Positions 1 to 64,000 of a stretch of 64,000 bases of DNA are shown here, in pieces. The position numbers and the translations under genes were made by a program. Origin of the DNA: Ensifer oleiphilus (lineage in GTDB: Bacteria; Pseudomonadota; Alphaproteobacteria; Rhizobiales; Rhizobiaceae); contig NZ_JABWDU010000002.1 in the NCBI RefSeq assembly GCF_013371465.1, forward strand, positions 599,666 to 663,665, read 5' to 3'. Each line of letters opens with the position of its first letter. The stretch's first letter is position 1. The notes under the pieces were generated by a model that saw nothing but the letters and a program-made list of their open reading frames with translations, searched no databases and was not told the origin of the DNA.

Positions 1-1
1 G

Positions 2-955
2 ATTGAAACCCGCTGCGAACGCGGCGCCGAGATCGCGCGCCGCATGCGCTTTTCCGAGCCGGTCGCCAAAGCCATCCTCGATCTCGACGAGCATTGGGAC
101 GGTCGCGGCCAGCCGCTCGGGCGCAAGGGCGCGGAGATCTCGCCGCTGGCGCGCATTGCGCTTCTGGCCCAGGTCGTCGATGTCTTCTACATCACCTCCG
201 GCCGCAAGGCCGCCTGTCGCGAAGTTCGCCGTCGCGCCGGAAAATGGTTCGATCCGCATCTGGCTTCGGTCTTCGAAGACATCGCGGCTGACCCCGATCT
301 CTGGTCGGCGCTGCAGGATCCACAGCTCGATAGCCGCGTCTTTGCGCTCGAGCCCGCCGGGTTTTCGCAGGCTGTGGACGAGGACCTGCTCGACGACATC
401 GCCGACGGCTTCGCCCAGGTCATCGACGCCAAGAGCCCGTTTACCAGCGGCCACAGCAAGCGCGTGGCGCTCTTTGCCGATCTGATCGCGACGGAACTCG
501 GCTTCAGCCGCGCACGCAAACGCTGGCTGGTGCGCGGCGCATTGCTGCACGACATCGGCAAGCTCGGCGTTTCCAACGAGGTCCTGGACAAGCCCGCCAA
601 GCTCGACCCGCAGGAATGGGCGGCGATGAAGAGCCACCCCGACCTCGGCGCGGGCATCCTGGAGCGGATCGACGCCTTTCGAAGGCTCGCGACAATCGCC
701 CGCAATCATCATGAGAAGCTCGACGGCAGCGGCTACCCACAGGGCCTGTCGGGCGGCGAACTCGACCTCGAAACGCGCATCGTCACGGTCGCCGATATCT
801 TCGACGCCCTGACGGCCGACCGGCCCTACCGCGCCGCCATGCCGGCCTCAAAGGCGCTGGCGATCATGGCAGCCGATGTCGGGGTCGGCCTCGACCCCGC
901 CTGTTACGACGCCTTGACGCGCGCTCTGCAGGGCCTGGAAGCCAAGGCCGCCTAG
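2..955 (+). CDS. HD-GYP domain protein, probable cyclic-di-GMP phosphodiesterase (5' end outside window)
   Basis: The frame is open to the left edge, so the N-terminus is missing; 317 residues are visible. The second half is a full HD-GYP domain: HDIGK, then the HHEKLDGSGYP signature, then ADIFDALTADRPYR. This family is known to hydrolyse cyclic di-GMP through a two- or three-metal centre. The first ~100 visible residues end an earlier, degenerate HD-type domain: DEHWDGRGQPLG resembles the HHExxDGxGYP loop but lacks the paired histidines. A tandem degenerate plus intact arrangement is therefore likely. No sensor domain is visible, but one could lie upstream. The gene ends about 75 bp before a convergent VOC gene. 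Family assignment is firm; substrate is inferred. Confidence 0.9.
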   Translation: METRCERGAEIARRMRFSEPVAKAILDLDEHWDGRGQPLGRKGAEISPLARIALLAQVVDVFYITSGRKAACREVRRRAGKWFDPHLASVFEDIAADPDLWSALQDPQLDSRVFALEPAGFSQAVDEDLLDDIADGFAQVIDAKSPFTSGHSKRVALFADLIATELGFSRARKRWLVRGALLHDIGKLGVSNEVLDKPAKLDPQEWAAMKSHPDLGAGILERIDAFRRLATIARNHHEKLDGSGYPQGLSGGELDLETRIVTVADIFDALTADRPYRAAMPASKALAIMAADVGVGLDPACYDALTRALQGLEAKAA

Positions 956-1029
956 CGCCACGAACATATGCAAAAACAAAGCGCTACGACGCCTTCGCGA
1001 CTCACTTTGCGAACGGCGGACCTTGACCC

Positions 1030-1404
1030 TTAGAGGCTTTGTACCCCGCTGCGACGCCCGCGAAGGCCGATGCAATTGCCCCAGGGGTCGCGGACCTGAC
1101 ACATCCAAAACTCGTCCTCGATCGCCAGCGGACCGCGATAGAGCGGTGCGCCCAGATCGTTGAAATGGGCAAGCGCCCGGTCGAAATCCTCGACCTGCCA
1201 ATAGACGACCGTACCGGCCGCGCCGCTTGCCACCTTCTCATCCGCCGGCACGATTTCCAGATGGGTCGAGCCAATCTTCAGATAGTCGAAATCGAAAGCC
1301 TCCAGCCGGCGCCGTTCGGCGCTCGGGAAGGCACGCTGGTACCAGGAAAGCCCCGCCTCCACATCGGCGACATGCACCAGAACGGCAGACACGAATACAG
1401 TCAT
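1030..1404 (-). CDS. VOC (glyoxalase/bleomycin-resistance fold) family protein
   Basis: A 124-residue protein with the paired beta-alpha-beta-beta-beta pattern of the vicinal-oxygen-chelate superfamily: HVADVEAGLSWYQRAFP in the first module, then FWMCQVRDPWGNCIGL, the usual C-terminal strand with DPxGN. The substrate is unknown; members include glyoxalases, dioxygenases and antibiotic-binding proteins. I chose the third of three closely spaced in-frame ATGs (1419, 1410, 1404) because an AGGA ribosome-binding site lies about 6 bases before it. Longer starts remain possible, and the frame is open to 1488. It stands alone between the HD-GYP gene and a monooxygenase gene. Confidence 0.8.
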   Translation of the reverse strand: MTVFVSAVLVHVADVEAGLSWYQRAFPSAERRRLEAFDFDYLKIGSTHLEIVPADEKVASGAAGTVVYWQVEDFDRALAHFNDLGAPLYRGPLAIEDEFWMCQVRDPWGNCIGLRGRRSGVQSL

Positions 1405-1609
1405 GGGCATCCTCGTCATGGGGCGAATCGAGCCGTACGGCCTCGTCGAAAGAGGCGGCCTTATACAGCCTGGATGCGCCGCCCCCAAAGCATTTCAGCC
1501 GACACTGCCCAACCTCTCCGGGCAAGGACATGGGTAAGGCGAAGGACAAGGGAGGCAAGCAGACGTGCCAGACAGGCGCCCTCGTGAATGTGGCCTGAGG
1601 CGGGGTGCG

Positions 1610-2890
1610 TCAGGCCCGCACCGGCACCGCCGCTGCCACGCTCGACCGATGACCTTCGTCCTTAACACGCGCCCAGTCGCACTCCTTCAGCCCCGCGGCC
1701 GCGAAGGGATCGATCAGTGTGCCCGACACGATCGATGCCAGCAGCGCCGGCGCCGGCGGGATGCGGGCGATCGTCGCCACCAGCCGGTCGCGCAGCCAGG
1801 CAAGGGCTGTCGAATCCGACTGGTAGAAGGGGGTGAAGGCGAGAGACAGCATCTGGAATAGCGCCATATGGTTGCGCCGTGCCCGGCCATAGGCGGCAAG
1901 GGCTGCGTCGATGTCATCGGTGCGCGACAGAGCATGGGCAAGCGTCGCCGCATCGATCAACGCCATGTTGGCGCCCTGCCCCAGTTGCGGGCTGGTCGAA
2001 TGCGCGCTGTCGCCGACAAAGGCGACGCGGCCCGATGCCGGCGGGCGCATGGTGCGGTGGGCATAGCGCGCCAGCGTCAACTGCTCCCAATCGTCGATCT
2101 GGTCGAGCAAGGGCGCACACTCAGGCCAGTAACCGCGAATGCTTGCCTTCCACCTGTCGAGGCCCGCGCGCTTGACGGCGTCGGCATCGCCGACCTTGAC
2201 GCTCCAGAAGAAGGCGACGCGGTCGCGTTCCGCAGGCCGCGCCCGCCCCGCCGGCAGGATGCCGATCATCACCTTGGCGCGGTCATAGCGCTGCGTCAGC
2301 GCGTTTGCATCATGGGCGAGACCGTCGCTGTCGAGCGTCGCCCAGAAGGCGCCATAGGCAAGTTCGCGCACGCCCGGCGCCGTCGCTGCCCCGGCCGCTA
2401 TGGTCGAGCGCGCGCCGGTCGCATCGATGACGAGGTCATAGCGTCCTACCTCCTGGCCGGCGACATCCAGCAGCAACGCCTTTTGCCCCGAGGTGGTCGC
2501 CGCGGTCAGCGTCACCCGCGTGCGGATGGGAATACCCGCCGCAACGACGGCATCGTGCAACACGCCGAACAAGGCCGCCCGCTGCACGGCCAGCCCGAAG
2601 CGGCCGCCGGCAAGCGCATCGTAACGCACATCGAGGACGGTCCGGCCGGATTTCGCGTCCGCGCCATAAAGCCGGTCGATCCGGCTGCCGAGCGACAGTA
2701 TCGGCTGCAACAGATCAAGCGCACTCAAGACCGTCAGGCCGGTCGGCTGGAGCATCAATCCGGAACCAACCGGTGACGCCTCACCGAAACGCTCGAGGAT
2801 CTCCACCCGATGGCCTTGCCGCGACAGCATCAGCGCCGCCGCAAGCCCCGCCGGGCCGGCACCCGCAATGCCGATAGTCAGTGTCTTCAT
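1610..2890 (-). CDS. FAD-dependent monooxygenase (PHBH/UbiH-like)
   Basis: A 426-residue flavoprotein of the aromatic-hydroxylase group. The N-terminus carries the Rossmann dinucleotide motif GAGPAG at residues 10-15. The C-terminal half has the second FAD motif GDSAHSTSPQLGQGANMALIDA, diagnostic of p-hydroxybenzoate-hydroxylase-like enzymes that use NAD(P)H and O2 to hydroxylate a substrate. The start at 2890 is set by GAGG a few bases upstream and by the position of the FAD motif; an upstream ATG at 2941 would add a tail without homology. It appears monocistronic and faces a repeat-rich 390 bp gap. The substrate cannot be told from sequence. Confidence 0.88.
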   Translation of the reverse strand: MKTLTIGIAGAGPAGLAAALMLSRQGHRVEILERFGEASPVGSGLMLQPTGLTVLSALDLLQPILSLGSRIDRLYGADAKSGRTVLDVRYDALAGGRFGLAVQRAALFGVLHDAVVAAGIPIRTRVTLTAATTSGQKALLLDVAGQEVGRYDLVIDATGARSTIAAGAATAPGVRELAYGAFWATLDSDGLAHDANALTQRYDRAKVMIGILPAGRARPAERDRVAFFWSVKVGDADAVKRAGLDRWKASIRGYWPECAPLLDQIDDWEQLTLARYAHRTMRPPASGRVAFVGDSAHSTSPQLGQGANMALIDAATLAHALSRTDDIDAALAAYGRARRNHMALFQMLSLAFTPFYQSDSTALAWLRDRLVATIARIPPAPALLASIVSGTLIDPFAAAGLKECDWARVKDEGHRSSVAAAVPVRA

Positions 2891-3052
2891 GATCCCTCGG
2901 AATGGTGCGCGATCGAAGCGCTGCGTCTGTCTTCTCGGCAAACTATAAGGAAAATCATAGCGCTACGGCAAGATCGCTGCGCCGAGGCATGGCGTCGCGC
3001 GTGGCGCGGCCAACGCTGCGGGACGCAACCGCCCCTCATCCGCCTGCCGGCA

Positions 3053-3079
3053 CCTTCTCCCCGCCTGACGGGGAGAAGG
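3053..3079. repeat. Rhizobial intergenic palindrome, family 3, copy 1
   Basis: Perfect 10-bp arms CCTTCTCCCC and GGGGAGAAGG around a 7-base loop. Close kin occur at 3174 and 27525. The shape and composition resemble RIME-type mosaic elements known from Rhizobium and Sinorhizobium; the exact family is not verified. Confidence 0.65.
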
Positions 3080-3173
3080 ACCATCGCGGCATGCTTTCGC
3101 CCCACGACAGCGTACCTCGGTGACACCGCTCCTTGACGATTGATGCGAGCGACGGTGCCACCGTATCGCTCGT

Positions 3174-3219
3174 CCCCTCTCCCCGCCTGCGGGGAGAGGG
3201 TTAGGGTTAGGGTGAGGGG
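3174..3219. repeat. Rhizobial intergenic palindrome, family 3, copy 2
   Basis: Perfect 10-bp arms CCCTCTCCCC (3175-3184) and GGGGAGAGGG (3191-3200), then a TTAGGG-rich tail ending in GTGAGGGG. The same palindrome and tail recur at 27525-27565, 24 kb away, with one TTAGGG unit fewer. Confidence 0.7.
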
Positions 3220-3281
3220 CAGGCCACACCCTAAGCTTGGACGGTAAAACGGCCCCTCACGCAGACCAGTTCAACGCGCCC

Positions 3282-3686
3282 TCACGACGCCGCGTCATAT
3301 ACCTCGCGGGCCGAACGGATGGCCCCATGGTTGGCAAGCGACCAGTCGACAAAATGCTTCAGCAGTCCCAGCAGCGAGCGCCCGAGATCGGTCAGCGCAT
3401 ATTCCACGCTCGGCGGCTGCGTCGGGAACACCGTGCGGCTGATATAGCCGTCGCGCTGCAGGTCGCGTAGCGTCTGCGTCAGCATGCGCTGTGAAATATC
3501 GGGGATCAGCCTTCGCAGTTCCGAAAACCGCAAGGCGCCGTCAGCGAGCGACAGGATCATCAGCGAATTCCACTTGCCGCCTATATTGTCCATGACATCG
3601 CGCACCGGGCAGTTTTCGACATCCATCGGCACGCCGCAGACCATCGCCACGCGTTTGCCCTTCACATCACCGGTCAGCTTGTTCAT
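3282..3686 (-). CDS. HxlR-family winged-helix transcriptional regulator
   Basis: A 134-residue HxlR protein. The signature start [16 protein letters not shown] (Cys26) leads into the winged helix: [33 protein letters not shown]. In characterised relatives (YodB, QorR, HypR) the cysteine in this N-terminal position senses quinones, diamide or other electrophiles; a second cysteine, Cys17, is also present here. The gene is divergent from an NmrA-type NAD(P)-dependent reductase, with 162 bp between the starts. That matches the known regulator and quinone-reductase pairing, so redox-controlled repression of the neighbour is likely. This is inferred from family and context. Confidence 0.9.
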
Positions 3687-3848
3687 GTGACGGTACCCTT
3701 TTTGTAACCACAGCAGGAAAAACTGCCTCCTTTACAGCTCTTACCAGATTACTAGATTAGAGCAACTCTCAAAAAGAGACCAACGCCGGCAGACCCGCTT
3801 TCCCTCCCGAAGCCGATCGGCTGGCACCACAGAGAAAAAGGAAAAACC

Positions 3849-4736
3849 ATGTCCGATACACTGCTCGTGACCGGAGCCACCGGCCAGCTCGGCAAGCTCG
3901 TGCTCGATGCGCTGATCGCATCCGGCAAGGTCGAGCCGGCCAACATCATAGCCACCAGCCGCGACACGGCCAAGCTGTCCGACTATATCGGCAAGGGCGT
4001 ACAGGCACGCGTTGCCGACTTCGACGATCCGGGCTCCCTCGACAAGGCCTTTGCCGGCGCCGACCGCATCCTGATCATCTCCACCGACGCGCTCGACCAG
4101 CCGGGCAAGCGCCTGCGTCAACACCTGGCCGCCGTCGAGGCCGCGAAGAAAGCCGGCGCCAAGCACATCCTCTACACCTCGATGCCGAACCCGGAAACGT
4201 CGGTCATCCCGTTTGCGCCCGATCATCTCGGCACCGAGAACGCCATCAAGGCAACCGGCATCCCCTACACGATCCTGCGCAACGGCTGGTACATGGAGAA
4301 CCTGTTCATGGCGCTGCCGCATGCGCTTGAAACCGGACAGTGGTACTCGTCCTCGGGCCAGGGCCGCCTCGCCCACCTCGCCCGCGCCGACGCGGCAAAG
4401 GCCGCAGCTGCGGCACTCCTTTCCGCCGGCATCGAAAGCCGCACCTTCACCTTGACCGGCCCGGAGCTGCGCTCGACCGACGAGATCGCCGCGCTCGTCT
4501 CCAAGACCGCAGGCAAGCCGCTCGACGTCGTGCACATTTCCGACGACGCGCTGGCTGGCGGCTTGAAGGGCGCGGGCCTGCCCGACTTCCTCATCCCGAT
4601 CGTCGTCTCCTTCGACGCCAACACCCGCGAGGGCCATATCGACATGGTGACAAGCGACGTGACGGCCCTGACCGGCACCACGCCACTGCCGCTCACCGCT
4701 TTCCTCGACGCCAGCAGGGCAAGGCTTGCCGGCTGA
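3849..4736 (+). CDS. NmrA/QorB-like NAD(P)-dependent oxidoreductase (atypical SDR)
   Basis: A 295-residue atypical short-chain reductase. Residues ~5-14 read LVTGATGQLG, the GxxGxxG dinucleotide motif; the rest follows the NmrA/TMR-like family (YTSMPNPETS, then ENAIKATGIPYTILRNGWYMEN). Relatives such as QorB act as NAD(P)H:quinone oxidoreductases. The start has a good ribosome-binding site (AAGGAAAAACC before ATG). Its divergent HxlR regulator supports a role in quinone or electrophile detoxification. It is followed by a small GC-rich hairpin. Confidence 0.88.
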   Translation: MSDTLLVTGATGQLGKLVLDALIASGKVEPANIIATSRDTAKLSDYIGKGVQARVADFDDPGSLDKAFAGADRILIISTDALDQPGKRLRQHLAAVEAAKKAGAKHILYTSMPNPETSVIPFAPDHLGTENAIKATGIPYTILRNGWYMENLFMALPHALETGQWYSSSGQGRLAHLARADAAKAAAAALLSAGIESRTFTLTGPELRSTDEIAALVSKTAGKPLDVVHISDDALAGGLKGAGLPDFLIPIVVSFDANTREGHIDMVTSDVTALTGTTPLPLTAFLDASRARLAG

Positions 4737-4761
4737 TTGGCACCCATAAAACCGAAGTGGG

Positions 4762-4780
4762 CCCGGCCGAACGCGCCGGG
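4762..4780 (+). terminator. Possible terminator after the NmrA-like gene
   Basis: Stem CCCGGC / GCCGGG with a 7-base loop, 26 bases after the stop codon, followed by a loosely T-rich stretch (TTCATTGTTT). Weak as an intrinsic terminator. Confidence 0.35.
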
Positions 4781-4948
4781 TTCATTGTTTGCGGCGAAGT
4801 CCGCAAACGAGTGTTTCAGGTCTGCCCGCCCTGCCAACGACCGGTCGGGATCTTGAACCGGGAATAATGTCTTCCTTTATGTTCTTGTTATGTTCACGAG
4901 AACGCGATATAGATCCCCACAGTTCCGCAACCGGAAAATGGGGAGATC

Positions 4949-5332
4949 ATGACCGTTTACATGACCGTTGGCGCATTGGATTCCGACAAGTCCAATTGCT
5001 TCTATGACGCAGCCTTGGCGACCATCGGCTGGAGCAAGCACACGGATTTTCCCGGCTGGCGCGCTTACTCCGAAGGGGGAGCAGGCATAGGTCCTGTCCT
5101 TTGGGTCTGCAAACCCTTCAACGGCGAACCGGCAAGTGCCGGAAATGGCGCCATGGTCGGCTTCATGGTCAAATCCCGTGGAGAGGTGGATGCCTTCTAC
5201 GAAGCGGCCATGGCCCATGGGGGAACGGATGAAGGCGCCCCTGCCGCGCGCCCACATTACGGGCCTACGTGGTACGCCGCCTACATGCGCGACCCCTCGG
5301 GAAACAAGATCTCCGTCGTCCACAACGATTAA
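4949..5332 (+). CDS. VOC family protein
   Basis: A 127-residue VOC-fold protein. The first module begins MTVGALDSDKSNCFYDAAL; the last strand reads YAAYMRDPSGNKISVVHN, the common DPxGN ending. It resembles stand-alone glyoxalase-like proteins whose substrates are unknown. The start follows GGGAGATC. A ~100 bp dispersed repeat begins directly at its stop codon. Confidence 0.82.
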   Translation: MTVYMTVGALDSDKSNCFYDAALATIGWSKHTDFPGWRAYSEGGAGIGPVLWVCKPFNGEPASAGNGAMVGFMVKSRGEVDAFYEAAMAHGGTDEGAPAARPHYGPTWYAAYMRDPSGNKISVVHND

Positions 5333-5432
5333 AGCGCGTCGCGATCTGTCAGTTTCGCTTGGCGCTTTAAGTCCTTGTTTTCACGCATGTCCCGCAAAAC
5401 CGCGGAACACTTTTGCGCGACATGCTTTGGTG
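5333..5432 (-). repeat. About 100-bp intergenic repeat, family 1, copy 1
   Basis: Reverse complement matches the element at 42932-43033 over nearly its whole length: shared CATGTCGCG, AAAAGTGTTCCGCGGTTTTGC, GCGTGAAAACAAG, GATCGCGACGCGCT. A third copy is at 16783-16877. It begins immediately at the VOC stop codon. Confidence 0.8.
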
Positions 5433-5538
5433 TCACCCGGTTCGCGAAACGTCCGAAAACCGTGATGCGGCACGCTTGAGGCAGACGGTGCGAAACGACC
5501 GCAACGTTCCGTCGGGCCTGCGGAGCTTGCCTCGTCAG

Positions 5539-6753
5539 CTATCGTGCGGCCTCGACCGGTGCCACGTCTCCCCGCACCGCGATCTCGGCCAGGGCAAGTG
5601 CGCTGATGCCGGCAACGAAGAAGCCGGCCGACAGGTTCAGCGTCGTACCGTCGTAGAAGGCGCCCATCGCGATCGCGAACAGGGTCGCCACAAGGCTGGA
5701 GCCGGAGGCGATCAACGATGCGCCCAGCCCCGCGACCTGGCCAAGCGAGCGCATGGCCATGGCGTTCAAGTTTCCGAAGAGCACCCCGATCGCAAAGAAC
5801 GCCGCAAAGCCGAGCACCATCAGCACAGCCAGGGGCGGCCGTCCGCCCCAGGAAGCGGATACCGCCAGCATGACCAGCCCGGCTGCCGCCAAGCCGAGAA
5901 AGCCATAGCGCGCCATCGTCTCAGCCCCAAAGCGCTGCACGAGCTTCGCGTTGAGGAACGAGGCAAGCCCGACGCCCGTGGCGAGCATCGCGAAGTACAA
6001 CGGGAAGGTCTGGCCGATGCCATAGGCATCGAAGAACAGGTCGGCGGCGGTGCTGAGATAGAGGAGCTGCGCCCCGAAGACGAGCCCGGTCGCCACGATC
6101 AGCAGCGTCACACGCCGGTTCGACAGGATGCGCCGCCCGTTCAGCAGGAGAAGCCTCGGACGAAAGGGAATGCGTTTGGCTGGCGGCAGCGTTTCCGGCT
6201 GCCGCAGCACCAGCCACAGCCCGAGAAGGCCTGCCACAGCGAGATAGACGGCAAAGACACTGCGCCAGCCGCCGACGGCGATGATGCCCTGCGCCAAAGC
6301 CGGAGCCAGCATCGGCACGAGAATGAAGAGCGTGAACATGAACGACATGACGCGGGCCATCGCATCGCCCTCGAATTGGTCGCGGATCATGGCGCGCGTG
6401 GCGATCTTCGGCCCGGAAACACCGACCCCCTGCAGCAACCGGCCAAGAATGACCATCTCGAGAGAGCCCGCCACCATGGCGATGATCGTTCCGAGCGCGT
6501 AGACGCCAAGGCCGAGAACGAGCGCCTTCTTTCGCCCCATAGCGTCGGAGAGCGGCCCCAGCAGCAACTCCCCGAACGCCATGCCGAGGATGAAGAGCGA
6601 AATGATGTGCTGGGTGGAAAGCGGCGGCGCGACGCCGACATCGGCGCCGATCTGGCGCAAGCCCGGCAACAGCGCATCGATGCTGATGGAGGTGAGCGAG
6701 GTCAGAAGGGCATAGAGCGCGATGCGCTCACGGAAACTGGTCTGAGATGTCAT
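5539..6753 (-). CDS. MFS drug-resistance transporter, Bcr/CflA type
   Basis: A 404-residue major-facilitator permease with about twelve hydrophobic segments. It shows the Bcr/CflA features: STQHIISLFILGMAFGELLLGPLSDAMGRKKAL (motif A region between TM2 and TM3) and the early conserved LLPGLRQIGADV. Relatives export bicyclomycin, chloramphenicol or sulfonamides in exchange for protons. The ATG at 6753 is chosen; a GTG at 6762 would add three residues, and neither has a strong ribosome-binding site. The next gene on the same strand lies 92 bp downstream of nothing shared, so operon structure is unclear. Confidence 0.87.
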   Translation of the reverse strand: MTSQTSFRERIALYALLTSLTSISIDALLPGLRQIGADVGVAPPLSTQHIISLFILGMAFGELLLGPLSDAMGRKKALVLGLGVYALGTIIAMVAGSLEMVILGRLLQGVGVSGPKIATRAMIRDQFEGDAMARVMSFMFTLFILVPMLAPALAQGIIAVGGWRSVFAVYLAVAGLLGLWLVLRQPETLPPAKRIPFRPRLLLLNGRRILSNRRVTLLIVATGLVFGAQLLYLSTAADLFFDAYGIGQTFPLYFAMLATGVGLASFLNAKLVQRFGAETMARYGFLGLAAAGLVMLAVSASWGGRPPLAVLMVLGFAAFFAIGVLFGNLNAMAMRSLGQVAGLGASLIASGSSLVATLFAIAMGAFYDGTTLNLSAGFFVAGISALALAEIAVRGDVAPVEAAR

Positions 6754-6845
6754 TGGCAGCACATGTTGGAAAAGATTGGCTCAACCTATAGCAGTCTTGA
6801 CGCGAATGTCTGCGGTGGAAATTCTCGTGAAAATTCAGAGAAACG

Positions 6846-7469
6846 TCAGCACGTCAGGTGTGCAGCATCCGCCAGGCAGAGTACCGCCCGATTGCGGAAG
6901 AAGTCGTCCTGGCGCAGATGCGTGATGCTTCCCGATTTTGCCGGAAAGCTCAGGAAACCGCAGGCATCGATCGGCACCTTCATCCAGGCGGCCAGCACCA
7001 GCGTCAGCGTGAAGCCATGGGTAACGATGATCTGCGTCTCACACGGCCGCTCGATGATCGCGCTGATGCAAGGGTAGACGCGGGCTGCCACCTGGCGCCG
7101 GGTTTCCGCGCCATCGATCCCGCAGGAAAAATCGAGCCGGTTGTCGTCCGGCGCCGGGATATAGCGTGCGTCAAGCCACGCCTGGGGTTTTCCGCCCGCC
7201 ACGCCATAGCTGATTTCCCGAAGATCGGCCGTCTCGGCCACCGGCCGTTGGAACCGTTTTCCAATTGCAGCCGCCGTCTGCGAAGCCCGACGAAGATCCG
7301 AGCTGTGGATCTCCACCTCTTTGCCGCCGACGAGAGCCAGCAGCCGCTCGGCCGTCGCCGCCGCATCCTCTTGGCCCCGCGCCGTCAGGTCGGTGTCGTA
7401 CCAGCCTCCCACCCTATCCTCTTCGTGATGGATGGATTGCGTGTGGGTAACGACGAAAATGTCTTTCAT
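6846..7469 (-). CDS. Histidine phosphatase superfamily protein with altered RHG motif
   Basis: A 207-residue phosphoglycerate-mutase-like protein. The usual N-terminal RHG(E/Q) reads VVTHTQSIHHEEDRVGGWYDT: the catalytic His is kept but the preceding Arg is Thr. Other parts of the active site are present: HSSDLRRASQTA with its Arg, and the second catalytic His in IIVTHGFTLTL. Loss of the RHG arginine would weaken phosphate binding, so activity may be low or directed at another substrate. The start at 7469 places the motif near residue 8 as usual; the 7517 alternative adds an unconserved tail. Confidence 0.8.
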   Translation of the reverse strand: MKDIFVVTHTQSIHHEEDRVGGWYDTDLTARGQEDAAATAERLLALVGGKEVEIHSSDLRRASQTAAAIGKRFQRPVAETADLREISYGVAGGKPQAWLDARYIPAPDDNRLDFSCGIDGAETRRQVAARVYPCISAIIERPCETQIIVTHGFTLTLVLAAWMKVPIDACGFLSFPAKSGSITHLRQDDFFRNRAVLCLADAAHLTC

Positions 7470-7570
7470 GCCGGCACTTTCGTGAAGGTTGGCACGCAAA
7501 GGGTGCCGGCCGCACACGAACCGGCGCCGCGTTCAACAGCCGCGCCGGGCGTCGCGCCGCTGTGTTTTGC

Positions 7571-8323
7571 TTACACCGTCTGCCCGCAGGCGCGGCGGAA
7601 CCGACGTACGCTCTCGGCCATGCCGTATTCCAGCGCATCGGCCGTCAGCCCGTGGCCGATAGACACTTCGGCAAGGTTCGGGATGTGTTTGGCGAGCAGC
7701 GGCAGGTTGGCGACCGTCAGGTCGTGGCCGGCATTGACCTCGAGCCCGAGGCTGGCGGCGATTTCTGCCGTTCGCCCAAGTGCGGCGGCAATCGTCTCCG
7801 CCTTTTCCGGGTCGTCATAGCAGCCGCCATAGGGGCCGGTGTAAAGCTCGATGCGGTCGGCACCGGTTTCCTTGGCGATGCGCAGCGCTTCCGTGTCCTC
7901 GTCGCCATCGGCAAACAGCGAAACGCGGAATCCCTTCTTCTTCAGCCTGCCGACGACGCTGCCGAGCAGGTTGTGGTTCTTGCGGAAGTCCCAACCATGG
8001 TCGGAAGTCGCCTGCGCCGGATCGTCTGGCACCAGCGTCACCTGTTCCGGCTCATGGGTCTCGACGAGGCGCAGAAACTCCTCGTTCGGGTAGCCTTCCA
8101 TGTTGAACTCGGTCTCGGAAAACTCGTCGTCGATGAGATCGCGGATCGGCTGTAGGTCGGAAAAGCGCACATGGCGCTGGTCGGGGCGCGGATGCACCGT
8201 CAGCCCGCTTGCGCCGGCTTCAAGAGCAATGCGGCCGAGCGCAGTAACGGACGGCCAGGGAAGATCGCGCCGGTTGCGCAGCATGGCAACGGCATTCAGA
8301 TTCACGGACAGTTTTGCGGGCAT
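7571..8323 (-). CDS. pdxJ: Pyridoxine 5'-phosphate synthase
   Basis: A 250-residue PdxJ that condenses 1-deoxyxylulose-5-phosphate with 3-amino-1-hydroxyacetone-1-phosphate to pyridoxine 5'-phosphate, the ring-closing step of vitamin B6 synthesis, in the cytosol. Landmarks: [15 protein letters not shown] at the start, [33 protein letters not shown], the ELYTGPY segment, [15 protein letters not shown] and [13 protein letters not shown]. Length is a little above the E. coli enzyme. No other B6 gene is nearby. Confidence 0.97.
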
Positions 8324-8784
8324 GTCGGAACTTTCCAGAGGCGGGCAATGTCAACGCAATCTTCTACTGCATAATTGCAAAAACCGAAAACGGTTTGAGG
8401 TCAAGATTATGCAGCAATTCCAAAGAGTACGTCCGCCGACGAAACGCGGCTCCCGGCGTCGCTTGAATGCCGGCCATGTCTTGACGAAACCTTGACATTA
8501 GTAGGTCCTAACATGCAGCCAGACCCATGGGGTTCGTCGGTCAAGGCACTCAACCGGTATGGTTCCCGGCGATGCCGGGCCGCAAATATAGTACCGCTAC
8601 GTTGTGCCACAGGGAGATGGTCGCAATTCTTGCTTTTATTTCAGATAAAACTCAAGTTTGGCGCCTGGCACTCCTGACAACAGCCTTTTTTGAGCATAAT
8701 TTCCGAATCACATCGAATGGCCATAGTCTGCCCTTCGATCACCTTCATAAAGTTTCGCAGCGAATGAATCTGGAGCAACAACCG
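8324..8784. other. Gene-free gap with one family-2 repeat
   Basis: Stretch of 461 bases between the divergent pdxJ start and the next gene. It holds the repeat at 8365-8425 and, presumably, both promoters. The downstream frame is open from 8527, but that upstream part has no conserved-looking residues and I treat it as untranslated. Confidence 0.55.
8365..8425. repeat. TGCATAATT...ATTATGCAGCA inverted repeat, family 2, copy 1
   Basis: Imperfect hairpin: CTGCATAATT (8367-8376) pairs with ATTATGCAG (8406-8414) around an inner CCGAAAACGG-type stem. Related copies are at 10191-10260 and 58339-58410. Confidence 0.6.
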
Positions 8785-9897
8785 ATGACGACGGTCGAAA
8801 GACCCTGCAACGAGACGATCCGGCAGATTCTGCGCGGCATCCTCGAGAGCAAGGCTTTTGCACGTTCCGAACGCCTGCGCGCTTTTCTCGCCTATGTTGT
8901 CGATAAGGAGATGATCGGCGAAGGTCCGCAGCTGAAGGGCTATTCGATCGCCATCGACGTCTTCGATCGCCCCCAGGCGTTCAATGCCGACAGCGACCCG
9001 CTGGTGCGGGTGCATGCGGGCAAGCTGCGCAAATTGCTCAAGGCCTACTACGAGACCGACGGCGCTAGAGACGAATGGCATCTGGTCATTCCCAAGGGCA
9101 CCTATGTGCCGGAATACAGCCGTCAAAGGATCGATGCGGCCAGTGTCGCCGAGCCACATGCCCGCCAGCCGAAGCTGACGAGGAAGCGCCTTCCCGGCCA
9201 GAAGTCGGCTTGGCCGCCGGCACCTTTGTCGTCGCCGCTCGCCGTTCTCTCCGTGTTGCCGCTGCTGCTGTTTGCGCCCCTGCCCTCGCCGGAGATGACT
9301 CTGGATATCGACGCACAGGCGAAGCTCTTCAACGGCCGCTACGCGACCGAGCGTGTGCTGCCGTCGGTGAACGTCATTGTTTCAGGCGACCAGAACGGCG
9401 ATATCAAAGCCTTCGCCACCGCTCTGCGCACCGCCGCCCAGCGCCACAAGACATTGGCGCGCGCCACCGATGGCGACACCGGGCGGCCAGTGTCGCGCAA
9501 TGCCGCGCTGTCGTTTTCGCTCGACCTGACCTGGTACGATGCGCCCGCAGCCGGTGTGCGCGTGACCTTGAAGCATGACGGCGAAGGCGTGCCGCTCCGG
9601 CAGGATTTCATCACCAGCGAGCGTTTGAAGAGCGAACCGGACCTTTTGTTCGAAAGCATGTCGCTGGCATCGGAACTGTTCTCTCTGGATGGCGAGATCT
9701 ACACCCACGCCAGCGAGGAACAGATCCAGAGCCCGCTGATGGATTGCATGACCGCGACTGCGCAGTACCGCAAGCTCCTGACCCGCGACAGCTTCGAAAA
9801 GGCCTGGTCCTGCCAGCAGCAGCTGGCGCCGCTGCGCGGCGATGAGCCTCTCTTCATCCTCAGCGCCAAGAGCCCGCTAAAGGTCGTCGGTCACTGA
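8785..9897 (+). CDS. Unknown protein: winged-helix-like N-terminal domain, one membrane segment, extracytoplasmic C-terminal domain
   Basis: A 370-residue protein without a clear named family. Residues ~1-112 match a domain seen in alphaproteobacteria at the front of adenylate-cyclase-like and TPR/TolB-like regulators: KGYSIAIDVFDRPQAFNADSDPLVRVHAGKLRKLLKAYYE followed by IPKGTYVPEY. It resembles an OmpR/CadC-type winged helix. Residues ~150-169 form one hydrophobic segment, and the remaining ~200 residues would lie in the periplasm, CadC-like in layout. I chose 8785 because GGAG sits 9 bases before it; 8764 is an alternative. Function is unknown; a membrane-bound regulator is inference. Confidence 0.6.
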   Translation: MTTVERPCNETIRQILRGILESKAFARSERLRAFLAYVVDKEMIGEGPQLKGYSIAIDVFDRPQAFNADSDPLVRVHAGKLRKLLKAYYETDGARDEWHLVIPKGTYVPEYSRQRIDAASVAEPHARQPKLTRKRLPGQKSAWPPAPLSSPLAVLSVLPLLLFAPLPSPEMTLDIDAQAKLFNGRYATERVLPSVNVIVSGDQNGDIKAFATALRTAAQRHKTLARATDGDTGRPVSRNAALSFSLDLTWYDAPAAGVRVTLKHDGEGVPLRQDFITSERLKSEPDLLFESMSLASELFSLDGEIYTHASEEQIQSPLMDCMTATAQYRKLLTRDSFEKAWSCQQQLAPLRGDEPLFILSAKSPLKVVGH

Positions 9898-10313
9898 CGA
9901 AAGCCATGGTTCCGAGCGCCGGGAGGGCTCGGCCGCCACGGCTCAAACCAGCATTTCCCCTGCAATATTAAGGACTATTCATATATGCGATTCGCGTATA
10001 CGGTGTGGTCATGCGTTGGGAATTGGTGCCTGGTTGCTCGTCAGGCAAGCACAATTGTCAGCAGTAATCGCGCCGTGGGCGCGGTGTGCCCCAGCCGAGC
10101 AGCAGGCGCTATCGTCGATGATCGACGGTGGCTTCGGAGCGTGGATCCATTCCGCTCCCGGTCACGGACGGTCGTGGCGGCGTCCTGATGCCTGCGGCAT
10201 AATTCCGTAAGTCGGCAGCGATATCGGGACCAATTATGCAGCAAATCGAAGCGTTACGGCGACTTGCCCTCCCTTGAAAGGGCGCGCGGCGCCGTCAACC
10301 GGGGACAATCGAT
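9898..10313. other. Gene-free gap with one family-2 repeat
   Basis: Stretch of 416 bases with short unconvincing ORFs only. It includes the repeat at 10191-10260 and the promoter region of the MerR-LuxR gene. Confidence 0.5.
10191..10260. repeat. GCATAATT...AATTATGCAGCA inverted repeat, family 2, copy 2
   Basis: GGCATAATTCC near the left and CCAATTATGCAGCAAATCG near the right, ending in AAGCGTTACGGCG. The right half is nearly identical to that at 58380-58405. Confidence 0.6.
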
Positions 10314-10994
10314 ATGCCGCGAGACCACTGGAAATACGAGGGCGTTCTGGCGGCGCCCGAACGTGTCGGCTACCTGCCCAAACTGCCGCTGCCCCACCAC
10401 GATCCTTCAAGCCCGCTTGCAATCGCCGATATGGCCGATGCCTTCGGCGTCACCCACCGCACCCTGCATTTCTATGAGGAGAAGGGCCTGCTGATCGCCG
10501 CCCGCATGGGGCCGATGCGGGTCTATGGAGCCGACCATATCCGGCGCATGGCCGTCATCAACGCCTGCCGCGAAATCGACATGCCGATCGCCGCCATCCA
10601 GGAGCTGCTTTCGAGCCTCGCCGGTGCCGATGACCAGACCGAGGCCGACCGGCTTTTCAAGGAGGCGCTGCTGTCGCGGCGGCGGGAGCTGGCCGCCCAG
10701 CAATCCAACCTGCGCCGACAGATGCAACGCATCGCCGAACTGCTGGAAAGCGACGCCGAGAATGGCGAGCCCTCACCCGATGACGCCGCGCACGTGCACC
10801 TCTCGCCGATCGAAAGCGAATGCCTGACCTTCCTGGCCGAAGGCTATCCTGCCTCGCGTATCGCCCGGCTGATGGAGATGGATCTGGCCGCGGCCCTCAC
10901 GCTCGAAGCCGGCATCATTCGCAAGTTCAACGCTCACAACCGCTTCCAGGCCATTGCCAAGGCGGTGCTGTCGGGCATGATCGCCGCGGAGTAG
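10314..10994 (+). CDS. MerR-type regulator fused to a C-terminal LuxR-type helix-turn-helix
   Basis: A 226-residue protein with two DNA-binding domains. Residues ~35-105 are a MerR head: LAIADMADAFGVTHRTLHFYEEKGLL, then the wing and the helices typical of MerR. Residues ~120-150 form the expected coiled coil (RRELAAQQSNLRRQMQRIAEL). From residue 163 the sequence matches a GerE/LuxR helix-turn-helix: LSPIESECLTFLAEGY, then ASRIARLMEMD, then AGIIRKFNAHNRFQAI. MerR proteins normally dimerise through the coiled coil and bind an effector C-terminally; here a second DNA-binding domain takes that place. The start has GGGGA 8 bases upstream. Targets are unknown. Confidence 0.85.
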   Translation: MPRDHWKYEGVLAAPERVGYLPKLPLPHHDPSSPLAIADMADAFGVTHRTLHFYEEKGLLIAARMGPMRVYGADHIRRMAVINACREIDMPIAAIQELLSSLAGADDQTEADRLFKEALLSRRRELAAQQSNLRRQMQRIAELLESDAENGEPSPDDAAHVHLSPIESECLTFLAEGYPASRIARLMEMDLAAALTLEAGIIRKFNAHNRFQAIAKAVLSGMIAAE

Positions 10995-11000
10995 CTGTAG

Positions 11001-11069
11001 CGCGATGGTTCGCGCCATCGGGCGCATCTCGCCCTGATCCCGCGCGCATCGCGGGAATGAACCATCGCG
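11001..11069. repeat. Branched inverted-repeat structure
   Basis: Outer arms CGCGATGGTTC and GAACCATCGCG (11 bp, perfect) enclose at least two inner hairpins: GGGCG/CGCCC and TCCCGC/GCGGGA. It lies 6 bases after the MerR-LuxR stop and could act as a terminator or RNA-processing element. It lacks a T tract. Confidence 0.5.
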
Positions 11070-11200
11070 GCACCGAGATTCCCGTGGCCCGAATGGCACC
11101 CGTGAGGGGCAATTCTCTCGGGATCACCGACAATGTGATGTCTTCAGTGCCACGCCCGTGTTACGAGGCGCGCAAACGACGCAAGTGAGAGACGACCCCG

Positions 11201-11875
11201 ATGCTTCCCTGGATCCAGCTAGACCGCGCGACAATTCCCGGTGACGGCGACGAATTGCGTCTGAAGAGCCGCGGCAGCGAGTTTTCCATCATGCTCGGCT
11301 CGACGGAACTGATGAACAGCCGGCTGAGCGGTTCGGAAGAGGCGCTTGCGACGCTGGCCTACGAGCGGATCGCCGGCCGCAAGAATGCCTGCATGCTGAT
11401 CGGCGGGCTCGGCATGGGCTTTACCCTGCGCGCCGCCCTCGGCGTCCTGCCGGACGACGCCCGCGTGGTGGTTGCAGAGCTTGTGCCCGCCGTCGTCGAG
11501 TGGGCGCGCGGGCCGATGGCGGAGCTGCACAAGGGCACACTCGACGATCCCAGGGTCGAGATCCATATCGGTGACGTCGGTGGGCTGATCCGTTCGAAAT
11601 CAACCGCCTACGATGCCATCCTGCTCGATGTCGACAACGGCCCCGACGGTTTGACGCGCCCTTCCAACGACAGCCTCTACAACCACACCGGTCTGCGTGC
11701 CGCCAAGGCTGCGTTGCGCGCCAACGGCGTGCTTGCCGTCTGGTCTTCAGCGCCGGATAGCGCTTTTACCCGCCGATTGCGCGAAGTCGGCTTTGCCACC
11801 GACGAGGTCAATGTGCGCGCAAATGGCAAACGCGGCGGCGCACGCCATGTGCTCTGGATGGCGACCAAACGGTAG
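11201..11875 (+). CDS. Spermidine-synthase-like SAM-dependent enzyme
   Basis: A 224-residue Rossmann-fold protein of the spermidine synthase-like group. It has the nucleotide-binding GGLGMGFTLRAAL glycine loop (~residues 68-80), VVVAELVPAVVEWAR with the acidic residue at the end of strand 2, and YDAILLDVDNGPDGL at strand 4. Length is shorter than true spermidine synthases (~290) and the N-terminal tetramerisation domain is reduced, so the product may not be spermidine. No polyamine gene is nearby. Start follows a GAGAG sequence. Confidence 0.78.
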   Translation: MLPWIQLDRATIPGDGDELRLKSRGSEFSIMLGSTELMNSRLSGSEEALATLAYERIAGRKNACMLIGGLGMGFTLRAALGVLPDDARVVVAELVPAVVEWARGPMAELHKGTLDDPRVEIHIGDVGGLIRSKSTAYDAILLDVDNGPDGLTRPSNDSLYNHTGLRAAKAALRANGVLAVWSSAPDSAFTRRLREVGFATDEVNVRANGKRGGARHVLWMATKR

Positions 11876-11919
11876 AAATTCCGGTTAGCCGGGCATCGGT
11901 TCCACCGTCAAGGTGGCAG

Positions 11920-12279
11920 TTACCCGTTGAGAAAGGCCCGGCTTGAGACGGAGATCGGATTGTCGCTCGGATCCTTCGCATTGGCAAAGACATAGCCGTC
12001 GGCCGAATGGATGGCGCCGAACATCAGCCCTTCGGCGGCGCAGCGCGCGCAAAATGCTTCGACATCCCCGATATCGAACACCAGTTTGACCAGAGACTGG
12101 CCGCGCCGCTGCCCCTTGGCCGCCGGGTGGACCATCAGGCTGGCGCCGCCATCCCCCGGGATCAGCTCGACGATCCGGTCGCCCGGCTCGCGCAACGCCT
12201 GAAACCCGAAGTGCTTTTCGTAGAAACGAACGGTCGCTTCCACATCATGGGCGTAAAGGATGATCCGGTTGATCGGCAC
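11920..12279 (-). CDS. VOC family protein (GTG start)
   Basis: A 119-residue glyoxalase-fold protein: INRIILYAHDVEATVRFYEKHFGFQ in the first module, ELIPGDGGASLMVHP, and ANAKDPSDNPISVSS at the end. The start codon is GTG with AGGAG six bases upstream, in place of any suitable ATG. Substrate is unknown. It lies between a spermidine-synthase-like gene (convergent) and a helicase gene on the same strand, 42 bp away. Confidence 0.82.
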   Translation of the reverse strand: MPINRIILYAHDVEATVRFYEKHFGFQALREPGDRIVELIPGDGGASLMVHPAAKGQRRGQSLVKLVFDIGDVEAFCARCAAEGLMFGAIHSADGYVFANAKDPSDNPISVSSRAFLNG

Positions 12280-12321
12280 AGGGGTCTCCTCGCTCGAAGA
12301 AGCCTCGGCGACCGCTCGAAG

Positions 12322-13449
12322 TTAGCGAACGATCGTCAGCCGTTCGGCCGCACGGGTGATCGCGGTATAGAGCCAGCGCTCGCGCGTGTCGCGGAAGGCC
12401 CAGCTCTCGTCGAACAGCACGACATTATTCCATTGCGAGCCCTGCGCCTTGTGCACCGTCAGCGCATAGCCGAAATCGAACTCGTCGTAGCGCTTGCGGG
12501 TCGTCCAGGGGATTTCGCCCTCGACCTCCTCGAAGGCCGCCTTCAACAGCTTGATCTTGGCGGCGCCACGATCCATGTCGTCGTCTTCGGGGCGGATCAT
12601 CAGGTTGATGCCCGGCTTCACCGTTTCCTTCGACGAGCTCATCACCTGCCAGAGCGAGCCGTTGAGCAGGCCCTTGGCCGGGTCGTTCCTGAGGCACACC
12701 AGCTTGTCGCCCGATTGCGGATATTCGCTGGTAAAACCCTTGAGCTCGCGAAGACGCTGGTTGTAGCGCCGCCGGGTCTTGTTGGTACCGACCAGCACCT
12801 GGTCTGCCTCCAGAACCAGCTCCTGGTTGACCTGCCCGCGACCGATCACCTGCGTGGTGCCGTAGTCGCCATGCATGATCTCGTTGCCTTCGCGCACCTG
12901 CATCGCGAGGCGAATGATCGGGTTGTCCCGCGCCTGGCGATGAATGTCCGTGAGCAGGTAATCCGGATCCTGATTGGTGAAATAACCGCCGCCGGTCACC
13001 GGTGGCAGCTGGCCGGGATCGCCGAGCACCAGGATCGGCGTGCCGAAGCTCATCAGGTCCTTGCCGAGCGCCTCGTCGACCATGGAGCATTCGTCGACGA
13101 TGATCAGCGCCGCCTTGGCGACCGGGCTCTGGCGGTTGATGGAAAACATCGGCGCGATCGAGGTCTTGCCGGTTTCCTCGTCGGAAACCTCCTCCTCGCC
13201 GCGCGGCCGGTAGATCAGCGAGTGGATGGTCTTGGCGTTGCTCGCCCCCTTGGAGCGCAAGACCTGGGCCGCCTTGCCGGTAAAGGCAGCAAACAGCACG
13301 TCGCCGTCCACATGCTCGGCGAAATGGCGCGCAAGCGTCGTCTTGCCGGTGCCGGCGTAACCGAACAGCCGGAAGAGCGGCGAGCGGCCTTCCTTCAGCC
13401 ATTGCGAAACGGCCTTGAGGGCCTCGTCCTGTTGCGGAGCAAATTGCAT
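12322..13449 (-). CDS. RecD-like ATP-dependent DNA helicase (superfamily 1)
   Basis: A 375-residue SF1B helicase core. Walker A GYAGTGKTT (~residues 30-38), Walker B IIVDECSMVD, motif III LGDPGQLPPV, and near the C-terminus the RecD/TraA signature DFGYALTVHKAQGSQWNNV with motif VI WLYTAITRAAERL. It is about half the length of RecD2, so it has only the motor and little N-terminal extension. Such short RecD-like proteins are common in alphaproteobacteria; their role in repair is presumed 5'-3' unwinding. No recB or recC is present. Confidence 0.9.
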   Translation of the reverse strand: MQFAPQQDEALKAVSQWLKEGRSPLFRLFGYAGTGKTTLARHFAEHVDGDVLFAAFTGKAAQVLRSKGASNAKTIHSLIYRPRGEEEVSDEETGKTSIAPMFSINRQSPVAKAALIIVDECSMVDEALGKDLMSFGTPILVLGDPGQLPPVTGGGYFTNQDPDYLLTDIHRQARDNPIIRLAMQVREGNEIMHGDYGTTQVIGRGQVNQELVLEADQVLVGTNKTRRRYNQRLRELKGFTSEYPQSGDKLVCLRNDPAKGLLNGSLWQVMSSSKETVKPGINLMIRPEDDDMDRGAAKIKLLKAAFEEVEGEIPWTTRKRYDEFDFGYALTVHKAQGSQWNNVVLFDESWAFRDTRERWLYTAITRAAERLTIVR

Positions 13450-13828
13450 GACGCGAAGTGTCAGGATTCGGGGTGCACAAGCAAGCCCGGATTTCCGCCC
13501 GACAGCCGGCGGCCGCGCTCGGAACGGGCCGTATCGCCAAATCCTGCACCGGAAATTCCGGATATCGCGGATCGATCAGCCGTCGAGACGCCCAACGGCG
13601 CATCTCAGCGGCGCAAGGCACGGGGACTGCTCCAGCACCGTTCGACCAATGATCTCGATCTCCCCTCGTGTCGGCTGTGGCCAATTCTTGCCCTGTGGCT
13701 TGCCTGCGGCTTGAATGCCCGCGCGCAATGCTGCTAACGAGCGGTTGCGCGGCATATCGCCCTATCTACGGGCCTGTCCGCGCCAAACTGATCAGGCGGG
13801 CACGAACCGCCTGAGGCAATGCCGGAGA

Positions 13829-14917
13829 ATGCCCTTGAAGCCCGATCAGCCCTCCACCCCTTCGGCACCTGTCGGCATCGGCCGTCTCGCTTCGGCGCTG
13901 CAGTGGCTGCTTCTCGCGCTGGTCTCCCTGGTCTTTACGGTGGTCCTCGAACTGATCGGCATCCCCGCCGGCCTGCTGATCGGGCCGATGTTCGCGGCCG
14001 TCCTCTTCGGCATGAACGGCAGCACCATCCGCCTGCCCAAGCAGGTATATTTCTGCGTGCAGTTCATTCTGGCGATGATGATTGCCGGCGCGATGACGCC
14101 GGGCATGCTCGGCACCTTTTCCGGCAACTGGCCGCTGTTCCTCAGCGTCATTCTTTCCGTCATCGCCGTCAGCACGCTTTGCGGCTGGGTGATCACCCGC
14201 ATGCGCATCCTACCGGGCACGACCGCGATCTGGGGCTCGTCGGCGGGTGCTGCCTCGACCATGCTGATGATGGCGGACGCTTATGGCGCGGATGCCCGCC
14301 TCGTCGCCTTCATGCAGTATCTGCGCGTCATCTTCGTCGCGAGCACCGCGACCATGGTCGCCCATCTCTGGGTAACCGGCACCGAGGCCGAAACCGCGAT
14401 CGTCTGGTTCGAGCCGGTCTCGATCCTGCCATTCCTGGCAACGCTTGCTGTCGGGCTCGGCGCCGCCTTTGCCGGCCGGATGCTGCGCGTGCCGGCCGGC
14501 GCTTTCCTGATGCCGTTCCTCGTCGGGGCCGTGCTCAATGTCAGCGGCGTCATGACCACGGAGCTGCCGCAATGGCTGCTGGCGCTCTGTTATGGCCTGC
14601 TCGGCTGGAACATCGGCCTCGGCTTCACCCGCTCGATCCTTGCCCATGCCCGCCGCGCCCTGGTGCCGACGGTGATCTCGATCGTCGTCTTGATCTCGTT
14701 TTCCGGCCTGCTCGCTCTCTTGCTCATCAAGGTCGCGGGCATCGATCCGTTGACCGCCTATCTCGCCACCAGCCCGGGCGGCCTCGATTCCATCGCGGTG
14801 ATCGCGGCATCCAGCAATGTCGACCTCTCCTTCGTCATGGCACTGCAGTCCGCCCGCCTGATGATCATCACCATGATCGGCCCCGCGCTCGCGCGTTTCG
14901 TCGCCGACCGCGCGTGA
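13829..14917 (+). CDS. AbrB-family integral membrane protein (duplicated AbrB domain)
   Basis: A 362-residue, strongly hydrophobic protein with roughly ten membrane segments arranged as two repeats, each starting near IPAGLLIGPMFAAVL or RVPAGAFLMPFLVGAVL, with GWNIGLGF and ATSPGGLDSIAVIA in the second half. This is the AbrB/ammonia-monooxygenase-like regulator family of putative transporters, unrelated to the AbrB transcription factor. The 13829 ATG has GAGG about 12 bases upstream; the frame is open back to 13715 without family resemblance. Substrate is unknown. Confidence 0.85.
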   Translation: MPLKPDQPSTPSAPVGIGRLASALQWLLLALVSLVFTVVLELIGIPAGLLIGPMFAAVLFGMNGSTIRLPKQVYFCVQFILAMMIAGAMTPGMLGTFSGNWPLFLSVILSVIAVSTLCGWVITRMRILPGTTAIWGSSAGAASTMLMMADAYGADARLVAFMQYLRVIFVASTATMVAHLWVTGTEAETAIVWFEPVSILPFLATLAVGLGAAFAGRMLRVPAGAFLMPFLVGAVLNVSGVMTTELPQWLLALCYGLLGWNIGLGFTRSILAHARRALVPTVISIVVLISFSGLLALLLIKVAGIDPLTAYLATSPGGLDSIAVIAASSNVDLSFVMALQSARLMIITMIGPALARFVADRA

Positions 14918-14965
14918 GCGCTTTCACGCCCGCGCGTGAGAATTTCGCCACGGTGCAACAAGGCC

Positions 14966-14994
14966 GGGAATAATTACCGCCCTCCTCGTGTCTC
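14966..14994 (+). promoter_or_regulatory. Candidate ECF-type promoter of the sigma/anti-sigma operon
   Basis: GGGAATAA at 14966 and CGTGTCTC ending at 14994 resemble the GGAAT / cGTC pattern of ECF promoters, about 60 bases before the first gene of an operon that encodes an ECF sigma factor. Spacing (18 between GGAAT and GTCTC) is slightly long. Autoregulation is typical of ECF sigma factors, but this site is only a candidate. Confidence 0.35.
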
Positions 14995-15053
14995 TTCTTC
15001 GGATACGCATCCCACGCGCTCCGTTAGAAACAACTTGAGGAAGGAAAGCTCCC

Positions 15054-15425
15054 ATGAGACCGTTACCCCTAGCGATTGCTATTTGCCTTGTCGCCGGCGT
15101 CGCCTTTGCGGCCCCTCCGGTCAAGACGGTCGAAACGGCAAAGGGCAATGTGCTCGCCGCCGCCAACGGCATGACGCTTTATACGTTCAAGAACGACAAG
15201 AAGGGTGAATCGAACTGCTACGATTCCTGCGCCACCAACTGGCCGCCATTCATGGTCGAAGGCGATGCCAAGGCCGAGGGAGCCTTTACGATCGTCGAGC
15301 GCAAGGACGGGGCAAAGCAATGGGCGAAAGACGGCATGCCGCTGTATTTCTGGATCAAGGACAAGAAGATGGGTGACGCGACCGGCGACGGCGTAAAGGG
15401 CGTCTGGGATGTCGTCAAGCCGTGA
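15054..15425 (+). CDS. Secreted COG4315 (PF03640, Lipoprotein_15-like) protein
   Basis: A 123-residue exported protein: signal peptide ending AGVAFA, then two repeats of the family. Each repeat has the pattern LAAANGMTLYTFKND...CYDSCATNWPPF and WAKDGMPLYFWIKDKKMGDATGDG. The function of the family is unknown. It opens an operon with an ECF sigma factor (4 bp gap) and an anti-sigma factor, so it is probably either a target of that sigma factor or part of its signal pathway. Strong ribosome-binding site GGAAGGAAAG. Confidence 0.85.
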   Translation: MRPLPLAIAICLVAGVAFAAPPVKTVETAKGNVLAAANGMTLYTFKNDKKGESNCYDSCATNWPPFMVEGDAKAEGAFTIVERKDGAKQWAKDGMPLYFWIKDKKMGDATGDGVKGVWDVVKP

Positions 15426-15429
15426 CCGC

Positions 15430-15963
15430 ATGAGCGAGGGTGTGGAGGCGAATGCCGCCGCGCCCGACCGCTTCGAGGAGGACGTGCTGGCGCTGATGCC
15501 GGCCCTCAGGCGCTATTCGCGCAGCCTCGTGCGCTCGGATCCGGATGGTGAAGACCTGCTGCAGGATTGTGTCGAGAAGGTTCTGGCGCGCCGCGCCCAG
15601 TGGCGCGGGGTCAACCTGCGCGCCTGGGCCTTCACCATCATGACCAATCTCAGCCGCAACCGGCACCGGCACACGGCGCTCCACCCGCAGGTCGAACTGG
15701 ACGAAACGCTCGGCCTGCAGGCAGAAACCCATGAAAGCGACCCGCTCGAACGCTCGCGGCTGGAGCGCGCGCTCAACGGGCTTTCGGCGGAAAGCCGCTC
15801 CGTGCTGATGCTCGTGGTGATCGAGGGATACCGATACCAGGATGTGGCCGACATGCTGGCCATTCCGATCGGCACGGTGATGTCGCGCCTGTCGCGGGCG
15901 CGTCACCAGCTTGCCGAAGCGATGAAGGACGATAACGTGATCAGCATGCGGAGACCGAAATGA
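15430..15963 (+). CDS. ECF-family RNA polymerase sigma factor
   Basis: A 177-residue group 4 sigma factor. Region 2: LMPALRRYSRSLVRSDPDGEDLLQDCVEKVLARRAQW...LRAWAFTIMTNLSRNRHR. Region 4: LNGLSAESRSVLMLVVIEGYRYQDVADMLAIPIGTVMSRLSRAR. It sits between a secreted COG4315 protein and an anti-sigma factor whose start overlaps its stop. In Sinorhizobium meliloti the sulfite-responsive RpoE1/RpoE4 (ECF26) systems have this organisation; similarity is suggested by layout and by the nearby nitrile hydratase and ilv genes, not shown by alignment. The ATG at 15430 was chosen; 15409 would overlap the upstream gene. Confidence 0.92.
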   Translation: MSEGVEANAAAPDRFEEDVLALMPALRRYSRSLVRSDPDGEDLLQDCVEKVLARRAQWRGVNLRAWAFTIMTNLSRNRHRHTALHPQVELDETLGLQAETHESDPLERSRLERALNGLSAESRSVLMLVVIEGYRYQDVADMLAIPIGTVMSRLSRARHQLAEAMKDDNVISMRRPK

Positions 15964-16778
15964 CGGAAGATTTGAACACCGTCTCCGAAGACGACCTCAA
16001 CGCCTATGTCGACGGCTTCCTGAGCGAGGCGGACCGGGCGCGGGTCGAGCAATGGCTCGAGCGCAATCCGGCGCGCGCCGAAGACGTTCGCCAATGGCAG
16101 GCCCAGGCGACCGAGCTTCGCGCCATGTTCTCCCCCTATGCCCGCAGCGACGAGCGCGACCGCACGCTTTTGTCAGCCACGAATGCCCGGGCGGCTGCCA
16201 CTTCGGGCGATCGCTGGACAGAACGCCTTGGCAGCCGTATTGCCGCCGGTCTCCTGCTGTTTGCCGCGGGCGCCCTCACCGGGCTCTATGCCCCGCATAT
16301 CCTTGCGCCCGAGCGGTCCGAGCACGTTGCCCAGTTGGCGGAAAGCCTGCCGCGCCAGGCGCAATCGGCATTTCTCATCTATGCGAGCGAAGTGCGCCAC
16401 GCCGTCGAGGTCGGGCCGGACCAGCAGACCCATCTCGCCAACTGGCTCGGCAAGCGGCTCGATCATCCGCTCAACATTCCCGACCTGTCGAGCCTCGGCT
16501 TTTCGCTCGTCGGCGGCCGGCTGCTGCCGGTCAACGGCAAGGCGGGCGCGCTGTTCATGTATGAGGACGCAAGCGGACAGCGGCTGACGGTGCTGCTCGG
16601 CCGCAATCCCGACAACCGGGAAACGAGCTTCCGCATCGACAGCAGCGGTGGCGTCGAGACCTTCTACTGGATCGACGGCCCGATCGGCTACGCCGTCACC
16701 GGCGAAGTGCCGCGCGCGGTTCTGCAGAAGGTCGCCGACGAATGCTACCGCCAGTTCGAGAAGCCGGCTGCTTCTTGA
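15960..16778 (+). CDS. Membrane-anchored anti-sigma factor
   Basis: A 272-residue protein translationally coupled to the ECF sigma gene (ATGA overlap). The N-terminus has the anti-sigma start SEDDLNAYVDGFLSEADRARVEQWLERNP, which would bind the sigma factor in the cytosol. One membrane segment lies at ~residues 92-110 (IAAGLLLFAAGALTGLYAP). The remaining ~160 residues are periplasmic, with no cysteine/histidine zinc motif of the ZAS type in the N-terminal part, so a signal perceived outside the cytoplasm is likely. A family-1 repeat starts 5 bases after the stop codon. Confidence 0.88.
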   Translation: MTEDLNTVSEDDLNAYVDGFLSEADRARVEQWLERNPARAEDVRQWQAQATELRAMFSPYARSDERDRTLLSATNARAAATSGDRWTERLGSRIAAGLLLFAAGALTGLYAPHILAPERSEHVAQLAESLPRQAQSAFLIYASEVRHAVEVGPDQQTHLANWLGKRLDHPLNIPDLSSLGFSLVGGRLLPVNGKAGALFMYEDASGQRLTVLLGRNPDNRETSFRIDSSGGVETFYWIDGPIGYAVTGEVPRAVLQKVADECYRQFEKPAAS

Positions 16779-16782
16779 AGTT

Positions 16783-16877
16783 AAAGCACGTCGCGCAAAA
16801 TTGCGCAGCGCTTTTGCGCGACATGCGTGAAAACAAGAGCTTAAAGCGCGCAAAGCGAATCTTAAAGATCGACTTTA
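16783..16877 (+). repeat. About 100-bp intergenic repeat, family 1, copy 2
   Basis: Same orientation as 42932-43033 and opposite to 5333-5432. Shares GTCGCGCAAAA, CTTTTGCGCGACATGCGTG, AAAACAAGA and AAAGCGCGCAAAGCGAATC. It again sits directly behind a stop codon. Confidence 0.72.
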
Positions 16878-16972
16878 GGTGCTTCGCCGGCATCCCTCTG
16901 CATGGCATATCTGGCGGCGGCGCTGAGGGCACAGCTTCGACGCACGGCGTGTGCGGTCAGCGGCTTGCGCCT

Positions 16973-17242
16973 TCAGGGACACCGGTAATAAATCCGCCCG
17001 TAGGCATCGACAGCCTGCACGCAGCCGGGCGCGTAGACCGTTGCGCCCACGGCAGCTCCCGCTGCCACGGTCCGGCGCGTCGTCCGGCGCGCCACTCCGG
17101 CGTAGCTTACCGGCGTCAGCGGACGCCCGACACGGGCCTGGGCTTCGGAGATGAAATAGCCGGTTTCATTGGTGGGAAGGTCGCCCAACAGCATCAGGGC
17201 AATACCGGCTGCCACGGCGGCTATTCTTGTGCGGCGGGTCAT
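16973..17242 (-). CDS. Small secreted protein of unknown function
   Basis: An 89-residue protein with an N-terminal hydrophobic segment (IAAVAAGIALMLLGDL) that could be a signal peptide, and a C-terminal piece APGCVQAVDAYGRIYYRCP with two cysteines. Similar small rhizobial periplasmic proteins end in a ...DAYGRVYYRC-type motif, but no function is known. Its ATG overlaps the stop codon of the preceding DUF2092 gene by 4 bp, so the two are coupled and probably act together. Confidence 0.7.
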   Translation of the reverse strand: MTRRTRIAAVAAGIALMLLGDLPTNETGYFISEAQARVGRPLTPVSYAGVARRTTRRTVAAGAAVGATVYAPGCVQAVDAYGRIYYRCP

Positions 17243-17985
17243 TGGCTCGCTCCTTCAGGAACTTCATCGATATGGGGCATCGCCTTCGCATCCACCTGCT
17301 TGCTGCCGGCCGGCGGAGCGAACGCAAAGTCGTCCTTCGCCCCCGCACTCCAGGAATTGATGACGAGTGTGTACTGCGGCGAAGCGCCAACGGCCTTTGA
17401 TGTGATGACATATTTGCAAGGGACTGGTTCCGGCCCGGTGCGCACCCACAACTGCCAGTCAGTATCGGCGTTGCGGAAGGCGAGGTGCTCGCACTCCACG
17501 CCACCGATCACGCCGGTGCCTATATGCTTGGCATCGATCACACCGGCATTGAGCGCATCATAGACGTTCGACAGGAGCAGGTCGGCTCCAGGCAACGAGT
17601 AACCGTCTGCTTCAAGCTTCGAAACAAGATTGTCGATCGTCCCCGGTGCATCGGCCTGCATGAACACCTTGGCGTCCTTCGCGTGGATGGTCATTTTCTT
17701 GCCGTCGAAGAACATCTCGATATCGGTGAAACCGCCCGTGCGCGCGGCATGCACCTTGTCCGGCCGGCTGACGGACACCTGACCCGAGCTCGCGAACTGA
17801 ACCTTCTGCATTTCGGGCGTCACAACCTCGATGTCGGAATTGAAGGTTGCGGTGAAGGCCTGCTGCTTCGCCAGGTAATCCGACATGGATTTCAGAATGG
17901 CGCGGGCATCATCCTCCGCATGCGCTGCAGGCACGAACAGTGCCAAGGCGAGTATTCCTGTGGCTAGTCGACTTTCGGCTCTCAT
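17239..17985 (-). CDS. Exported DUF2092-family protein
   Basis: A 248-residue protein with a clear signal peptide (LATGILALALFVPAAHA) and a mature domain of the LolA/LolB-like DUF2092 family: AILKSMSDYLAKQQAFTATFNSDIEVVTPEMQKVQF, SRPDKVHAARTGGFTDIEMFFDG, GGVECEHLAFRNADTDWQLWV. Relatives are periplasmic and may bind lipophilic ligands; no activity is proven. The start at 17985 has GAGGAAACC before it; the longer 18000 start has no such site. It is coupled to the small secreted protein downstream. Confidence 0.82.
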   Translation of the reverse strand: MRAESRLATGILALALFVPAAHAEDDARAILKSMSDYLAKQQAFTATFNSDIEVVTPEMQKVQFASSGQVSVSRPDKVHAARTGGFTDIEMFFDGKKMTIHAKDAKVFMQADAPGTIDNLVSKLEADGYSLPGADLLLSNVYDALNAGVIDAKHIGTGVIGGVECEHLAFRNADTDWQLWVRTGPEPVPCKYVITSKAVGASPQYTLVINSWSAGAKDDFAFAPPAGSKQVDAKAMPHIDEVPEGASQ

Positions 17986-18469
17986 GGTTTCCTCCGCCAT
18001 TGATACGGCCTGAATGGACTCGATCGCTGGGACTTTGCAGAGATGTCTTGAGCAGTGTGCCGGTCGGGAGCGATGTCAGGACGGCCGGCGTCTGATCGCG
18101 CAATTCAAGGGGATGCGAGCAGCCTGCAACCTCATCCCCGCGATTGATCATCGTTGACAAAACCGCGTTCGCCAACATCTTTTCCGTGCCATCGTTCAAG
18201 CGCCGGATTGCATTGGTTTCTTTTTTCCATCGGCACGGGCGACTGGCCGCATTATCAGGGCTGCGCAGTCGCACTTGACGTTGCAACCATCGATGACGCG
18301 CTACCGGCTTCGAGCCCTCGGCAACCCATCTGGCTGCAACAACGACCCGGGACGATGAACGAGCCCGCCGATCAGCCCTCGCCTGCTGGCCGCGCTGACA
18401 GGGACACGTACCACCTGTGACCGCCTGCCTGGATCGGACGCTAGCGCGCCGGCACGGGCACCCCGGCCC
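17986..18469. other. Gene-free gap
   Basis: Stretch of 484 bases between the DUF2092 start and the nitrile hydratase accessory stop. The only ORFs are short, lack ribosome-binding sites and look like noise. I see no repeat or hairpin worth naming. Confidence 0.5.
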
Positions 18470-18859
18470 TTACCGCAGCGGATCGTTCTCGATGAGGATC
18501 GGATGCCCGTGCGGCGTCGCTTCCGCCGCGCGTTGCCAGCGCTCTGTCAGATGCTCCAACTCGCCACCGGATACGATCGAAAGCTCGGTGACGAGCCGCG
18601 ACAGCGCCGCCACCCAGCAATCGAAATAGTCGCTGGCATCCGCCTTGCGGCCGGGCTTGTAGAGCTCAGCCGAAAGCGCCTCGGCCCACTCCGGCCACGA
18701 GAACACGCCCTTTTCATGCAGTCGCACGGTCATGGCGAAGGCAGAGGCCTGCCAGGGTTCGGCAAAAACAGGATCGCCCTCCGGCGATTTCGGCAGCTCT
18801 GCGGAAGCAACCAGTGGGGACGCAACCTTACACGTGTTCAAGATAGCTCTCCCAGGCAT
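18470..18859 (-). CDS. Nitrile hydratase accessory (activator/metallochaperone) protein
   Basis: A 129-residue protein of the P14K/NhlE-type accessory family: DPVFAEPWQASAFAMTVRLHEKGVFSWPEWAEALSAEL, then DYFDCWVAALSRLVTE. In cobalt nitrile hydratases this protein loads the metal into the alpha subunit by self-subunit swapping. Its apparent ATG overlaps the beta-subunit gene by 32 bases, which suggests translational coupling; an internal non-ATG start nearer SAELPKSPEGDP cannot be excluded. Confidence 0.85.
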   Translation of the reverse strand: MPGRAILNTCKVASPLVASAELPKSPEGDPVFAEPWQASAFAMTVRLHEKGVFSWPEWAEALSAELYKPGRKADASDYFDCWVAALSRLVTELSIVSGGELEHLTERWQRAAEATPHGHPILIENDPLR

Positions 18860-19487
18860 CGATCGAGACCGTCAGCGTCGGGTCGGCGCCCTCGCCCCAG
18901 ATCTCGCCCCCGTCGAACACCACGGTATAGAGCCACTGCGCGCTCTCGCCGCGACCATGGGCATTGTCGTCGGGAAAGACGAAGGACCCCTGCACCGCCT
19001 CGATCGTGCCGACCTTGGCGCGCGCATAACGCGGCAGCCGCGTATGGGTTGTCGGATTGAAATTCTTCGTGCGCACCCGTTCGCCGACGACGAAGCGCGG
19101 ATGCACGTCGACCGGACGGTCGCAGGGGCCGCCCTTGGCAAGGACGCCTGGCACCATGTCGGCCTTCAGCACCCGCTTGGGCGCAGCACCTTTTTCGAGC
19201 ATATGGCCGCCATCGAGTTCGGCCTGGGTGACGAAACCGTGCCGCTTCAGCAGCGTTTCCAGCGCCCGCGTCCAGATCTCGTAATAGCTCGCCGACAAAT
19301 AGGTCGCCGGCGGCAGATTTTCGCGCGCATGCCGGCTCTCGTCGATCGTCCAGGCGCCGAATGCGCCGCAGGAAAGCGTCACGCCAAGCGCCCGCTTTTC
19401 CCATTCGGCGTGAAAATAGGGTTCGTTCGGCTCGGGCGCGACCGGACCCATGCCATGCTGCCCGCCCAGATCGTGCGGGCCGTTCAT
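18828..19487 (-). CDS. nthB: Nitrile hydratase beta subunit
   Basis: A 219-residue beta subunit. [16 protein letters not shown] at the N-terminus is the family hallmark; the conserved [34 protein letters not shown] and the C-terminal SH3-like barrel ([29 protein letters not shown]...[14 protein letters not shown]) follow. With the alpha subunit it hydrates nitriles to amides in the cytosol. Its ATG overlaps the alpha stop by 4 bp. No amidase gene is present to hydrolyse the amide product. Confidence 0.96.
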
Positions 19488-20128
19488 CGCAGCGCCTCGA
19501 CGGAAAGCGCAAGCCCGGTGCCGATCATCGCGTCACGGGTCACGAGGTCGGCAAGCTGTTCCTCGCCAAGGCCGTCGGTCCCCGCAGGCCGCTCCGGCAC
19601 CACGAGATAGCGAAGCTCCGCCGTCGAATCCCAGACGCGGATGCGGGTTTCGTCGGAAAGCGTCAACCCGAATTCCGCAAGCACGCCACGCGGGTCGATG
19701 ACCGCGCGCGAGCGATAGGGCGGCGCCTTGTACCAGACCGGCGGCAGGCCGAGCACCGACCAGGGGTAACAGGAGCAGAGCGTGCAGACGACGAGATTGT
19801 GGGTGTCGGCCGTGTTGAAGACGGCGCGCATATGCTCGCCCTGCCGTCCCGTGTAGCCGAGGCTGGCGATGGCCGCCGTCGCGTCGCGCTTCAGCAAGTC
19901 GGCGAATTCAGGATCGACCCAGGCCTTGGCAACGACACGGGCACCGTTGCGCGGGCCGATCTTGGTCTCGTAGGTCTCGACGATGGCATCGATCGCCGCC
20001 GGATCGATCAGCCCTTTTTCCGTCAGCACCGTTTCCAGCGCTTTCACGCGCGCTTCCATATCGGTGAAATGGTTGTCGTGGTGGTGGTCGTGATCATGGT
20101 GATCGTGACCATGATGGTGTTTGGACAT
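19484..20128 (-). CDS. nthA: Nitrile hydratase alpha subunit, cobalt type, with His-rich N-terminus
   Basis: A 214-residue alpha subunit. The metal site [10 protein letters not shown] (~residues 112-121) has Thr between the first cysteines, the cobalt-type signature; iron enzymes have Ser. Two of the cysteines are expected to be oxidised to sulfinic/sulfenic acids. The first ~20 residues are extraordinarily rich in His and Asp ([18 protein letters not shown]), a plausible metal-binding tail. The start at 20128 follows AGGAGCCAGGCA. Order alpha-beta-accessory is the usual cobalt-type operon. No cobalt importer (NhlF) is visible. Confidence 0.96.
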
Positions 20129-20672
20129 TGCCTGGCTCCTCGCAGCACGGCGCCCCGCGGCCACGCCGATGGCGCCGCTGCCTCCCTGAGGCAATAGTCG
20201 TAGCGAATAAACGCCGATTTCGAAATCGATTTTACCTGCGGCCGTGGGCCAGAATTGTCACCGTAACAAGTCCGGTTCGACATGGTTCTGCCACGTCTGC
20301 CAACCCGCCCCGTTTGACCACGCGCAATCATCAGGAAAGCGACGAAGGCATGATTGCAAATCGTTTCCGGAAGAAGTCCAAGGTTGCGCTAGCTCTTCGC
20401 AAGCGGGGTGATCAGACGCCTCAACGCCTCGGGCGGAAGGCAAAGGCGCCTGCTCGCCGCCTTGTCCGCTCTCGACCAGTCCTGGTGATAGGTTTTCGCC
20501 CTGCCGCGCCGGTCGTTGCACCCGGCAATCGCAAGCTTGTCCCGGTATCTGCAGCAGCTTTTGCTGCTGCGTGACGCCGGCTCGATCCAGGGCGCCAAGT
20601 CGTCCAGCCGACTTTCATTGCGCGATAATCTTTGCCCGCCATCTTTGGCCAGCAACTCTGTAGTGTAGCGCC
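20129..20672. other. Gap without a convincing gene
   Basis: Stretch of 544 bases between divergent genes nthA and the SDR-DoxX gene. A basic 74-codon ORF at 20350-20574 (+) has a poor ribosome-binding arrangement and looks like Arg/Pro/Ala-rich noise. I found no cobalamin or cobalt riboswitch signature upstream of nthA. Confidence 0.45.
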
Positions 20673-21953
20673 ATGAACGTTCTGATTCTCGGCGCCACCG
20701 GCTTCATCGGCTCGGCCCTCCTCGATCGACTGGCAAGCGACGGACATGCGGTGACCGGGCTTGGCCGCAATGTCGCCCGCGCCCAGCAGCAGCGGCCGGA
20801 CACGTTATGGCTTACAGCCGACCTCGCCGAAATGCGCGACGCCGGCGACTGGCGGCCTCTGGTCGAGAGCCATGACGTGATCGTCAACTGCGCCGGCGCG
20901 CTGCAGGATGGCTTGGCGGACGATGTCGCTGCGACGCAGGAAACGGCAATGCTGGCACTCTATGCGGCGGCAAAGTCCTCCTCGATCCGCATCGTCCAGA
21001 TCTCCGCGCCGCGCGGCGGCACCGGCGGCGACAGCGCTTTCCTCGCCACCAAGTTTCGCGCCGACGACGCGCTTGCCGCAAGCGGCGTGGCACATGTCAT
21101 CCTGCGTCCGACACTCGTGCTCGGCCGCAACGCCCATGGCGGCTCGGCCCTCATCAGGGCGCTTGCCGCCCTGCCCTTCGCCATTCCGCTCGTCCACGCG
21201 CAAAGCCGCGTCGAAACGGTTGCCCTGGGCGATGTTGCCGAGGCCGTCAGCGCCGCCGTCGCCAATCTCATGCCCGATCGAAGCGACCTCGTGCTCGGTC
21301 ACCCGGAGCGCCCCACCCTTGCCGAACTTGTCGCGCTGCACCGCCAATGGCTTGGCCTGCCGCCTGCCCGGGTCATCTCGCTGCCGGCCCCGGTTGCTGC
21401 GCCTGTCGGGCTCCTTGCCGATCTCGCCGGGCGGTTCGGCTGGCGTTCGCCGCTGCGCTCGACTGCGCTCTCGGTGATGGCGGGCGGCGTCTCTGCCGGG
21501 GATGGCGCTCATGCCCCGGTGCCGTTTCTGTCCGCCCGCCAAAGCCTTTCGATAGTGCCATCCGGCGTGCAGGATCTCTGGTTCGCCCGGCTTTATTTCC
21601 TCAAGCCGCTGATGATCGTCGGGCTTTCGGCATTCTGGCTGCTGTCGGGGCTGATCCCGCTACTCGATCTCGATGCCGCCCGGCAGCACTTCCTGCGCTT
21701 CATGGGCGAAGGACCGGCGACAGCGGTGACGCTCCTTACCTGCCTTGCCGATATCGTGCTCGGCATCGCCGTGCTGGTTCGCCCTTACGCCAAACGAGCG
21801 CTCGTCGGCATGCTTGCGCTGACCTCCGCCTATCTCGTCTCGGCCACCTTTGCCGAGCCCGAACTCTGGGCCGACCCACTGGGGCCGCTCGTCAAGGTTC
21901 TGCCGTCGATCCTGCTGACGCTCGCGACCCTTGCCATTCTGGATGAACGCTGA
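20673..21953 (+). CDS. SDR-family oxidoreductase fused to a DoxX-like membrane domain
   Basis: A 426-residue two-part protein. Residues ~1-290 are an atypical SDR: ILGATGFIGSALLDRL dinucleotide motif, VIVNCAGAL, RIVQISAPRGG, AHVILRPTLVLG. Residues ~305-425 contain about four membrane segments (LYFLKPLMIVGLSAFWLLSGLIPLL, VTLLTCLADIVLGIAVLV, ALVGMLALTSAYLVSATF, LVKVLPSILLTLATLAIL), the DoxX-like_4 domain often appended to such SDRs. The SDR part would face the cytosol. It overlaps the downstream DUF2269 gene by one base (TGATG), so both probably form one membrane unit. Substrate is unknown. Confidence 0.85.
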   Translation: MNVLILGATGFIGSALLDRLASDGHAVTGLGRNVARAQQQRPDTLWLTADLAEMRDAGDWRPLVESHDVIVNCAGALQDGLADDVAATQETAMLALYAAAKSSSIRIVQISAPRGGTGGDSAFLATKFRADDALAASGVAHVILRPTLVLGRNAHGGSALIRALAALPFAIPLVHAQSRVETVALGDVAEAVSAAVANLMPDRSDLVLGHPERPTLAELVALHRQWLGLPPARVISLPAPVAAPVGLLADLAGRFGWRSPLRSTALSVMAGGVSAGDGAHAPVPFLSARQSLSIVPSGVQDLWFARLYFLKPLMIVGLSAFWLLSGLIPLLDLDAARQHFLRFMGEGPATAVTLLTCLADIVLGIAVLVRPYAKRALVGMLALTSAYLVSATFAEPELWADPLGPLVKVLPSILLTLATLAILDER

Positions 21954-22432
21954 TGCTGCCGGACGAACTTCTGCGCCTTGCCCATGTCATCGGTGCTGCC
22001 GTGCTCTTGGGCACCGGTGCGGGCATTGCTTTTTTCATGGTGATGGCGCGGCGCACGCGCGATGCGCGGCTGATCGCCCATGTGGCGGGAACGGTGGTGA
22101 TTGCCGATACGATCTTCACCGCCACCGCCGTGGCCTTCCAGCCGATCACCGGCTATCTGCTGGCGACAGGCATCGGCTGGTCGCTCGGTGAAGGCTGGAT
22201 CGCGCTGTCGCTGATCCTCTATGTGCTCACCGGCCTATTCTGGCTTCCAGTGGTGTGGATCCAGATCCGGTTGCGCAATCTCGCGCGGCTGGCCGTGGCA
22301 GAGAGCACTCCGCTGCCGGCGGCCTTCGATCGCCTCTATGCCATCTGGTTTGCCTGCGGCTTCCCGGCCTTCTTTGCCGTGATCGGCATTTTTTGGCTGA
22401 TGCTGGCAAAGCCGCAGTTCCAGCTATTTTAG
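21953..22432 (+). CDS. DUF2269-family membrane protein
   Basis: A 159-residue protein with four hydrophobic segments, starting LAHVIGAAVLLGTGAGIAFFMVMA and ending FFAVIGIFWLMLAKPQ; the family is uncharacterised. It shares a TGATG junction with the SDR-DoxX gene. Its last 9 bases overlap the 3' end of the convergent lysE-family gene. Confidence 0.82.
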   Translation: MLPDELLRLAHVIGAAVLLGTGAGIAFFMVMARRTRDARLIAHVAGTVVIADTIFTATAVAFQPITGYLLATGIGWSLGEGWIALSLILYVLTGLFWLPVVWIQIRLRNLARLAVAESTPLPAAFDRLYAIWFACGFPAFFAVIGIFWLMLAKPQFQLF

Positions 22433-23017
22433 CATCGGCCACAGGCTGACGACGAGCAGCACCGCCATGGTGATGTTGAACCATTTGAGCCGGGACGGTT
22501 CAGACAGCCACTGCCGGAGCGCCGAGCCGAAGCCCGCCCAGGTGGAGACGCTCGGCACGTTGACCAGCGCAAAGACGAGGCCGACGACCAGCACGCTCAT
22601 GAAATAGTTCGCGCCGCCGGTATAGGTGGCCATCGCCGAAACGGCCATGACCCAGGCCTTGGGATTGACCCACTGGAAGGCCGCAGCGGCCAGGAAGCTC
22701 ATCGGCGCGGCACCGGCCTTGCCTTCGCCAAGGGAGCGCGAGGTGCCGATCTTCCAGGCGATCCAGACGAGGTAGGCGCCGCCGGCGAATTTCAGGACCG
22801 TGTAGAGCAGTGGCACCGAATGTAGAAGCGCACCAAGACCGAGGCCGACGGCGATGAGCAGCGAGAAGAAGCCGGCGCCGATGCCCAGCATATGCGGAAT
22901 GGTGCGCACGAAGCCGAAGTTCACGCCCGAGGCAAACAGCATCATGTTGTTCGGACCCGGCGTGATCGACGTCGTGAATGCGAACAGAAACAGCGCCAGA
23001 AGCGTATCGGCCTGCAT
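22424..23017 (-). CDS. LysE/RhtB-family amino-acid exporter
   Basis: A 197-residue, six-helix exporter. The hallmark TTSITPGPNNMMLFASGVNFGF lies at the first loop; FQWVNPKAWVMAVSAM and LVWIAWKIG are also typical. Members export amino acids or their analogues by proton exchange. GGAGG is well placed before the ATG. A perfect 27-bp palindrome (23034-23060) begins 16 bases upstream of the start codon and is probably an operator. The regulator is not evident nearby. Confidence 0.92.
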   Translation of the reverse strand: MQADTLLALFLFAFTTSITPGPNNMMLFASGVNFGFVRTIPHMLGIGAGFFSLLIAVGLGLGALLHSVPLLYTVLKFAGGAYLVWIAWKIGTSRSLGEGKAGAAPMSFLAAAAFQWVNPKAWVMAVSAMATYTGGANYFMSVLVVGLVFALVNVPSVSTWAGFGSALRQWLSEPSRLKWFNITMAVLLVVSLWPMLK

Positions 23018-23033
23018 GATCTTCCTCCCGTTG

Positions 23034-23060
23034 AATTAGGTCAACATAGCTGACCTAATT
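23034..23060 (-). promoter_or_regulatory. Perfect palindrome upstream of the LysE-family gene, probable operator
   Basis: AATTAGGTCA and TGACCTAATT, ten-base perfect arms with a 7-base spacer. It is close enough to the start (16 bases) to block RNA polymerase or the early transcript. Confidence 0.65.
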
Positions 23061-23202
23061 TCGGCGCAAAGCCGGATAGTTGTCACGGTGACAAGATCGA
23101 GCGATGGCTTATGCGATGCAAGCCTGATTGCGGCCGGAAATTGCAATGGCAGCGCTGTTCGCTATAACCATTCCGCCCGCTTGATTTTGGAGGAGATGCA
23201 GC

Positions 23203-23601
23203 ATGGACCGGTTCACGGGCGGTTGCCAGTGCGGCAACGTGCGGATCGTGGCGTCGGGTAGCCCTTATCGCGTGGGCCTTTGCCACTGCCTCGACTGCCG
23301 CAAGCATCACGGCGCCCTTTTTCACGCTTCGGCGATCTTTCCCGAAGACGCCGTGACGATCGACGGCGAAACGCGCGACTACGCCGGGCGGTTTTTCTGT
23401 CCCCGCTGTGGCTCGCCCGTTTTCTCGCGCACGGCAGACGAGATCGAAGTGAACCTCGGATCCCTGGATGCGCCGGACCAACTGACGCCGACCTATGAAC
23501 TCTGGACAATCCGGCGCGAATCCTGGCTACCGCCGTTCCCGCTCATGAGGCGATACGAGCGCGATCGTGACGACACGAGCCGCTTTGAGACTGAGGCGTA
23601 G
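23203..23601 (+). CDS. GFA-family (glutathione-dependent formaldehyde-activating enzyme-like) zinc protein
   Basis: A 132-residue protein with the GFA zinc ligands in order: GGCQCGNVR, LCHCLDCRKHHGALFHAS and FFCPRCGSPVF. True Gfa enzymes form S-hydroxymethylglutathione; most homologues are of unknown substrate. GGAGGAG is 7 bases before the ATG. An 18-bp perfect hairpin follows 57 bases after its stop. Confidence 0.88.
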   Translation: MDRFTGGCQCGNVRIVASGSPYRVGLCHCLDCRKHHGALFHASAIFPEDAVTIDGETRDYAGRFFCPRCGSPVFSRTADEIEVNLGSLDAPDQLTPTYELWTIRRESWLPPFPLMRRYERDRDDTSRFETEA

Positions 23602-23658
23602 GCGGGCAGCCGGCTAGATCCAGGCGATCCGACAATGAAGTATATAACGATGCGAGGT

Positions 23659-23700
23659 GCTACAGCGCTGCGCGCCCGGTCAGGCGCGCAGCGCTGTAGC
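23659..23700. terminator. Perfect 18-bp hairpin between convergent genes
   Basis: Left arm GCTACAGCGCTGCGCGCC, loop CGGTCA, right arm fully complementary. It lies between the GFA and MBL stop codons and would form in either transcript. There is no T tract, so termination may be Rho-assisted, or the element may protect 3' ends. Confidence 0.6.
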
Positions 23701-23711
23701 GCCAGGTGGGA

Positions 23712-24623
23712 TCAGCCCCACTTCATCTCGCCCTTGGCCACCTTGGCGCCAAGCTCGAGCGAGGAAACGTCGGTGAAATCCGGGTAGAGCTTGGTCATGA
23801 CAGCGATCAGCTCGGCGCTGTCCGTGGCCTTTGCTTCCGCCGCGTTGAAGGCGATGAGATAATCGCGGGTAAACAGGATCGCCTCGATGCCCTCAGGCCC
23901 GCCTGAGCCCTTGTGCGCCGGCACGACGATATCAGGCTTGCGCGCCGCCATGGCGTTAAGCGCCTCGATCCATTTCTGTCGGCCCTCAGTCGTCGGTTCG
24001 TCGGCAACCCAGACATGCGCGCCGGAATAGACGAGCACGCCGCCGAAGATGGCATTGAGCGTGGGCACATGCAGGTAGCGGCGATCCTTCAGGCCTTCGA
24101 TGGTGACGATGTCGATCGCGTTGCCTTCGAGCGTCAACGAAGAAAGCTCCGACGCCTCGGGGATAACGACATCGGCAAGCACCTTCGGCCCGTTGTCGCC
24201 GAGCTGCGGGCTCCAGGTATCGAGCTTGGTCTGGACATTGGCGTTGATCGCCGCAACCGTTGCCGGCGCGGCCAGAACCTTGGCGTCCGGAAACGCCTCG
24301 ACGACGGGACGCAGACTGAAATAGAAGTCCGGATCGCTGCAGCTGACATAGATCGTCGTCAGCCTTTTGCCCGTCGCCTTGATGGCGTCTGCAACCGCCT
24401 TGCCGTCCGAGAGCGTGAAGCCGCCATCGATCAGGATTGCCTCCTTCTCGCCGGTCAGAAGCACCGGCGTACGGCTGAAGCCGGCTTCGTTCGCCTGAAA
24501 ATATGTCCAGTCGAGCTTCGATGCGGCATGCGCCAAACGGCTGCCGACCGGCTGCAGCAGGGCAACGGCGCCAGCGGCAACGGCCGTCTTCAGTGCGGCG
24601 CGCCGCGTCATCAGGATTTGCAT
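23712..24623 (-). CDS. Tat-exported metallo-beta-lactamase-fold protein with degenerate HxHxDH motif
   Basis: A 303-residue protein. The N-terminus is a twin-arginine signal (MTRRAALKTAVAAG...RLAHAAS). The body follows the MBL fold: ILIDGGFTLSDGKAVADAIKATGKRLTTIYVS. Where active members read THxHxDHxxG it has SCSDPDFYFS, so all three first-site histidines are replaced and only one Asp of the motif remains. A later His is kept (VVPAHKGSGG). Hydrolysis by the usual two-metal centre is doubtful; it may bind a different metal set or a ligand. AAGGAG precedes the ATG. It is divergent from a LysR gene, with a palindrome between. Confidence 0.85.
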   Translation of the reverse strand: MQILMTRRAALKTAVAAGAVALLQPVGSRLAHAASKLDWTYFQANEAGFSRTPVLLTGEKEAILIDGGFTLSDGKAVADAIKATGKRLTTIYVSCSDPDFYFSLRPVVEAFPDAKVLAAPATVAAINANVQTKLDTWSPQLGDNGPKVLADVVIPEASELSSLTLEGNAIDIVTIEGLKDRRYLHVPTLNAIFGGVLVYSGAHVWVADEPTTEGRQKWIEALNAMAARKPDIVVPAHKGSGGPEGIEAILFTRDYLIAFNAAEAKATDSAELIAVMTKLYPDFTDVSSLELGAKVAKGEMKWG

Positions 24624-24707
24624 GGGGTCTCCTTCTCAAGTGCCAATGGTCGATTGCGCGACAATGCCCACCGAAACCCTCTTGAAAAACCCCGCCAGCT
24701 TGAACAG

Positions 24708-24730
24708 ATTGTCTGATTATTTCAGACAAT
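24708..24730. promoter_or_regulatory. LysR-type palindromic operator
   Basis: ATTGTCTGA and TCAGACAAT, nine-base perfect arms with spacer TTATT. It fits the T-N11-A pattern of LysR-binding sites and lies between the divergent MBL and LysR genes, 16 bases before the LysR start codon. Control of both genes by this LysR is likely. Confidence 0.65.
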
Positions 24731-24745
24731 CGCGAGGAAAACCGA

Positions 24746-25654
24746 TTGACCGTCAACCTGAACCGGCTTTCCCATTTCGTTGCCGTCGTCGAAGCCGGGT
24801 CGTTTACCGCCGCTGCGGAAAAGCTCGGCCTCGCCAAGGCCGCCGTCAGCCACCAGGTGGCGCAACTCGAAAGAGAGCTCGGCACCACGCTTCTGATCCG
24901 CACGACGCGTCGGCTGCGGCCGACCGATAGCGGCCTCAGGTTCTACGAGCGCTGCGTGCTGATCCTGCGCGATGCCGACGAGGCGGTCGGCGCCGTCTCC
25001 GAGGAAGCGGAGGTTCCAAGCGGCACGCTGACGCTGACGGCGCCACTCGACTATGGCATGCGCGTCGTCGTCGATGCTGTCGCCCTTTATGTCGCGCGCT
25101 ACCCGGCCATGCAGGTGAACCTGTCGTTCAACGACATCGTCTTCGACATGATCGAGAAACGCCTGGATATCGCCATCCGCGCCGGCTGGCTGGTGGATTC
25201 CAGCGAGCGGGCGCGGCGCATCGGCACCTTCGAGCAATATCTCGTGGCATCCCCTGCATACGCCGCCCGCCTCGGCACGGTGGAGCATCCGCAGGCACTG
25301 GCACTGGCAAGCTGGATCGCCAATGGTGCGCTGAAGGCACCGCTCCATTGGACCTTCTCCCACGCCAGCGGCGAACAGGCGCCGGTCGCCGGCAGCGGCG
25401 TCGTTGCCGTCGACAGCACGGATGCCGCCTATTGCTGCGCCCTTGCCGGCATCGGGCTTGCCGTGCTGCCGGATTATCAGGTTCGTAGCGATCTGACGGA
25501 AGGTCGTCTCGTCCGTGTCCTTGCCGACTGGTCGCTGCCGTCGGGCGGCATTCATGTGGTCTACCCGCCGTCGCATTATCGCCCCGCCCGCGTGCGCGCC
25601 TTCGTCGATATCCTGCAGAGGCTGGAAAAGGAACGTGGCCGGTCGGCTGCGTGA
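24746..25654 (+). CDS. LysR-family transcriptional regulator (TTG start)
   Basis: A 302-residue LysR regulator: N-terminal winged helix [56 protein letters not shown], then the periplasmic-binding-like effector domain ([37 protein letters not shown]). It belongs to the large CrgA-like group. The start codon appears to be TTG with GAGGAA six bases upstream; no ATG or GTG fits. It faces the MBL gene across the palindrome at 24708. Confidence 0.92.
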
Positions 25655-25769
25655 GCCCGATGCGTTGCCGGCAAATGACATCTCGAAAGACCGCGCGATT
25701 GCGCTAGATTGCCATGCGAGAAGCGCCGGCCCCGGCCTGACCCGTCGCGGCCGCCAACGAGGAAACCGC

Positions 25770-26615
25770 ATGCACGATCCGATCCCCACCACCACTCTTA
25801 TCGACGGCAGCAGCGTTCCGGTTCTCGGCCAGGGCACCTGGCGCATGGGCGACGAGCGCTCGCGCGCTGCAGATGAAGTGAAGAGCCTGCAGGCCGGCCT
25901 CGACCTCGGCTTGACGCTGATCGACACCGCCGAAATGTACGGCAACGGCGCCTCCGAGCGCATCGTCGGCCAGGCGGTCAAGGGAAGGTGCGATGACGCC
26001 TTCATCGTCAGCAAGGTGCTACCGTCGAACGCCAGCCGTGATGGAACCGAAGCCGCCTGCGAGCGCAGCCTGAAGCATCTCGGCATCGACCATATCGATC
26101 TCTATCTCTTGCACTGGCGCGGCGGCTATCCGCTTGCCGAGACCGTGGCCGCCTTCGAAGCCCTGAAGAAAGCCGGCAAGATCGGCGCCTGGGGCGTGTC
26201 CAATTTCGATGTCGACGACATGGAGGAGTTGCTTGCAGTTCCGGGCGGCAACAACGTCGCGGCCAACCAGGTGCTCTACAACCTCTCTCGCCGCGGCATC
26301 GAATACGATCTGTTGCCCTGGTGCCAGAGCCACGGCGTCGCCGTCATGGCCTATTCGCCACTCGACGAGGGTCGATTGCTGCGCAATCCCGATCTCGTCC
26401 ATATCGCCAAGGCGCACCAGGCAACCCCGGCACAGATCGCCCTCGCCTTCCTCAAGACGCGGCCCGGCGTGATCTCGATCCCCAAGACCGGCTCGCCGAC
26501 ACGCGCCCGCGAAAACCGCGACGCAATGGACATTCACCTGACCTCTGAAAACCTCGCCGCCCTCGACAGCGCATTCCCGCCACCGAAGCGGAAAAAGTCG
26601 CTGGAGATGATCTAA
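25770..26615 (+). CDS. Aldo/keto reductase
   Basis: A 281-residue AKR of the DkgA/YvgN-like group. The catalytic tetrad is visible: Asp and Tyr in [18 protein letters not shown], Lys in [12 protein letters not shown], His in [12 protein letters not shown]. The C-terminus [18 protein letters not shown] matches the NADPH-binding segment. The start follows GAGGAAACCGC. It lies 115 bp after the LysR gene on the same strand and may share its transcript. Substrate is unknown. Confidence 0.92.
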
Positions 26616-26761
26616 CGGCTTTTTGGTCTCACGGCGCGGCCGGGTTGAGGCGCCTCAAGCCGGCGGCGTGTTCGGTGATGGAGGGCAGCTTGATCCGGGT
26701 GGCCAGTCCCACGCGTGAAAGCGGCCATCTTGGGCTGCCGTTGCCAACCGCAGAACGGCCG

Positions 26762-27256
26762 TTAACGGCCAGACCAGTATTCTTCGTGCAGTTTCGCGGC
26801 TTCCGCCGCAAGCATCGGGCCGACGACTTCCGTCGGGCGCTGACCGGCGGCGAACACGATGTGGCAGGGGAGATCGAGCGTCGGATTTTCCTCGCTCTCG
26901 CCGATCTGCTCTTTCATCTCTTTCTCGGACTGGCCAAACACGACGCGCCCTATGCCTGCCCAATAGATCGCGCCCGAGCACATGGCGCATGGTTCCGCGG
27001 ATGTGTACATCGTGCATTCGGCAAGGAAACCCAGATCATAGGCTTTTCCGGCGCGCGTGGCCAAAAGCCGCTCCGCGTGGGCCGTGCGGTCTCCCCCTTC
27101 CGAACTGTAGCCGTTGCCCTGTTCCAGCAAGACATTGCCATCACGGTCGGCGAGAATGGAACCGAATGGGTGATCCCCACCTTCGCGCGAACGCCGCGCC
27201 ACATCGAAGGCCCTGCGCAAGAGTGACTCATCATAGGGCCGCTTGGTGCTTGGCAT
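26762..27256 (-). CDS. Nucleoside deaminase of the cytidine/deoxycytidylate deaminase superfamily
   Basis: A 164-residue zinc deaminase. Zinc ligands and catalytic Glu are in TAHAERLL and SAEPCAMCSGAIYWAGIGRVVFG (HAE ... PCxxC). Relatives include guanine deaminases and TadA-like enzymes; this one is shorter in the tRNA-binding region and is better described as a free-base or nucleoside deaminase. AGGAG is 7 bases before the ATG. Substrate is uncertain. Confidence 0.88.
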   Translation of the reverse strand: MPSTKRPYDESLLRRAFDVARRSREGGDHPFGSILADRDGNVLLEQGNGYSSEGGDRTAHAERLLATRAGKAYDLGFLAECTMYTSAEPCAMCSGAIYWAGIGRVVFGQSEKEMKEQIGESEENPTLDLPCHIVFAAGQRPTEVVGPMLAAEAAKLHEEYWSGR

Positions 27257-27621
27257 TTTGTGCGCTCCTGAGAATTATCGAGAGTTCCTTCAGCATCCAT
27301 GTTTGCCGGCAACGGAGCGGGCAATTTGTGTTCGCGGCCGAGTGGAATGTTGCCAGCAGCGCAGCGCCCGGCTGTCTGACATTTACCCGGTCAACAGGCG
27401 TCAAAAATGAATCTTGACCCCTTTTGACGTTCACAGCAAGACCGTCCGATGGTGCAAGCCCGTCAGGGAAACATCCGGGAATTGGTGGCAGTTACCACCT
27501 AATTGCGCGAACTCGAGGTTGCGCCCCTCTCCCCGCCTGCGGGGAAAGGGTTAGGGTGAGGGGCAGCCTCCCCATCAGGCACGGGGCACGCGCCAACAGC
27601 GCGCGCCCCTTCAACCAGCAA
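27257..27621. other. Gene-free gap with one family-3 repeat
   Basis: Stretch of 365 bases between the deaminase start and the ilvH stop. It contains the palindrome at 27525-27565 and nothing else I can support. Confidence 0.55.
27525..27565. repeat. Rhizobial intergenic palindrome, family 3, copy 3
   Basis: CCCTCTCCCC then GGGGAAAGGG, followed by TTAGGGTGAGGGGCAG. Nearly identical to 3174-3219. It lies about 55 bases downstream of the ilvH stop. Confidence 0.7.
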
Positions 27622-28194
27622 TCACATGCCTTGCGGGCCGCGGTTCATCGCGGCGATACCGGTGCGGCAGACTTCGATGAGGCCGAGCGGCTTCATGATG
27701 GCGATGAACTGTTCGATCTTGGCTGGCTTGCCGGTGATCTCGAACACGAAGTGATCGATGTTGGCGTCGATGACCGAGGCGCGGAAGGCGTCGGCGAGCC
27801 GCAGGGCCTCGACGCGCTGATCCCCCGAGCCGTGCACCTTGACCAGCGCCAGTTCGCGCTCGACCGGACGGTCATGACCGAGCGTGGCGGCGCGCACGGT
27901 CAGATCGACGACGCGGTGGACCGGAACCAGCCTTTCCAGCTGGTTCTTGATCTGGTCGAGCACGTGCGGCGTGCCGCGCGTGACGATGGTGATGCGCGAG
28001 AGATGCGCCGCATGTTCCGTTTCCGAAACGGTGAGGCTCTCGATGTTGTAGCCGCGGCCGGAGAACAGGCCGATGACCCGGGCAAGAACGCCCGGCTCAT
28101 TGTCGACGAGAACCGAAAGCGTGTGCGTTTCGGCGACTTCGGTTTCCTTGGCGATGAAATAGGCGGAACCGGTCGGTTGAAGGTGTGCGCTCAT
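27622..28194 (-). CDS. ilvH: Acetolactate synthase small (regulatory) subunit
   Basis: A 190-residue IlvH. The ACT domain begins ETHTLSVLVDNEPGVLARVIGLFSGRGYNIESLTVSETEHAAHLSRITIV, the site where valine binds for feedback control; the C-terminal domain (FVFEITGKPAKIEQFIAIMKPLGLIEVCRTGIAAMNRG) completes the family. The start at 28194 has AGGAAACAACAAA before it. It lies 22 bp after ilvI in one operon and shares its attenuator. Confidence 0.97.
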   Translation of the reverse strand: MSAHLQPTGSAYFIAKETEVAETHTLSVLVDNEPGVLARVIGLFSGRGYNIESLTVSETEHAAHLSRITIVTRGTPHVLDQIKNQLERLVPVHRVVDLTVRAATLGHDRPVERELALVKVHGSGDQRVEALRLADAFRASVIDANIDHFVFEITGKPAKIEQFIAIMKPLGLIEVCRTGIAAMNRGPQGM

Positions 28195-28216
28195 TTTGTT
28201 GTTTCCTGTCCCTATC

Positions 28217-29995
28217 TCAAACCAGCTGGCGGCCCTTGGCGTCGATCGCGTTGGCGACCGCTTCGTCCGTGGCCTCATCCGGCAACAGCATCTCGTTGTG
28301 CGCCTTGCCCGATGGGATCATCGGGAAGCAGTTGGCGAGATTGGCAACGCGGCAATCGAAGATAACAGGCGCTGGCGTGTCGATCATCTTGCGGATCGCA
28401 GCATCGAGTTCGCTCGGCTTGTCGCAGCGGATGCCGACGCCACCATAGGCTTCGGCCAGCTTGACGAAGTCGGGCATCGCCTCGGTGTAGGAGTGCGACA
28501 GGCGGTTGCCATGAAGCAGCTGCTGCCACTGGCGCACCATGCCCATGTACTGGTTGTTGAGGATGAAGATCTTGACCGGCAGGCCGTACTGGACGGCGCA
28601 GGACATTTCCTGGATGCACATCTGGATCGAGGCGTCGCCGGCGATATCGACGACGAGGCTGTTCGGATGCGCGACCTGGACGCCGATGGCGGCCGGGAAG
28701 CCGTAGCCCATGGTGCCGAGACCGCCCGAGGTCATCCAGCGGTTCGGCTGTTCGAAGCCGAAGAACTGGGCGGCCCACATCTGGTGCTGGCCAACTTCCG
28801 TGGTGATGTAGGTGTCGCGGCCCTTGCTCAGCTCGTAGAGGCGCTGGATCGCGTACTGCGGCATGATCACGTCGTCGTTGGCCGCATAGGCCAGCGAGTT
28901 GCGCGCGCGCCACTTGACGATGCCTTCCCACCAGTCTGCGAGCCGCGCCTTGTCGTCGGCCTTCTTGGCCGCGCGCCACAGGCGAACCATGTCTTCCAGA
29001 ACCGAGCCGACATCGCCGAGGATCGGTACGTCGACGCGCACGTTCTTGTTGATCGACGACGGATCGATGTCGATGTGGATCTTCTTGGAATTGGGTGAAA
29101 ACGCGTTGAGGCGGCCAGTGATGCGGTCGTCGAAGCGTGCACCGATGCAGACCATGACGTCGCAGTCATGCATCGCCATGTTGGCTTCGTATGTGCCGTG
29201 CATGCCCAGCATGCCGAGCCAGTTCTTTCCCGAAGCCGGATAGGCGCCGAGCCCCATCAGCGTCGAGGTGATCGGGAAGTCGGTGAGCTCGACCAGTTCG
29301 CGCAAGAGCGTCGAGGCCTGCGGGCCGGAATTGACGACGCCGCCACCGGAATAGATGATCGGACGGCGGGCCGTCTTCATCAGCTCGACGGCTTCTTCGA
29401 TCTTCTTCAGGTCGCCCTGCGTCTTCGGCTGGTAGCTCTTCTGCGCCGGAACGGCCGACGGCGGCGTGTAGGTGCCGGTCGCAAACTGCACGTCCTTTGG
29501 GATGTCGACGACGACAGGGCCCGGACGGCCGGATTGGGCGATGCGGAAGGCCTCATGGATGATGCGGGCGAGATCGTTGACGTCGCGAACCAGCCAGTTG
29601 TGCTTGGTGCACGGCCGGGTGATGCCGATCGTGTCGCATTCCTGGAAGGCGTCGGAGCCGATCAGCGAGGTCGGAACCTGGCCAGAGATGCAGACGAGCG
29701 GGATGGAATCCATCAGCGCATCCTGCAGCGGCGTGACGGCATTGGTCGCACCCGGACCGGAGGTGACCAGCATGACGCCGACCTTGCCGGTCGAGCGGGC
29801 ATAGCCTTCGGCCATGTGGCCGGCGCCCTGCTCATGGCGAACGAGGATGTGCTGGATATCCTCCTGCTGGTGGATTTCGTCGTAGATCGGAAGCACGGCG
29901 CCACCGGGATAGCCGAAGATATGCTCGACGCCATTGTCCTTCAGAGCCTGGAGAACGATCTCCGCGCCTGTCATCTGGTTCTCTGTACCGCTCAT
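28217..29995 (-). CDS. ilvI: Acetolactate synthase large (catalytic) subunit
   Basis: A 592-residue ThDP enzyme that makes acetolactate or acetohydroxybutyrate, the first common step of valine, leucine and isoleucine synthesis. Seen: GVEHIFGYPGGAVLPIYDEI, the catalytic Glu in LVRHEQGAGHMAEGYARSTGK, the central FAD-binding domain, and the ThDP segment VDIAGDASIQMC...ILNNQYMGMVRQWQ. The start at 29995 has GGAAG upstream. A frame running back to 30151 passes through the attenuator and is not the protein start. Preceded by leader peptide and terminator (see separate entries). Confidence 0.98.
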   Translation of the reverse strand: MSGTENQMTGAEIVLQALKDNGVEHIFGYPGGAVLPIYDEIHQQEDIQHILVRHEQGAGHMAEGYARSTGKVGVMLVTSGPGATNAVTPLQDALMDSIPLVCISGQVPTSLIGSDAFQECDTIGITRPCTKHNWLVRDVNDLARIIHEAFRIAQSGRPGPVVVDIPKDVQFATGTYTPPSAVPAQKSYQPKTQGDLKKIEEAVELMKTARRPIIYSGGGVVNSGPQASTLLRELVELTDFPITSTLMGLGAYPASGKNWLGMLGMHGTYEANMAMHDCDVMVCIGARFDDRITGRLNAFSPNSKKIHIDIDPSSINKNVRVDVPILGDVGSVLEDMVRLWRAAKKADDKARLADWWEGIVKWRARNSLAYAANDDVIMPQYAIQRLYELSKGRDTYITTEVGQHQMWAAQFFGFEQPNRWMTSGGLGTMGYGFPAAIGVQVAHPNSLVVDIAGDASIQMCIQEMSCAVQYGLPVKIFILNNQYMGMVRQWQQLLHGNRLSHSYTEAMPDFVKLAEAYGGVGIRCDKPSELDAAIRKMIDTPAPVIFDCRVANLANCFPMIPSGKAHNEMLLPDEATDEAVANAIDAKGRQLV

Positions 29996-30048
29996 TGACT
30001 TGCTTCCGTCCCTTTTCCCAGTTGGGTGCTTAGCTTGTTTGAAGGCAT

Positions 30049-30071
30049 AAAAAAAGGCCCCGTCAGGAGCC
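30049..30071 (-). terminator. ilvI attenuator (Rho-independent terminator)
   Basis: On the coding strand GGCTCC-TGAC-GGGGCC (one G-T pair) followed by seven T. It lies 34 bases after the leader-peptide stop and 54 bases before the ilvI ATG. Competing upstream pairings are present: GCGCATGGG with CCCATGCGC, and GGATGG with CCATCC across the leader stop codon. This is the layout of a translation-coupled transcription attenuator. Confidence 0.88.
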
Positions 30072-30104
30072 TCGTTTAGCGCATGGGTGGCTACCGCCGG
30101 ATGG

Positions 30105-30161
30105 TTACACCATCCTGCCCATGCGCCGTCCCACCACAAGAATAATCGCAAAATTTATCAT
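30105..30161 (-). CDS. Branched-chain leader peptide of the ilvI-ilvH operon
   Basis: An 18-residue ORF: MINFAIILVVGRRMGRMV. It carries two adjacent Ile, one Leu and two Val codons in a row (residues 6-10), exactly the control codons expected for sensing charged branched-chain tRNAs. Ribosome stalling there would leave the downstream terminator unformed. There is no ribosome-binding site; the predicted transcription start falls 0-2 bases from the ATG, so the mRNA would be leaderless, as described for the trpL leader of Sinorhizobium meliloti. Confidence 0.82.
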   Translation of the reverse strand: MINFAIILVVGRRMGRMV

Positions 30162-30169
30162 GGGACGAT

Positions 30170-30198
30170 TTGATAAACACAAAGCGCTAAAGCGTCAA
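30170..30198 (-). promoter_or_regulatory. Predicted sigma-70 promoter of ilvI-ilvH
   Basis: -35 TTGACG (30193-30198), 17-base spacer, -10 TATCAA (30170-30175). Transcription would start near 30161-30163, at the ATG of the leader peptide. Confidence 0.75.
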
Positions 30199-30588
30199 CG
30201 CTTTTTCCAGGAGATATCCGATCGCCCTGTCGCGGGCCGGCACGGCAGCGGCCAACAACGATGACGCGGCCTCGCACCGCGACCATCAATCAAATCCATT
30301 TACCATATTGTTCCACTTAAATTTAAGGGGCCTGAGGAAAGATGCCCCTGCTGCATGATGCAGTTCTAAAAAACAAGGCAATGATATGCTTGATCTTTCC
30401 GTCCTCTCGCCGCTGGTCATCAGCGCGGCCGCAATCTACCTGTTCTTCCGCTGGGTCGTCTTCGACATGAACTCCCACGAATAGAGCGGTTGCGACAGAG
30501 CCGGCCCGGGCCATTTGTGGTCAATACACCTTTGATCGCCGCCGAAGCTTCTGCCGACGTCATGCGTTGACCGCTTAATCGCGCGCGC
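30199..30588. other. Gap holding one small ORF
   Basis: The space between the ilvI promoter and the MFS stop contains only the 32-codon ORF at 30386-30484 and a short AT-rich tract near 30299-30330. Confidence 0.5.
30386..30484 (+). CDS. Candidate 32-residue single-span membrane peptide
   Basis: A short ORF with AAGG seven bases before the ATG. The sequence is almost a pure membrane helix: MLDLSVLSPLVISAAAIYLF, then FRWVVFDMNSHE with charged/polar end. It resembles in size the single-span subunits or regulators of membrane complexes, but I recognise no family. It lies alone, convergent with the MFS gene and divergent from the ilvI promoter, so it would need its own promoter. Too short for normal gene callers. 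Confidence 0.5.
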   Translation: MLDLSVLSPLVISAAAIYLFFRWVVFDMNSHE

Positions 30589-31806
30589 TCACTGCGCAGG
30601 TGCAGGCGCCAGCACGGCTTTTGGGAATGGCCTGAAGGTCAAGGCGATCAGGAAGGCGCCGATGCCGATGCCCCAGGCACCGATGTAGAGCCAGGCGTAG
30701 CTGGCGAAGGCGTCGTAGATCAGCCCACCGGCCAAGGGACCGGTCGCCATCCCGAGGCTCCCTGCCATGGCCGTGCCGCCGATCACCGTGCCCATCATCC
30801 GCTGCGGAAAATTCTCGCGCGCCAGCACCGCATAAAGCGGCATGATACCCGCATAGATGAAGCCGAACAGGGCCGCCACCGCATAGAACGCTCCCAGCCC
30901 GCTGGCGAAGACATAGGCAAGCGCGCCGAATGCCTGGATCAGCAGTCCCGATACCAGGATGCGCTTGGCTCCGAACCGGTCGCCGAGCAAGCCGAAGGCG
31001 ACGCGGCCACCCATGCCCGCGAGCCCTTCGACGCTATAGATTGACACGGCGGCTATCATCGGGATGCCGCAGGTGACTGCGTAACTCACCGTATGGAAGA
31101 TCGGACCCGAATGGGTGGCGCAGCAAAAGAAGTTCGTCAACAGAAGCACAATGAACTGCGGCGACCGGACGGCCTGGCCGACCGACATTGACGATTGCGG
31201 TCCGCTATCCCTGGCTGAAGCGATGTTTTCATGGTCTTGAACCGGCGGGCGGCGCACCAGCAGCGTCGTCGGTATCATCACGACGGCAACGATGACCGCG
31301 ATGATCTGCAGTGCCGTTCGCCAGTCGTAGAGGGAGACGAGCCATGCTGCCAGCGGCGACATGGTCATCGGCGCCATGCCCATGCCGGCAGAAACCAGCG
31401 ATACCGCCAGGCTGCGATGGGTATCGAACCAGCCAGTGACGCAGGCCATCATCGGCGCGAAGACCGCAGCCGTCGCTGCGCCGACGAGGAGGCCGAAGAC
31501 GATCTGAAACTCGATGAGCGATGTCGCCCGGCTCGCCAGAAACAGACTTCCGGCAAGAATGACCGATCCGATCAGCACGATCAGCCGTGCTCCCAACCGA
31601 TCCGACAGGCTGCCCCAGGCGATGCTTGCCACCGCCATGGAAACAAATCCAACCGTCATTGCGCTGGAGACGCCGGTGACCGACCAGCCGGTATCCTGAG
31701 AGATCGGCCGAAGAAACACTGGTAGAGAGAACATTGCGCCGATGGCGATACAGCCCAAAAGGCCGCCCGCCGCGACGATCACCCAGCGATATCGGGAATC
31801 ACGCAT
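30589..31806 (-). CDS. MFS permease, OxlT/monocarboxylate-like
   Basis: A 405-residue major-facilitator protein, about twelve membrane segments. Typical OFA/MCT-like start: YRWVIVAAGGLLGCIAIGAMFSLPVFLRPISQDTGWSVTGVSSAM, then motif A-like AWGSLSDRLGARLIVLIG and AFGLLGDRFGAKRILV in the second half. The start at 31806 has AGGAG 7 bases upstream; the frame is open for 70 more codons without homology. Likely substrate is a carboxylate, by family only. Confidence 0.87.
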   Translation of the reverse strand: MRDSRYRWVIVAAGGLLGCIAIGAMFSLPVFLRPISQDTGWSVTGVSSAMTVGFVSMAVASIAWGSLSDRLGARLIVLIGSVILAGSLFLASRATSLIEFQIVFGLLVGAATAAVFAPMMACVTGWFDTHRSLAVSLVSAGMGMAPMTMSPLAAWLVSLYDWRTALQIIAVIVAVVMIPTTLLVRRPPVQDHENIASARDSGPQSSMSVGQAVRSPQFIVLLLTNFFCCATHSGPIFHTVSYAVTCGIPMIAAVSIYSVEGLAGMGGRVAFGLLGDRFGAKRILVSGLLIQAFGALAYVFASGLGAFYAVAALFGFIYAGIMPLYAVLARENFPQRMMGTVIGGTAMAGSLGMATGPLAGGLIYDAFASYAWLYIGAWGIGIGAFLIALTFRPFPKAVLAPAPAQ

Positions 31807-32042
31807 GTGGTATCTCCTCGTACCTCGCCTCGACTGCTGTTGTTGGTGGCCCGGCTTGCGCCCGCCGCGCGCGGCACCTCCGCGCAAGGCGCTCACGTCG
31901 CCCCTCGGCACAAGGACGTTTCCGCGCCCGGACATCCGACTCGTCGCCTCACTTATTTTGCCCGAAGGAATTTCGGCAGGAAAGCCGGCGTGCGGCTCCG
32001 GGAGAGTGAACCCCGACAGCGCCACACGCCTGCTGCGCCCGG

Positions 32043-32576
32043 TCAGGCAGGGAGGCGCTGGTCGTAGTCCTTCATCAGCCGGCTCCAGCCGTCCCAGAAG
32101 GACATAGGCTCGGCGCCTGTCGCGCGGGCAGCCAGGATATCGAGATGCATGTGCCAGCCGGCACCGAACATCAGCATGGTGGCGCGGTCGGCAATGCTGC
32201 GATGGGTAACTGTCAGCAGCACCTTGTTGCCCACCGGCTCCAACTCGAAGGAAACGTCGCCGCTGCCCGTCCAGCTGATCGAGAGTTTTCGCGGCGGATC
32301 GAGTTCGGTGATCCGGCTTGCCATCCGGTGCTCGTCGGGAAAGCCGTCCGGGCGCTCGCCGGGCGGGTTTGTCAGTTCGTCGTTGCGCCAGACAAGCTCG
32401 ACCGGCGCGCCGACCTTCATCTCCATCTCACCCGAAGCCAGCCACTGCCTGCGCAGGTCGCTGTCGGTCAGATAGGCCCAGACCCGCTCGATCGGGCCCG
32501 GCAAGAGCCGCGTCATCTTCAAGGTGTCGGGTTCGCTCAGCACGCCATAGGCGTCGAGGGTCGCAAGATCATTCAT
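32043..32576 (-). CDS. SRPBCC/AHSA1-domain protein
   Basis: A 177-residue protein of the Aha1/START-like group: LKMTRLLPGPIERVWAYLTDSDLRRQWLASGEMEMKVGAPVELVWR, then LSISWTGSGDVSFELEPVGNKVLLTVTHR and GWHMHLDILAARATG. Members usually follow an arsR-family regulator in a coupled pair. Here the ATG still overlaps a stop codon (ATGA) of an upstream frame, but that regulator is a remnant. AGGAGACGG precedes the start. Ligand and role are unknown. Confidence 0.88.
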   Translation of the reverse strand: MNDLATLDAYGVLSEPDTLKMTRLLPGPIERVWAYLTDSDLRRQWLASGEMEMKVGAPVELVWRNDELTNPPGERPDGFPDEHRMASRITELDPPRKLSISWTGSGDVSFELEPVGNKVLLTVTHRSIADRATMLMFGAGWHMHLDILAARATGAEPMSFWDGWSRLMKDYDQRLPA

Positions 32577-32851
32577 CTGCCGTCTCCTTCTTGGGTTTGT
32601 CGTGCTTCGGTTTTTCTGGCTTGGGTCCACCGGGCCTGAATAGATCGGGCCGGTGTCCGTCGGGTGAGGTTCGATTGAACGGGTGTTGACCTCTCCACGG
32701 CCGGTAAGGCCATGGCCTTCTGCCGATGGAGGCCCGCGCTGGCGCAGCACCGTCTCGAGCCTGTCGAGACGGGCGATCCAGAAGCGTTCTTGGGCATTCG
32801 GCTGGTGGTCAGGGTGAAAGACGAACAGCATCTCCGGCACCTATAATTCAA
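32573..32851 (-). pseudogene. Decayed ArsR-family regulator gene upstream of the AHSA1 gene
   Basis: Just after two perfect operators lies a remnant of an ArsR regulator. In one frame (from 32840) is QERFWIARLDRLETVLRQR, the typical C-terminal helix of ArsR proteins that pair with AHSA1 genes. The frame that ends in the coupled ATGA stop at 32573 is a different one, so at least one frameshift is present. The ~80-residue winged helix is missing. It is not clear whether anything is still made. Confidence 0.5.
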
Positions 32852-32865
32852 CCATTTGGTTGAAT
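32846..32865. promoter_or_regulatory. ArsR-type operator 1
   Basis: ATTCAACCA-TT-TGGTTGAAT, perfect nine-base arms. It is typical of operators in front of arsR-AHSA1 pairs. Confidence 0.7.
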
Positions 32866-32887
32866 GTACGCGCGATCGACCAGATAG

Positions 32888-32903
32888 TCAACCAATTGGT
32901 TGA
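32888..32903. promoter_or_regulatory. ArsR-type operator 2
   Basis: TCAACCAATTGGTTGA, a perfect 16-bp palindrome with the same half-site as operator 1; centres are 40 bp apart, about four helical turns. Confidence 0.7.
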
Positions 32904-33068
32904 ATTACAGTTGCGACAGGACGCATGGATCCCCGAGCGGTTGGCTGCGCGGCAGGCGATCCCCTCCTCTTCAGCATCGGTTTTCTCACCGTTGCCAACA
33001 GGTTGGCCCCCTGGCCATCGATCGGCTTGTCGCTCCGAGGTCCCCGCGCAATGAACCAGGATCTTCGT

Positions 33069-33431
33069 TCAACGCTGCGGAGCGGTGAGCCATGCACGCG
33101 ATAGGAGGATGGAAAAGATGGCATGCAGCGCGACGACCGGCCACAGGAGGACACCGGTCAGCTCACCGGCGACGGCGAGATAGGCAAGATACAGCGTCAC
33201 GCCCACATTATAGGTGAGCATGCCGACCAGGGGCGAATGCCGCCAGCAGGCAAGCCCCAATGCGATCAGGGCGATCCCGGCCACGCGAGCGGCCGCCGCC
33301 CCTGCGCCGACGAGAGGCTCACCGAACAACAGCTCCCCCACAAACGACGGACCGATGAGCAGCGCCATCCCCGTGGCCGCCTCGCAGACGGCGGCCACCA
33401 TCAGAACCGTTTTCGTCGAACTCACCGGCAT
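33069..33431 (-). CDS. Small integral membrane protein of unknown function
   Basis: A 120-residue protein with four hydrophobic segments (TVLMVAAVCEAATGMALLIGPSFV, AARVAGIALIALGLACW, GMLTYNVGVTLYLAYLAVAG, LLWPVVALHAIFSILLS). No family name is recognised with confidence; similar proteins occur in rhizobia next to sulfatases and transporters. AGGAAGGG precedes the ATG. It starts 63 bases after the stop of the arylsulfatase gene on the same strand, so it may be the second gene of that transcript. Confidence 0.7.
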   Translation of the reverse strand: MPVSSTKTVLMVAAVCEAATGMALLIGPSFVGELLFGEPLVGAGAAAARVAGIALIALGLACWRHSPLVGMLTYNVGVTLYLAYLAVAGELTGVLLWPVVALHAIFSILLSRAWLTAPQR

Positions 33432-33493
33432 CGACCCTTCCTACAACCACGTGCATCACCGCGGCACGAACGACCTTGCGCATTCATGGTCGG

Positions 33494-35917
33494 TTACTCG
33501 TTCAATCTGAACGTCAGCCTGTCGATCTTGCCCGTGAACCTGAAAGGTGGATCGTAGCGATACTCGATCATGGCGACGCCGGAGCGCGTATCCAGCCCGA
33601 CGTCGAAAGCTTCGTCTTCCGGAAACGTAATCGGCGTGGTGTGATCCATCGAATTCCTGGCCACTTCCTTGCCGTCCACTGTCAGGATACCCATGCCACC
33701 TTGTCCCAACGCTGGCCCGTCCGACTTGAAGTCGAATACAATGGTGTGCTTTCCAACACCCAGTGCCGGCCCTTCCCATGTGGTCCTTTTGAGATCGAGC
33801 AGATTATAGAGGAAGACGACCTTTCCGCCGCCGATACCGAGCTCTCCCTTGCTCAGGAACAGTCCGTAACCGCCGAACCGCCCACCTTCGGTGACGATCA
33901 TGCCTTCCGCCCCACCTTCGGGTATCTCGACTTCGGCCGTGATTGTGTAGGACTTGTCCAGTATTCTCGGCGCGGCATTGGCTGGCACGCCGCTGAGTTC
34001 GCCCGAATAGGTGAATTCCGTTCGTCCCGCCGTCAGGCTCGGACGGGGCGCGTTCCAGCGGGCGAGCGTGGAGTTATCCAGCGGCAGCACGTCATGCTTT
34101 GCGGCCTCCGAATAAAACAGCGTCTGCATTTCCTTGAGCTTGTCCGGCATCTTGGCGGCAAGGTCGTCGAACTGGGTGGGGTCGTCCTTGACGTTGTAGA
34201 GCTCCCATTCGTATCCGGAGATCACATCGGGAGGCGTCTTGGAGCTGAGCTCCCACGGCAGGGTCGCTGGCGTCGTCGCCGCCACCCAGCCCTCGTGATA
34301 GATGGCGCGATTGCCGAGCATCTCGAAATATTGCGTCTTGCGCGTGGATGGCGCCTCGGCATTGGCCTTGTCCCACGTATACACCATGCTCACGCCGTCG
34401 AAGGGGCGTTGCTGGACGCCGTTGATCGTATCTGGCGCCTTGATACCGGTTGCCTCAAGGATCGTCGGCACGATGTCGATGAAATGGTGGAACTGACGGC
34501 GGATACCTCCCGCGTCAGCAATGTGTCCCGGCCACGACATCGCCATGCCCTGGGCCGTGCCGCCGAAGTGCGACGGCACCTGCTTCATCCACTTGAACGG
34601 CGTGCCCAACGCCCACGCCCAACCGGCGGAAAAATGCGGGAACGTGCGGTCCGAGCCCCAGAATTCGTACCAGAGATACTGGTCCTTCACCGGCACTGGG
34701 ACCCCGTTGAATGTCGTGAATTCGTTCGGCGTGCCGTTGAGCGTGCCTTCCGCGCTCGCACCGTTGTCGCCGCTGATGTAGATGATCAGCGTGTTGTCTT
34801 GTTCGCCCAGATCGTCGACCGCCTGGATGACCCTGCCGATCTCGTTGTCGGTATAGGCGAGATAGGCTCCATAAACGTCCGCTTGCTTTATGAAGAGCTT
34901 CTTCTGTTCGATATTGAGCGTATCCCATTCCGGCAGTTGCTTCGGCCAAGGTGTCAGCTTGGCATTCTCGGGCATGATGCCCAGCCGCTTCTGGTTGGCA
35001 AAGATGGTCTCGCGAAGCTTGTTCCAGCCCTCGTCGAAGAGGTGCATGTCGCTGATCTTCTTGATCCATTCCGGCGTGGGGTGATGCGGCGCGTGGGTGC
35101 CGCCGGGCACGTAATAGACGAAGAACGGCTTGTCCGGCGCGATCTCCTTCAGCTGCTTCATGTACTGTATGGCATCGTCGGCCATTGCCGTGGTCAGGTT
35201 CCACTCGGGCTTGCCTTCAAACGGGTAGATGGCCGTGGTGTTGCGAAACAGGTTCGGTTGCCACTGGCTCGCGTCGCCGCCGACGAAGCCGTAGAAATAG
35301 TCGAAGCCCATCCCGCTCGGCCACTGGTCGAACGGGCCCGCCTGGCTCGACTGGTAGAAGGGTGTGTTGTGGTTCTTGCCGAACCATGAGGTTGCGTAGC
35401 CATGGTCCCTGAGAACGGTGCCGATGGTGCCGTTCTCCTTGCGGATGATCGAGTCGTAGCCTGGGTACCCCGTCGCCATCTCACCAACGACACCGAAGCC
35501 GGCGACGTGATGATTGCGGCCGGTAATCAGTGCCGCGCGTGACGGTGAGCACAGCGATGTGGAGTGAAAATTGGTGAAACGCAGACCCTCGTTGGCGATG
35601 CGATCAAGCGCAGGCGTCGGGACGACGCCACCAAAGGTGCCGGGCGCACCAAACCCAACATCGTCCGTCATGATGAGCAGCACGTTTGGAGCACCCTGCG
35701 GCGGTACGATGCGCGGGGCCCACCAGGGCTGCGACTCCGTGGCCTTTTGCTTGATCACGCCGCCGAAGCTCGGATCCGATTGGGGAAGCTGTTTGCCGTC
35801 AATCGTGGTTGTGGCCGTCGGAGAACCGAGGACGCCTTTGACCTCCTGCGCAAAACAGGAGATGCAACTCATGGCGAGAAAACCTGCGCCCAAAAGCATG
35901 CTGTCACGAATTTTCAT
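33494..35917 (-). CDS. Periplasmic arylsulfatase (large, AtsA-type)
   Basis: An 807-residue sulfatase. Signal peptide ends near CISCFAQ. Catalytic features: metal-binding NVLLIMTDDVGFG, and STSLCSPSRAALITGRN whose Cys (~residue 126; CxPSR) must be converted to formylglycine; SGDNGASAEG supplies further metal ligands. The ~200 residues after the catalytic domain form a lectin-like beta sandwich. It would cleave sulfate esters outside the cytoplasm. GGAGG is well placed before the 35917 ATG. No maturase (FGE or anSME) is nearby. Divergent from the HerA-type ATPase gene. Confidence 0.94.
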   Translation of the reverse strand: MKIRDSMLLGAGFLAMSCISCFAQEVKGVLGSPTATTTIDGKQLPQSDPSFGGVIKQKATESQPWWAPRIVPPQGAPNVLLIMTDDVGFGAPGTFGGVVPTPALDRIANEGLRFTNFHSTSLCSPSRAALITGRNHHVAGFGVVGEMATGYPGYDSIIRKENGTIGTVLRDHGYATSWFGKNHNTPFYQSSQAGPFDQWPSGMGFDYFYGFVGGDASQWQPNLFRNTTAIYPFEGKPEWNLTTAMADDAIQYMKQLKEIAPDKPFFVYYVPGGTHAPHHPTPEWIKKISDMHLFDEGWNKLRETIFANQKRLGIMPENAKLTPWPKQLPEWDTLNIEQKKLFIKQADVYGAYLAYTDNEIGRVIQAVDDLGEQDNTLIIYISGDNGASAEGTLNGTPNEFTTFNGVPVPVKDQYLWYEFWGSDRTFPHFSAGWAWALGTPFKWMKQVPSHFGGTAQGMAMSWPGHIADAGGIRRQFHHFIDIVPTILEATGIKAPDTINGVQQRPFDGVSMVYTWDKANAEAPSTRKTQYFEMLGNRAIYHEGWVAATTPATLPWELSSKTPPDVISGYEWELYNVKDDPTQFDDLAAKMPDKLKEMQTLFYSEAAKHDVLPLDNSTLARWNAPRPSLTAGRTEFTYSGELSGVPANAAPRILDKSYTITAEVEIPEGGAEGMIVTEGGRFGGYGLFLSKGELGIGGGKVVFLYNLLDLKRTTWEGPALGVGKHTIVFDFKSDGPALGQGGMGILTVDGKEVARNSMDHTTPITFPEDEAFDVGLDTRSGVAMIEYRYDPPFRFTGKIDRLTFRLNE

Positions 35918-36070
35918 GATGGAAACCTCCCGTGGCATGCAGATTTTTTAATTCAATACATTAGAGTACGCGCATAAATTGATCCCAGCAATGCACCAGA
36001 TCGGTCCTGCGTCGCTCGCAGCCACCGTCGAAACCAGTTGTTAAATCCCAAGCGCTAACATGAAGGACCG

Positions 36071-38137
36071 TTGTGCCGGGGTTTTGCGTTGCTGAACAAT
36101 GATCTTCATTCCTCGATACGTGCCGGAGAGCAGGATCGCCGCGACGGTTTGAAGCCCGGCAATCGCTTCCTCGGCCGCGTCGTTGCGTGCAGCGGTTCGC
36201 GCGCAACCATCGCCGCCGTCGCCGAACAGGGCGAAACGTCGCTGACGGAACTCTGGTCGGTCGGCCGGCTGATTTCGATCACGGTCGGCAGGAACCGCGT
36301 CGTCGCGCTCGTCTACTCCATGCAGACCGTCGGCACCGAATGGGGCGAAGACGCCAACAACACGTTCCGCATCGAAGTGGAGTTGATGGGCGAAGTTCAT
36401 CCGGGGCCAAGCGGCCGCGAGGAGTTTTCCGCCGGCATCAGCGTCTATCCCTATCTCGGGGCCGTCGCCCACCGCATCCGCGCCGCAGATCTCGCCCGCA
36501 TCTACGATTCCGGCCAGGATGATTGCTGCATCATCGGCAAGCTGACGCAGGACGAAAGCCTCGACGCGACGATCCACGTGCCGTCGATGCTGGCAAAACA
36601 TTTCGCCATCGTCGGCACGACCGGCGTCGGCAAGTCGACCGCCGTGACGCTGCTTCTCAACAAGGCGATATCAGCCGATCCGAAGCTGCGCGTCTTGATC
36701 CTCGATCCGCACAACGAGTTCGCCGCCGCCTTCCCGGAGCTTTCCGTCGTCATCGACCCCGAAACACTCGACCTGCCCTTCTGGTTCTTCCGGCTGGAAG
36801 AGTTCGCCGAGGTTATCTTCCGTGGCCGGCCGGCGGTGCCCGAAGAGCTCGATATCCTGCGCGACGTCATCCCGGACGCGAAGAAGGCCTTCAAGGGCAG
36901 TGCCGAATCCGGCCTGATGCGGCGCCAGACGGAAAAGAGCTCTGTCACCGCCGATACCCCCGTGCCCTATCGCATCGCCGATCTGCTGGCGCTGATCGAG
37001 GAGCGCATCGGCCGGCTTGAAGGGCGAAACGACAAGCCACACCTGCGCTCGCTCAAAGTCCGCATTGTCTCGGCGATCAACGACCCGCGCTACCATTTCA
37101 TGTTCTCGTCGAACACGATCTCCGACACGATCCAGGATACGATCGCCAAGGTCTTCCGCATTCCCGGCGATGGCCGGCCGATCGCCACCTTCCAGCTTGC
37201 CGGTATTCCCTCCGAAGTCGTCAACTCCGTCGCCTCCGTTCTCTGCCGCATGGCGTTCGAAATCGGTCTTTGGAGCAATGGCGGCATCCACATGCTGGTC
37301 GTGTGCGAAGAGGCCCATCGCTACGTGCCCGCCGATCCCTCGCTCGGTTTCCTGCCGACGCGCCAGGCGATTGCCCGCATCGCCAAGGAAGGCCGCAAAT
37401 ACGGGGTGTCGCTCGGCATCATCACCCAGCGCCCGGGCGAACTCGACCCGACGATCCTGTCGCAGTGCTCGACGGTCTTTGCCATGCGGCTTGCCAACGA
37501 CCGCGACCAGGACATCATCCGCTCGGCCATTCCCAACTCGTCGATCTCGACCACCAGCTTCATCTCCTCGATCGGCAACGGTGAAGCCATCGCCTTCGGC
37601 GAGGCAGTTGCGGTGCCCATGCGCATGCGCTTTGATCGCGTCAAGGAAGAGCGGCTGCCGCGCGCCCACGGGATCACCGACCGGATTGACGAAGATCAAC
37701 CGCCGACGGTCGACATTCGTTCTATCGTCAACCGCATGCGGGCGATCACCGGCCCGAACATCTCCAGTTTCCAGCAGAGCTATCTGGCGGCCACCGACCC
37801 CGGTGAACAGGAAGAGCGGCTCTGGGCCGCCGAACTCGGACCGGAGGCCCATGACGAGCCGGAGGAGACCGGCTTCAAGGAAACACCGGACGAAATCGAG
37901 CCCTACCGCCCCGATATGCTGCCGCGCGCGCCGGAACCCGGCAATCCGCAGCTCGAGCGTTTCAACCAGATTCGCCAGCAGCTTCTGACGGAACCTCCCG
38001 AGACGACGGCCGGTTATCGCCCGCTGTCACCGGCCGATCCCCACGCCGCCCGTCCGGCGGTGGAGCCGCGCCGCGAAGGCTCGCTGCGCGACAGCCTTCT
38101 CAGGCGCCCGCTCGGTAGCATCATCCGCAAGCCCTGA
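36071..38137 (+). CDS. HerA-like ATPase (DUF87), start codon uncertain
   Basis: A HerA/FtsK-superfamily ATPase of up to 688 residues. An N-terminal barrel (NRFLGRVVACSGSRATIAAV) precedes Walker A IVGTTGVGKSTAV (~residues 180-190), Walker B VVCEEAHRY, and the arginine/sensor region GRKYGVSLGIITQRPGELDPTILSQCSTVFAMRL. The C-terminal 100 residues are Pro/Glu-rich. HerA proteins translocate DNA, usually with a NurA nuclease, but none is here, and some HerA-like proteins act in phage defence. No ATG fits; TTG at 36071 or a later TTG is the likely start. It sits between two accessory-looking sulfatase genes. Confidence 0.85.
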   Translation: MCRGFALLNNDLHSSIRAGEQDRRDGLKPGNRFLGRVVACSGSRATIAAVAEQGETSLTELWSVGRLISITVGRNRVVALVYSMQTVGTEWGEDANNTFRIEVELMGEVHPGPSGREEFSAGISVYPYLGAVAHRIRAADLARIYDSGQDDCCIIGKLTQDESLDATIHVPSMLAKHFAIVGTTGVGKSTAVTLLLNKAISADPKLRVLILDPHNEFAAAFPELSVVIDPETLDLPFWFFRLEEFAEVIFRGRPAVPEELDILRDVIPDAKKAFKGSAESGLMRRQTEKSSVTADTPVPYRIADLLALIEERIGRLEGRNDKPHLRSLKVRIVSAINDPRYHFMFSSNTISDTIQDTIAKVFRIPGDGRPIATFQLAGIPSEVVNSVASVLCRMAFEIGLWSNGGIHMLVVCEEAHRYVPADPSLGFLPTRQAIARIAKEGRKYGVSLGIITQRPGELDPTILSQCSTVFAMRLANDRDQDIIRSAIPNSSISTTSFISSIGNGEAIAFGEAVAVPMRMRFDRVKEERLPRAHGITDRIDEDQPPTVDIRSIVNRMRAITGPNISSFQQSYLAATDPGEQEERLWAAELGPEAHDEPEETGFKETPDEIEPYRPDMLPRAPEPGNPQLERFNQIRQQLLTEPPETTAGYRPLSPADPHAARPAVEPRREGSLRDSLLRRPLGSIIRKP

Positions 38138-38435
38138 TACCAGGCGCGCCTCGGCAGGTCGTGGCCTTCGCCACAACCGTGAAGGCGGCTCCCGGCTTCT
38201 CCGTCGTGCTCTCGGCCATCGGGACAAGGCATGCCGATCAAGGATCGCTTCGGCGTCTCCAGCGAGCCAATCGACTTGATCAGACAGGCCTGCCGTGCCG
38301 TCACTCTCCTTCTGGTTCCCCCCGCGTTTTCTTGCTGTTGCTAAATTGCGGCTATGTCGCCACACTCAAATCCAAGCAGGAATCACGGCCGGGTGCACGG
38401 GGTTGATGCATGAGGGCCGACAGAGGGGATCACTC

Positions 38436-39236
38436 ATGCGATACGCCAGGTTGAAATACGCCACAGCCTTGTTCGCCATGTTCGCGACGACGGCGCAGGC
38501 GCAGGATTCGAATGCGGATCTCGCCAAGAAGCTTTCAAACCCCATCGCCTCGCTGATCAGTGTTCCCTTCCAGTTCAACTACGACAGCGGCTACGGGCCT
38601 GATGACGGCAACAAGTCGACGCTCAACATCCAGCCGGTCATTCCGTTCTCGCTGAACGCCGACTGGAACGTCATTTCGCGAACCATTCTGCCGGTAACCT
38701 CGCAGAACGACATTGCAGGTCCGAGCGGCTCGCAGTTCGGCCTCGGTGACACGCTGCAGAGCCTCTTCTTCTCGCCCGCAAAACCCACGGAAAGCGGGAT
38801 CATCTGGGGCGTCGGCCCGGCATTTCTTATCCCGACCGCGACCGACGATCTGCTCGGCGGCGAAAAATGGGGCGCCGGCCCGACCGTCGTCGTGCTCAAG
38901 CAGGAAAGAGAATGGACCTACGGCGTACTTGCCAACCACATCTGGTCTTTTGCCGGCAGCGACGAGCGCAACGACATCAGCTCCACCTTCCTGCAGCCGT
39001 TCCTGTCCTACACGACGCACGATGCCTGGACTTTCACGCTCAACACCGAATCCACCTATGACTGGAAGGCGGAAGAGTGGAGCGTCCCGATCAACTTCAA
39101 CATCTCCAAGCTGATCACCATCGACAAGCAGCCGATCAGCCTTGGCGCCGGCGTGCGCTATTGGGCGGCAGCACCCGACAATGGCCCGGAGGGCCTCGGC
39201 GTCCGGCTGACGATGACATTCCTTTTCCCGAAGTAA
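38436..39236 (+). CDS. Outer-membrane transporter-like protein (phenol-degradation meta-pathway family)
   Basis: A 266-residue exported protein: signal peptide (YATALFAMFATTAQAQ) then a beta-rich body, with LSNPIASLISVPFQFNYDSGYGPDDGNKSTLNIQPVIPFSLNADWNVISRTILPV near the start and a terminal aromatic strand LGVRLTMTFLFPK. This matches the PF13557 family of putative outer-membrane channels. GGGGAT precedes the 38436 ATG; the frame is open to 38295 without support. Between the HerA ATPase and a Ca2+/H+ antiporter gene (convergent). Confidence 0.8.
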   Translation: MRYARLKYATALFAMFATTAQAQDSNADLAKKLSNPIASLISVPFQFNYDSGYGPDDGNKSTLNIQPVIPFSLNADWNVISRTILPVTSQNDIAGPSGSQFGLGDTLQSLFFSPAKPTESGIIWGVGPAFLIPTATDDLLGGEKWGAGPTVVVLKQEREWTYGVLANHIWSFAGSDERNDISSTFLQPFLSYTTHDAWTFTLNTESTYDWKAEEWSVPINFNISKLITIDKQPISLGAGVRYWAAAPDNGPEGLGVRLTMTFLFPK

Positions 39237-39299
39237 CGCCCAGGATCGGGCGCTCCGCAGTGCCGCGCCTGTCATCGGCATGCCTGCCCGCGCGTGAAC

Positions 39300-40400
39300 T
39301 CACAACAGTTTGGGCGGCAGCAGATACAGCGTCATGGCGAAGATCAGATAGACCATCAGCATCAGCACGCCCACAAACCACGCGGCGCGACCGCTGTTGG
39401 TGACGATGATGGCGGTCATGGTGGCCACCAACACCATGATCACTGCACCCGGCCAGAACTGCAGGTCCATCGGCGTCGGGCCGATGACGTAACTCAGGAG
39501 CACAAGCACCGGAGCAACGAAAAGCGCAATCTGGGCCGCACTGCCGAGCGCAATGCCGACGCTCAGGTCCAGCCGGTTCTTGCGCGCACCGGAAAATGCC
39601 GAAGTCATTTCTGCCGCCGCGCCGACGAGTGCGACCACGATAAAGCCCACGAAGGCGGGCGTCATTCCGAACGTCTCTGCCGCCTGCTGAACCGATTCCA
39701 CGAACACCTCGCTGACCAGAGCGACCATGATCGTCACGGCGGCAAGCGTCGCAAGTGCTACACTCAACGGCCAGGGAGCCTCATCCGAGGCGGAGGCGTG
39801 CTCGGCGCTGCCGAAGAATTCGCGATGGCTCTTCAAAGAGAAGAACAGCCCCAACCCGTAGGCGATGATCAGAACGATCGCCAGACCGAAGCTCAGATCC
39901 TGCATGAAATCCGGCGCCGCAGCGACACTATCGGCATCGGCCATTGCCGAGGGTACGATCAGTGCGATTGTTGCCAGGAAAAGAAGGCTCGTCTGCAGGC
40001 GGGCGCTGACGCGGTTGTAATCCTGAACGTGGTATTTCAGTCCGCCGAGCAGGAATGACGCCCCCAGCATGAAGAGCGTGTTGCAGACAATGGCGCCAGC
40101 CAGCGAAGCTTTCACCAGCGTGTATTGACCAAGCCGCAATGCGGCGAGTGCGATGATGAGTTCGGTCAGATTGCCGAGCGTCGCGTTCAGCAGACTGCCG
40201 ACCGTGTCGCCCGTTCTCGCAGCGACGGCTTCGGTGGCGTGGCTGAGCAAGGTTGCCAATGGAATGATCGCCAGGACCGAGAGCAGAAACAGCAGCGTAT
40301 GTGCATCAGGCACTGCGCTATGCGCCACCAGCACCAGCGGCGCCAAGACCAGCAGCCAGAGAAGCGGAGTGTGCCGAATTTCGTGCCAAAGCTGGCTCAT
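39300..40400 (-). CDS. Calcium/proton antiporter (CaCA superfamily, ChaA/Cax type)
   Basis: A 366-residue exchanger with about eleven membrane segments and both alpha repeats: GDTVGSLLNATLGNLTELIIALAALR (acidic residue Glu in GNLTEL) and VALVGAAAEMTSAFSGARKNRLDLSVGIALGSAAQIALFVAPVLVL. It exports Ca2+ (perhaps Na+ or K+) in exchange for protons. GGAGG is 5 bases before the ATG. It follows a K+-channel gene by 63 bp on the same strand, so the two may be co-transcribed for ion homeostasis. Confidence 0.92.
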   Translation of the reverse strand: MSQLWHEIRHTPLLWLLVLAPLVLVAHSAVPDAHTLLFLLSVLAIIPLATLLSHATEAVAARTGDTVGSLLNATLGNLTELIIALAALRLGQYTLVKASLAGAIVCNTLFMLGASFLLGGLKYHVQDYNRVSARLQTSLLFLATIALIVPSAMADADSVAAAPDFMQDLSFGLAIVLIIAYGLGLFFSLKSHREFFGSAEHASASDEAPWPLSVALATLAAVTIMVALVSEVFVESVQQAAETFGMTPAFVGFIVVALVGAAAEMTSAFSGARKNRLDLSVGIALGSAAQIALFVAPVLVLLSYVIGPTPMDLQFWPGAVIMVLVATMTAIIVTNSGRAAWFVGVLMLMVYLIFAMTLYLLPPKLL

Positions 40401-40463
40401 GATACCCTCCGGAAAGCATTGACGTTTCCTGACCGCACCGCTGAAGGCGACCATGAACGAGGT

Positions 40464-40805
40464 TCAGTCCGGCGGCTTTCGGTCGTTGTGTTCATCGGCG
40501 GTCGCCTGCAGCGCCTGGACACTGACCGCTGCAACGAGGCCGGTGAGCACAATCCCGGAAAAGCCGACCACCATGGACAGCACCCGCGAAGACGTATGGC
40601 TCGGCGTCAGATCGCCGTAACCGATGGTGAGACCGGTGACAAAGGTGAAATACAGGGCGTCGATCACCCGCCACTCCTCTATTCGCCCGATCACCAGGCC
40701 GCCGCCAACCATGATGCAAAGAATGGCGGACAGGATTGGCCAGACAACGCCAAGCTGGCGATAGAACGCAATGAAGAAGATCCGTCTCGTGTGCTTAGAC
40801 CCCAT
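40464..40805 (-). CDS. Two-helix potassium channel (Ion_trans_2)
   Basis: A 113-residue protein with two membrane helices around a pore loop. The selectivity filter is in TFVTGLTIGYGDLTPSHTSSRVLSMVVGFSGIVLTGLVAAV (TIGYGDL), the K+-channel signature TxGYGD. No ligand-binding (RCK or cyclic-nucleotide) domain follows, so a minimal KcsA-like channel is encoded. The 40805 ATG has a weak GAGTGGG upstream. Gene order K+ channel then Ca2+ antiporter. Confidence 0.88.
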   Translation of the reverse strand: MGSKHTRRIFFIAFYRQLGVVWPILSAILCIMVGGGLVIGRIEEWRVIDALYFTFVTGLTIGYGDLTPSHTSSRVLSMVVGFSGIVLTGLVAAVSVQALQATADEHNDRKPPD

Positions 40806-41213
40806 CGGACCCACTCGAAAAAGAAACCCCTGACACCCCCATGATGACCGCCTGAACGCTTGTTCGGGATGTCGCCGATAACCGGACTGCTCCTGCAGTC
40901 CAGGCTGCAATTTAGGGTGATCTAATGTGGATGAATGTCAACTCTGTAACGGTAACGATGGAGGGAACCTGAATTCTCTCAGGCTGCCTCACACTGGGGC
41001 ATCGTGTGCTCAACCGACGATGGAAGCCTAGGTTGCCGCAACATACTTGCGCAAATTCTAAAAAAGACGAAACTGCGCCCCGCGCCGCAAAGGTGCACAG
41101 AATGCCAGGACAGCAATCGGGGTTCTTGCGGCACGGCTTATCCGGCCGGGCTGCGCCTATTCCCGCCTATCTCGTTCGCAGTCACATCCAAACAACAGAT
41201 GAGGACACTGATC
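40806..41213. other. Divergent promoter gap
   Basis: 408 bases between the K+-channel start and the second sulfatase start. Nothing convincing beyond promoter-like AT-rich stretches; the sulfatase frame is open through much of it but has no ribosome-binding site until 41214. Confidence 0.45.
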
Positions 41214-42932
41214 ATGATAGACCAAGCTGATCGACCACATTCATTGACAAGCCGCCGGTTGGGCCTCGAAGCCCGAACCAAGTTCCTCGCAACAGTCGCT
41301 GCGGCGCTTACGTTGGTCGCCGTCCCCTGGGGATCGGCGGCAGCCCAGACAACGCAATCTGCCAAACCCAACATTCTCATGATTGTTTCCGATGATACGG
41401 GCTTCGGCGACCTCGGGCCGTATGGCGGCGGCGAGGGCCGCGGAATGCCGACCCCCAACATCGACAGGTTGGCAGACAATGGAATGACGTTCTTTGACTT
41501 CTACGCCCAGCCGAGTTGTACGCCCGGCCGTGCAGCGATGATCACGGGGCGAATTCCCAATCGCAGCGGCATGACGACCGTCGCGTTTCAGGGCCAGGGC
41601 GGTGGCCTGCCTGCAGCCGAATGGACCCTTGCGTCCGTTCTCAAGCTTGGCGGCTACGATACCTACTTCACTGGCAAGTGGCACCTTGGGGAGGCTGACT
41701 ACGCGCTGCCGAACGCCCAGGGCTTCGACGTGATGAGATATTGCGGGCTCTACCACCTGAACGCCTACACCTACGCCGATCCGACCTGGTTCCCGGACAT
41801 GGACCCGAAGTTGCGGGCGATGTTCCAGCGGGTAACAAAAGGCGCCCTGTCAGGCAAAACGGGTGAAAAGGCAGTCGAGGAGTTCAAGATCAACGGCCAG
41901 TACGTCGACACCCCAACGATCAATGGCGCACCCGGCGTTGTCGGTATTCCGTTCTTCGACAGCTACGTCGAGAAGGCCGCAGTCGGCTTCCTTGACGACG
42001 CATCCAAGTCCGGCAAGCCCTTCTTTATCAGCGTCAACTTCATGAAGGTGCATCAGCCGAACATGCCGGCACCGGAGTTCGAGCATAAGTCGATGTCGAA
42101 ATCGAAGTATGCCGACAGCATCGTGGAACTGGACACCCGCATTGGCCGCATCATGGATAAACTCCATGAAACCGGCTTGGACAGAAATACCCTGGTGTTT
42201 TACACCACCGATAATGGCGCCTGGCAGGATGTGTATCCTGACGCCGGCTACACGCCATTCCGCGGCACCAAGGGCACCGTCCGCGAAGGCGGCAATCGCG
42301 TTCCCGCTATCGCTGTGTGGCCAGGCAAGATCAAGCCCAACAGCAAGAACCACGATATCGTCGGCGGGCTCGATCTGATGGCAACCTTCGCCGCCGTCGC
42401 GGGCGTCGCCCTGCCCGACAAGGACCGCGAGGGCCAACCGATCATCTTCGACAGCTATGACATGTCGCCCATCCTGCTGGGTACGGGCAAGTCGGAACGC
42501 ACCTCCTGGTTCTACTTCACTGAGAACGAGCTCTCGCCCGGCGCTGCCCGCGTCGGCAACTACAAGGCCGTGTTCAACCTGCGCGGCGATGATGGTCAAG
42601 AGACGGGTGGGCTGGCGGTCGATTCGAACCTTGGCTGGAAAGGTGCATCCAAATATGTCGCAACCGTCCCGCAGGTCTTCGATCTCTGGCAGGATCCGCA
42701 GGAGCGCTACGACATCTTCATGAACAACTATACCGAGCGCACCTGGACGATGGTCACCATCAGCGACGCGATCAAGCAGCTGATGCAGACCTATGTGAAG
42801 TATCCGCCGCGCAAGCTGCAGAGCGAAACCTACACCGGTCCGCTCGAGATCTCGAAGTACCAACAGTTCCAGTGGCTACGCGAAGAGTTGTCAAAGGACG
42901 GTTTCAAGATCTCGCTGCCAACAGGCAACTAA
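41214..42932 (+). CDS. Periplasmic arylsulfatase (second copy)
   Basis: A 572-residue sulfatase. N-terminal signal (LATVAAALTLVAVPWGSAAAQ), then the metal site NILMIVSDDTGFGDLGPYGG, and QPSCTPGRAAMITGR holding the Cys (~residue 102, CxPxR) for formylglycine. GKWHLGEADYALPN and YTTDNGAWQDVYPDAG supply further active-site residues. It lacks the C-terminal beta-sandwich of the 807-residue relative at 33494. The start at 41214 has GAGGAC 8 bases upstream. A family-1 repeat starts at its stop codon. Substrate is unknown. Confidence 0.93.
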   Translation: MIDQADRPHSLTSRRLGLEARTKFLATVAAALTLVAVPWGSAAAQTTQSAKPNILMIVSDDTGFGDLGPYGGGEGRGMPTPNIDRLADNGMTFFDFYAQPSCTPGRAAMITGRIPNRSGMTTVAFQGQGGGLPAAEWTLASVLKLGGYDTYFTGKWHLGEADYALPNAQGFDVMRYCGLYHLNAYTYADPTWFPDMDPKLRAMFQRVTKGALSGKTGEKAVEEFKINGQYVDTPTINGAPGVVGIPFFDSYVEKAAVGFLDDASKSGKPFFISVNFMKVHQPNMPAPEFEHKSMSKSKYADSIVELDTRIGRIMDKLHETGLDRNTLVFYTTDNGAWQDVYPDAGYTPFRGTKGTVREGGNRVPAIAVWPGKIKPNSKNHDIVGGLDLMATFAAVAGVALPDKDREGQPIIFDSYDMSPILLGTGKSERTSWFYFTENELSPGAARVGNYKAVFNLRGDDGQETGGLAVDSNLGWKGASKYVATVPQVFDLWQDPQERYDIFMNNYTERTWTMVTISDAIKQLMQTYVKYPPRKLQSETYTGPLEISKYQQFQWLREELSKDGFKISLPTGN

Positions 42933-43033
42933 GGCATGTCGCGTAAAAGTGTTCCGCGGTTTTGCGACAACGACACGCGTGAAAACAAGACCTTGAAGCG
43001 CGCCAACCGAATCTGAACGATCGCGACGCGCTC
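42932..43033 (+). repeat. About 100-bp intergenic repeat, family 1, copy 3
   Basis: GGCATGTCGCG, AAAAGTGTTCCGCGGTTTTGC, GCGTGAAAACAAG, GAAGCGCGCC and GATCGCGACGCGCT in the same order as copy 1 reversed. It starts exactly at a stop codon, as do the other copies. Confidence 0.8.
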
Positions 43034-43118
43034 TCGTCACATCTCCCGATGTGGCCTGAAGAAGAACGAAAGCGGGTCTTTGTGTGGGCGACCAGACGAC
43101 ACCCCGCACCAAGCGACA

Positions 43119-43143
43119 AAGCCGCCGAGGACGGCGGCTTTTT
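43119..43143. terminator. Intrinsic terminator
   Basis: Perfect 9-bp stem AAGCCGCCG / CGGCGGCTT with loop AGGA and five T. It lies 186 bases after the second sulfatase stop and before the miaA stop; A residues on the left make it usable from either side. Confidence 0.8.
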
Positions 43144-43215
43144 ACCGCAAGGCTGAATTTCTGATCACAATTCCAAACCCGAACGTTGCCAGGGGCGCGA
43201 TCACCCGCCAGAAAT

Positions 43216-44127
43216 TCACGCCGCCTCGGAAGCACTCTCGATGCGCTGCCAGCTGTCGTCGAGCTGGTTGCGAAACCAGGTCATCTGCCGCTTGGCATAT
43301 TGCCGGGTTGCCGCCGAGCCGGTCTCGATCACCTCTGCCTCGTCGATCTCGCCGCGCAACAGCGCGGCAATCTGGCTGACGCCGATCGCCTTCATAACCG
43401 GCATGGCCTGGTCGAGATTGAGCGCCATGAGCGCACGCACCTCGTCGACCGCCCCACCTGCCAGCATCAAGCCGAAGCGGCGGTTGATACGATCGTGCAG
43501 CACCTGGCGATCCGGCAGCACCACCAGCTTGCGCGCCCGTTGCGGATCGATGATCTCAGGGCCTTTTTTCTGCTGGTAGACACGGATCGACTGGCCGGTC
43601 GCCTCCATCACTTCGAGCGCGCGCACGATGCGCTGGCCGTCACCGGGCTTCAGCGCGTCCGCCGTTCGCGGATCGCGCGCGGCAAGCTCGGCATGCAGCC
43701 CTTCCGGCCCCTCCTGCCTCAGCCGCTCACGCAACTGCTCGCGGATCGAGGCGGGAATTTCCGGCATATCGGCAAGCCCGCCGGTCAGCGCCTTGAAATA
43801 GAGCCCGGTGCCGCCGACGAAGACGGGCAACCGGCCGTCCTTGCGCAGTGCAGCGACGAGCGCCTCCGCCTCGCGCAACCAGGCGCCGCTCGAATAGGCT
43901 TCACCGGCCGGCACATGGCCGTAAAGACAGTGCTCGACGCCGCCCATGTCGGCTTCGTCGGGACGCGCGGTCAGCACCCGCAAGGTGTCGTAGACCTGCA
44001 TGCTGTCGGCGTTGATCACCACGCCGCCGTGGCGGCGCGCCAATTCGACCGCAAGCGCGGACTTGCCGCTGGCGGTCGGCCCGGTTATCAGGATCGCGTC
44101 CGTATCGGTTTCAAGGTTATTGTCCAT
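43216..44127 (-). CDS. miaA: tRNA dimethylallyltransferase
   Basis: A 303-residue MiaA that adds the dimethylallyl group to A37 of tRNAs reading UNN codons. P-loop GPTASGKS at residues 16-23, then GVVINADSMQVYDTLRVLTARPDEAD, GHVPAGEAYSSGAW and PVFVGGTGLYFKAL, and the C-terminal RQYAKRQMTWFRNQ. The ATG at 44127 overlaps the serB ATG in opposite orientation (shared CATG), so no intergenic space separates the two. The C-terminus is at normal length. Confidence 0.97.
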   Translation of the reverse strand: MDNNLETDTDAILITGPTASGKSALAVELARRHGGVVINADSMQVYDTLRVLTARPDEADMGGVEHCLYGHVPAGEAYSSGAWLREAEALVAALRKDGRLPVFVGGTGLYFKALTGGLADMPEIPASIREQLRERLRQEGPEGLHAELAARDPRTADALKPGDGQRIVRALEVMEATGQSIRVYQQKKGPEIIDPQRARKLVVLPDRQVLHDRINRRFGLMLAGGAVDEVRALMALNLDQAMPVMKAIGVSQIAALLRGEIDEAEVIETGSAATRQYAKRQMTWFRNQLDDSWQRIESASEAA

Positions 44128-45013
44128 GGCTCTCGTTGCCACGCTTATCGCCAATCCGTCAAATCCTGTTCTGACGCCAGCGCTCGCGGAAGCCGCCGCT
44201 GACGCCGTCAAGGCATCCGGTCTCTACTGGCTTGCCGACGGCATCGCCTGCGACCTCGCGCTTAGGGACGGCACAGACCCCTTCGCCGCCGAGGCGGCGC
44301 TGCGCGGCGTGCTCAACGGCGTGGCCATCGACGTCGCCGTCCAGGACGCCGACACAAGGCGCAAGAAGCTTTTGATCGCCGACATGGATTCGACCATGAT
44401 CGGCCAGGAATGCATCGACGAGCTTGCCGCCGAAGTGGGGCTCAAGGACAAGGTCGCCGCCATCACTGCCCGCGCCATGAACGGCGAGATCGCCTTCGAG
44501 CCGGCTTTGATCGAGCGCGTCGCGCTTTTGAAGGGCCTGCCGTCCAGCGTCGTCGGCGATGTCATCGCCAGGCGCATCACGTTGACGCCTGGAGGCCCCG
44601 AGCTGATCGCCACCATGAAGGCCAAAGGCTATTACACCGCGCTCGTTTCCGGCGGCTTCACCGTCTTTACCGGCCCGGTCGCCGACATGCTTGGCTTCCA
44701 GGAAAACCGTGCCAACACGCTGATCGAAAAGGACGGCACGCTGACCGGTGAGGTCGCCGAGCCGATCCTCGGCAAGCAGGCCAAGGTCGATGCGCTGCTC
44801 GACATATCAGGCCGCCTCGGCATTTCGACCGACGAGGCGCTTGCCGTCGGCGACGGCGCCAACGATCTCGGCATGCTGCAGCTTGCCGGCACCGGCGTTG
44901 CGCTGCATGCAAAGCCCGTGGTTGCCGAACAGGCGAAGGTGCGCATCGACCATGGTGACCTCACAGCCCTCCTCTATCTGCAGGGCTATCGCAAGACCGA
45001 TTTCGTCCAATGA
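44126..45013 (+). CDS. serB: Phosphoserine phosphatase
   Basis: A 295-residue HAD phosphatase that completes serine synthesis. The catalytic DxDxT motif is LLIADMDSTMIGQECIDELAA (~residues 86-90); GGFTVFTGPVADMLGF and VGDGANDLGML complete the HAD motifs. An N-terminal ACT-like part of about 80 residues precedes it, as in rhizobial SerB. The ATG overlaps that of miaA on the other strand; AAGG lies 9 bases upstream inside miaA. Its stop overlaps the next gene (ATGA). Confidence 0.97.
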   Translation: MALVATLIANPSNPVLTPALAEAAADAVKASGLYWLADGIACDLALRDGTDPFAAEAALRGVLNGVAIDVAVQDADTRRKKLLIADMDSTMIGQECIDELAAEVGLKDKVAAITARAMNGEIAFEPALIERVALLKGLPSSVVGDVIARRITLTPGGPELIATMKAKGYYTALVSGGFTVFTGPVADMLGFQENRANTLIEKDGTLTGEVAEPILGKQAKVDALLDISGRLGISTDEALAVGDGANDLGMLQLAGTGVALHAKPVVAEQAKVRIDHGDLTALLYLQGYRKTDFVQ

Positions 45014-45579
45014 TCGTTTCTGAGACCCAGCGGCTGCGAATCCGCGCCTGGAAGGAGACCGACCGCGATCTCTTTTTCGAGATCAACAACGATCCCAAGG
45101 TGATGGAATTCTTCCCCCATCGCCGCAGCCGCGAGGAGTCCGACGCACTGTTCGACCGCGTCGGTCGCGGCATCACAGAGACCGGCCTCGGCTTCTTCGC
45201 AGTGGCACTGAAAGACGACGATCGGCCGATCGGCTTCTGCGGTCTGGCTTACACCGACCTCGCCCCCTACCTGCCGAAAGGCACGGTCGAGATCGGCTGG
45301 CGGCTTGCCGTCCCCTTCTGGGGCAAGGGCTATATCACCGAGGCCGCGTTCGACCTTCTGCGCTTCGGCTTCGAGGAGAAGGGCCTGCGCGAGATCGTCT
45401 CGTTCGCCATTCCCGAAAACACCCGCTCGACGGCAGTGATGGTCCGCCTCGGCATGCACCGCGACCCCACCCGCGACTTCAACCACCCACGCATCCCCGC
45501 CGACAAACCACAACTCGTTCGTCACGTGCTCTATGCGATGACACGGGCGGACTGGCAGGCGCAGCGGGCAAGGACGTGA
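45010..45579 (+). CDS. GNAT acetyltransferase, RimJ/RimL type
   Basis: A 189-residue N-acetyltransferase coupled to serB by a 4-bp overlap. Sequence: TQRLRIRAWKETDRDLFFEINNDPKVMEFFPH, then VEIGWRLAVPFWGKGYITEAAFDLLRFGFEEKGLREIVSFAIPENTRSTAVMVRLGM, with the acetyl-CoA loop around GKGYITEA. RimJ/RimL enzymes acetylate ribosomal-protein N-termini, but many relatives act on small molecules; the target is unknown. Coupling to serB is notable but not explained. Confidence 0.9.
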   Translation: MIVSETQRLRIRAWKETDRDLFFEINNDPKVMEFFPHRRSREESDALFDRVGRGITETGLGFFAVALKDDDRPIGFCGLAYTDLAPYLPKGTVEIGWRLAVPFWGKGYITEAAFDLLRFGFEEKGLREIVSFAIPENTRSTAVMVRLGMHRDPTRDFNHPRIPADKPQLVRHVLYAMTRADWQAQRART

Positions 45580-45676
45580 TCGCGCCCGCCGCGCCCGTAG
45601 TGGCGGCTTGCGGCTGTTCGCGAGCCGGTCAGTCGCGCACGATATGGCCCCTCATCCGCCGCCCATGTTCGAAGCT

Positions 45677-46579
45677 TCAGTTCCCGCACCCTGCCCCGGG
45701 ATACGCCCGCTCGACCCAGGTCACAAACGACTGCGCCGCCTCCGACAGCGCATCGAACCGCCGCGCCACTAGAAAAAAGGCGCCATAGGGCACCGAGATA
45801 TCGAACGGTTGCAGCAGTCGTCCGGTCTTGAGTTCGTCACGCACATGATCGCGGTCGATCAGCCCGACGCCGTTGCCGCGCAGCGCCGCCTGCAGGACCA
45901 TGGCGCCATCGGCAAAGATCGCGCCGCGCTCGATGCCAACCGGCCCTGCCCCGGCAGCGGCGAACCATTGCTGCCATGCCTCACGGTTGTCCTCGTGCAG
46001 GAGCGCATGCTGGAGGAAATCGGCAGGCGTCGACAACAGCCGGCCCGACCGCGAAAGCTCCGGCGCAATCACCGGGATCATCTCCACCTGAGCAAGTCTT
46101 CGCGCCTCGACGCGCGGCCAGGACGAGAGGTTCAAGCTGTGGCGGATGGCGATATCGGCGTCGCCGCTGCGAAACCCCACCAGCCGGGGATCGGCGTCGA
46201 TCACCAGGTCGATCTCTGGATGCTCGCGCTGGAACTCTGCCAGATGCGGCACAAGCCAGCAGCCGGCAAAGGATGGCTCGGCGCTGACCTTCAATATCTG
46301 GCTTGCCTTGCGCCCCGAAAGCGCCTCCAGACTGTCTCCCACCATGTCGAAAGCCGCTGTCAGCACCGACAGCAGCGACCGCCCCTCCGCGGTCAGGCGG
46401 ACGCTGCGATGCCGCCGTTCGAACAGCGGCCGACCGACGAGGTCCTCCAGTTCACGGATCTGCCGGCTGATCGCCGCCTGCGAGACGAACAGCTCGCCCG
46501 CAGCCAGGGTGAAGCTTTCGAGCCGGCCCGCCGCCTCGAAACTCCGCAACGCTGTCAGGGGCAGCCGGCCGCGCTTCAT
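45677..46579 (-). CDS. LysR-family transcriptional regulator, GcvA-like
   Basis: A 300-residue LysR protein beginning MKRGRLPLTALRSFEAAGRLESFTLAAGELFVSQAAISRQIRELE, the GcvA-type start. The effector domain follows (LKVSAEPSFAGCWLVPHLAEFQREHPEIDLVIDADPRLVGFRSGDADIAIRH). GAGG lies before the 46579 ATG. A 42-codon ORF with a strong ribosome-binding site starts 95 bases away on the other strand (46674) and might be its target. Effector unknown. Confidence 0.93.
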   Translation of the reverse strand: MKRGRLPLTALRSFEAAGRLESFTLAAGELFVSQAAISRQIRELEDLVGRPLFERRHRSVRLTAEGRSLLSVLTAAFDMVGDSLEALSGRKASQILKVSAEPSFAGCWLVPHLAEFQREHPEIDLVIDADPRLVGFRSGDADIAIRHSLNLSSWPRVEARRLAQVEMIPVIAPELSRSGRLLSTPADFLQHALLHEDNREAWQQWFAAAGAGPVGIERGAIFADGAMVLQAALRGNGVGLIDRDHVRDELKTGRLLQPFDISVPYGAFFLVARRFDALSEAAQSFVTWVERAYPGAGCGN

Positions 46580-47132
46580 GCATAACCTCAAGTCATCTGA
46601 AGACGACTGTAAACTCGTTTGAGCCCTGGCGGCAAGTGCGTTGAAATGAGGAAACAGAAAGGAGGATCCGGCCATGTCTGCCATCCTCGAGACCCTGATC
46701 GACGCGCTGCGTCTGATGACCTTTCAACCGCCAAGGCGCCACATACACCACACCCGGACGGGAGAGATGGAGGATGCTGGCGTGCGCTGTTACGCAGAAT
46801 GATGGTCGCCACCGTCGGCGATCATTTCCGCCGAAAGCGGAGTAGCGGGTTTGGCTCATCACCACGGTTTTTGGCAGAATCGCTTCGCACCGTTCACGGA
46901 CACTCGCAAAAGCAATGGCGCACGCCGAGGCTACGCAGCGCCGTCGACACTCAAAAGGCGTCGAGGCGCGCTCCAATTCGTGTAGTGACCTGCCGTGCGA
47001 TCGCTCTCAATCGATGGCATTCGACGTCACCGGCCGCCTTGAATCAAAATTTCAGAAATCCGAATCGGACTATGAGGGAGCGGCGCGACAGACCTGAAAG
47101 GATTCAGGAAAATGCCATCGCGCCGCGCCGTG
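46580..47132. other. Gap holding one small ORF
   Basis: Stretch of 553 bases between the LysR start and the degP stop. Apart from the 42-codon ORF at 46674-46802 nothing is supported. Confidence 0.5.
46674..46802 (+). CDS. Candidate 42-residue protein divergent from the LysR regulator
   Basis: ORF with an excellent ribosome-binding site (AGGAGGATCCGGCC before ATG). N-terminus MSAILETLIDALRLMTFQPP is an amphipathic helix; the rest is polar (HIHHTRTG, EMEDAGVRCYAE). No family is recognised. Placement 95 bases from a divergent LysR start suggests it may be regulated by that protein. Short length keeps confidence moderate. Confidence 0.45.
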   Translation: MSAILETLIDALRLMTFQPPRRHIHHTRTGEMEDAGVRCYAE

Positions 47133-48641
47133 CTATTCCATGCGCACGGTAACGAAGCGCAGCTCGCCCGTTTTGTTGGCGAGCATCAGCAGCGCGTTGC
47201 GCCGACCGTCGGACTTCAGCTCCTCGACACGGTCGGAGACGTCATCCGGCGTATCCATCGCCTCCTGACCGACCTCGACGATCACGTCACCCGGCTCGAC
47301 CCGGCGCTCGGCTGCGGCCGACCCTGCCTGCACCTCGGCGATCACGACGCCTTCGACATCGTCGGCAATGCCGAACTTCTTGCGGCTTTCGGCATTGAGC
47401 GTGGTCAGCTTCATGCCAAGCACCGTGTCCGAGGCGGGCATCTCGGCGGCTGGCGGCTGGTCGGTCTTCTTTTCGTCAACGCCTTCGTCGCTTGTGGTTG
47501 CCGAGGCATTGGCGACGTCCTCGCCATCCTCCAGCCGGCCGAGCGTGACCTTGACGGTCTGTTCCTTGCCGTCGCGGATGATCGCGACGTCCACGGCCTT
47601 GCCGACGCCGCTCTCGGCGACTGCCCGCTGCAGGTCGCGCATCTCCGAGACATCCTTGCCGTCGAACTTGATGATGACGTCGCCGGCCTTGATCTCACCC
47701 TTGGTGATCGGCCCGCCCTCGATGATACCCGAGACCAGCGCGCCGCGCGGCGCGGCCAACTTCAGGCTTTCGGCGATATCGTCCGTCACCGGCTGGATGC
47801 GCACGCCAAGCCAGCCGCGCCGCGTCTCGCCGAAATCCTTCAGCTGCAGCACCACATTGGCGGCAAGCTCTGTCGGCACCGAGAAGCCGATGCCGATCGA
47901 GCCGCCCGTCGGCGAAATGATCGCGGTGTTGATGCCGATTACCTCGCCCTGCATGTTGAACAGCGGGCCGCCGGAATTGCCGCGGTTGATGGCGGCGTCC
48001 GTCTGGATGAAATTGTCGTAGGGGCCGGCATTGATGTTACGACCGCGTGCCGAGATGATGCCGACGGATACCGAGCCGCCGAAGCCGAACGGATTGCCGA
48101 TCGCCATGACCCAGTCGCCAATCCGCATCTTGCGGGAATCGCCGAAAGGTACCGCCTTCAGCGGCGCTTTCGGCTCGACCTTGAGCACCGCGAGATCCGT
48201 CTTGGTATCCTTGCCGACGAGTTTGGCCTTCAGCTTGCTGCCATTGGCGAAGATCACTTCGATATCGTCGGCACCCTCGATCACGTGATTGTTGGTGACG
48301 ATCACGCCGGCGGGATCGATGACGAAGCCGGAGCCGAGCGAATTGACGGTACGCTGGCGGTTGCCGCCCTTGTCTGCCTGCCCCTTGAAGAACTCGTCGA
48401 AGAAGTCCTGGTAGGGCGAGCCCTCCGGCACCTGCGGCGTCGGCGCATCGTCGTCATTCTTGACGCGCTGCGACGTCGAGATGTTCACGACCGCATCAAG
48501 CAGGCCGGCGGCAAGGTCGGCGACGGATGCGGGGCCATTGCTCGGCGGGCGAACGGCAGCCGTCTGCCCCATCGCCACGTTGGACAGAAGCAGCGAGGCG
48601 ACCAGCGCCAGGGCGCCGAAGGATTTCGATCGAGTGGACAA
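47133..48641 (-). CDS. degP: Periplasmic Do-family serine protease/chaperone (TTG start)
   Basis: A 502-residue HtrA/DegP. Signal peptide (ALALVASLLLSNVAMGQ), trypsin-like domain with catalytic His in VTNNHVIEGADD (~118), Asp in TKTDLAVLKV (~149) and Ser in NRGNSGGPLFN (~222), then PDZ1 (GWLGVRIQPVTDDIAESL) and a second, divergent PDZ (GVVIAEVQAGSAAAERRVEPGDVIVEV). The start seems to be TTG with GAGGAG ~10 bases upstream; no ATG or GTG is in frame there. It degrades or refolds envelope proteins. Near hflKC. Confidence 0.95.
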   Translation of the reverse strand: MSTRSKSFGALALVASLLLSNVAMGQTAAVRPPSNGPASVADLAAGLLDAVVNISTSQRVKNDDDAPTPQVPEGSPYQDFFDEFFKGQADKGGNRQRTVNSLGSGFVIDPAGVIVTNNHVIEGADDIEVIFANGSKLKAKLVGKDTKTDLAVLKVEPKAPLKAVPFGDSRKMRIGDWVMAIGNPFGFGGSVSVGIISARGRNINAGPYDNFIQTDAAINRGNSGGPLFNMQGEVIGINTAIISPTGGSIGIGFSVPTELAANVVLQLKDFGETRRGWLGVRIQPVTDDIAESLKLAAPRGALVSGIIEGGPITKGEIKAGDVIIKFDGKDVSEMRDLQRAVAESGVGKAVDVAIIRDGKEQTVKVTLGRLEDGEDVANASATTSDEGVDEKKTDQPPAAEMPASDTVLGMKLTTLNAESRKKFGIADDVEGVVIAEVQAGSAAAERRVEPGDVIVEVGQEAMDTPDDVSDRVEELKSDGRRNALLMLANKTGELRFVTVRME

Positions 48642-48934
48642 TTCGCGGAGCTCCTCACATTGTCTCGGCGGTGCGATACCTCAAAGGATAGCGCGTCATG
48701 CGATACTCTGCAGCCCCATGCGCCAAAAGAGGCGCAAGGAGCGCTGCAGCGACCTTGATTTCCAGCATACCCCAATCCTTCGACCGACCCGGTCGCAGGC
48801 GGTATGCAGATGGTGACAGCGACGCGATCCGGGGATCCCGTTCCGCCCGATCTTCCTGTGAAGATACGGCGGAATTCAGAAGCGTCCAGACACGATTTTC
48901 TGATCCGCCCGAAAGAGCGGATACGGACCGACGA

Positions 48935-49321
48935 TCAGATGGTGATCTCGTGCCCATGTTCTTTCAGCGCCTGCACCGCCTTGTCGAGATCGGAACCGGG
49001 CACGAAGATGTAGTCGGTGCTGAAGGTCGAATTGGCAAAGACGCCGATGCCTGCGGCCGAAAGCGGCCTGAGCACGGAAGAAAGCACGCCCGGCACGTCA
49101 ACGCTGAAATGCTGTTCGATGCGGAAGCAGCGCCAGCCGAGCGAACTCTGGGTGCTGGAAGGAACGCGCGCGGCGCGGCAGACGAGGGTCATTTCCTCTC
49201 GCGAGCTAGACACGGTCCAGAAACCCGGCCCCGGCAGCCATTCCGGCATCTGGGAACCGACATTGAGACGGGTGATCGCATATTCGGCGTCGACCAGCCG
49301 GATCAGCAGTTTATGTGGCAT
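48935..49321 (-). CDS. ACT-domain protein
   Basis: A 128-residue protein with an ACT-like C-terminal domain: CFRIEQHFSVDVPGVLSSVLRPLSAAGIGVFANSTFSTDYIFVPGSDLDKAVQALKEHGHEI. The first half (LIRLVDAEYAITRLNVGSQMPEWLPGPGFWTVSSSREEMTLVC) is a second ACT-type module of the ACT_7/DUF2241 kind. ACT domains bind amino acids; this family has no known function. It follows the DUF2065 gene by 6 bp and may be part of the hflK transcript. Confidence 0.85.
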   Translation of the reverse strand: MPHKLLIRLVDAEYAITRLNVGSQMPEWLPGPGFWTVSSSREEMTLVCRAARVPSSTQSSLGWRCFRIEQHFSVDVPGVLSSVLRPLSAAGIGVFANSTFSTDYIFVPGSDLDKAVQALKEHGHEITI

Positions 49322-49327
49322 TTCGCA

Positions 49328-49513
49328 TTATCCTCGAAGCAACCAGACAAGTCCGACACCGGCGGCAACGGAAAATACCCCGGCCAGTCGAAGCTGATGC
49401 TCCGGGACATACGGCAAACGCTTCGCCAATTCCACTAAAACCAAAGGGGCCAGTGCGTACACCAGCCCCTCGATGATCAGGAAGAAAGCGATCCCGGTCA
49501 GAAAGTCGGACAT
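49328..49513 (-). CDS. DUF2065 (YjeT-like) small membrane protein
   Basis: A 61-residue protein with two membrane helices (FLTGIAFFLIIEGLVYALAPLVLVEL and LAGVFSVAAGVGLVWLL) separated by a short basic loop. It directly follows hflC, as yjeT does in E. coli, so a link with the HflKC complex is plausible. The 49513 ATG begins 8 bases after the hflC stop. Confidence 0.9.
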   Translation of the reverse strand: MSDFLTGIAFFLIIEGLVYALAPLVLVELAKRLPYVPEHQLRLAGVFSVAAGVGLVWLLRG

Positions 49514-49520
49514 AGTCCGC

Positions 49521-50444
49521 TTAGTTCCCGGTCGCCGGTTGCGTCGTTGTCGCAGCCGGCGGGTTGCCTTCCGAGTCATTGAAATAACGGAAGAACTCCG
49601 AATGCGGCGACAGCACGAGCGTCGTGTCCGAGCTGCCGATCGACTCCGTATAGGCGGTCATCGAACGGTAGAATTCGAAGAACTTCGGATCGCGTGCAAA
49701 TGCGTCGGCAAAGGTCTTCGTCCGTGCGGCTTCGCCTTCACCGCGCAGGATTTCCGATTCGCGCTGGGCGTCGGCGACAATCTCGACGACCTGACGGTCG
49801 GCGATGGCGCGGCGACGCTGGCCGGCTTCGTTACCCCGGGCGCGGATCAGTTCGGCTTCCGCCAGACGCTCGGCCTTCATGCGGTCGAAGGTCTGCTGCG
49901 AGACTTCCTGCGTCAGGTCCGTGCGACGGATGCGAACGTCCTCGATCCTGAGGCCGAGCGTTTCGGCATCGGCCTGGAGGTCGGCACGAACTTCGCGCAT
50001 CATCGATGCACGCTCGTCGGACAGCGCGGCCTCGAAGCCGCGCAGACCGTAGACGCGACGCAGCGATGCGTCGAGACGGGTGCGCAGACGCGCCTCGGCC
50101 GAGTCACGGTCGCCCGAAACGGTTTCGCGGAAGCGGCGGGGGTCGGCGATCTTGTAGACGACGAAGGCGTCGACTTCATAGAACTTGCCGCCCGAGACCT
50201 GGACGCGGATGTTGTCGAGATCGAAGCGCAGGGCCTGGTCCTCGACATACTGGACGCGATCGGCATCCATGAAGGCGAACGGCAGCTTGAAGTAGAGGCC
50301 CGGCTCGGTCTTGACGTCCTGGATCTGACCGAAGCGGACGACGACCGCCTGCTGGCGCTCGTTGACCACGAAGACCGACGAGTAGAGACCGACGAAGACG
50401 ACCGCGAGCAGGATCAGGATGATTGAAGTACGATTGTTGATCAC
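49521..50444 (-). CDS. hflC: HflC, FtsH-protease modulator (GTG start)
   Basis: A 307-residue SPFH/prohibitin-family protein with one N-terminal membrane anchor (SIILILLAVVFVGLYSSVFVV). SPFH core: VVNERQQAVVVRFGQIQDVKTEPGLYFKLPF, followed by a long charged helix (FDRMKAERLAEAELIRARGNEAGQRRRAIADR) that assembles the HflKC cage in the periplasm around FtsH. The GTG start overlaps the hflK stop (GTGA). Confidence 0.96.
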   Translation of the reverse strand: MINNRTSIILILLAVVFVGLYSSVFVVNERQQAVVVRFGQIQDVKTEPGLYFKLPFAFMDADRVQYVEDQALRFDLDNIRVQVSGGKFYEVDAFVVYKIADPRRFRETVSGDRDSAEARLRTRLDASLRRVYGLRGFEAALSDERASMMREVRADLQADAETLGLRIEDVRIRRTDLTQEVSQQTFDRMKAERLAEAELIRARGNEAGQRRRAIADRQVVEIVADAQRESEILRGEGEAARTKTFADAFARDPKFFEFYRSMTAYTESIGSSDTTLVLSPHSEFFRYFNDSEGNPPAATTTQPATGN

Positions 50445-51541
50445 TGTGCGGCTCCCGTCTGTGCCGGCCGACCGATTTCATTCAGCGGCAGATAGGGCAC
50501 GACGCCCTGCCCGTTCTTCTCGTCGATGATGACCTTCTTCGACTTGCCGAGCACGCCCTGCATCGTTTCGAGATAGAGACGCTTGCGGGTCACGTCGGGC
50601 GCCTTGGAATATTCGTCATAGACCGAGATGAAGCGCTGGGCTTCACCGTCCGCTTCCTTGACGATGCGATCCTTGTAGGCGGCTGCCTCTTCGCGGATCT
50701 GCGCGCCCTGACCGCGGGCCTTGCCGAGGATCTGGTTGGCATACTGGTTGGCTTCTTCGACGAAGCGATCTTCGTCCTGCTCGGCGCGCTGCACTTCGTC
50801 GAACGCGTCGGCGACTTCGCGCGGCGGAGCCGCATCCTCGATCGCCACGGTATTGACCGAGATGCCGGCACCGTAGCTGTCCATCGTCGCCTGGATCGTG
50901 CTCTTCACGTCGGCGGCGATCGCCTGACGGTTATCGCGGAAAATGTCCTGGGCCGGACGACGGCCGACCACTTCGCGCATGGCGCTTTCGGCAACCTGCT
51001 GCAGCGTGTCGGAGGGATTTTCGACGTTGAAGAGATAGGCCTTCGGATCGGTGACGGAATACAGCACCGAGAACTGAACGTTGACGATGTTCTGGTCGCC
51101 GGTCAGCATCAGGCCGGCATTCGACTGACCGCTGTTGCGACCGCCGATGTTCTGCTGCTGCTCGGTAATCTTGACGAACTCGACGGTTTCGAGCGGCCAG
51201 AAATGATAGTGCAGGCCCGGCATCGAGATCTCGTCCTTCGGCTTGCCGAAGCGCATTTCGACGCCCCGTTCATCCGGCTGGACGGTGTAGATCGAGTTGA
51301 TCAGGATGAAGCCGACGATCAGCAGGCCGACGATGGCAAAGACGCCGCCGTTGAAACCACCGGGAACGACGTTCTTCAGCTGATCCTGGCCACGGCGAAT
51401 GATCTCTTCCAGATCCGGCGGGCCGCCTTTGCCGCCGCCGCCACGCGGGCGGTTCGGCCCCTGGCCCCATGGCCCCTGATTGCCTCCGCCGCCGCCGCCA
51501 CCCCAAGGGCCGCCGCCGCCATTCTGATTGCTCCAGGGCAT
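50441..51541 (-). CDS. hflK: HflK, FtsH-protease modulator
   Basis: A 366-residue HflK. The first ~45 residues are Gly/Pro/Trp/Asn-rich (MPWSNQNGGGGPWGGGGGGG), then one membrane segment (GGVFAIVGLLIVGFILINSIYTV), the SPFH domain (ERGVEMRFGKPKDEISMPGLHYHFWPLETVE) and the charged coiled coil. With HflC it forms a membrane cage that restrains FtsH. AGAGG precedes the 51541 ATG; a TTG directly upstream is less likely. Confidence 0.96.
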   Translation of the reverse strand: MPWSNQNGGGGPWGGGGGGGNQGPWGQGPNRPRGGGGKGGPPDLEEIIRRGQDQLKNVVPGGFNGGVFAIVGLLIVGFILINSIYTVQPDERGVEMRFGKPKDEISMPGLHYHFWPLETVEFVKITEQQQNIGGRNSGQSNAGLMLTGDQNIVNVQFSVLYSVTDPKAYLFNVENPSDTLQQVAESAMREVVGRRPAQDIFRDNRQAIAADVKSTIQATMDSYGAGISVNTVAIEDAAPPREVADAFDEVQRAEQDEDRFVEEANQYANQILGKARGQGAQIREEAAAYKDRIVKEADGEAQRFISVYDEYSKAPDVTRKRLYLETMQGVLGKSKKVIIDEKNGQGVVPYLPLNEIGRPAQTGAAQ

Positions 51542-51796
51542 CAAAACCTCTCTTTTGAATACTGCTCACGATGAACTGCCGCGCGAATGCACGGACGTCC
51601 ACGATGTGAACCCGTTATAGGTATGACATGCATCGCTTTCAACGCGATAGGCCAGAGTTCACCGTAAATGGTTCAAAATAGTTGACGAATAAACCATTCC
51701 AGCGTCGCGCGTCGCATCTGCCGCACCAAGCGCTGTGACACCTCGAACGTGCACCGGCACCTTCGCCGTCGGCCGGCGCCGATCAATGATCCCAGA

Positions 51797-52333
51797 TCAA
51801 CCTACGCTACGCCGGCGCCAGGTCACGAAATGCATGGCATGGCTGTCCTTCTCGCTCTGCGGCAGATCCTCTTCGAACACCTTGTCGAAGACGGCGGGAT
51901 CGATTTCGGGAAAGCGCGCATCGCCTTCGACTTCGGCCGGAACCTCGGTGATATGAAGGGTATCCGCCGCACCGATCGCCTGGCGATAGATCTCGCCGCC
52001 GCCGACGACGCAGACCTCGTCCGCACCGGTTGCCTCAGCTTCTCGCCGCGCCGCGGCGAGCGCTTCTTCCAGCGAATGCACGACGATCGCGCCCTCGGCG
52101 GAGTAATCAGCGCTGCGGCTGATGACGATGTTCGCCCGGCCCGGCAGCGGACGCCCGATCGAGGCCCAGGTCTTGCGCCCCATGATCACGGGCTTGCCGA
52201 TCGTCAGCGCCTTGAAGCGCTTGAGGTCGGTCGGAAGCCGCCAGGGCAGATCACCCTCGCGGCCGATCACGCCGTTGGCGGCAACCGCTGCAATGAGGGA
52301 GACTTTCGGTTCGTTGGTGCTGGAATCAGTCAT
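51797..52333 (-). CDS. folA: Dihydrofolate reductase
   Basis: A 178-residue DHFR: VSLIAAVAANGVIGREGDLPWRLPTDLKRFKALTIGKPVIMGRKTWASIGRPLPGRANIVISR, then the nucleotide-binding VCVVGGGEIYRQAI. The active-site acid is Asp in PTDLKRFK. It regenerates tetrahydrofolate for thymidylate synthase (thyA, two genes upstream on the same strand). The start overlaps the gst stop by 8 bases, so thyA-gst-folA may be one transcript. An upstream ATG at 52342 is possible. Confidence 0.96.
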   Translation of the reverse strand: MTDSSTNEPKVSLIAAVAANGVIGREGDLPWRLPTDLKRFKALTIGKPVIMGRKTWASIGRPLPGRANIVISRSADYSAEGAIVVHSLEEALAAARREAEATGADEVCVVGGGEIYRQAIGAADTLHITEVPAEVEGDARFPEIDPAVFDKVFEEDLPQSEKDSHAMHFVTWRRRSVG

Positions 52334-52931
52334 GGAACCCATTCGGTTTGCTGTCGATTTCACTTGCCCTGACAAGGGCCGGGCGGTCCGTCACCACCCT
52401 TATGTAGCGGTCGACGACCTCGCTCTCGGGCAGGATCTTGCGCATCCATTGCAGCGCACTGGCCAAAAGCAGATCGGCGGCACTCATCGTCGCGCCGAGC
52501 AGATAGGCCTGCCGGCTGAGCACGTCGATCACATGCCCGCACATTTCGCTGTAGAGCCGCGCCTGCGCCGGATTGTTGATCGTCGCCCCGGTGATGTGCG
52601 CCAGCGCCGTCGGCTCGATCACGCCGGCATAATAGGCAAGCCAGGAGAGATAGGCGCCGCGCTCGGGATGGCCCGGCGCCCGGCCGAGACTGCATTCGGG
52701 GTGAAGGTCGGTCAGGTACTGCACCACGGCGGACGATTCCCAGATCAGCGCGCCCCTGTGCAAAAGCGCCGGCACCTGTTTGTGCGGGTGCGGATTGTCA
52801 TCGTCGGGCGCGCCCGAGCCATCCCAGCGCCGGATCGAGACATAACGGATCTCGTATTCCGCACCGATCTCCTCGAGCAGCCAGACGATGCGCGAGGAGC
52901 GCGACTGCGGTGCGTGGATGAGCGTCAGCAT
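52326..52931 (-). CDS. Glutathione S-transferase family protein
   Basis: A 201-residue GST-like protein: LTLIHAPQSRSSRIVWLLEEIGAEYEIRYVS, and the glutathione-site KQVPALLHRGALIWESSAVVQYLTDLHP, followed by the all-helical C-terminal domain (YLLGATMSAADLLLASALQWMRKI). GGAGG is well placed. It lies between thyA and folA in a row of three genes, which is unusual; substrate is unknown. Confidence 0.9.
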   Translation of the reverse strand: MLTLIHAPQSRSSRIVWLLEEIGAEYEIRYVSIRRWDGSGAPDDDNPHPHKQVPALLHRGALIWESSAVVQYLTDLHPECSLGRAPGHPERGAYLSWLAYYAGVIEPTALAHITGATINNPAQARLYSEMCGHVIDVLSRQAYLLGATMSAADLLLASALQWMRKILPESEVVDRYIRVVTDRPALVRASEIDSKPNGFHD

Positions 52932-53084
52932 CGAAACCTCCCGACAGCGCCGCGTCGAACAGAACACGCAAAGGCCGCTGCAACGCCTGAATTACGCCAG
53001 AGGCGGAAGACCCTCCCAGCCTGCCGCCGTCACGCGAATGCCCGTATAGATCCCCCTGCCCGCGCCCCGCGCGGCGGCGACATG

Positions 53085-53879
53085 TCAGACGGCGATCGGC
53101 GCCTTGATGGTTGAATCGGCTTCGTAGCCGACAAGGGTAAAGTCTTCAAAACGGAACGAAAACAGATCCTTGACATCAGGATTGATCTGCATGCTCGGCA
53201 ATGTCTTCGGCGTGCGGGCAAGCTGCAGCCGCGCCTGGTCGAAATGGTTGTGGTAGATGTGCGCATCGCCAAAGGTATGCACGAAATCGCCCGGCTTCAG
53301 CCCGGTCACCTGCGCCACCATCATCGTCAGAAGGGCGTAGGAGGCGATGTTGAATGGCACGCCGAGAAAGATGTCGGCTGAGCGCTGGTAGAGCTGGCAG
53401 GAAAGCTTGCCGTCGGCGACGTAGAACTGGAACAGGCAATGGCACGGTGGCAGCGCCATCTCGTCGACCAGCGCCGGGTTCCAGGCCGAAACGATGTGCC
53501 GGCGCGAATTCGGATTGGTCTTCAGGCTTTCGACGAGCCCCGCGATCTGGTCGATGTGGCGTCCGTCCGGCGCCGGCCAGGAACGCCACTGGTAGCCGTA
53601 GACAGGGCCGAGATCGCCGTTTTCGTCCGCCCACTCGTCCCAGATGCTGACGCCGTTGTCCTTGAGGTAGGCGATGTTGGTCTCGCCCTTCAGGAACCAG
53701 AGCAGTTCGTGGATGATCGAGCGCAGGTGCAGCTTCTTGGTTGTCAGTACCGGGAAGCCTTCCGACAGGTCGAAACGCATCTGGTAGCCGAAGACCGAGC
53801 GCGTGCCCGTCCCCGTCCGGTCGCCCCGGTCGGTTCCGCTGGTCATCACATGGTCGAGGAAGTCGAGATATTGCTGCAT
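53085..53879 (-). CDS. thyA: Thymidylate synthase
   Basis: A 264-residue ThyA that methylates dUMP to dTMP with methylene-tetrahydrofolate. Complete signature: [21 protein letters not shown], the catalytic Cys in [13 protein letters not shown] (~146), [20 protein letters not shown] and [12 protein letters not shown]. Length is identical to the E. coli enzyme (264). Followed by gst and folA, which closes the folate cycle. Confidence 0.98.
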
Positions 53880-54080
53880 GGTCTGGCGCCGCCGATTCGT
53901 GTTGTCCCAAATTTAGGGTGAAGCCGGCGGCAAACCAATGTCTCGTGGGTATTTATCCCGCAAATTTAGCCGTTCAAACCGGGATCTTGAGGAAAGCTTG
54001 CGCGTTTCCGCCGGCATCCCGACTCCGGGTATCTGTCACGTTGATCAATTCGGCCCGATCCAGCCCGAGTTTGCCGCGAC

Positions 54081-54389
54081 CTAAAGCGTCTGCAGCTTGC
54101 CGAGGTTCTTGGCCACCAGATAGTAGAAGGTCACGCGGGACTTGGAGCGGTCCTCAGACATCGCCTTCGCCGTGGCCGAGATGGCCGCATCCGCGTCCGC
54201 GCCGACGACGCCGAGCTTCTTCTCGCACCACTTTTCCCGGACGCGATCGAGTTCCTTGGGGTCGGTGGCCGACACGAGCGAGGAATCCTTGTTGCGCAGC
54301 GCAATGCCGAGATGGCGCACGATCTTGTTCACGACAGCCTCGTCGGCGCCGCCGTCATACTTCTGCACATCTGCGAGATAGCCGGTCAT
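54081..54389 (-). CDS. DUF2853-family protein
   Basis: A 102-residue mostly helical protein: YLADVQKYDGGADEAVVNKIVRHLGIALRNKDSSLVSATDPKELDRVREKWCEKKLG, then DRSKSRVTFYYLVAKNLGKL. DUF2853 proteins are widespread in proteobacteria and of unknown function. GGAGGCATC precedes the ATG. It is divergent from the tmRNA gene. Confidence 0.88.
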   Translation of the reverse strand: MTGYLADVQKYDGGADEAVVNKIVRHLGIALRNKDSSLVSATDPKELDRVREKWCEKKLGVVGADADAAISATAKAMSEDRSKSRVTFYYLVAKNLGKLQTL

Positions 54390-54562
54390 GATGCCTCCAC
54401 ATTGGATTACCCGAAAAACGGCAGCCTGTCCCGCATGCCCGGGCGGCCCGCCTGCAGCAGCCGGAGTTTTTCATGGCTGCCGATCAAGTCAAGCGTTTTG
54501 GAAAAGCAGCGATTTATCCGCACCCTCCCCTTTTCTTGGGCGCTGGAAAGACCTATATGACA

Positions 54563-54905
54563 GATGCCGTCTTAGGGCGGCTATGGCAATAAACGGGCGG
54601 TGAAATAAACCCATTGGACCCGGGGGCGGTACCCGGCGCCTCCACCAAAAACCGGTCGACACGTCGATGACCGGCTTTTGATGGGGGCGAAATAGGATCG
54701 ACAAGGGCGTAAAGATCGACTTTTTGCTCGGCATTGTACCACCGTTATCGGGCTAAACTTATAGTTGCAAACGACAACTATGCTGAAGCACGTCTCGCTG
54801 CCTAACGGCGGTGCGACACTTCAAATCAAGTCCTTCCGGGTAGCACCGTAAGGCGGGGTCCGAAGGCACCTGGCAACAGAAGCCTTCACCTTCTCCCCCG
54901 CTTCG
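54563..54905 (+). ncRNA. ssrA: Transfer-messenger RNA, circularly permuted (two-piece)
   Basis: Permuted alphaproteobacterial tmRNA. The acceptor piece comes first and ends with encoded CCA (54645-54647); its 7-base strand CGCCTCC pairs with GGGGGCG that begins the coding piece at 54683. Between them is a spacer hairpin (54648-54682) that is removed. The tag reading frame is at 54767-54805: ANDNYAEARLAA then TAA. The T-stem CCGGG/CCCGG closes a loop GGCGGTA that lacks the usual TTCRANY. The tag is added to stalled proteins and recognised by ClpXP. Both outer ends are approximate. Next gene is sspB. Confidence 0.93.
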
Positions 54906-55001
54906 AAATGGTCTATAGATGCTTGGATAATTGACTCGTCATATTCTGACGGGCAATGGAAAGCCGACAGTAGAATTGAGTTCGAGAAAGACGGGAATCC
55001 C

Positions 55002-55517
55002 ATGGGCCAGGACCACATTCGCTACGACATTCTGGCGCAGGACGCGCTTCGCGGCGTCATCCGCAAAGTGCTGACCGAGGTTGCGGCCACCGGCCACCTG
55101 CCTGGCGAGCACCATTTCTTCATCACCTTCCTGACCGGGGCGCCGGGTGTTCGCATCTCGCAGCACCTGAAATCCAAGTATCCCGAGCAGATGACCATCG
55201 TCGTCCAGCACCAGTTCTGGGAACTCAAGGTCTCCGATATCGGCTTCGAGATCGGCCTTTCCTTCTCCGATACGCCGGAGCGGCTCGTCATTCCATTCAA
55301 TGCCATTCGCGGCTTCTACGACCCCTCGGTCAACTTCGAACTCGAGTTCGACGTGGCCGCGGCCGAGGAGGAAGAACTCGAATCGGCGGAGATCACCGCC
55401 TACCCCGTGCCTGAAACCGACGGCGAAGTGCCGCCCAAGGACGCGGACAAATCCAGCGAAGCCAAGAATGGCGGCGGCTCGGTCGTTTCGCTCGATTCCT
55501 TCCGCAAGAAAAACTGA
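55002..55517 (+). CDS. sspB: SspB-alpha, ClpXP adaptor for tmRNA-tagged proteins
   Basis: A 171-residue SspB. Core YDILAQDALRGVIRKVLTEVA, GEHHFFITFLTGAPGVRIS, LKSKYPEQMTIVVQHQFWELKVSD, FEIGLSFSDTPERLVIPFNAIRGFYDPSVNFELEF. It tethers ssrA-tagged proteins to ClpX. An acidic, Glu-rich tail leads to the C-terminal SLDSFRKKN, the probable ClpX-binding segment. It lies about 100 bases after the tmRNA gene that makes its substrates. Confidence 0.95.
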   Translation: MGQDHIRYDILAQDALRGVIRKVLTEVAATGHLPGEHHFFITFLTGAPGVRISQHLKSKYPEQMTIVVQHQFWELKVSDIGFEIGLSFSDTPERLVIPFNAIRGFYDPSVNFELEFDVAAAEEEELESAEITAYPVPETDGEVPPKDADKSSEAKNGGGSVVSLDSFRKKN

Positions 55518-55537
55518 GGCAGCTGAAAGGGCGCGGC

Positions 55538-55747
55538 ATGAGTGGTGACGTCGTCAATCTACGCCAATTCCGCAAGCGCAATGCCCGCGCCGAAAAAGAG
55601 AAGCAGGCCGAACAGAACCGTATTTCGTTCGGCCGCACCAAAGCCGAGAAATCGCTGACCGACGCCTTGAACGCGAAAGCGGCAAAAGCCCTCGACCAGG
55701 GGCGCCGCGAGCCCACAGCCGATCGACCCGATGAGGCCGAGGACTGA
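55538..55747 (+). CDS. DUF4169-family protein
   Basis: A 69-residue, highly charged protein: VVNLRQFRKRNARAEKEKQAEQNRISFGRTKAEK, typical of DUF4169, which commonly follows SspB in alphaproteobacteria. AAGG lies before the ATG; it is 20 bp after sspB, so probably co-transcribed. Function unknown. Confidence 0.9.
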   Translation: MSGDVVNLRQFRKRNARAEKEKQAEQNRISFGRTKAEKSLTDALNAKAAKALDQGRREPTADRPDEAED

Positions 55748-55944
55748 AGCACAGGACGCGTAAACGGCTGCGTCTTCTTCAAATCATCGTCGAAACAGAT
55801 TGTGCGGAACGTCTCACGCCTGAATGCGTTGCTAGAGCATCAAAGCCGGCGCTTGGTTCGGCAAAAGTGATTCTGCGTCAAGGACTTGCAGCAGCGTCCC
55901 GAATCAAACCGCCAACGACTTGAATCAATTTGCGAGCTCCGGCG

Positions 55945-56181
55945 ATGATCCGAAAACACTCCGCCACCCTGCACGGACACCGCACCAGTTTTTCGCTGGA
56001 GGACCCGTTCTGGCTTGAGCTGAAGACGATCGCGGCCGCCCGCGCCATGCCGATCGCGCAATTGATCGTCGAGATCGACGACGCGCGCAGCAGTGACAGC
56101 AACCTCTCCTCGGCACTTCGGGTCTACGTTCTCGACTGGATCAAGTCGAACGTGCCGCGCTCAGCGGCCGGCGACACGTGA
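55945..56181 (+). CDS. Ribbon-helix-helix domain protein
   Basis: A 78-residue protein: HSATLHGHRTSFSLEDPFWLELKTIAAARAMPIAQLIVEIDDARSSDSNLSSALRVYVLDWIK. It matches the RHH_4 type of ribbon-helix-helix proteins, common as small DNA-binding regulators. Its 3' end overlaps the convergent diguanylate cyclase gene by 21 bases. A TTG at 55930 would add five residues. Targets are unknown. Confidence 0.83.
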   Translation: MIRKHSATLHGHRTSFSLEDPFWLELKTIAAARAMPIAQLIVEIDDARSSDSNLSSALRVYVLDWIKSNVPRSAAGDT

Positions 56182-57033
56182 CGGCTCGTCGGCATGGTTT
56201 GCGAAACTGTCCGTCAGGGCGTCGGCGAGGCCGGCGCGCAGCTGGGTCGCCATAGCCCTGATCCCGCCCGGCAGCCGTGAAAACTCGATGAGACACACCC
56301 GGTTGCGCCCCGTGTTCTTGGCGAGGTAGAGCTGATCGTCCGCGATCTTGAAAATGTCCTCGTACTGCACCGGATAGGTAAACAGCGCCACGCCGATGCT
56401 GACCGTCACGGGATCGGCATCCGGTGCAATCGCCTGCCCGTGCTCAGCCACCGCCAGACGAATGCGCTCGGCCATCGCCCCGACCGTTGCGGGATGGGCA
56501 TGGTGAATGAAGACGCCGAATTCCTCGCCGCCGAGACGGCCGATCAGGCCGCCATCGCCCACAGCCAGGCGGACCGCGGTCGCTATCGCCACCAACGCAT
56601 CATCACCGGCGAGATGGCCATGGCGATCGTTGATGCGCTTGAAGTGGTCGGCGTCCAGCACCATCAGCGCCGACGTCGTGGGAAAAGGCTTGAGATCCTG
56701 TTCGGCAACGAACGCCGTGACATCCGACGTGAACGCAGCCCTGTTGAGACAGCCGGTCAGGCCGTCATAGCGGCTCGCCAGCGTCAGCAGATCGTTGGCG
56801 CATGCAAGCTGCTGAAGCTTGATGCCGATGAAGGCGAAAAGCGGGATGGCCAGAAGCAGCGGAATGAACAGGGCAAGGCGCATCGACGTCGCCATCACCT
56901 CCGCCCCGAACGGGGCGATGTAGTGATAGGTGATGAGAACCGCAACGGCAGTGCAACCAACCGCACCCGAGAATGTCCAGTTGATGATCCAGATGATCGC
57001 GCGGCGATCAAGGCCCTGTTTCAGTGACGTCAT
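56161..57033 (-). CDS. Membrane-bound diguanylate cyclase (GGDEF)
   Basis: A 290-residue protein with two membrane segments (~16-43, ~60-85: IIWIINWTFSGAVGCTAVAVLITYHYIAP and LALFIPLLLAIPLFAFIGI) and a GGDEF domain: RYDGLTGCLNRAAF, VLDADHFKRINDRHGHLAGDDALVAIA, and the active motif IGRLGGEEFGVF (GGEEF). It makes cyclic di-GMP in the cytosol. The inhibitory site RxxD is not present before GGEEF (sequence DGGLIGRLGGEEF). The start follows GGGGGG. Its 3' end overlaps the RHH gene. Confidence 0.92.
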   Translation of the reverse strand: MTSLKQGLDRRAIIWIINWTFSGAVGCTAVAVLITYHYIAPFGAEVMATSMRLALFIPLLLAIPLFAFIGIKLQQLACANDLLTLASRYDGLTGCLNRAAFTSDVTAFVAEQDLKPFPTTSALMVLDADHFKRINDRHGHLAGDDALVAIATAVRLAVGDGGLIGRLGGEEFGVFIHHAHPATVGAMAERIRLAVAEHGQAIAPDADPVTVSIGVALFTYPVQYEDIFKIADDQLYLAKNTGRNRVCLIEFSRLPGGIRAMATQLRAGLADALTDSFANHADEPSRVAGR

Positions 57034-57435
57034 GCCACCCCCCGTTGCAAACCGCACTGTGATGCCGGGAAGCTAACGAGCGATCAAACATTCCATTAGA
57101 ATTTTAGGGGTCACGTACTTCTTGGCTGGCAAAACAGGCGCGCGCAACCGAATCAGGCCGGCATCGGGACTGAACGCAGGGCCTGGCCGGATCAAGGTCA
57201 CGCCCATCCGGAGGAAATGCTCAGTCTCTACCCGTCAAAACATAGACTTTTGATTGCAACTGGGGCCCACTTCTTGCCCTCTGTGTGCCTTGAGCAACAG
57301 GTCGCGCAATTCCGCATGCGCCGACACCGGATCTGACGCAAATTCACTTGTTTAGAACACCCTAATTTCAAACAATTCAACGGCTGCCAGCGGCCGCGGC
57401 CTCTGGCGCTCGTGAGTTCTGAGAGGGAGAACACC
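57034..57435. other. Divergent promoter gap
   Basis: Stretch of 402 bases between the cyclase start and the outer-membrane gene start. It is AT-richer than its surroundings near 57080-57110 and 57340-57375. No ORF or repeat is supported. Confidence 0.45.
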
Positions 57436-58227
57436 ATGCAGCTCTATGCCCGGATCGGTTTGGCCACGTGCTTGACCCTATCGTCGGCCACGATTGCCAG
57501 CGCAGCCGACATCGCACCACTCCTTGCACCGACGGCGCAGCCGCAGGAGACGAAGAGCGGATGGAAGTTCACCATCGCACCCTACTTCTGGGTTGCGGGC
57601 CTGACGGGCGATGTCGGCCAGTTCGGCCTACCACCCGTGCACGTCGATGCCAGCTTCAGCGACATCTGGGACAAGCTCGATTTTGCCTTCATGGCGATGG
57701 GCGAGGCGCGCAATGGCCCCTACAGCATCTTCGGCGACGTCATCTACACGAAGCTATCGGCCAGCGGCAGCACGCCGAACGGTATCCTCGCCAATAGCGT
57801 GGATGTGGACTCGACGTCTTTCTCCGCGCTGCTGGGCGTCGGCTATGCCATTTACGAAGACCAGTCGGCCAATCTCGACATCGTCGGCGGACTGAGGGTC
57901 TGGTCGGTCGACACCACGCTTTCGTTCTCTGGCGGCCTGCTGGATGGTGTCAGCCGGGATGATGGCGCCACCTGGGTCGATGCGGTCGCCGGCCTGCGCG
58001 GCACCTATAACTTCACGCCCGAGTTTTATCTGACTGGTTGGGGGCTGGTCGGCGGCGGCGGTGCGGATCTCGACTGGGATGCAGCACTCGGCCTGGGTTA
58101 CCGGTTCAGCGATACGATTTCCGCTGTCGCCGGCTATCGCGCCCTTGGCGTCGACTACAGCCACGACGGTTTCGAGTACGACACCGTGCAGCACGGACCG
58201 ATCCTGGGGGTCGCCATCCGCTTCTGA
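57436..58227 (+). CDS. Outer-membrane beta-barrel protein of unknown function
   Basis: A 263-residue exported protein: signal peptide (LATCLTLSSATIASAADI) followed by repeated amphipathic strands and Gly/aromatic-rich turns, e.g. FTIAPYFWVAGLTGDVGQFG, LDIVGGLRVWSVDTTLSF, NFTPEFYLTGWGLVGGGGADLDWDAALGLGYRFSDTISAVAGYRALGVDY, ending GPILGVAIRF. The C-terminal Phe is typical for outer-membrane insertion. GAGAGGGAG precedes the 57436 ATG. Similar proteins are annotated as hypothetical outer-membrane proteins. Confidence 0.85.
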   Translation: MQLYARIGLATCLTLSSATIASAADIAPLLAPTAQPQETKSGWKFTIAPYFWVAGLTGDVGQFGLPPVHVDASFSDIWDKLDFAFMAMGEARNGPYSIFGDVIYTKLSASGSTPNGILANSVDVDSTSFSALLGVGYAIYEDQSANLDIVGGLRVWSVDTTLSFSGGLLDGVSRDDGATWVDAVAGLRGTYNFTPEFYLTGWGLVGGGGADLDWDAALGLGYRFSDTISAVAGYRALGVDYSHDGFEYDTVQHGPILGVAIRF

Positions 58228-58338
58228 TCCGACGCGCCTCCGGCGGTCTCAGACGAGCGATCGACGGGACTGCCAGCTTGCTGCAGCATTTCTCCTCAAA
58301 TCGCACCCGATCTGAGGTGGTGTCCGGTCGTCCGAATG

Positions 58339-58410
58339 TCTACTGCATATTCCTTGAATCGGAATCGATTTAAGCGAAGAATTATGCAGCAGATCTAAAG
58401 CGTTGAAACG
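58339..58410. repeat. CTGCATA...ATTATGCAGCAG inverted repeat, family 2, copy 3
   Basis: CTACTGCATATTCCTTGAATCG at left pairs with CGATTTAAGCGAAGAATTATGCAGCAG on the right, followed by ATCTAAAGCGTTGAAACG. It is the fullest copy of the family in this window. Confidence 0.65.
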
Positions 58411-58463
58411 TGCTTGGCGTCACGTACGATGCGCGCCGATGTAAAATTTGAACGCAGCCTTGG

Positions 58464-58488
58464 CGGCCTTGTTAGATGAACAAGGCCG
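58464..58488. terminator. Hairpin between convergent genes
   Basis: Perfect 10-bp stem CGGCCTTGTT / AACAAGGCCG with loop AGATG. No T tract. It could end or protect either transcript. Confidence 0.4.
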
Positions 58489-58657
58489 TTATAGCACGCT
58501 GAATTGCCGGCTGTTTTGTCCGCAAACGGAATAGGATTCCTTGAAGCGCGCCGTCGAGGACCGATGCGCAAGCCTCGCCCTCCCAAGCCTCTCCTCGCCG
58601 GAAAACGCGATCCGGCAGGTCCAGCAGGTTTCGATGCTCGAAACCGGGTATCAATGC

Positions 58658-61600
58658 CTATTGCACCGTGACACCGGGCAGAACGTCGAAATTCAGCCCC
58701 TGCCCGTTAGATTTCTGTTGGTCTTCGACCGTTCCCGGCGGCACCTGCGACGGGGCGCCCAGTTGCTGTTGCTGCTGGCGTTCACGCTCGACGCGCGCGG
58801 CTTCTTCCGCTGCCTTGCGCGCGGCCTCTTCCGCCGCCTTTCGTTCCGCCTCCGCGCGGGCCGCCAGATCCGCCTTCACCCGTTCCGCCTCAACTGCTGC
58901 CGCCGCACGCCGCCGCTCTTCGGCAACCGCCCGCAGGCGCTCGACTTCACGCTGCTGCGCCTTTGCCTTGTAAAGCTGCACCTCGCGACGCAGCCGTTGC
59001 TTCTCAAGCACGTTGGCCTGCAGCGTCTCGACACGTCGGCGCTCGCGCTCAAACGCCCGAAGCGACAGGAAATTCGAGAGATCGGCAACATCGAGGTTCA
59101 CGCCCGGGGACGAAAGCAGGCCGGCATAACTCAGCCGCACCCGCGGCTCGGCCCCCGCCAGCGCCTCGTCGCCCGGCCGGAAGGTCATGTCAATGTTCGC
59201 GTCGAGACGCGCAGCCGCCAGATCCAGCGATGCTTCACCGGCAAAGGCTGCGTTGCCGTCGGCAGCCGTGACGTTCTGCGCCCTGAGCACGCCACCGGCA
59301 ATGCTGAAGGGGACCTTGACCACACCGACGACCGACTGGCCGGAAAACACGGCCGCCTCAGCTGCCTGGCGGATTGCATCGGGCGAAATCTCCGTCTTCA
59401 TGGCGTCGGCAGTTGCCATCAGTTGCGGCAGCACCGCGCTGTTGATGCCGTTGAGGGTCACGCCATTGAAGGTAGCAGTGCCCGAACCGCTTGCCGAATG
59501 GGCCATGGCTTGCGCGTTCGCGCCCGATGCCTCGAGCGCAACCGAGAGGTCGAAGGTGCCGGTGGCGACCGGGGCGCCCGCACGCATCCACCCAGCCTGC
59601 GCCAGATCCCCGCCCTTGACGTCGAGCCGCGAGCGCAGGAAGCCGGAGCCATTGGCATTGCCGAGCTGCAACCGGCCTTCGAGCTTGCCGCCGAGCCAGT
59701 CGCCAGTCGCATCGGTGAAAGCGATCTCATCGCCCTTCCACTCCAGCTTTCCGGCAAAATTGCCGATGGCGCCGTAGAACCCCGGCCAGAAGTTGGCGGC
59801 CTGCACATCGAGCGCCACGTTGAAACCGGTCCAGGCGGCTTGCGCCACTGATGTTTTCGACAGCGCTCCGCTCGACATGTCCTGAACGTGGCCAAGGATG
59901 CCCTCGGCCAGCCAGGCGAGATCGAGCGTGGCAACGCTGATCTGGCCGTCGGCCTTGCCCGGCACCTTGCGGTCGATCGTCAGCGCGCCCGCAAAGCCGT
60001 TGTTGTCGGCCTTGCCTTCGACGGTCGTGAAGGCGATCGCCTCCGGTGTCGTCGCCACGTCGGCCGACACCGAAATCGGCAGGCCGGTGCCCGTCTGCGG
60101 CAATGCGATGCCCTGCTGCAGCAGGTAGGGCTCGAGGTCTTCGGTCTGGAGTGTCAGTTTGGCCTGACCCTCGAGGAAATGGTCTCGCGAGAGATCGAAA
60201 CTGCCCTTGGCGGCAAGCGACGTCTTCTCGGTGGTAAAGGTCACCGTGCCATTGGCGTTGGAGCCATCGGTGCTCTGCAGCTTGATGGAGAGGATGCCGT
60301 TGGCGTCGGCATCGAAAGGCAGCGGGTCGAACCCGGCCTGGCCGAGCAGCAGCAGCGTCTGCGGGTTTTCGAGCGTCGCTTCGAGCAGCATGCCCTTGCC
60401 GGCAAGGGCCTGCGCCATGTCGGGCGCCTGATAGCTTGCGGCAATCTTGGTGCCGTTGGCGGTGCCGAAAATGCCGAAGGTCGCAGGCGCATTGCCTTCC
60501 TTGTTGCCGGCCGTCAGCGTCACGTCGAAGGCGGCGTCCGTATAGAAGGGTCCGGCCCTGGTCAGGCGGCGAAGGGCGGGATGATCGACGGCGTGCCGGC
60601 CGATCATGTCCAGGAACGGTGTCAGGTCCTTGGCCGCCAGCTTCATCTTGGCGGAAATTACCGGCTTTTCGAGATCGCCGCTGGCGCGACCGGAAAAGGC
60701 GAGCTGGGCGCCGGCAAGCGAGCCGATCGCCACGCGCTCGGCCTGAAGCTGGCCATTCTTGAATGTCACCACCGCCTGGACGTCGCGCGCCTCCTCGCCG
60801 AAAGCGGAGAACTCGTCGGCGGAAAGGTCGGCCGCAATCGCATGCTGCATCAGGGTGGAAGCCGAGGCATCGCCGGCAACCAGCCCCGCCAGCGCCTGCA
60901 GCGCTTCGAGGTCGATGCGATTGCCGTTCAGCTGCAGCGACAGGTTCGGCTGCTGCTCGGCGAAGGACTGACGCTGGAGCCGCCCCTTGAGGCTGGCCTC
61001 GCCGGCGGCCACTTCGAGGTTTTCGAACTGCTGCAGCGTATCGGTCAGGTTGACCGTGGCCGAAAAGCCCGCGGTCTTCAGCTTGCGGATCGCCGGGTCG
61101 ACGGAACCCGCCAACCAACTCGCCAGGCCCGAAGGCTGGTTGGACGCGAGAAGCAGGTCGCCACGGAACGAGCGCTGGCCCTTGAGGTTGAGCCGCCCCT
61201 TGGCCTCCAGCTGAGTGCGCCCGGGCAGAAGGGCGACGACATTGTCGATCACCCAGCCGGCACCATCCGGCTGCACGTCGATGCGCACGTCGCGCACGGT
61301 CGTATCGCCGATGACGATCGCCGGCAGTTTCAGGCTGGCCCGTCCCGGCACCTGCGGAATGGGGATATCGGCGGCAATCGCCAGCATCGCCTCCAGCCGC
61401 TGGCGCATGGAGATCGCCGGGTCGCGCCCGGTCTTGCCGTTGCTGCCGGAATTGCCGATGCGGCTGACGTCGATCTGCTGGCCGTCGGCGATCAGCAGGA
61501 ACTTCTGGTCCTTGCCGGTATCGAGCGTCGCCTCGCCGGTCACCACATATGGATCATCAGCAGGGCCGACCTCGAAGCGGTATTCCGGCACGCGGATGCT

Positions 61601-62413
61601 TTCGTTGGTCAGCTGGAAATCACCGTTGATGCGCAGCGGCGCATGGCCGTCCGCATCCTTTGCCTCGCCCTGCGGGCGGTTTTCAGTCAGCGTGAAGCGA
61701 CCGCCGTAAACAGGCTTGAAGTCGACGATCTTCAGGGCGCCGTCGAGTTCGACGCCGAAGGGACGCTTGTCCGGCGTCACGCGCGCCTTCAGGCTGAGCG
61801 CACCCGTCTCGTCCACCTCATTGCTGGAAAAGGCAAAACTGCCGGCCTCGCCATCAAGCGCAGCCCGCCCCTCCACCTTCCAGGGGCCAGCCAGGGTGCG
61901 GGCGGAAAGATCGGCGGAAAGGTCAGTGACGCGTCGGGTGCGGCCGGTTTGCTCATCGATGAATTCGATCTCGCCGTGGGTGATCTCGACATTTTCGAGC
62001 ACCACCGTCTTGGCCGGGATTGCCGTGCGCGTGCCGCGCGCCCAGTCGAGCGTGCCGTCCGGGAGAAGCCTGACCTTGGCCTTCGGCCGGTCGAGGCGCA
62101 TGTCGAAGATCAGTGCTTCGCCGCTCAGGAACGGCGCCAGCTCCGCGCTCATCGAGAATTGCGCGACCTGGATCAGCGGCTCGCCCTTGTCGCTGCCGCC
62201 GACGCGCACATCGTTGAGCGTCACCGTCGGGAACGGGATCAGCCTCGCATCCACACTGCCGTGGACGACGACGGGCTTGCCCATGATGCGGCTTGCCTCG
62301 CGCTCGAATTCCTTGCGGAAACCGGTCCAGTCGATGAACCACGGGGCGATCAGCGCCGCAAAAAGCGCAACGACCACAAGACCGCCGATGGCAACCAGAA
62401 TTCGCGAAAGCAC
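58658..62413 (-). CDS. AsmA-family protein (GTG start), large, with charged C-terminal coiled coil
   Basis: A 1251-residue inner-membrane-anchored AsmA/YhjG-like protein. N-terminal anchor (ILVAIGGLVVVALFAALIAPWFIDWTGFRKEFEREASRIMGKPVVVHGSVDARLIPFPTVTLNDVRVGG), a long beta-rich periplasmic body, and the AsmA signature near the end (SGSGTATFNGVTLNGI, LDLAAARLDANIDMTFR). The last ~110 residues are an Ala/Glu/Arg-rich coiled coil. AsmA proteins are thought to carry lipids across the envelope. No in-frame ATG lies at the anchor; GTG at 62413 fits best. Confidence 0.88.
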   Translation of the reverse strand: MLSRILVAIGGLVVVALFAALIAPWFIDWTGFRKEFEREASRIMGKPVVVHGSVDARLIPFPTVTLNDVRVGGSDKGEPLIQVAQFSMSAELAPFLSGEALIFDMRLDRPKAKVRLLPDGTLDWARGTRTAIPAKTVVLENVEITHGEIEFIDEQTGRTRRVTDLSADLSARTLAGPWKVEGRAALDGEAGSFAFSSNEVDETGALSLKARVTPDKRPFGVELDGALKIVDFKPVYGGRFTLTENRPQGEAKDADGHAPLRINGDFQLTNESIRVPEYRFEVGPADDPYVVTGEATLDTGKDQKFLLIADGQQIDVSRIGNSGSNGKTGRDPAISMRQRLEAMLAIAADIPIPQVPGRASLKLPAIVIGDTTVRDVRIDVQPDGAGWVIDNVVALLPGRTQLEAKGRLNLKGQRSFRGDLLLASNQPSGLASWLAGSVDPAIRKLKTAGFSATVNLTDTLQQFENLEVAAGEASLKGRLQRQSFAEQQPNLSLQLNGNRIDLEALQALAGLVAGDASASTLMQHAIAADLSADEFSAFGEEARDVQAVVTFKNGQLQAERVAIGSLAGAQLAFSGRASGDLEKPVISAKMKLAAKDLTPFLDMIGRHAVDHPALRRLTRAGPFYTDAAFDVTLTAGNKEGNAPATFGIFGTANGTKIAASYQAPDMAQALAGKGMLLEATLENPQTLLLLGQAGFDPLPFDADANGILSIKLQSTDGSNANGTVTFTTEKTSLAAKGSFDLSRDHFLEGQAKLTLQTEDLEPYLLQQGIALPQTGTGLPISVSADVATTPEAIAFTTVEGKADNNGFAGALTIDRKVPGKADGQISVATLDLAWLAEGILGHVQDMSSGALSKTSVAQAAWTGFNVALDVQAANFWPGFYGAIGNFAGKLEWKGDEIAFTDATGDWLGGKLEGRLQLGNANGSGFLRSRLDVKGGDLAQAGWMRAGAPVATGTFDLSVALEASGANAQAMAHSASGSGTATFNGVTLNGINSAVLPQLMATADAMKTEISPDAIRQAAEAAVFSGQSVVGVVKVPFSIAGGVLRAQNVTAADGNAAFAGEASLDLAAARLDANIDMTFRPGDEALAGAEPRVRLSYAGLLSSPGVNLDVADLSNFLSLRAFERERRRVETLQANVLEKQRLRREVQLYKAKAQQREVERLRAVAEERRRAAAAVEAERVKADLAARAEAERKAAEEAARKAAEEAARVERERQQQQQLGAPSQVPPGTVEDQQKSNGQGLNFDVLPGVTVQ

Positions 62414-62595
62414 CGTGCCTACATTCCCATCAAGTTCTCGGGCGCCCGTCGGCGCCGTCTGCGTCCATATGAACGCCAAAGGGACGTCTTCGTCCATTAC
62501 ATTTGGACGTCTTCGTCCTTATCCATTGCGTCGGCGTTGCCTGCCGCCCCACAGGGCGGCTGCAGCACCGCTCTCCCCTCGCCCGACCATTCGCG

Positions 62596-64000
62596 TCAAG
62601 CGAAGATCTTGCCGGGGTTGAAGATACCCTGCGGATCGAGGGAACGCTTGACCTGCCGCATCAGATCCAGCGCATCGCCAAGTTCAGCTTCGAGAAACGG
62701 CATCTTGCCCTGGCCGATGCCGTGTTCGCCAGTGCAGGTCCCGTCCATCGACAGCGCCCGCGCATTCAGCCGTTCGACGAAAGCCTCTGCCCGCGCCACG
62801 TCGGCGGCATCCTTGTCGTCGAACAGCAGCCCGACGTGGAAATTCCCGTCGCCGGCATGCCCGACGATCGGGGCCGTCAGGCCGTGTGCTGCGATATCCT
62901 CATGGGTTGCCGCAACGCAATCGGCAAGCCGCGAGATCGGCACGCACACATCGGTGGATAGAATGGCAGCACCCGGGATCAGGCTCTTCTGGGCCCAGTA
63001 GGCATTATGCCGCGCCTTCCACAGCCGTGCCCGTTCCTCCGGATTGGTCGTCCAGATGAAACCGCTGGAGCCGAAGTCGGCCGCAATTTCGTCGAAGTGT
63101 CGCGACTGCATTTCCACACTTTCGCTGTTGCCGTGGAATTCGACGAACAGCGTCGGCGTCTGCTCATAGGAAAGGCCGGAATAGTTGTTGCAGGCCTTCA
63201 TCTGCAGCGCGTCCAGGAGCTCGATGCGCGCAACCGGAATGCCGGACTGGATCGTCAGGATCACCGCATTGCAGGCATCGGCAATCGTCGGGAACGGGCA
63301 GACGCCGCCGGAGATGACTTCGGGAATGCCCTGGAGCCGGAGCGTGATCGAGGTGATGATACCGAGCGTGCCCTCGGCACCGACGAAGAGGCGCGTCAGG
63401 TCGTAGCCCGCCGACGACTTGCGCGCCCGATGCGCCGTGCGCACCTCGCGCCCATCCGCCGTCACCACCGTCAGCGCCAACACATTGTCCTTCATGGTGC
63501 CGTAGCGCACCGCATTGGTGCCGGACGCGCGCGTCGAGGCCATGCCGCCGATCGAGGCATTGGCGCCGGGATCGATCGGGAAGAACAGGCCGGTGTCGCG
63601 CAGATAGGTGTTGAGTTCCTCGCGGGTGATGCCGGGCTCGACACGGCAGTCCAGATCTTCCGCGTTGACTTCGAACACGCGGTTCATGCGCATCATGTCG
63701 ACGGAGATGCCGCCGTTCGGCGCGTTGACATGGCCCTCGAGCGACGAGCCGGTCCCGAACGGAATGAGCGGCACGGTGTTGGCAGCGGCGATCGCGACGA
63801 TCTCGCGCACCTCGTCGGCACTTTCGGGGAAGACGACGCCATCGGGAAGCTGCGCCGGGATATAGGTGGTGGTGTGGGCATGCTGGGCACGGATCGCTTC
63901 GCCCGTCTGGAACCGGTCGCCGAATCGGGCGGCAAGCTGCGCCTTTGCGGTATCGATCCCGGTTTCGTTTCTCGAGCCAGCTCTGATCGCCTTCAATGCC
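62596..64000 (-). CDS. FAD-linked D-lactate/glycolate-type dehydrogenase (GlcD/Dld family), start at or beyond the window edge
   Basis: 466 residues are visible from a TTG at 63996, and the frame is open past it, so the true start may lie outside. FAD_binding_4 domain: VPLIPFGTGSSLEGHVNAPNGGISVDMMRMNRV, PGANASIGGMASTRASGTNAVRYGTMKDNVLALTVVTADG, AGYDLTRLFVGAEGTLGIIT. The C-terminal domain holds VGHAGDGNFHVGLLF and TCTGEHGIGQGKMPFLEAELG, typical of D-lactate dehydrogenase (cytochrome) and GlcD. Physiological electron acceptor and substrate cannot be decided. No glcE/glcF is visible. Confidence 0.93.
   Translation of the reverse strand, partial: ALKAIRAGSRNETGIDTAKAQLAARFGDRFQTGEAIRAQHAHTTTYIPAQLPDGVVFPESADEVREIVAIAAANTVPLIPFGTGSSLEGHVNAPNGGISVDMMRMNRVFEVNAEDLDCRVEPGITREELNTYLRDTGLFFPIDPGANASIGGMASTRASGTNAVRYGTMKDNVLALTVVTADGREVRTAHRARKSSAGYDLTRLFVGAEGTLGIITSITLRLQGIPEVISGGVCPFPTIADACNAVILTIQSGIPVARIELLDALQMKACNNYSGLSYEQTPTLFVEFHGNSESVEMQSRHFDEIAADFGSSGFIWTTNPEERARLWKARHNAYWAQKSLIPGAAILSTDVCVPISRLADCVAATHEDIAAHGLTAPIVGHAGDGNFHVGLLFDDKDAADVARAEAFVERLNARALSMDGTCTGEHGIGQGKMPFLEAELGDALDLMRQVKRSLDPQGIFNPGKIFA

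What the first reader, a model, noticed from the sequence alone, without database searches (positions are those of the whole stretch)
30049..30198. Complete, apparently leaderless branched-chain attenuator upstream of ilvI-ilvH
Seen: promoter TTGACG-N17-TATCAA, an 18-codon leader with Ile-Ile-Leu-Val-Val, alternative stems across its stop codon, and a GC stem followed by seven T just before ilvI. The predicted transcript starts 0-2 bases from the leader ATG, and no ribosome-binding site exists. Established: the trp leader in Sinorhizobium meliloti is leaderless and yields a regulatory small RNA. Inference: ilvI uses the same strategy, and the terminated ~110-nt RNA may itself act in trans.
Basis: partly seen in the sequence, partly recalled or inferred. 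Interest (0 to 1): 0.72.

Follow-up and report, generated by a model that had tools for sequence, protein, structure and literature searches.

The report
Leaderless ilvI attenuator, reused by pumps
Ahead of a branched-chain amino acid gene lies a known type of RNA switch whose peptide code seems to start at the RNA's first base; relatives have reused copies of it ahead of a drug-type pump or a spare copy of the enzyme, which could be an inducible defence.

Summary
Window 30198-30049 (-) has TTGACG-N17-TATCAA, an 18-codon leader (Ile-Ile-Leu-Val-Val) starting 8 nt after the -10, no Shine-Dalgarno (SD) sequence, a stem around the stop codon and a terminator with seven T before ilvI. The element is known: Rfam RF02502 (Atu_C8, filed as an sRNA); an ilvIH element is also listed for Sinorhizobium meliloti.

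New here: (1) Related leaders come in two forms. Of 143, 74 have leaderless spacing, all with ATG; 37 have the -10 box 24-31 nt upstream, mostly with an SD; 32 are unclear. An IlvI tree needs 9-10 switches. (2) Stem 1:2 covaries strongly and leaders use rare codons; a swap test for the antiterminator was negative. (3) Second copies, all 54 examined with leaderless spacing and 43 with Val-Val-Val, precede a Bcr/CflA-type transporter (28 of 42 sampled in one genus, 12 of 12 in another family) or a diverged acetolactate synthase (13 of 42).

The attenuator and leaderless readings are supported by sequence; no 5' end was measured. Trans action of the RNA is untested. Inducible resistance to compounds that starve cells of branched-chain amino acids is a hypothesis.

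The parts
30193..30198 (-). -35 box TTGACG
   Evidence: conserved at near-fixed distance from the leader ATG in leaderless-spaced relatives
30170..30175 (-). -10 box TATCAA, 17-nt spacer, 8 nt before the ATG
30161..30161 (-). predicted transcription start = A of the leader ATG (inferred, not measured)
   Evidence: spacing; C at -1 carries 1.52 bits in 29 leaderless-spaced genera of the window's family, 0.75 in 12 of other families, 0.04 in 26 SD-led genera; the Rfam model starts at the G of this ATG
30105..30161 (-). leader ORF ilvL, MINFAIILVVGRRMGRMV + TAA
30132..30146 (-). control codons ATT ATT CTT GTG GTG (Ile-Ile-Leu-Val-Val)
   Evidence: conservation; codon bias
30118..30127 (-). 5' arm of the protector stem 1:2 (GGCGCATGGG)
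   Evidence: fold; covariation; coordinates worked out from those structures
30099..30115 (-). inner hairpin with the leader stop codon at its loop
   Evidence: not counted for covariation
30078..30087 (-). 3' arm of stem 1:2 (CCCATGCGCT)
30049..30073 (-). intrinsic terminator stem (30073-30054) and T run
30039..30159 (-). match to Rfam RF02502 Atu_C8, 121.8 bits
28217..29995 (-). ilvI, acetolactate synthase large subunit (592 aa)
   Evidence: PRK09107 1223.6 bits, cut-off 974
27622..28278 (-). frame of ilvH (regulatory subunit); start codon not determined here
   Evidence: name from my reading of the translation

Best explanation
The element is a ribosome-mediated transcription attenuator for ilvI(H), member of Rfam RF02502, whose leader peptide is translated from a transcript that begins at or within 1-2 nt of its own AUG. 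When charged Ile-, Leu- and Val-tRNA suffice, the ribosome runs to the stop codon inside stem 1:2, the terminator forms and a ~113-nt RNA is released. When it stalls on the Ile-Ile-Leu-Val-Val codons, it sits on or against the 5' arm of stem 1:2 and readthrough into ilvI is favoured. Shown by sequence comparison: promoter spacing, codon run, stem 1:2, terminator, linkage to ilvI. Inferred: transcription start, stalling, and the readthrough structure. In related genomes the same device occurs either leaderless or SD-led, and extra leaderless-spaced copies with valine runs stand before a Bcr/CflA-type transporter or a second acetolactate synthase.
For: RF02502 match; found in 240 of 247 genomes of the family and 161 of 297 of the order at E <= 0.001 (234 and 49 over the cut-off), 0 of 14 controls. 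Of the 7 family genomes without it, 5 also lack a TIGR00118 match over the cut-off. ilvI downstream in 140 of 144 copies. ILV run in the leaders. Rare-codon bias over 90 genera: Val GTA 36.0% in leaders against 2.6% in ilvI, Leu CTT 50.7% against 7.9%, Ile ATT 53.1% against 17.3%. The main 8-pair helix of stem 1:2 pairs in 94.9% of cells; over both stems 194 cells have changes on both sides against 70 shuffled. Leaderless: 74 of 143 leaders have a -10-to-start gap of 5-10 nt, mean SD energy -0.8 kcal/mol (6 of 74 at -4 or below) and ATG in 74 of 74; the other 69 have 16 GTG starts (Fisher p 3e-6 over loci, 0.002 over genera).
Against: No 5' end, ribosome stalling or regulation was measured here. 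The antiterminator is not supported by covariation: own region-2/region-3 pairing was no better, and in most windows worse, than permuted pairing; in the window the alternative pairing is weak and appears only in truncated, masked folds. Two family genomes (G458, G516) have ilvI but no RF02502 match. 32 of 143 leaders could not be assigned a promoter class, 6 leaderless-spaced leaders have SD-like pairing and 5 of 37 SD-led ones have weak pairing. Leader ORFs were picked partly for ILV content and ATG, so those traits are not fully independent of the choice. Genome-wide in G000 the leaderless promoter pattern is barely above its control (32 against 24).
Confidence: 0.87

Rival explanations
1. 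The transcript is primarily a trans-acting sRNA (as Rfam files Atu_C8), and its place before ilvI is incidental or secondary.
For: Rfam type 'Gene; sRNA'. Precedent: the S. meliloti trp attenuator RNA acts in trans (passages).
Against: The element precedes ilvI in 140 of 144 copies, keeps ILV codons with rare synonymous codons, and is absent from 5 family genomes that also lack an ilvI over the cut-off. None of this is needed for an sRNA alone.
Confidence: 0.07
2. The leader is not leaderless: a second promoter further upstream or a longer 5' end provides an ordinary or SD-independent leader.
For: The -10 box is not a textbook match, and a transcription start was not measured. SD-led relatives exist.
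Against: In leaderless-spaced relatives the best conserved upstream DNA is the -35, the -10 and CC before the ATG, and SD pairing is mostly missing. No GTG starts in 74 leaders.
Confidence: 0.1
3. Second-copy attenuators before the transporter are chance neighbours or decayed remnants of ilvI duplications rather than regulators of the pump.
For: In the same genus, 13 of 42 sampled second copies do precede an ilvI paralogue, so a duplicated attenuator-ilvI unit may be the ancestor. Second copies are rare in the family as a whole (9 of 247 genomes with two matches).
Against: The attenuator-transporter arrangement recurs in 28 of 42 copies in one genus, in 12 of 12 in another family and in one genome of another order. 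The C8-bearing transporters fall in one clade of 22 rows, 19 of them with C8. Leaders remain open, with leaderless spacing in 54 of 54 and Val-Val-Val in 43 of 54.
Confidence: 0.12

Closest known systems
Rfam RF02502 Atu_C8 (Rhizobiales sRNA)
   Same: The window element is a member: 121.8 bits against a gathering score of 50, over the full model.
   Different: Rfam files it as an sRNA gene; here it is the leader of ilvI in 140 of 144 copies. Its origin in Agrobacterium deep sequencing (Wilms 2012) is recalled; that paper is not held.
ilvIH element of S. meliloti (Valverde 2008, PMC2573895, citing Vitreschak 2004) and the ilvB leader peptide mentioned by Corbino 2005 (PMC1273637, same citation)
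   Same: Same gene and upstream position, 'ilvIH cis regulatory' (passages); an alphaproteobacterial ilvB leader peptide called previously described (passages).
   Different: Neither a leaderless start nor Atu_C8 appears in the passages seen; Vitreschak 2004 itself was not read.
S. meliloti trpL / rnTrpL (PMC7298713, PMC10117765)
   Same: Leaderless leader peptide in an attenuator of a rhizobium (passages).
   Different: Trp codons before trpE; trans action reported there, untested here.
Corynebacterium glutamicum ilvBNC attenuator (PMC11857589; Morbach 2000 seen only as a reference title in PMC4046766)
   Different: Actinobacteria; no homology tested.
Caulobacter ilvBN attenuator (PMC4117421, citing Tarleton 1994)
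   Same: Ile/Val leader and terminator before acetolactate synthase genes in an alphaproteobacterium (passages).
   Different: RF02502 rings in 0 of 14 control genomes; Caulobacter vibrioides is among the 14 named, which I take to be the same set.

Membership tests
Rfam RF02502 Atu_C8 | score over the curated gathering cut-off | tested here: met
   121.8 bits against 50, model 1-122
ribosome-mediated transcription attenuator | short leader ORF rich in codons of the regulated pathway | tested here: met
ribosome-mediated transcription attenuator | intrinsic terminator between leader ORF and gene | tested here: met
ribosome-mediated transcription attenuator | protector (1:2) stem overlapping the end of the leader ORF | tested here: met
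   main helix 94.9% of cells paired, 7 of its 8 pairs with changes on both sides
ribosome-mediated transcription attenuator | antiterminator that excludes the terminator | tested here: inconclusive
   alternative pairs exist in folds but swap tests are negative
ribosome-mediated transcription attenuator | expression responds to charged tRNA supply | not testable with these tools
   needs expression data
leaderless mRNA | transcript begins at the start codon | not testable with these tools
   predicted from spacing only
leaderless mRNA | no SD and AUG start | tested here: met
   window SD +0.9 kcal/mol and ATG; 74 of 74 ATG in the class, 6 of 74 with SD-like pairing
trans-acting attenuator RNA (rnTrpL-like) | regulates other transcripts in trans | not tested
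   no target search or data
Bcr/CflA efflux MFS (TIGR00710), for the second-copy payload in relatives | score over the curated cut-off of 200.9 bits | tested here: inconclusive
   L150 223.4 and L154 217.1 pass; L152 173.7 and L157 173.4 do not (four proteins given)

The most novel reading that the evidence does not exclude
A duplicated, valine-tuned and leaderless copy of the ilvI attenuator has become a portable sensor cassette with exchangeable payloads, a Bcr/CflA-type pump or a second acetolactate synthase. It would switch on resistance when a natural product starves the cell for branched-chain amino acids or blocks valyl-tRNA charging; a pump and a spare target enzyme are the two usual answers to such a toxin.
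Probability: 0.35. Interest if true: 0.8.

Novelty: new variant of a known kind. Interest (0 to 1): 0.56.

Why it matters
It ties an Rfam 'sRNA' family to its likely cis function. It gives a comparative test bed in which one attenuator moves between SD-led and leaderless initiation several times, so the effect of initiation mode on attenuation can be studied in natural pairs. The second copies, if they drive the pump or spare enzyme, would show amino-acid attenuators recruited as toxin sensors, testable in ordinary laboratory rhizobia.

Tried and rejected
Antiterminator covariation: swap and sliding-window permutation tests over 90 genus representatives gave no support; own pairs were weaker than permuted ones in most windows. 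A first terminator finder missed many stems because of a too strict end rule and was replaced (a hairpin before a T run in 143 of 143 leaders).

Other leaderless attenuators in the window's own genome: a promoter-ATG pattern gave 32 matches against 24 for the reversed control; of the 30 fetched, only the ilvI leader showed a short ORF plus a T run within 260 nt in my printout. trpL was not identified by this pattern.

Spread outside the order: model R1 found 4 of 289 genomes of the class: the window's own, two more of its order and one (G640) of another order, where the copy precedes the transporter. That search, like, used stricter filters that lose weak matches. Weak or by-eye cases: Kiloniellaceae, Minwuia and G426 leaders with Val runs before the same transporter group; R1 scores L165 at 18 bits (E 0.71) and G462's L243 at 19.9 bits (E 0.28), so homology to RF02502 is not shown for these. 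The Pseudomonas plasmid copy of the transporter (L306) has no R1 match. The second RF02502 match of G470 (29.6 bits) did not look like a leader.

Dropped rows: L135 (short, cut at a contig end) and L100 (no leader ORF within my limits) were left out of the 143-leader counts; 32 leaders stay 'unclear'. Alignment A2 holds 86 of the 90 genus representatives plus two second copies; L040, L076, L095 and L143 were left out.

No listed title or abstract start concerned an attenuator before this transporter (one search listed 2 of 3 papers, 12 of 27) or a leaderless ilvI leader in rhizobia (8 of 8, 4 of 4, 25 of 111, 12 of 20). The lists are partial and the library holds open papers only. Papers were seen as listings or passages; none was read whole.

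Full report
What is there. On the minus strand of 30198-30049 the window holds TTGACG, 17 nt, TATCAA, 8 nt, then an 18-codon ORF MINFAIILVVGRRMGRMV ending in TAA, a long stem with the stop codon at its inner loop, and a terminator with seven T, 53 nt before the ilvI start codon. The RNA folds at -48.3 kcal/mol, z -3.95. Rfam names it: RF02502 Atu_C8, 121.8 bits, filed as an sRNA, with the model starting at the G of the leader ATG. Valverde 2008 lists an 'ilvIH cis regulatory' element in S. meliloti citing Vitreschak 2004 (passages). So the attenuator itself is not new.

Names. Genomes behind G handles carry codes only. That is inference.

Conservation. RF02502 is found at E <= 0.001 in 161 of 297 genomes of the order (49 over the cut-off) and 240 of 247 of the family (234 over the cut-off), and in 0 of 14 control genomes (stricter filters). 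The seven family genomes without it have 1.2-2.0 Mb; five of them have no TIGR00118 match over the cut-off, and two (G458, G516) keep ilvI. I oriented 144 copies (one further locus, cut at a contig end, was dropped); 140 have ilvI within the fetched downstream DNA and four do not.

Leader coding and structure. In 143 of 144 copies a leader ORF was found; the picker favoured ILV content and ATG, but the alignment shows the run on its own, with variation mainly at third codon positions. Over 90 genera the leader uses rare codons where ilvI does not: Val GTA 36.0% against 2.6%, Leu CTT 50.7% against 7.9%, Leu CTG 7.2% against 51.2%, Ile ATT 53.1% against 17.3%. On an alignment of 88 copies the main 8-pair helix of stem 1:2 pairs in 94.9% of cells, with six pair types at one position; the outermost pair holds in only 55%. 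For the two stems together 194 cells show changes on both sides, against 70 in shuffles. The structure counted came from the window's fold. The expected antiterminator did not pass: pairing of each copy's own region around the stop codon with its own terminator arm was no better than with arms of other genera. How stalling prevents termination is therefore inferred from the classic model, not shown.

Leaderless or not. Scanning upstream DNA of 143 leaders gives two groups. In 74 a TTGAC promoter puts the -10 5-10 nt before the start codon (67 of them 7 or 8), with mean SD pairing -0.8 kcal/mol; 6 of 74 reach -4. In 37 the -10 lies 24-31 nt away, with mean SD pairing -5.7 kcal/mol; 32 of 37 reach -4. 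32 are unclear, 24 of them with SD pairing of -4 or stronger. Both forms occur within family f1 (55 leaderless-spaced, 9 SD-led) and within f6 and f16. By genus representative 41 of 90 are leaderless-spaced; shuffled upstream DNA gives 0.2 on average and at most 2. All 74 leaderless-spaced leaders start with ATG, whereas 16 of the other 69 start with GTG. C at -1 carries 1.52 bits in 29 leaderless-spaced genera of f1, 0.75 in 12 of other families and 0.04 in 26 SD-led genera, as expected next to a starting A. A quick tree of 94 IlvI proteins (SH-aLRT support only, 34 of 91 inner branches under 80) needs 9 changes between the two states, or 10 if unclear rows with strong SD are counted as SD-led. 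Leaderless against all the rest needs 11, of which well-supported branches force at least 5; shuffled labels need 30.2. The device has thus probably changed its mode of initiation repeatedly. This rests on promoter prediction, not on mapped ends.

Second copies. The four copies without ilvI downstream precede a transporter, and further second copies did the same. Two of four transporters tested pass TIGR00710, Bcr/CflA efflux MFS, and two score below it with that model still best. Of five plasmid or second-chromosome records fetched out of 14 hits, four carry it (R. gallicum, R. lusitanum 629, Phyllobacterium sp. A18/5-2, Rhizobium sp. BG4) and the Pseudomonas plasmid does not. In a quick tree of 101 transporters the 19 that I labelled as having an RF02502-like attenuator lie in one clade of 22 (support 98); one of them, in G462, scores only 19.9 bits.

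How common. In the family sample only 9 of 247 genomes have two matches, one of them doubtful. In genus g2, however, 118 of 148 genomes have two or more, and in family f6 14 of 101. From 40 genomes picked through the list of the 118 I fetched the 42 lower-scoring copies: 28 precede the Bcr/CflA-type transporter, 13 an acetolactate synthase paralogue 63-69% identical to the window's IlvI, and 1 another ORF that looks to me like a membrane transporter but matches no NCBIfam model at 1e-30. Of the 40 higher-scoring copies I checked 8, and all 8 precede ordinary ilvI (84-87% identical). In f6, 12 of 12 further second copies precede the transporter. All 54 of these second-copy leaders have leaderless spacing, though my picker rewarded it; 43 of 54 hold Val-Val-Val, against 0 of 8 ordinary ilvI leaders of the same genus and 14 of 139 ilvI-linked leaders overall. 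Against a clean picture, the 13 leaders before synthase paralogues have mean SD pairing of -3.6 kcal/mol. In these paralogues the loop around the MVRQW motif is altered or shortened in 9 of 13 by my reading.

Interpretation. The window element works like, and is by the features tested a member of, the leader-peptide attenuators, with a leaderless leader as described for S. meliloti trpL (passages) and C. glutamicum ilvBNC (passages). Trans action of its RNA was not tested. The second copies suggest that the device has been reused with a stronger valine signal to control a pump or a spare synthase. Under attenuation logic these would be expressed when valine or charged valyl-tRNA is short, which fits an answer to a toxin that causes such shortage better than export of surplus valine; that step is a hypothesis. 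A paper on M. tuberculosis seen in passages treats an attenuated ilvB1 leader together with the compound chlorflavonin. The window's own genome has a single copy and no relative of the transporter at E 1e-100, so this part concerns relatives, not the window.

Noticed in passing
L013, L014, L032, L033, L150-L152, L154-L157, L270, L303-L305, L307, L308-L361: Second attenuator copies, nearly all with leaderless spacing, before a Bcr/CflA-type MFS transporter or an acetolactate synthase paralogue; L322 has another ORF.
   Followed up: yes
L164, L165, L166, L247: Kiloniellaceae, Minwuia and genome G426: Val-run leader peptides and a terminator before the same transporter group; similarity to RF02502 is weak or absent.
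   Followed up: partly
L335-L338, L340-L343, L345, L346, L348, L350, L358 (13 loci): Acetolactate synthase paralogues whose loop around MVRQW is remodelled or shortened in 9 of 13.
   Followed up: partly
L148, L149: In two genomes of genus g184 the lower-scoring RF02502 copy precedes another ilvI-ilvH pair, followed by an ORF that looks like a LysE/RhtB exporter (names from my reading).
   Followed up: no
L036, L037: Two attenuator-ilvI copies about 2.7 kb apart in tandem in genomes G260 and G223.
   Followed up: no
L120, L134, L139, L142 (genomes G403, G528, G472, G302; genus g129, 1.0-1.5 Mb): Strongly reduced genomes keep the attenuator, and ilvI follows it in all four loci.
   Followed up: partly
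window 30589-32025 (-): ORF that looks like an MFS transporter of another kind, upstream of the attenuator and on the same strand (reading of the translation).
   Followed up: no
window 54527-54890 (+): Alphaproteobacterial tmRNA, RF01849, 309.3 bits.
   Followed up: no
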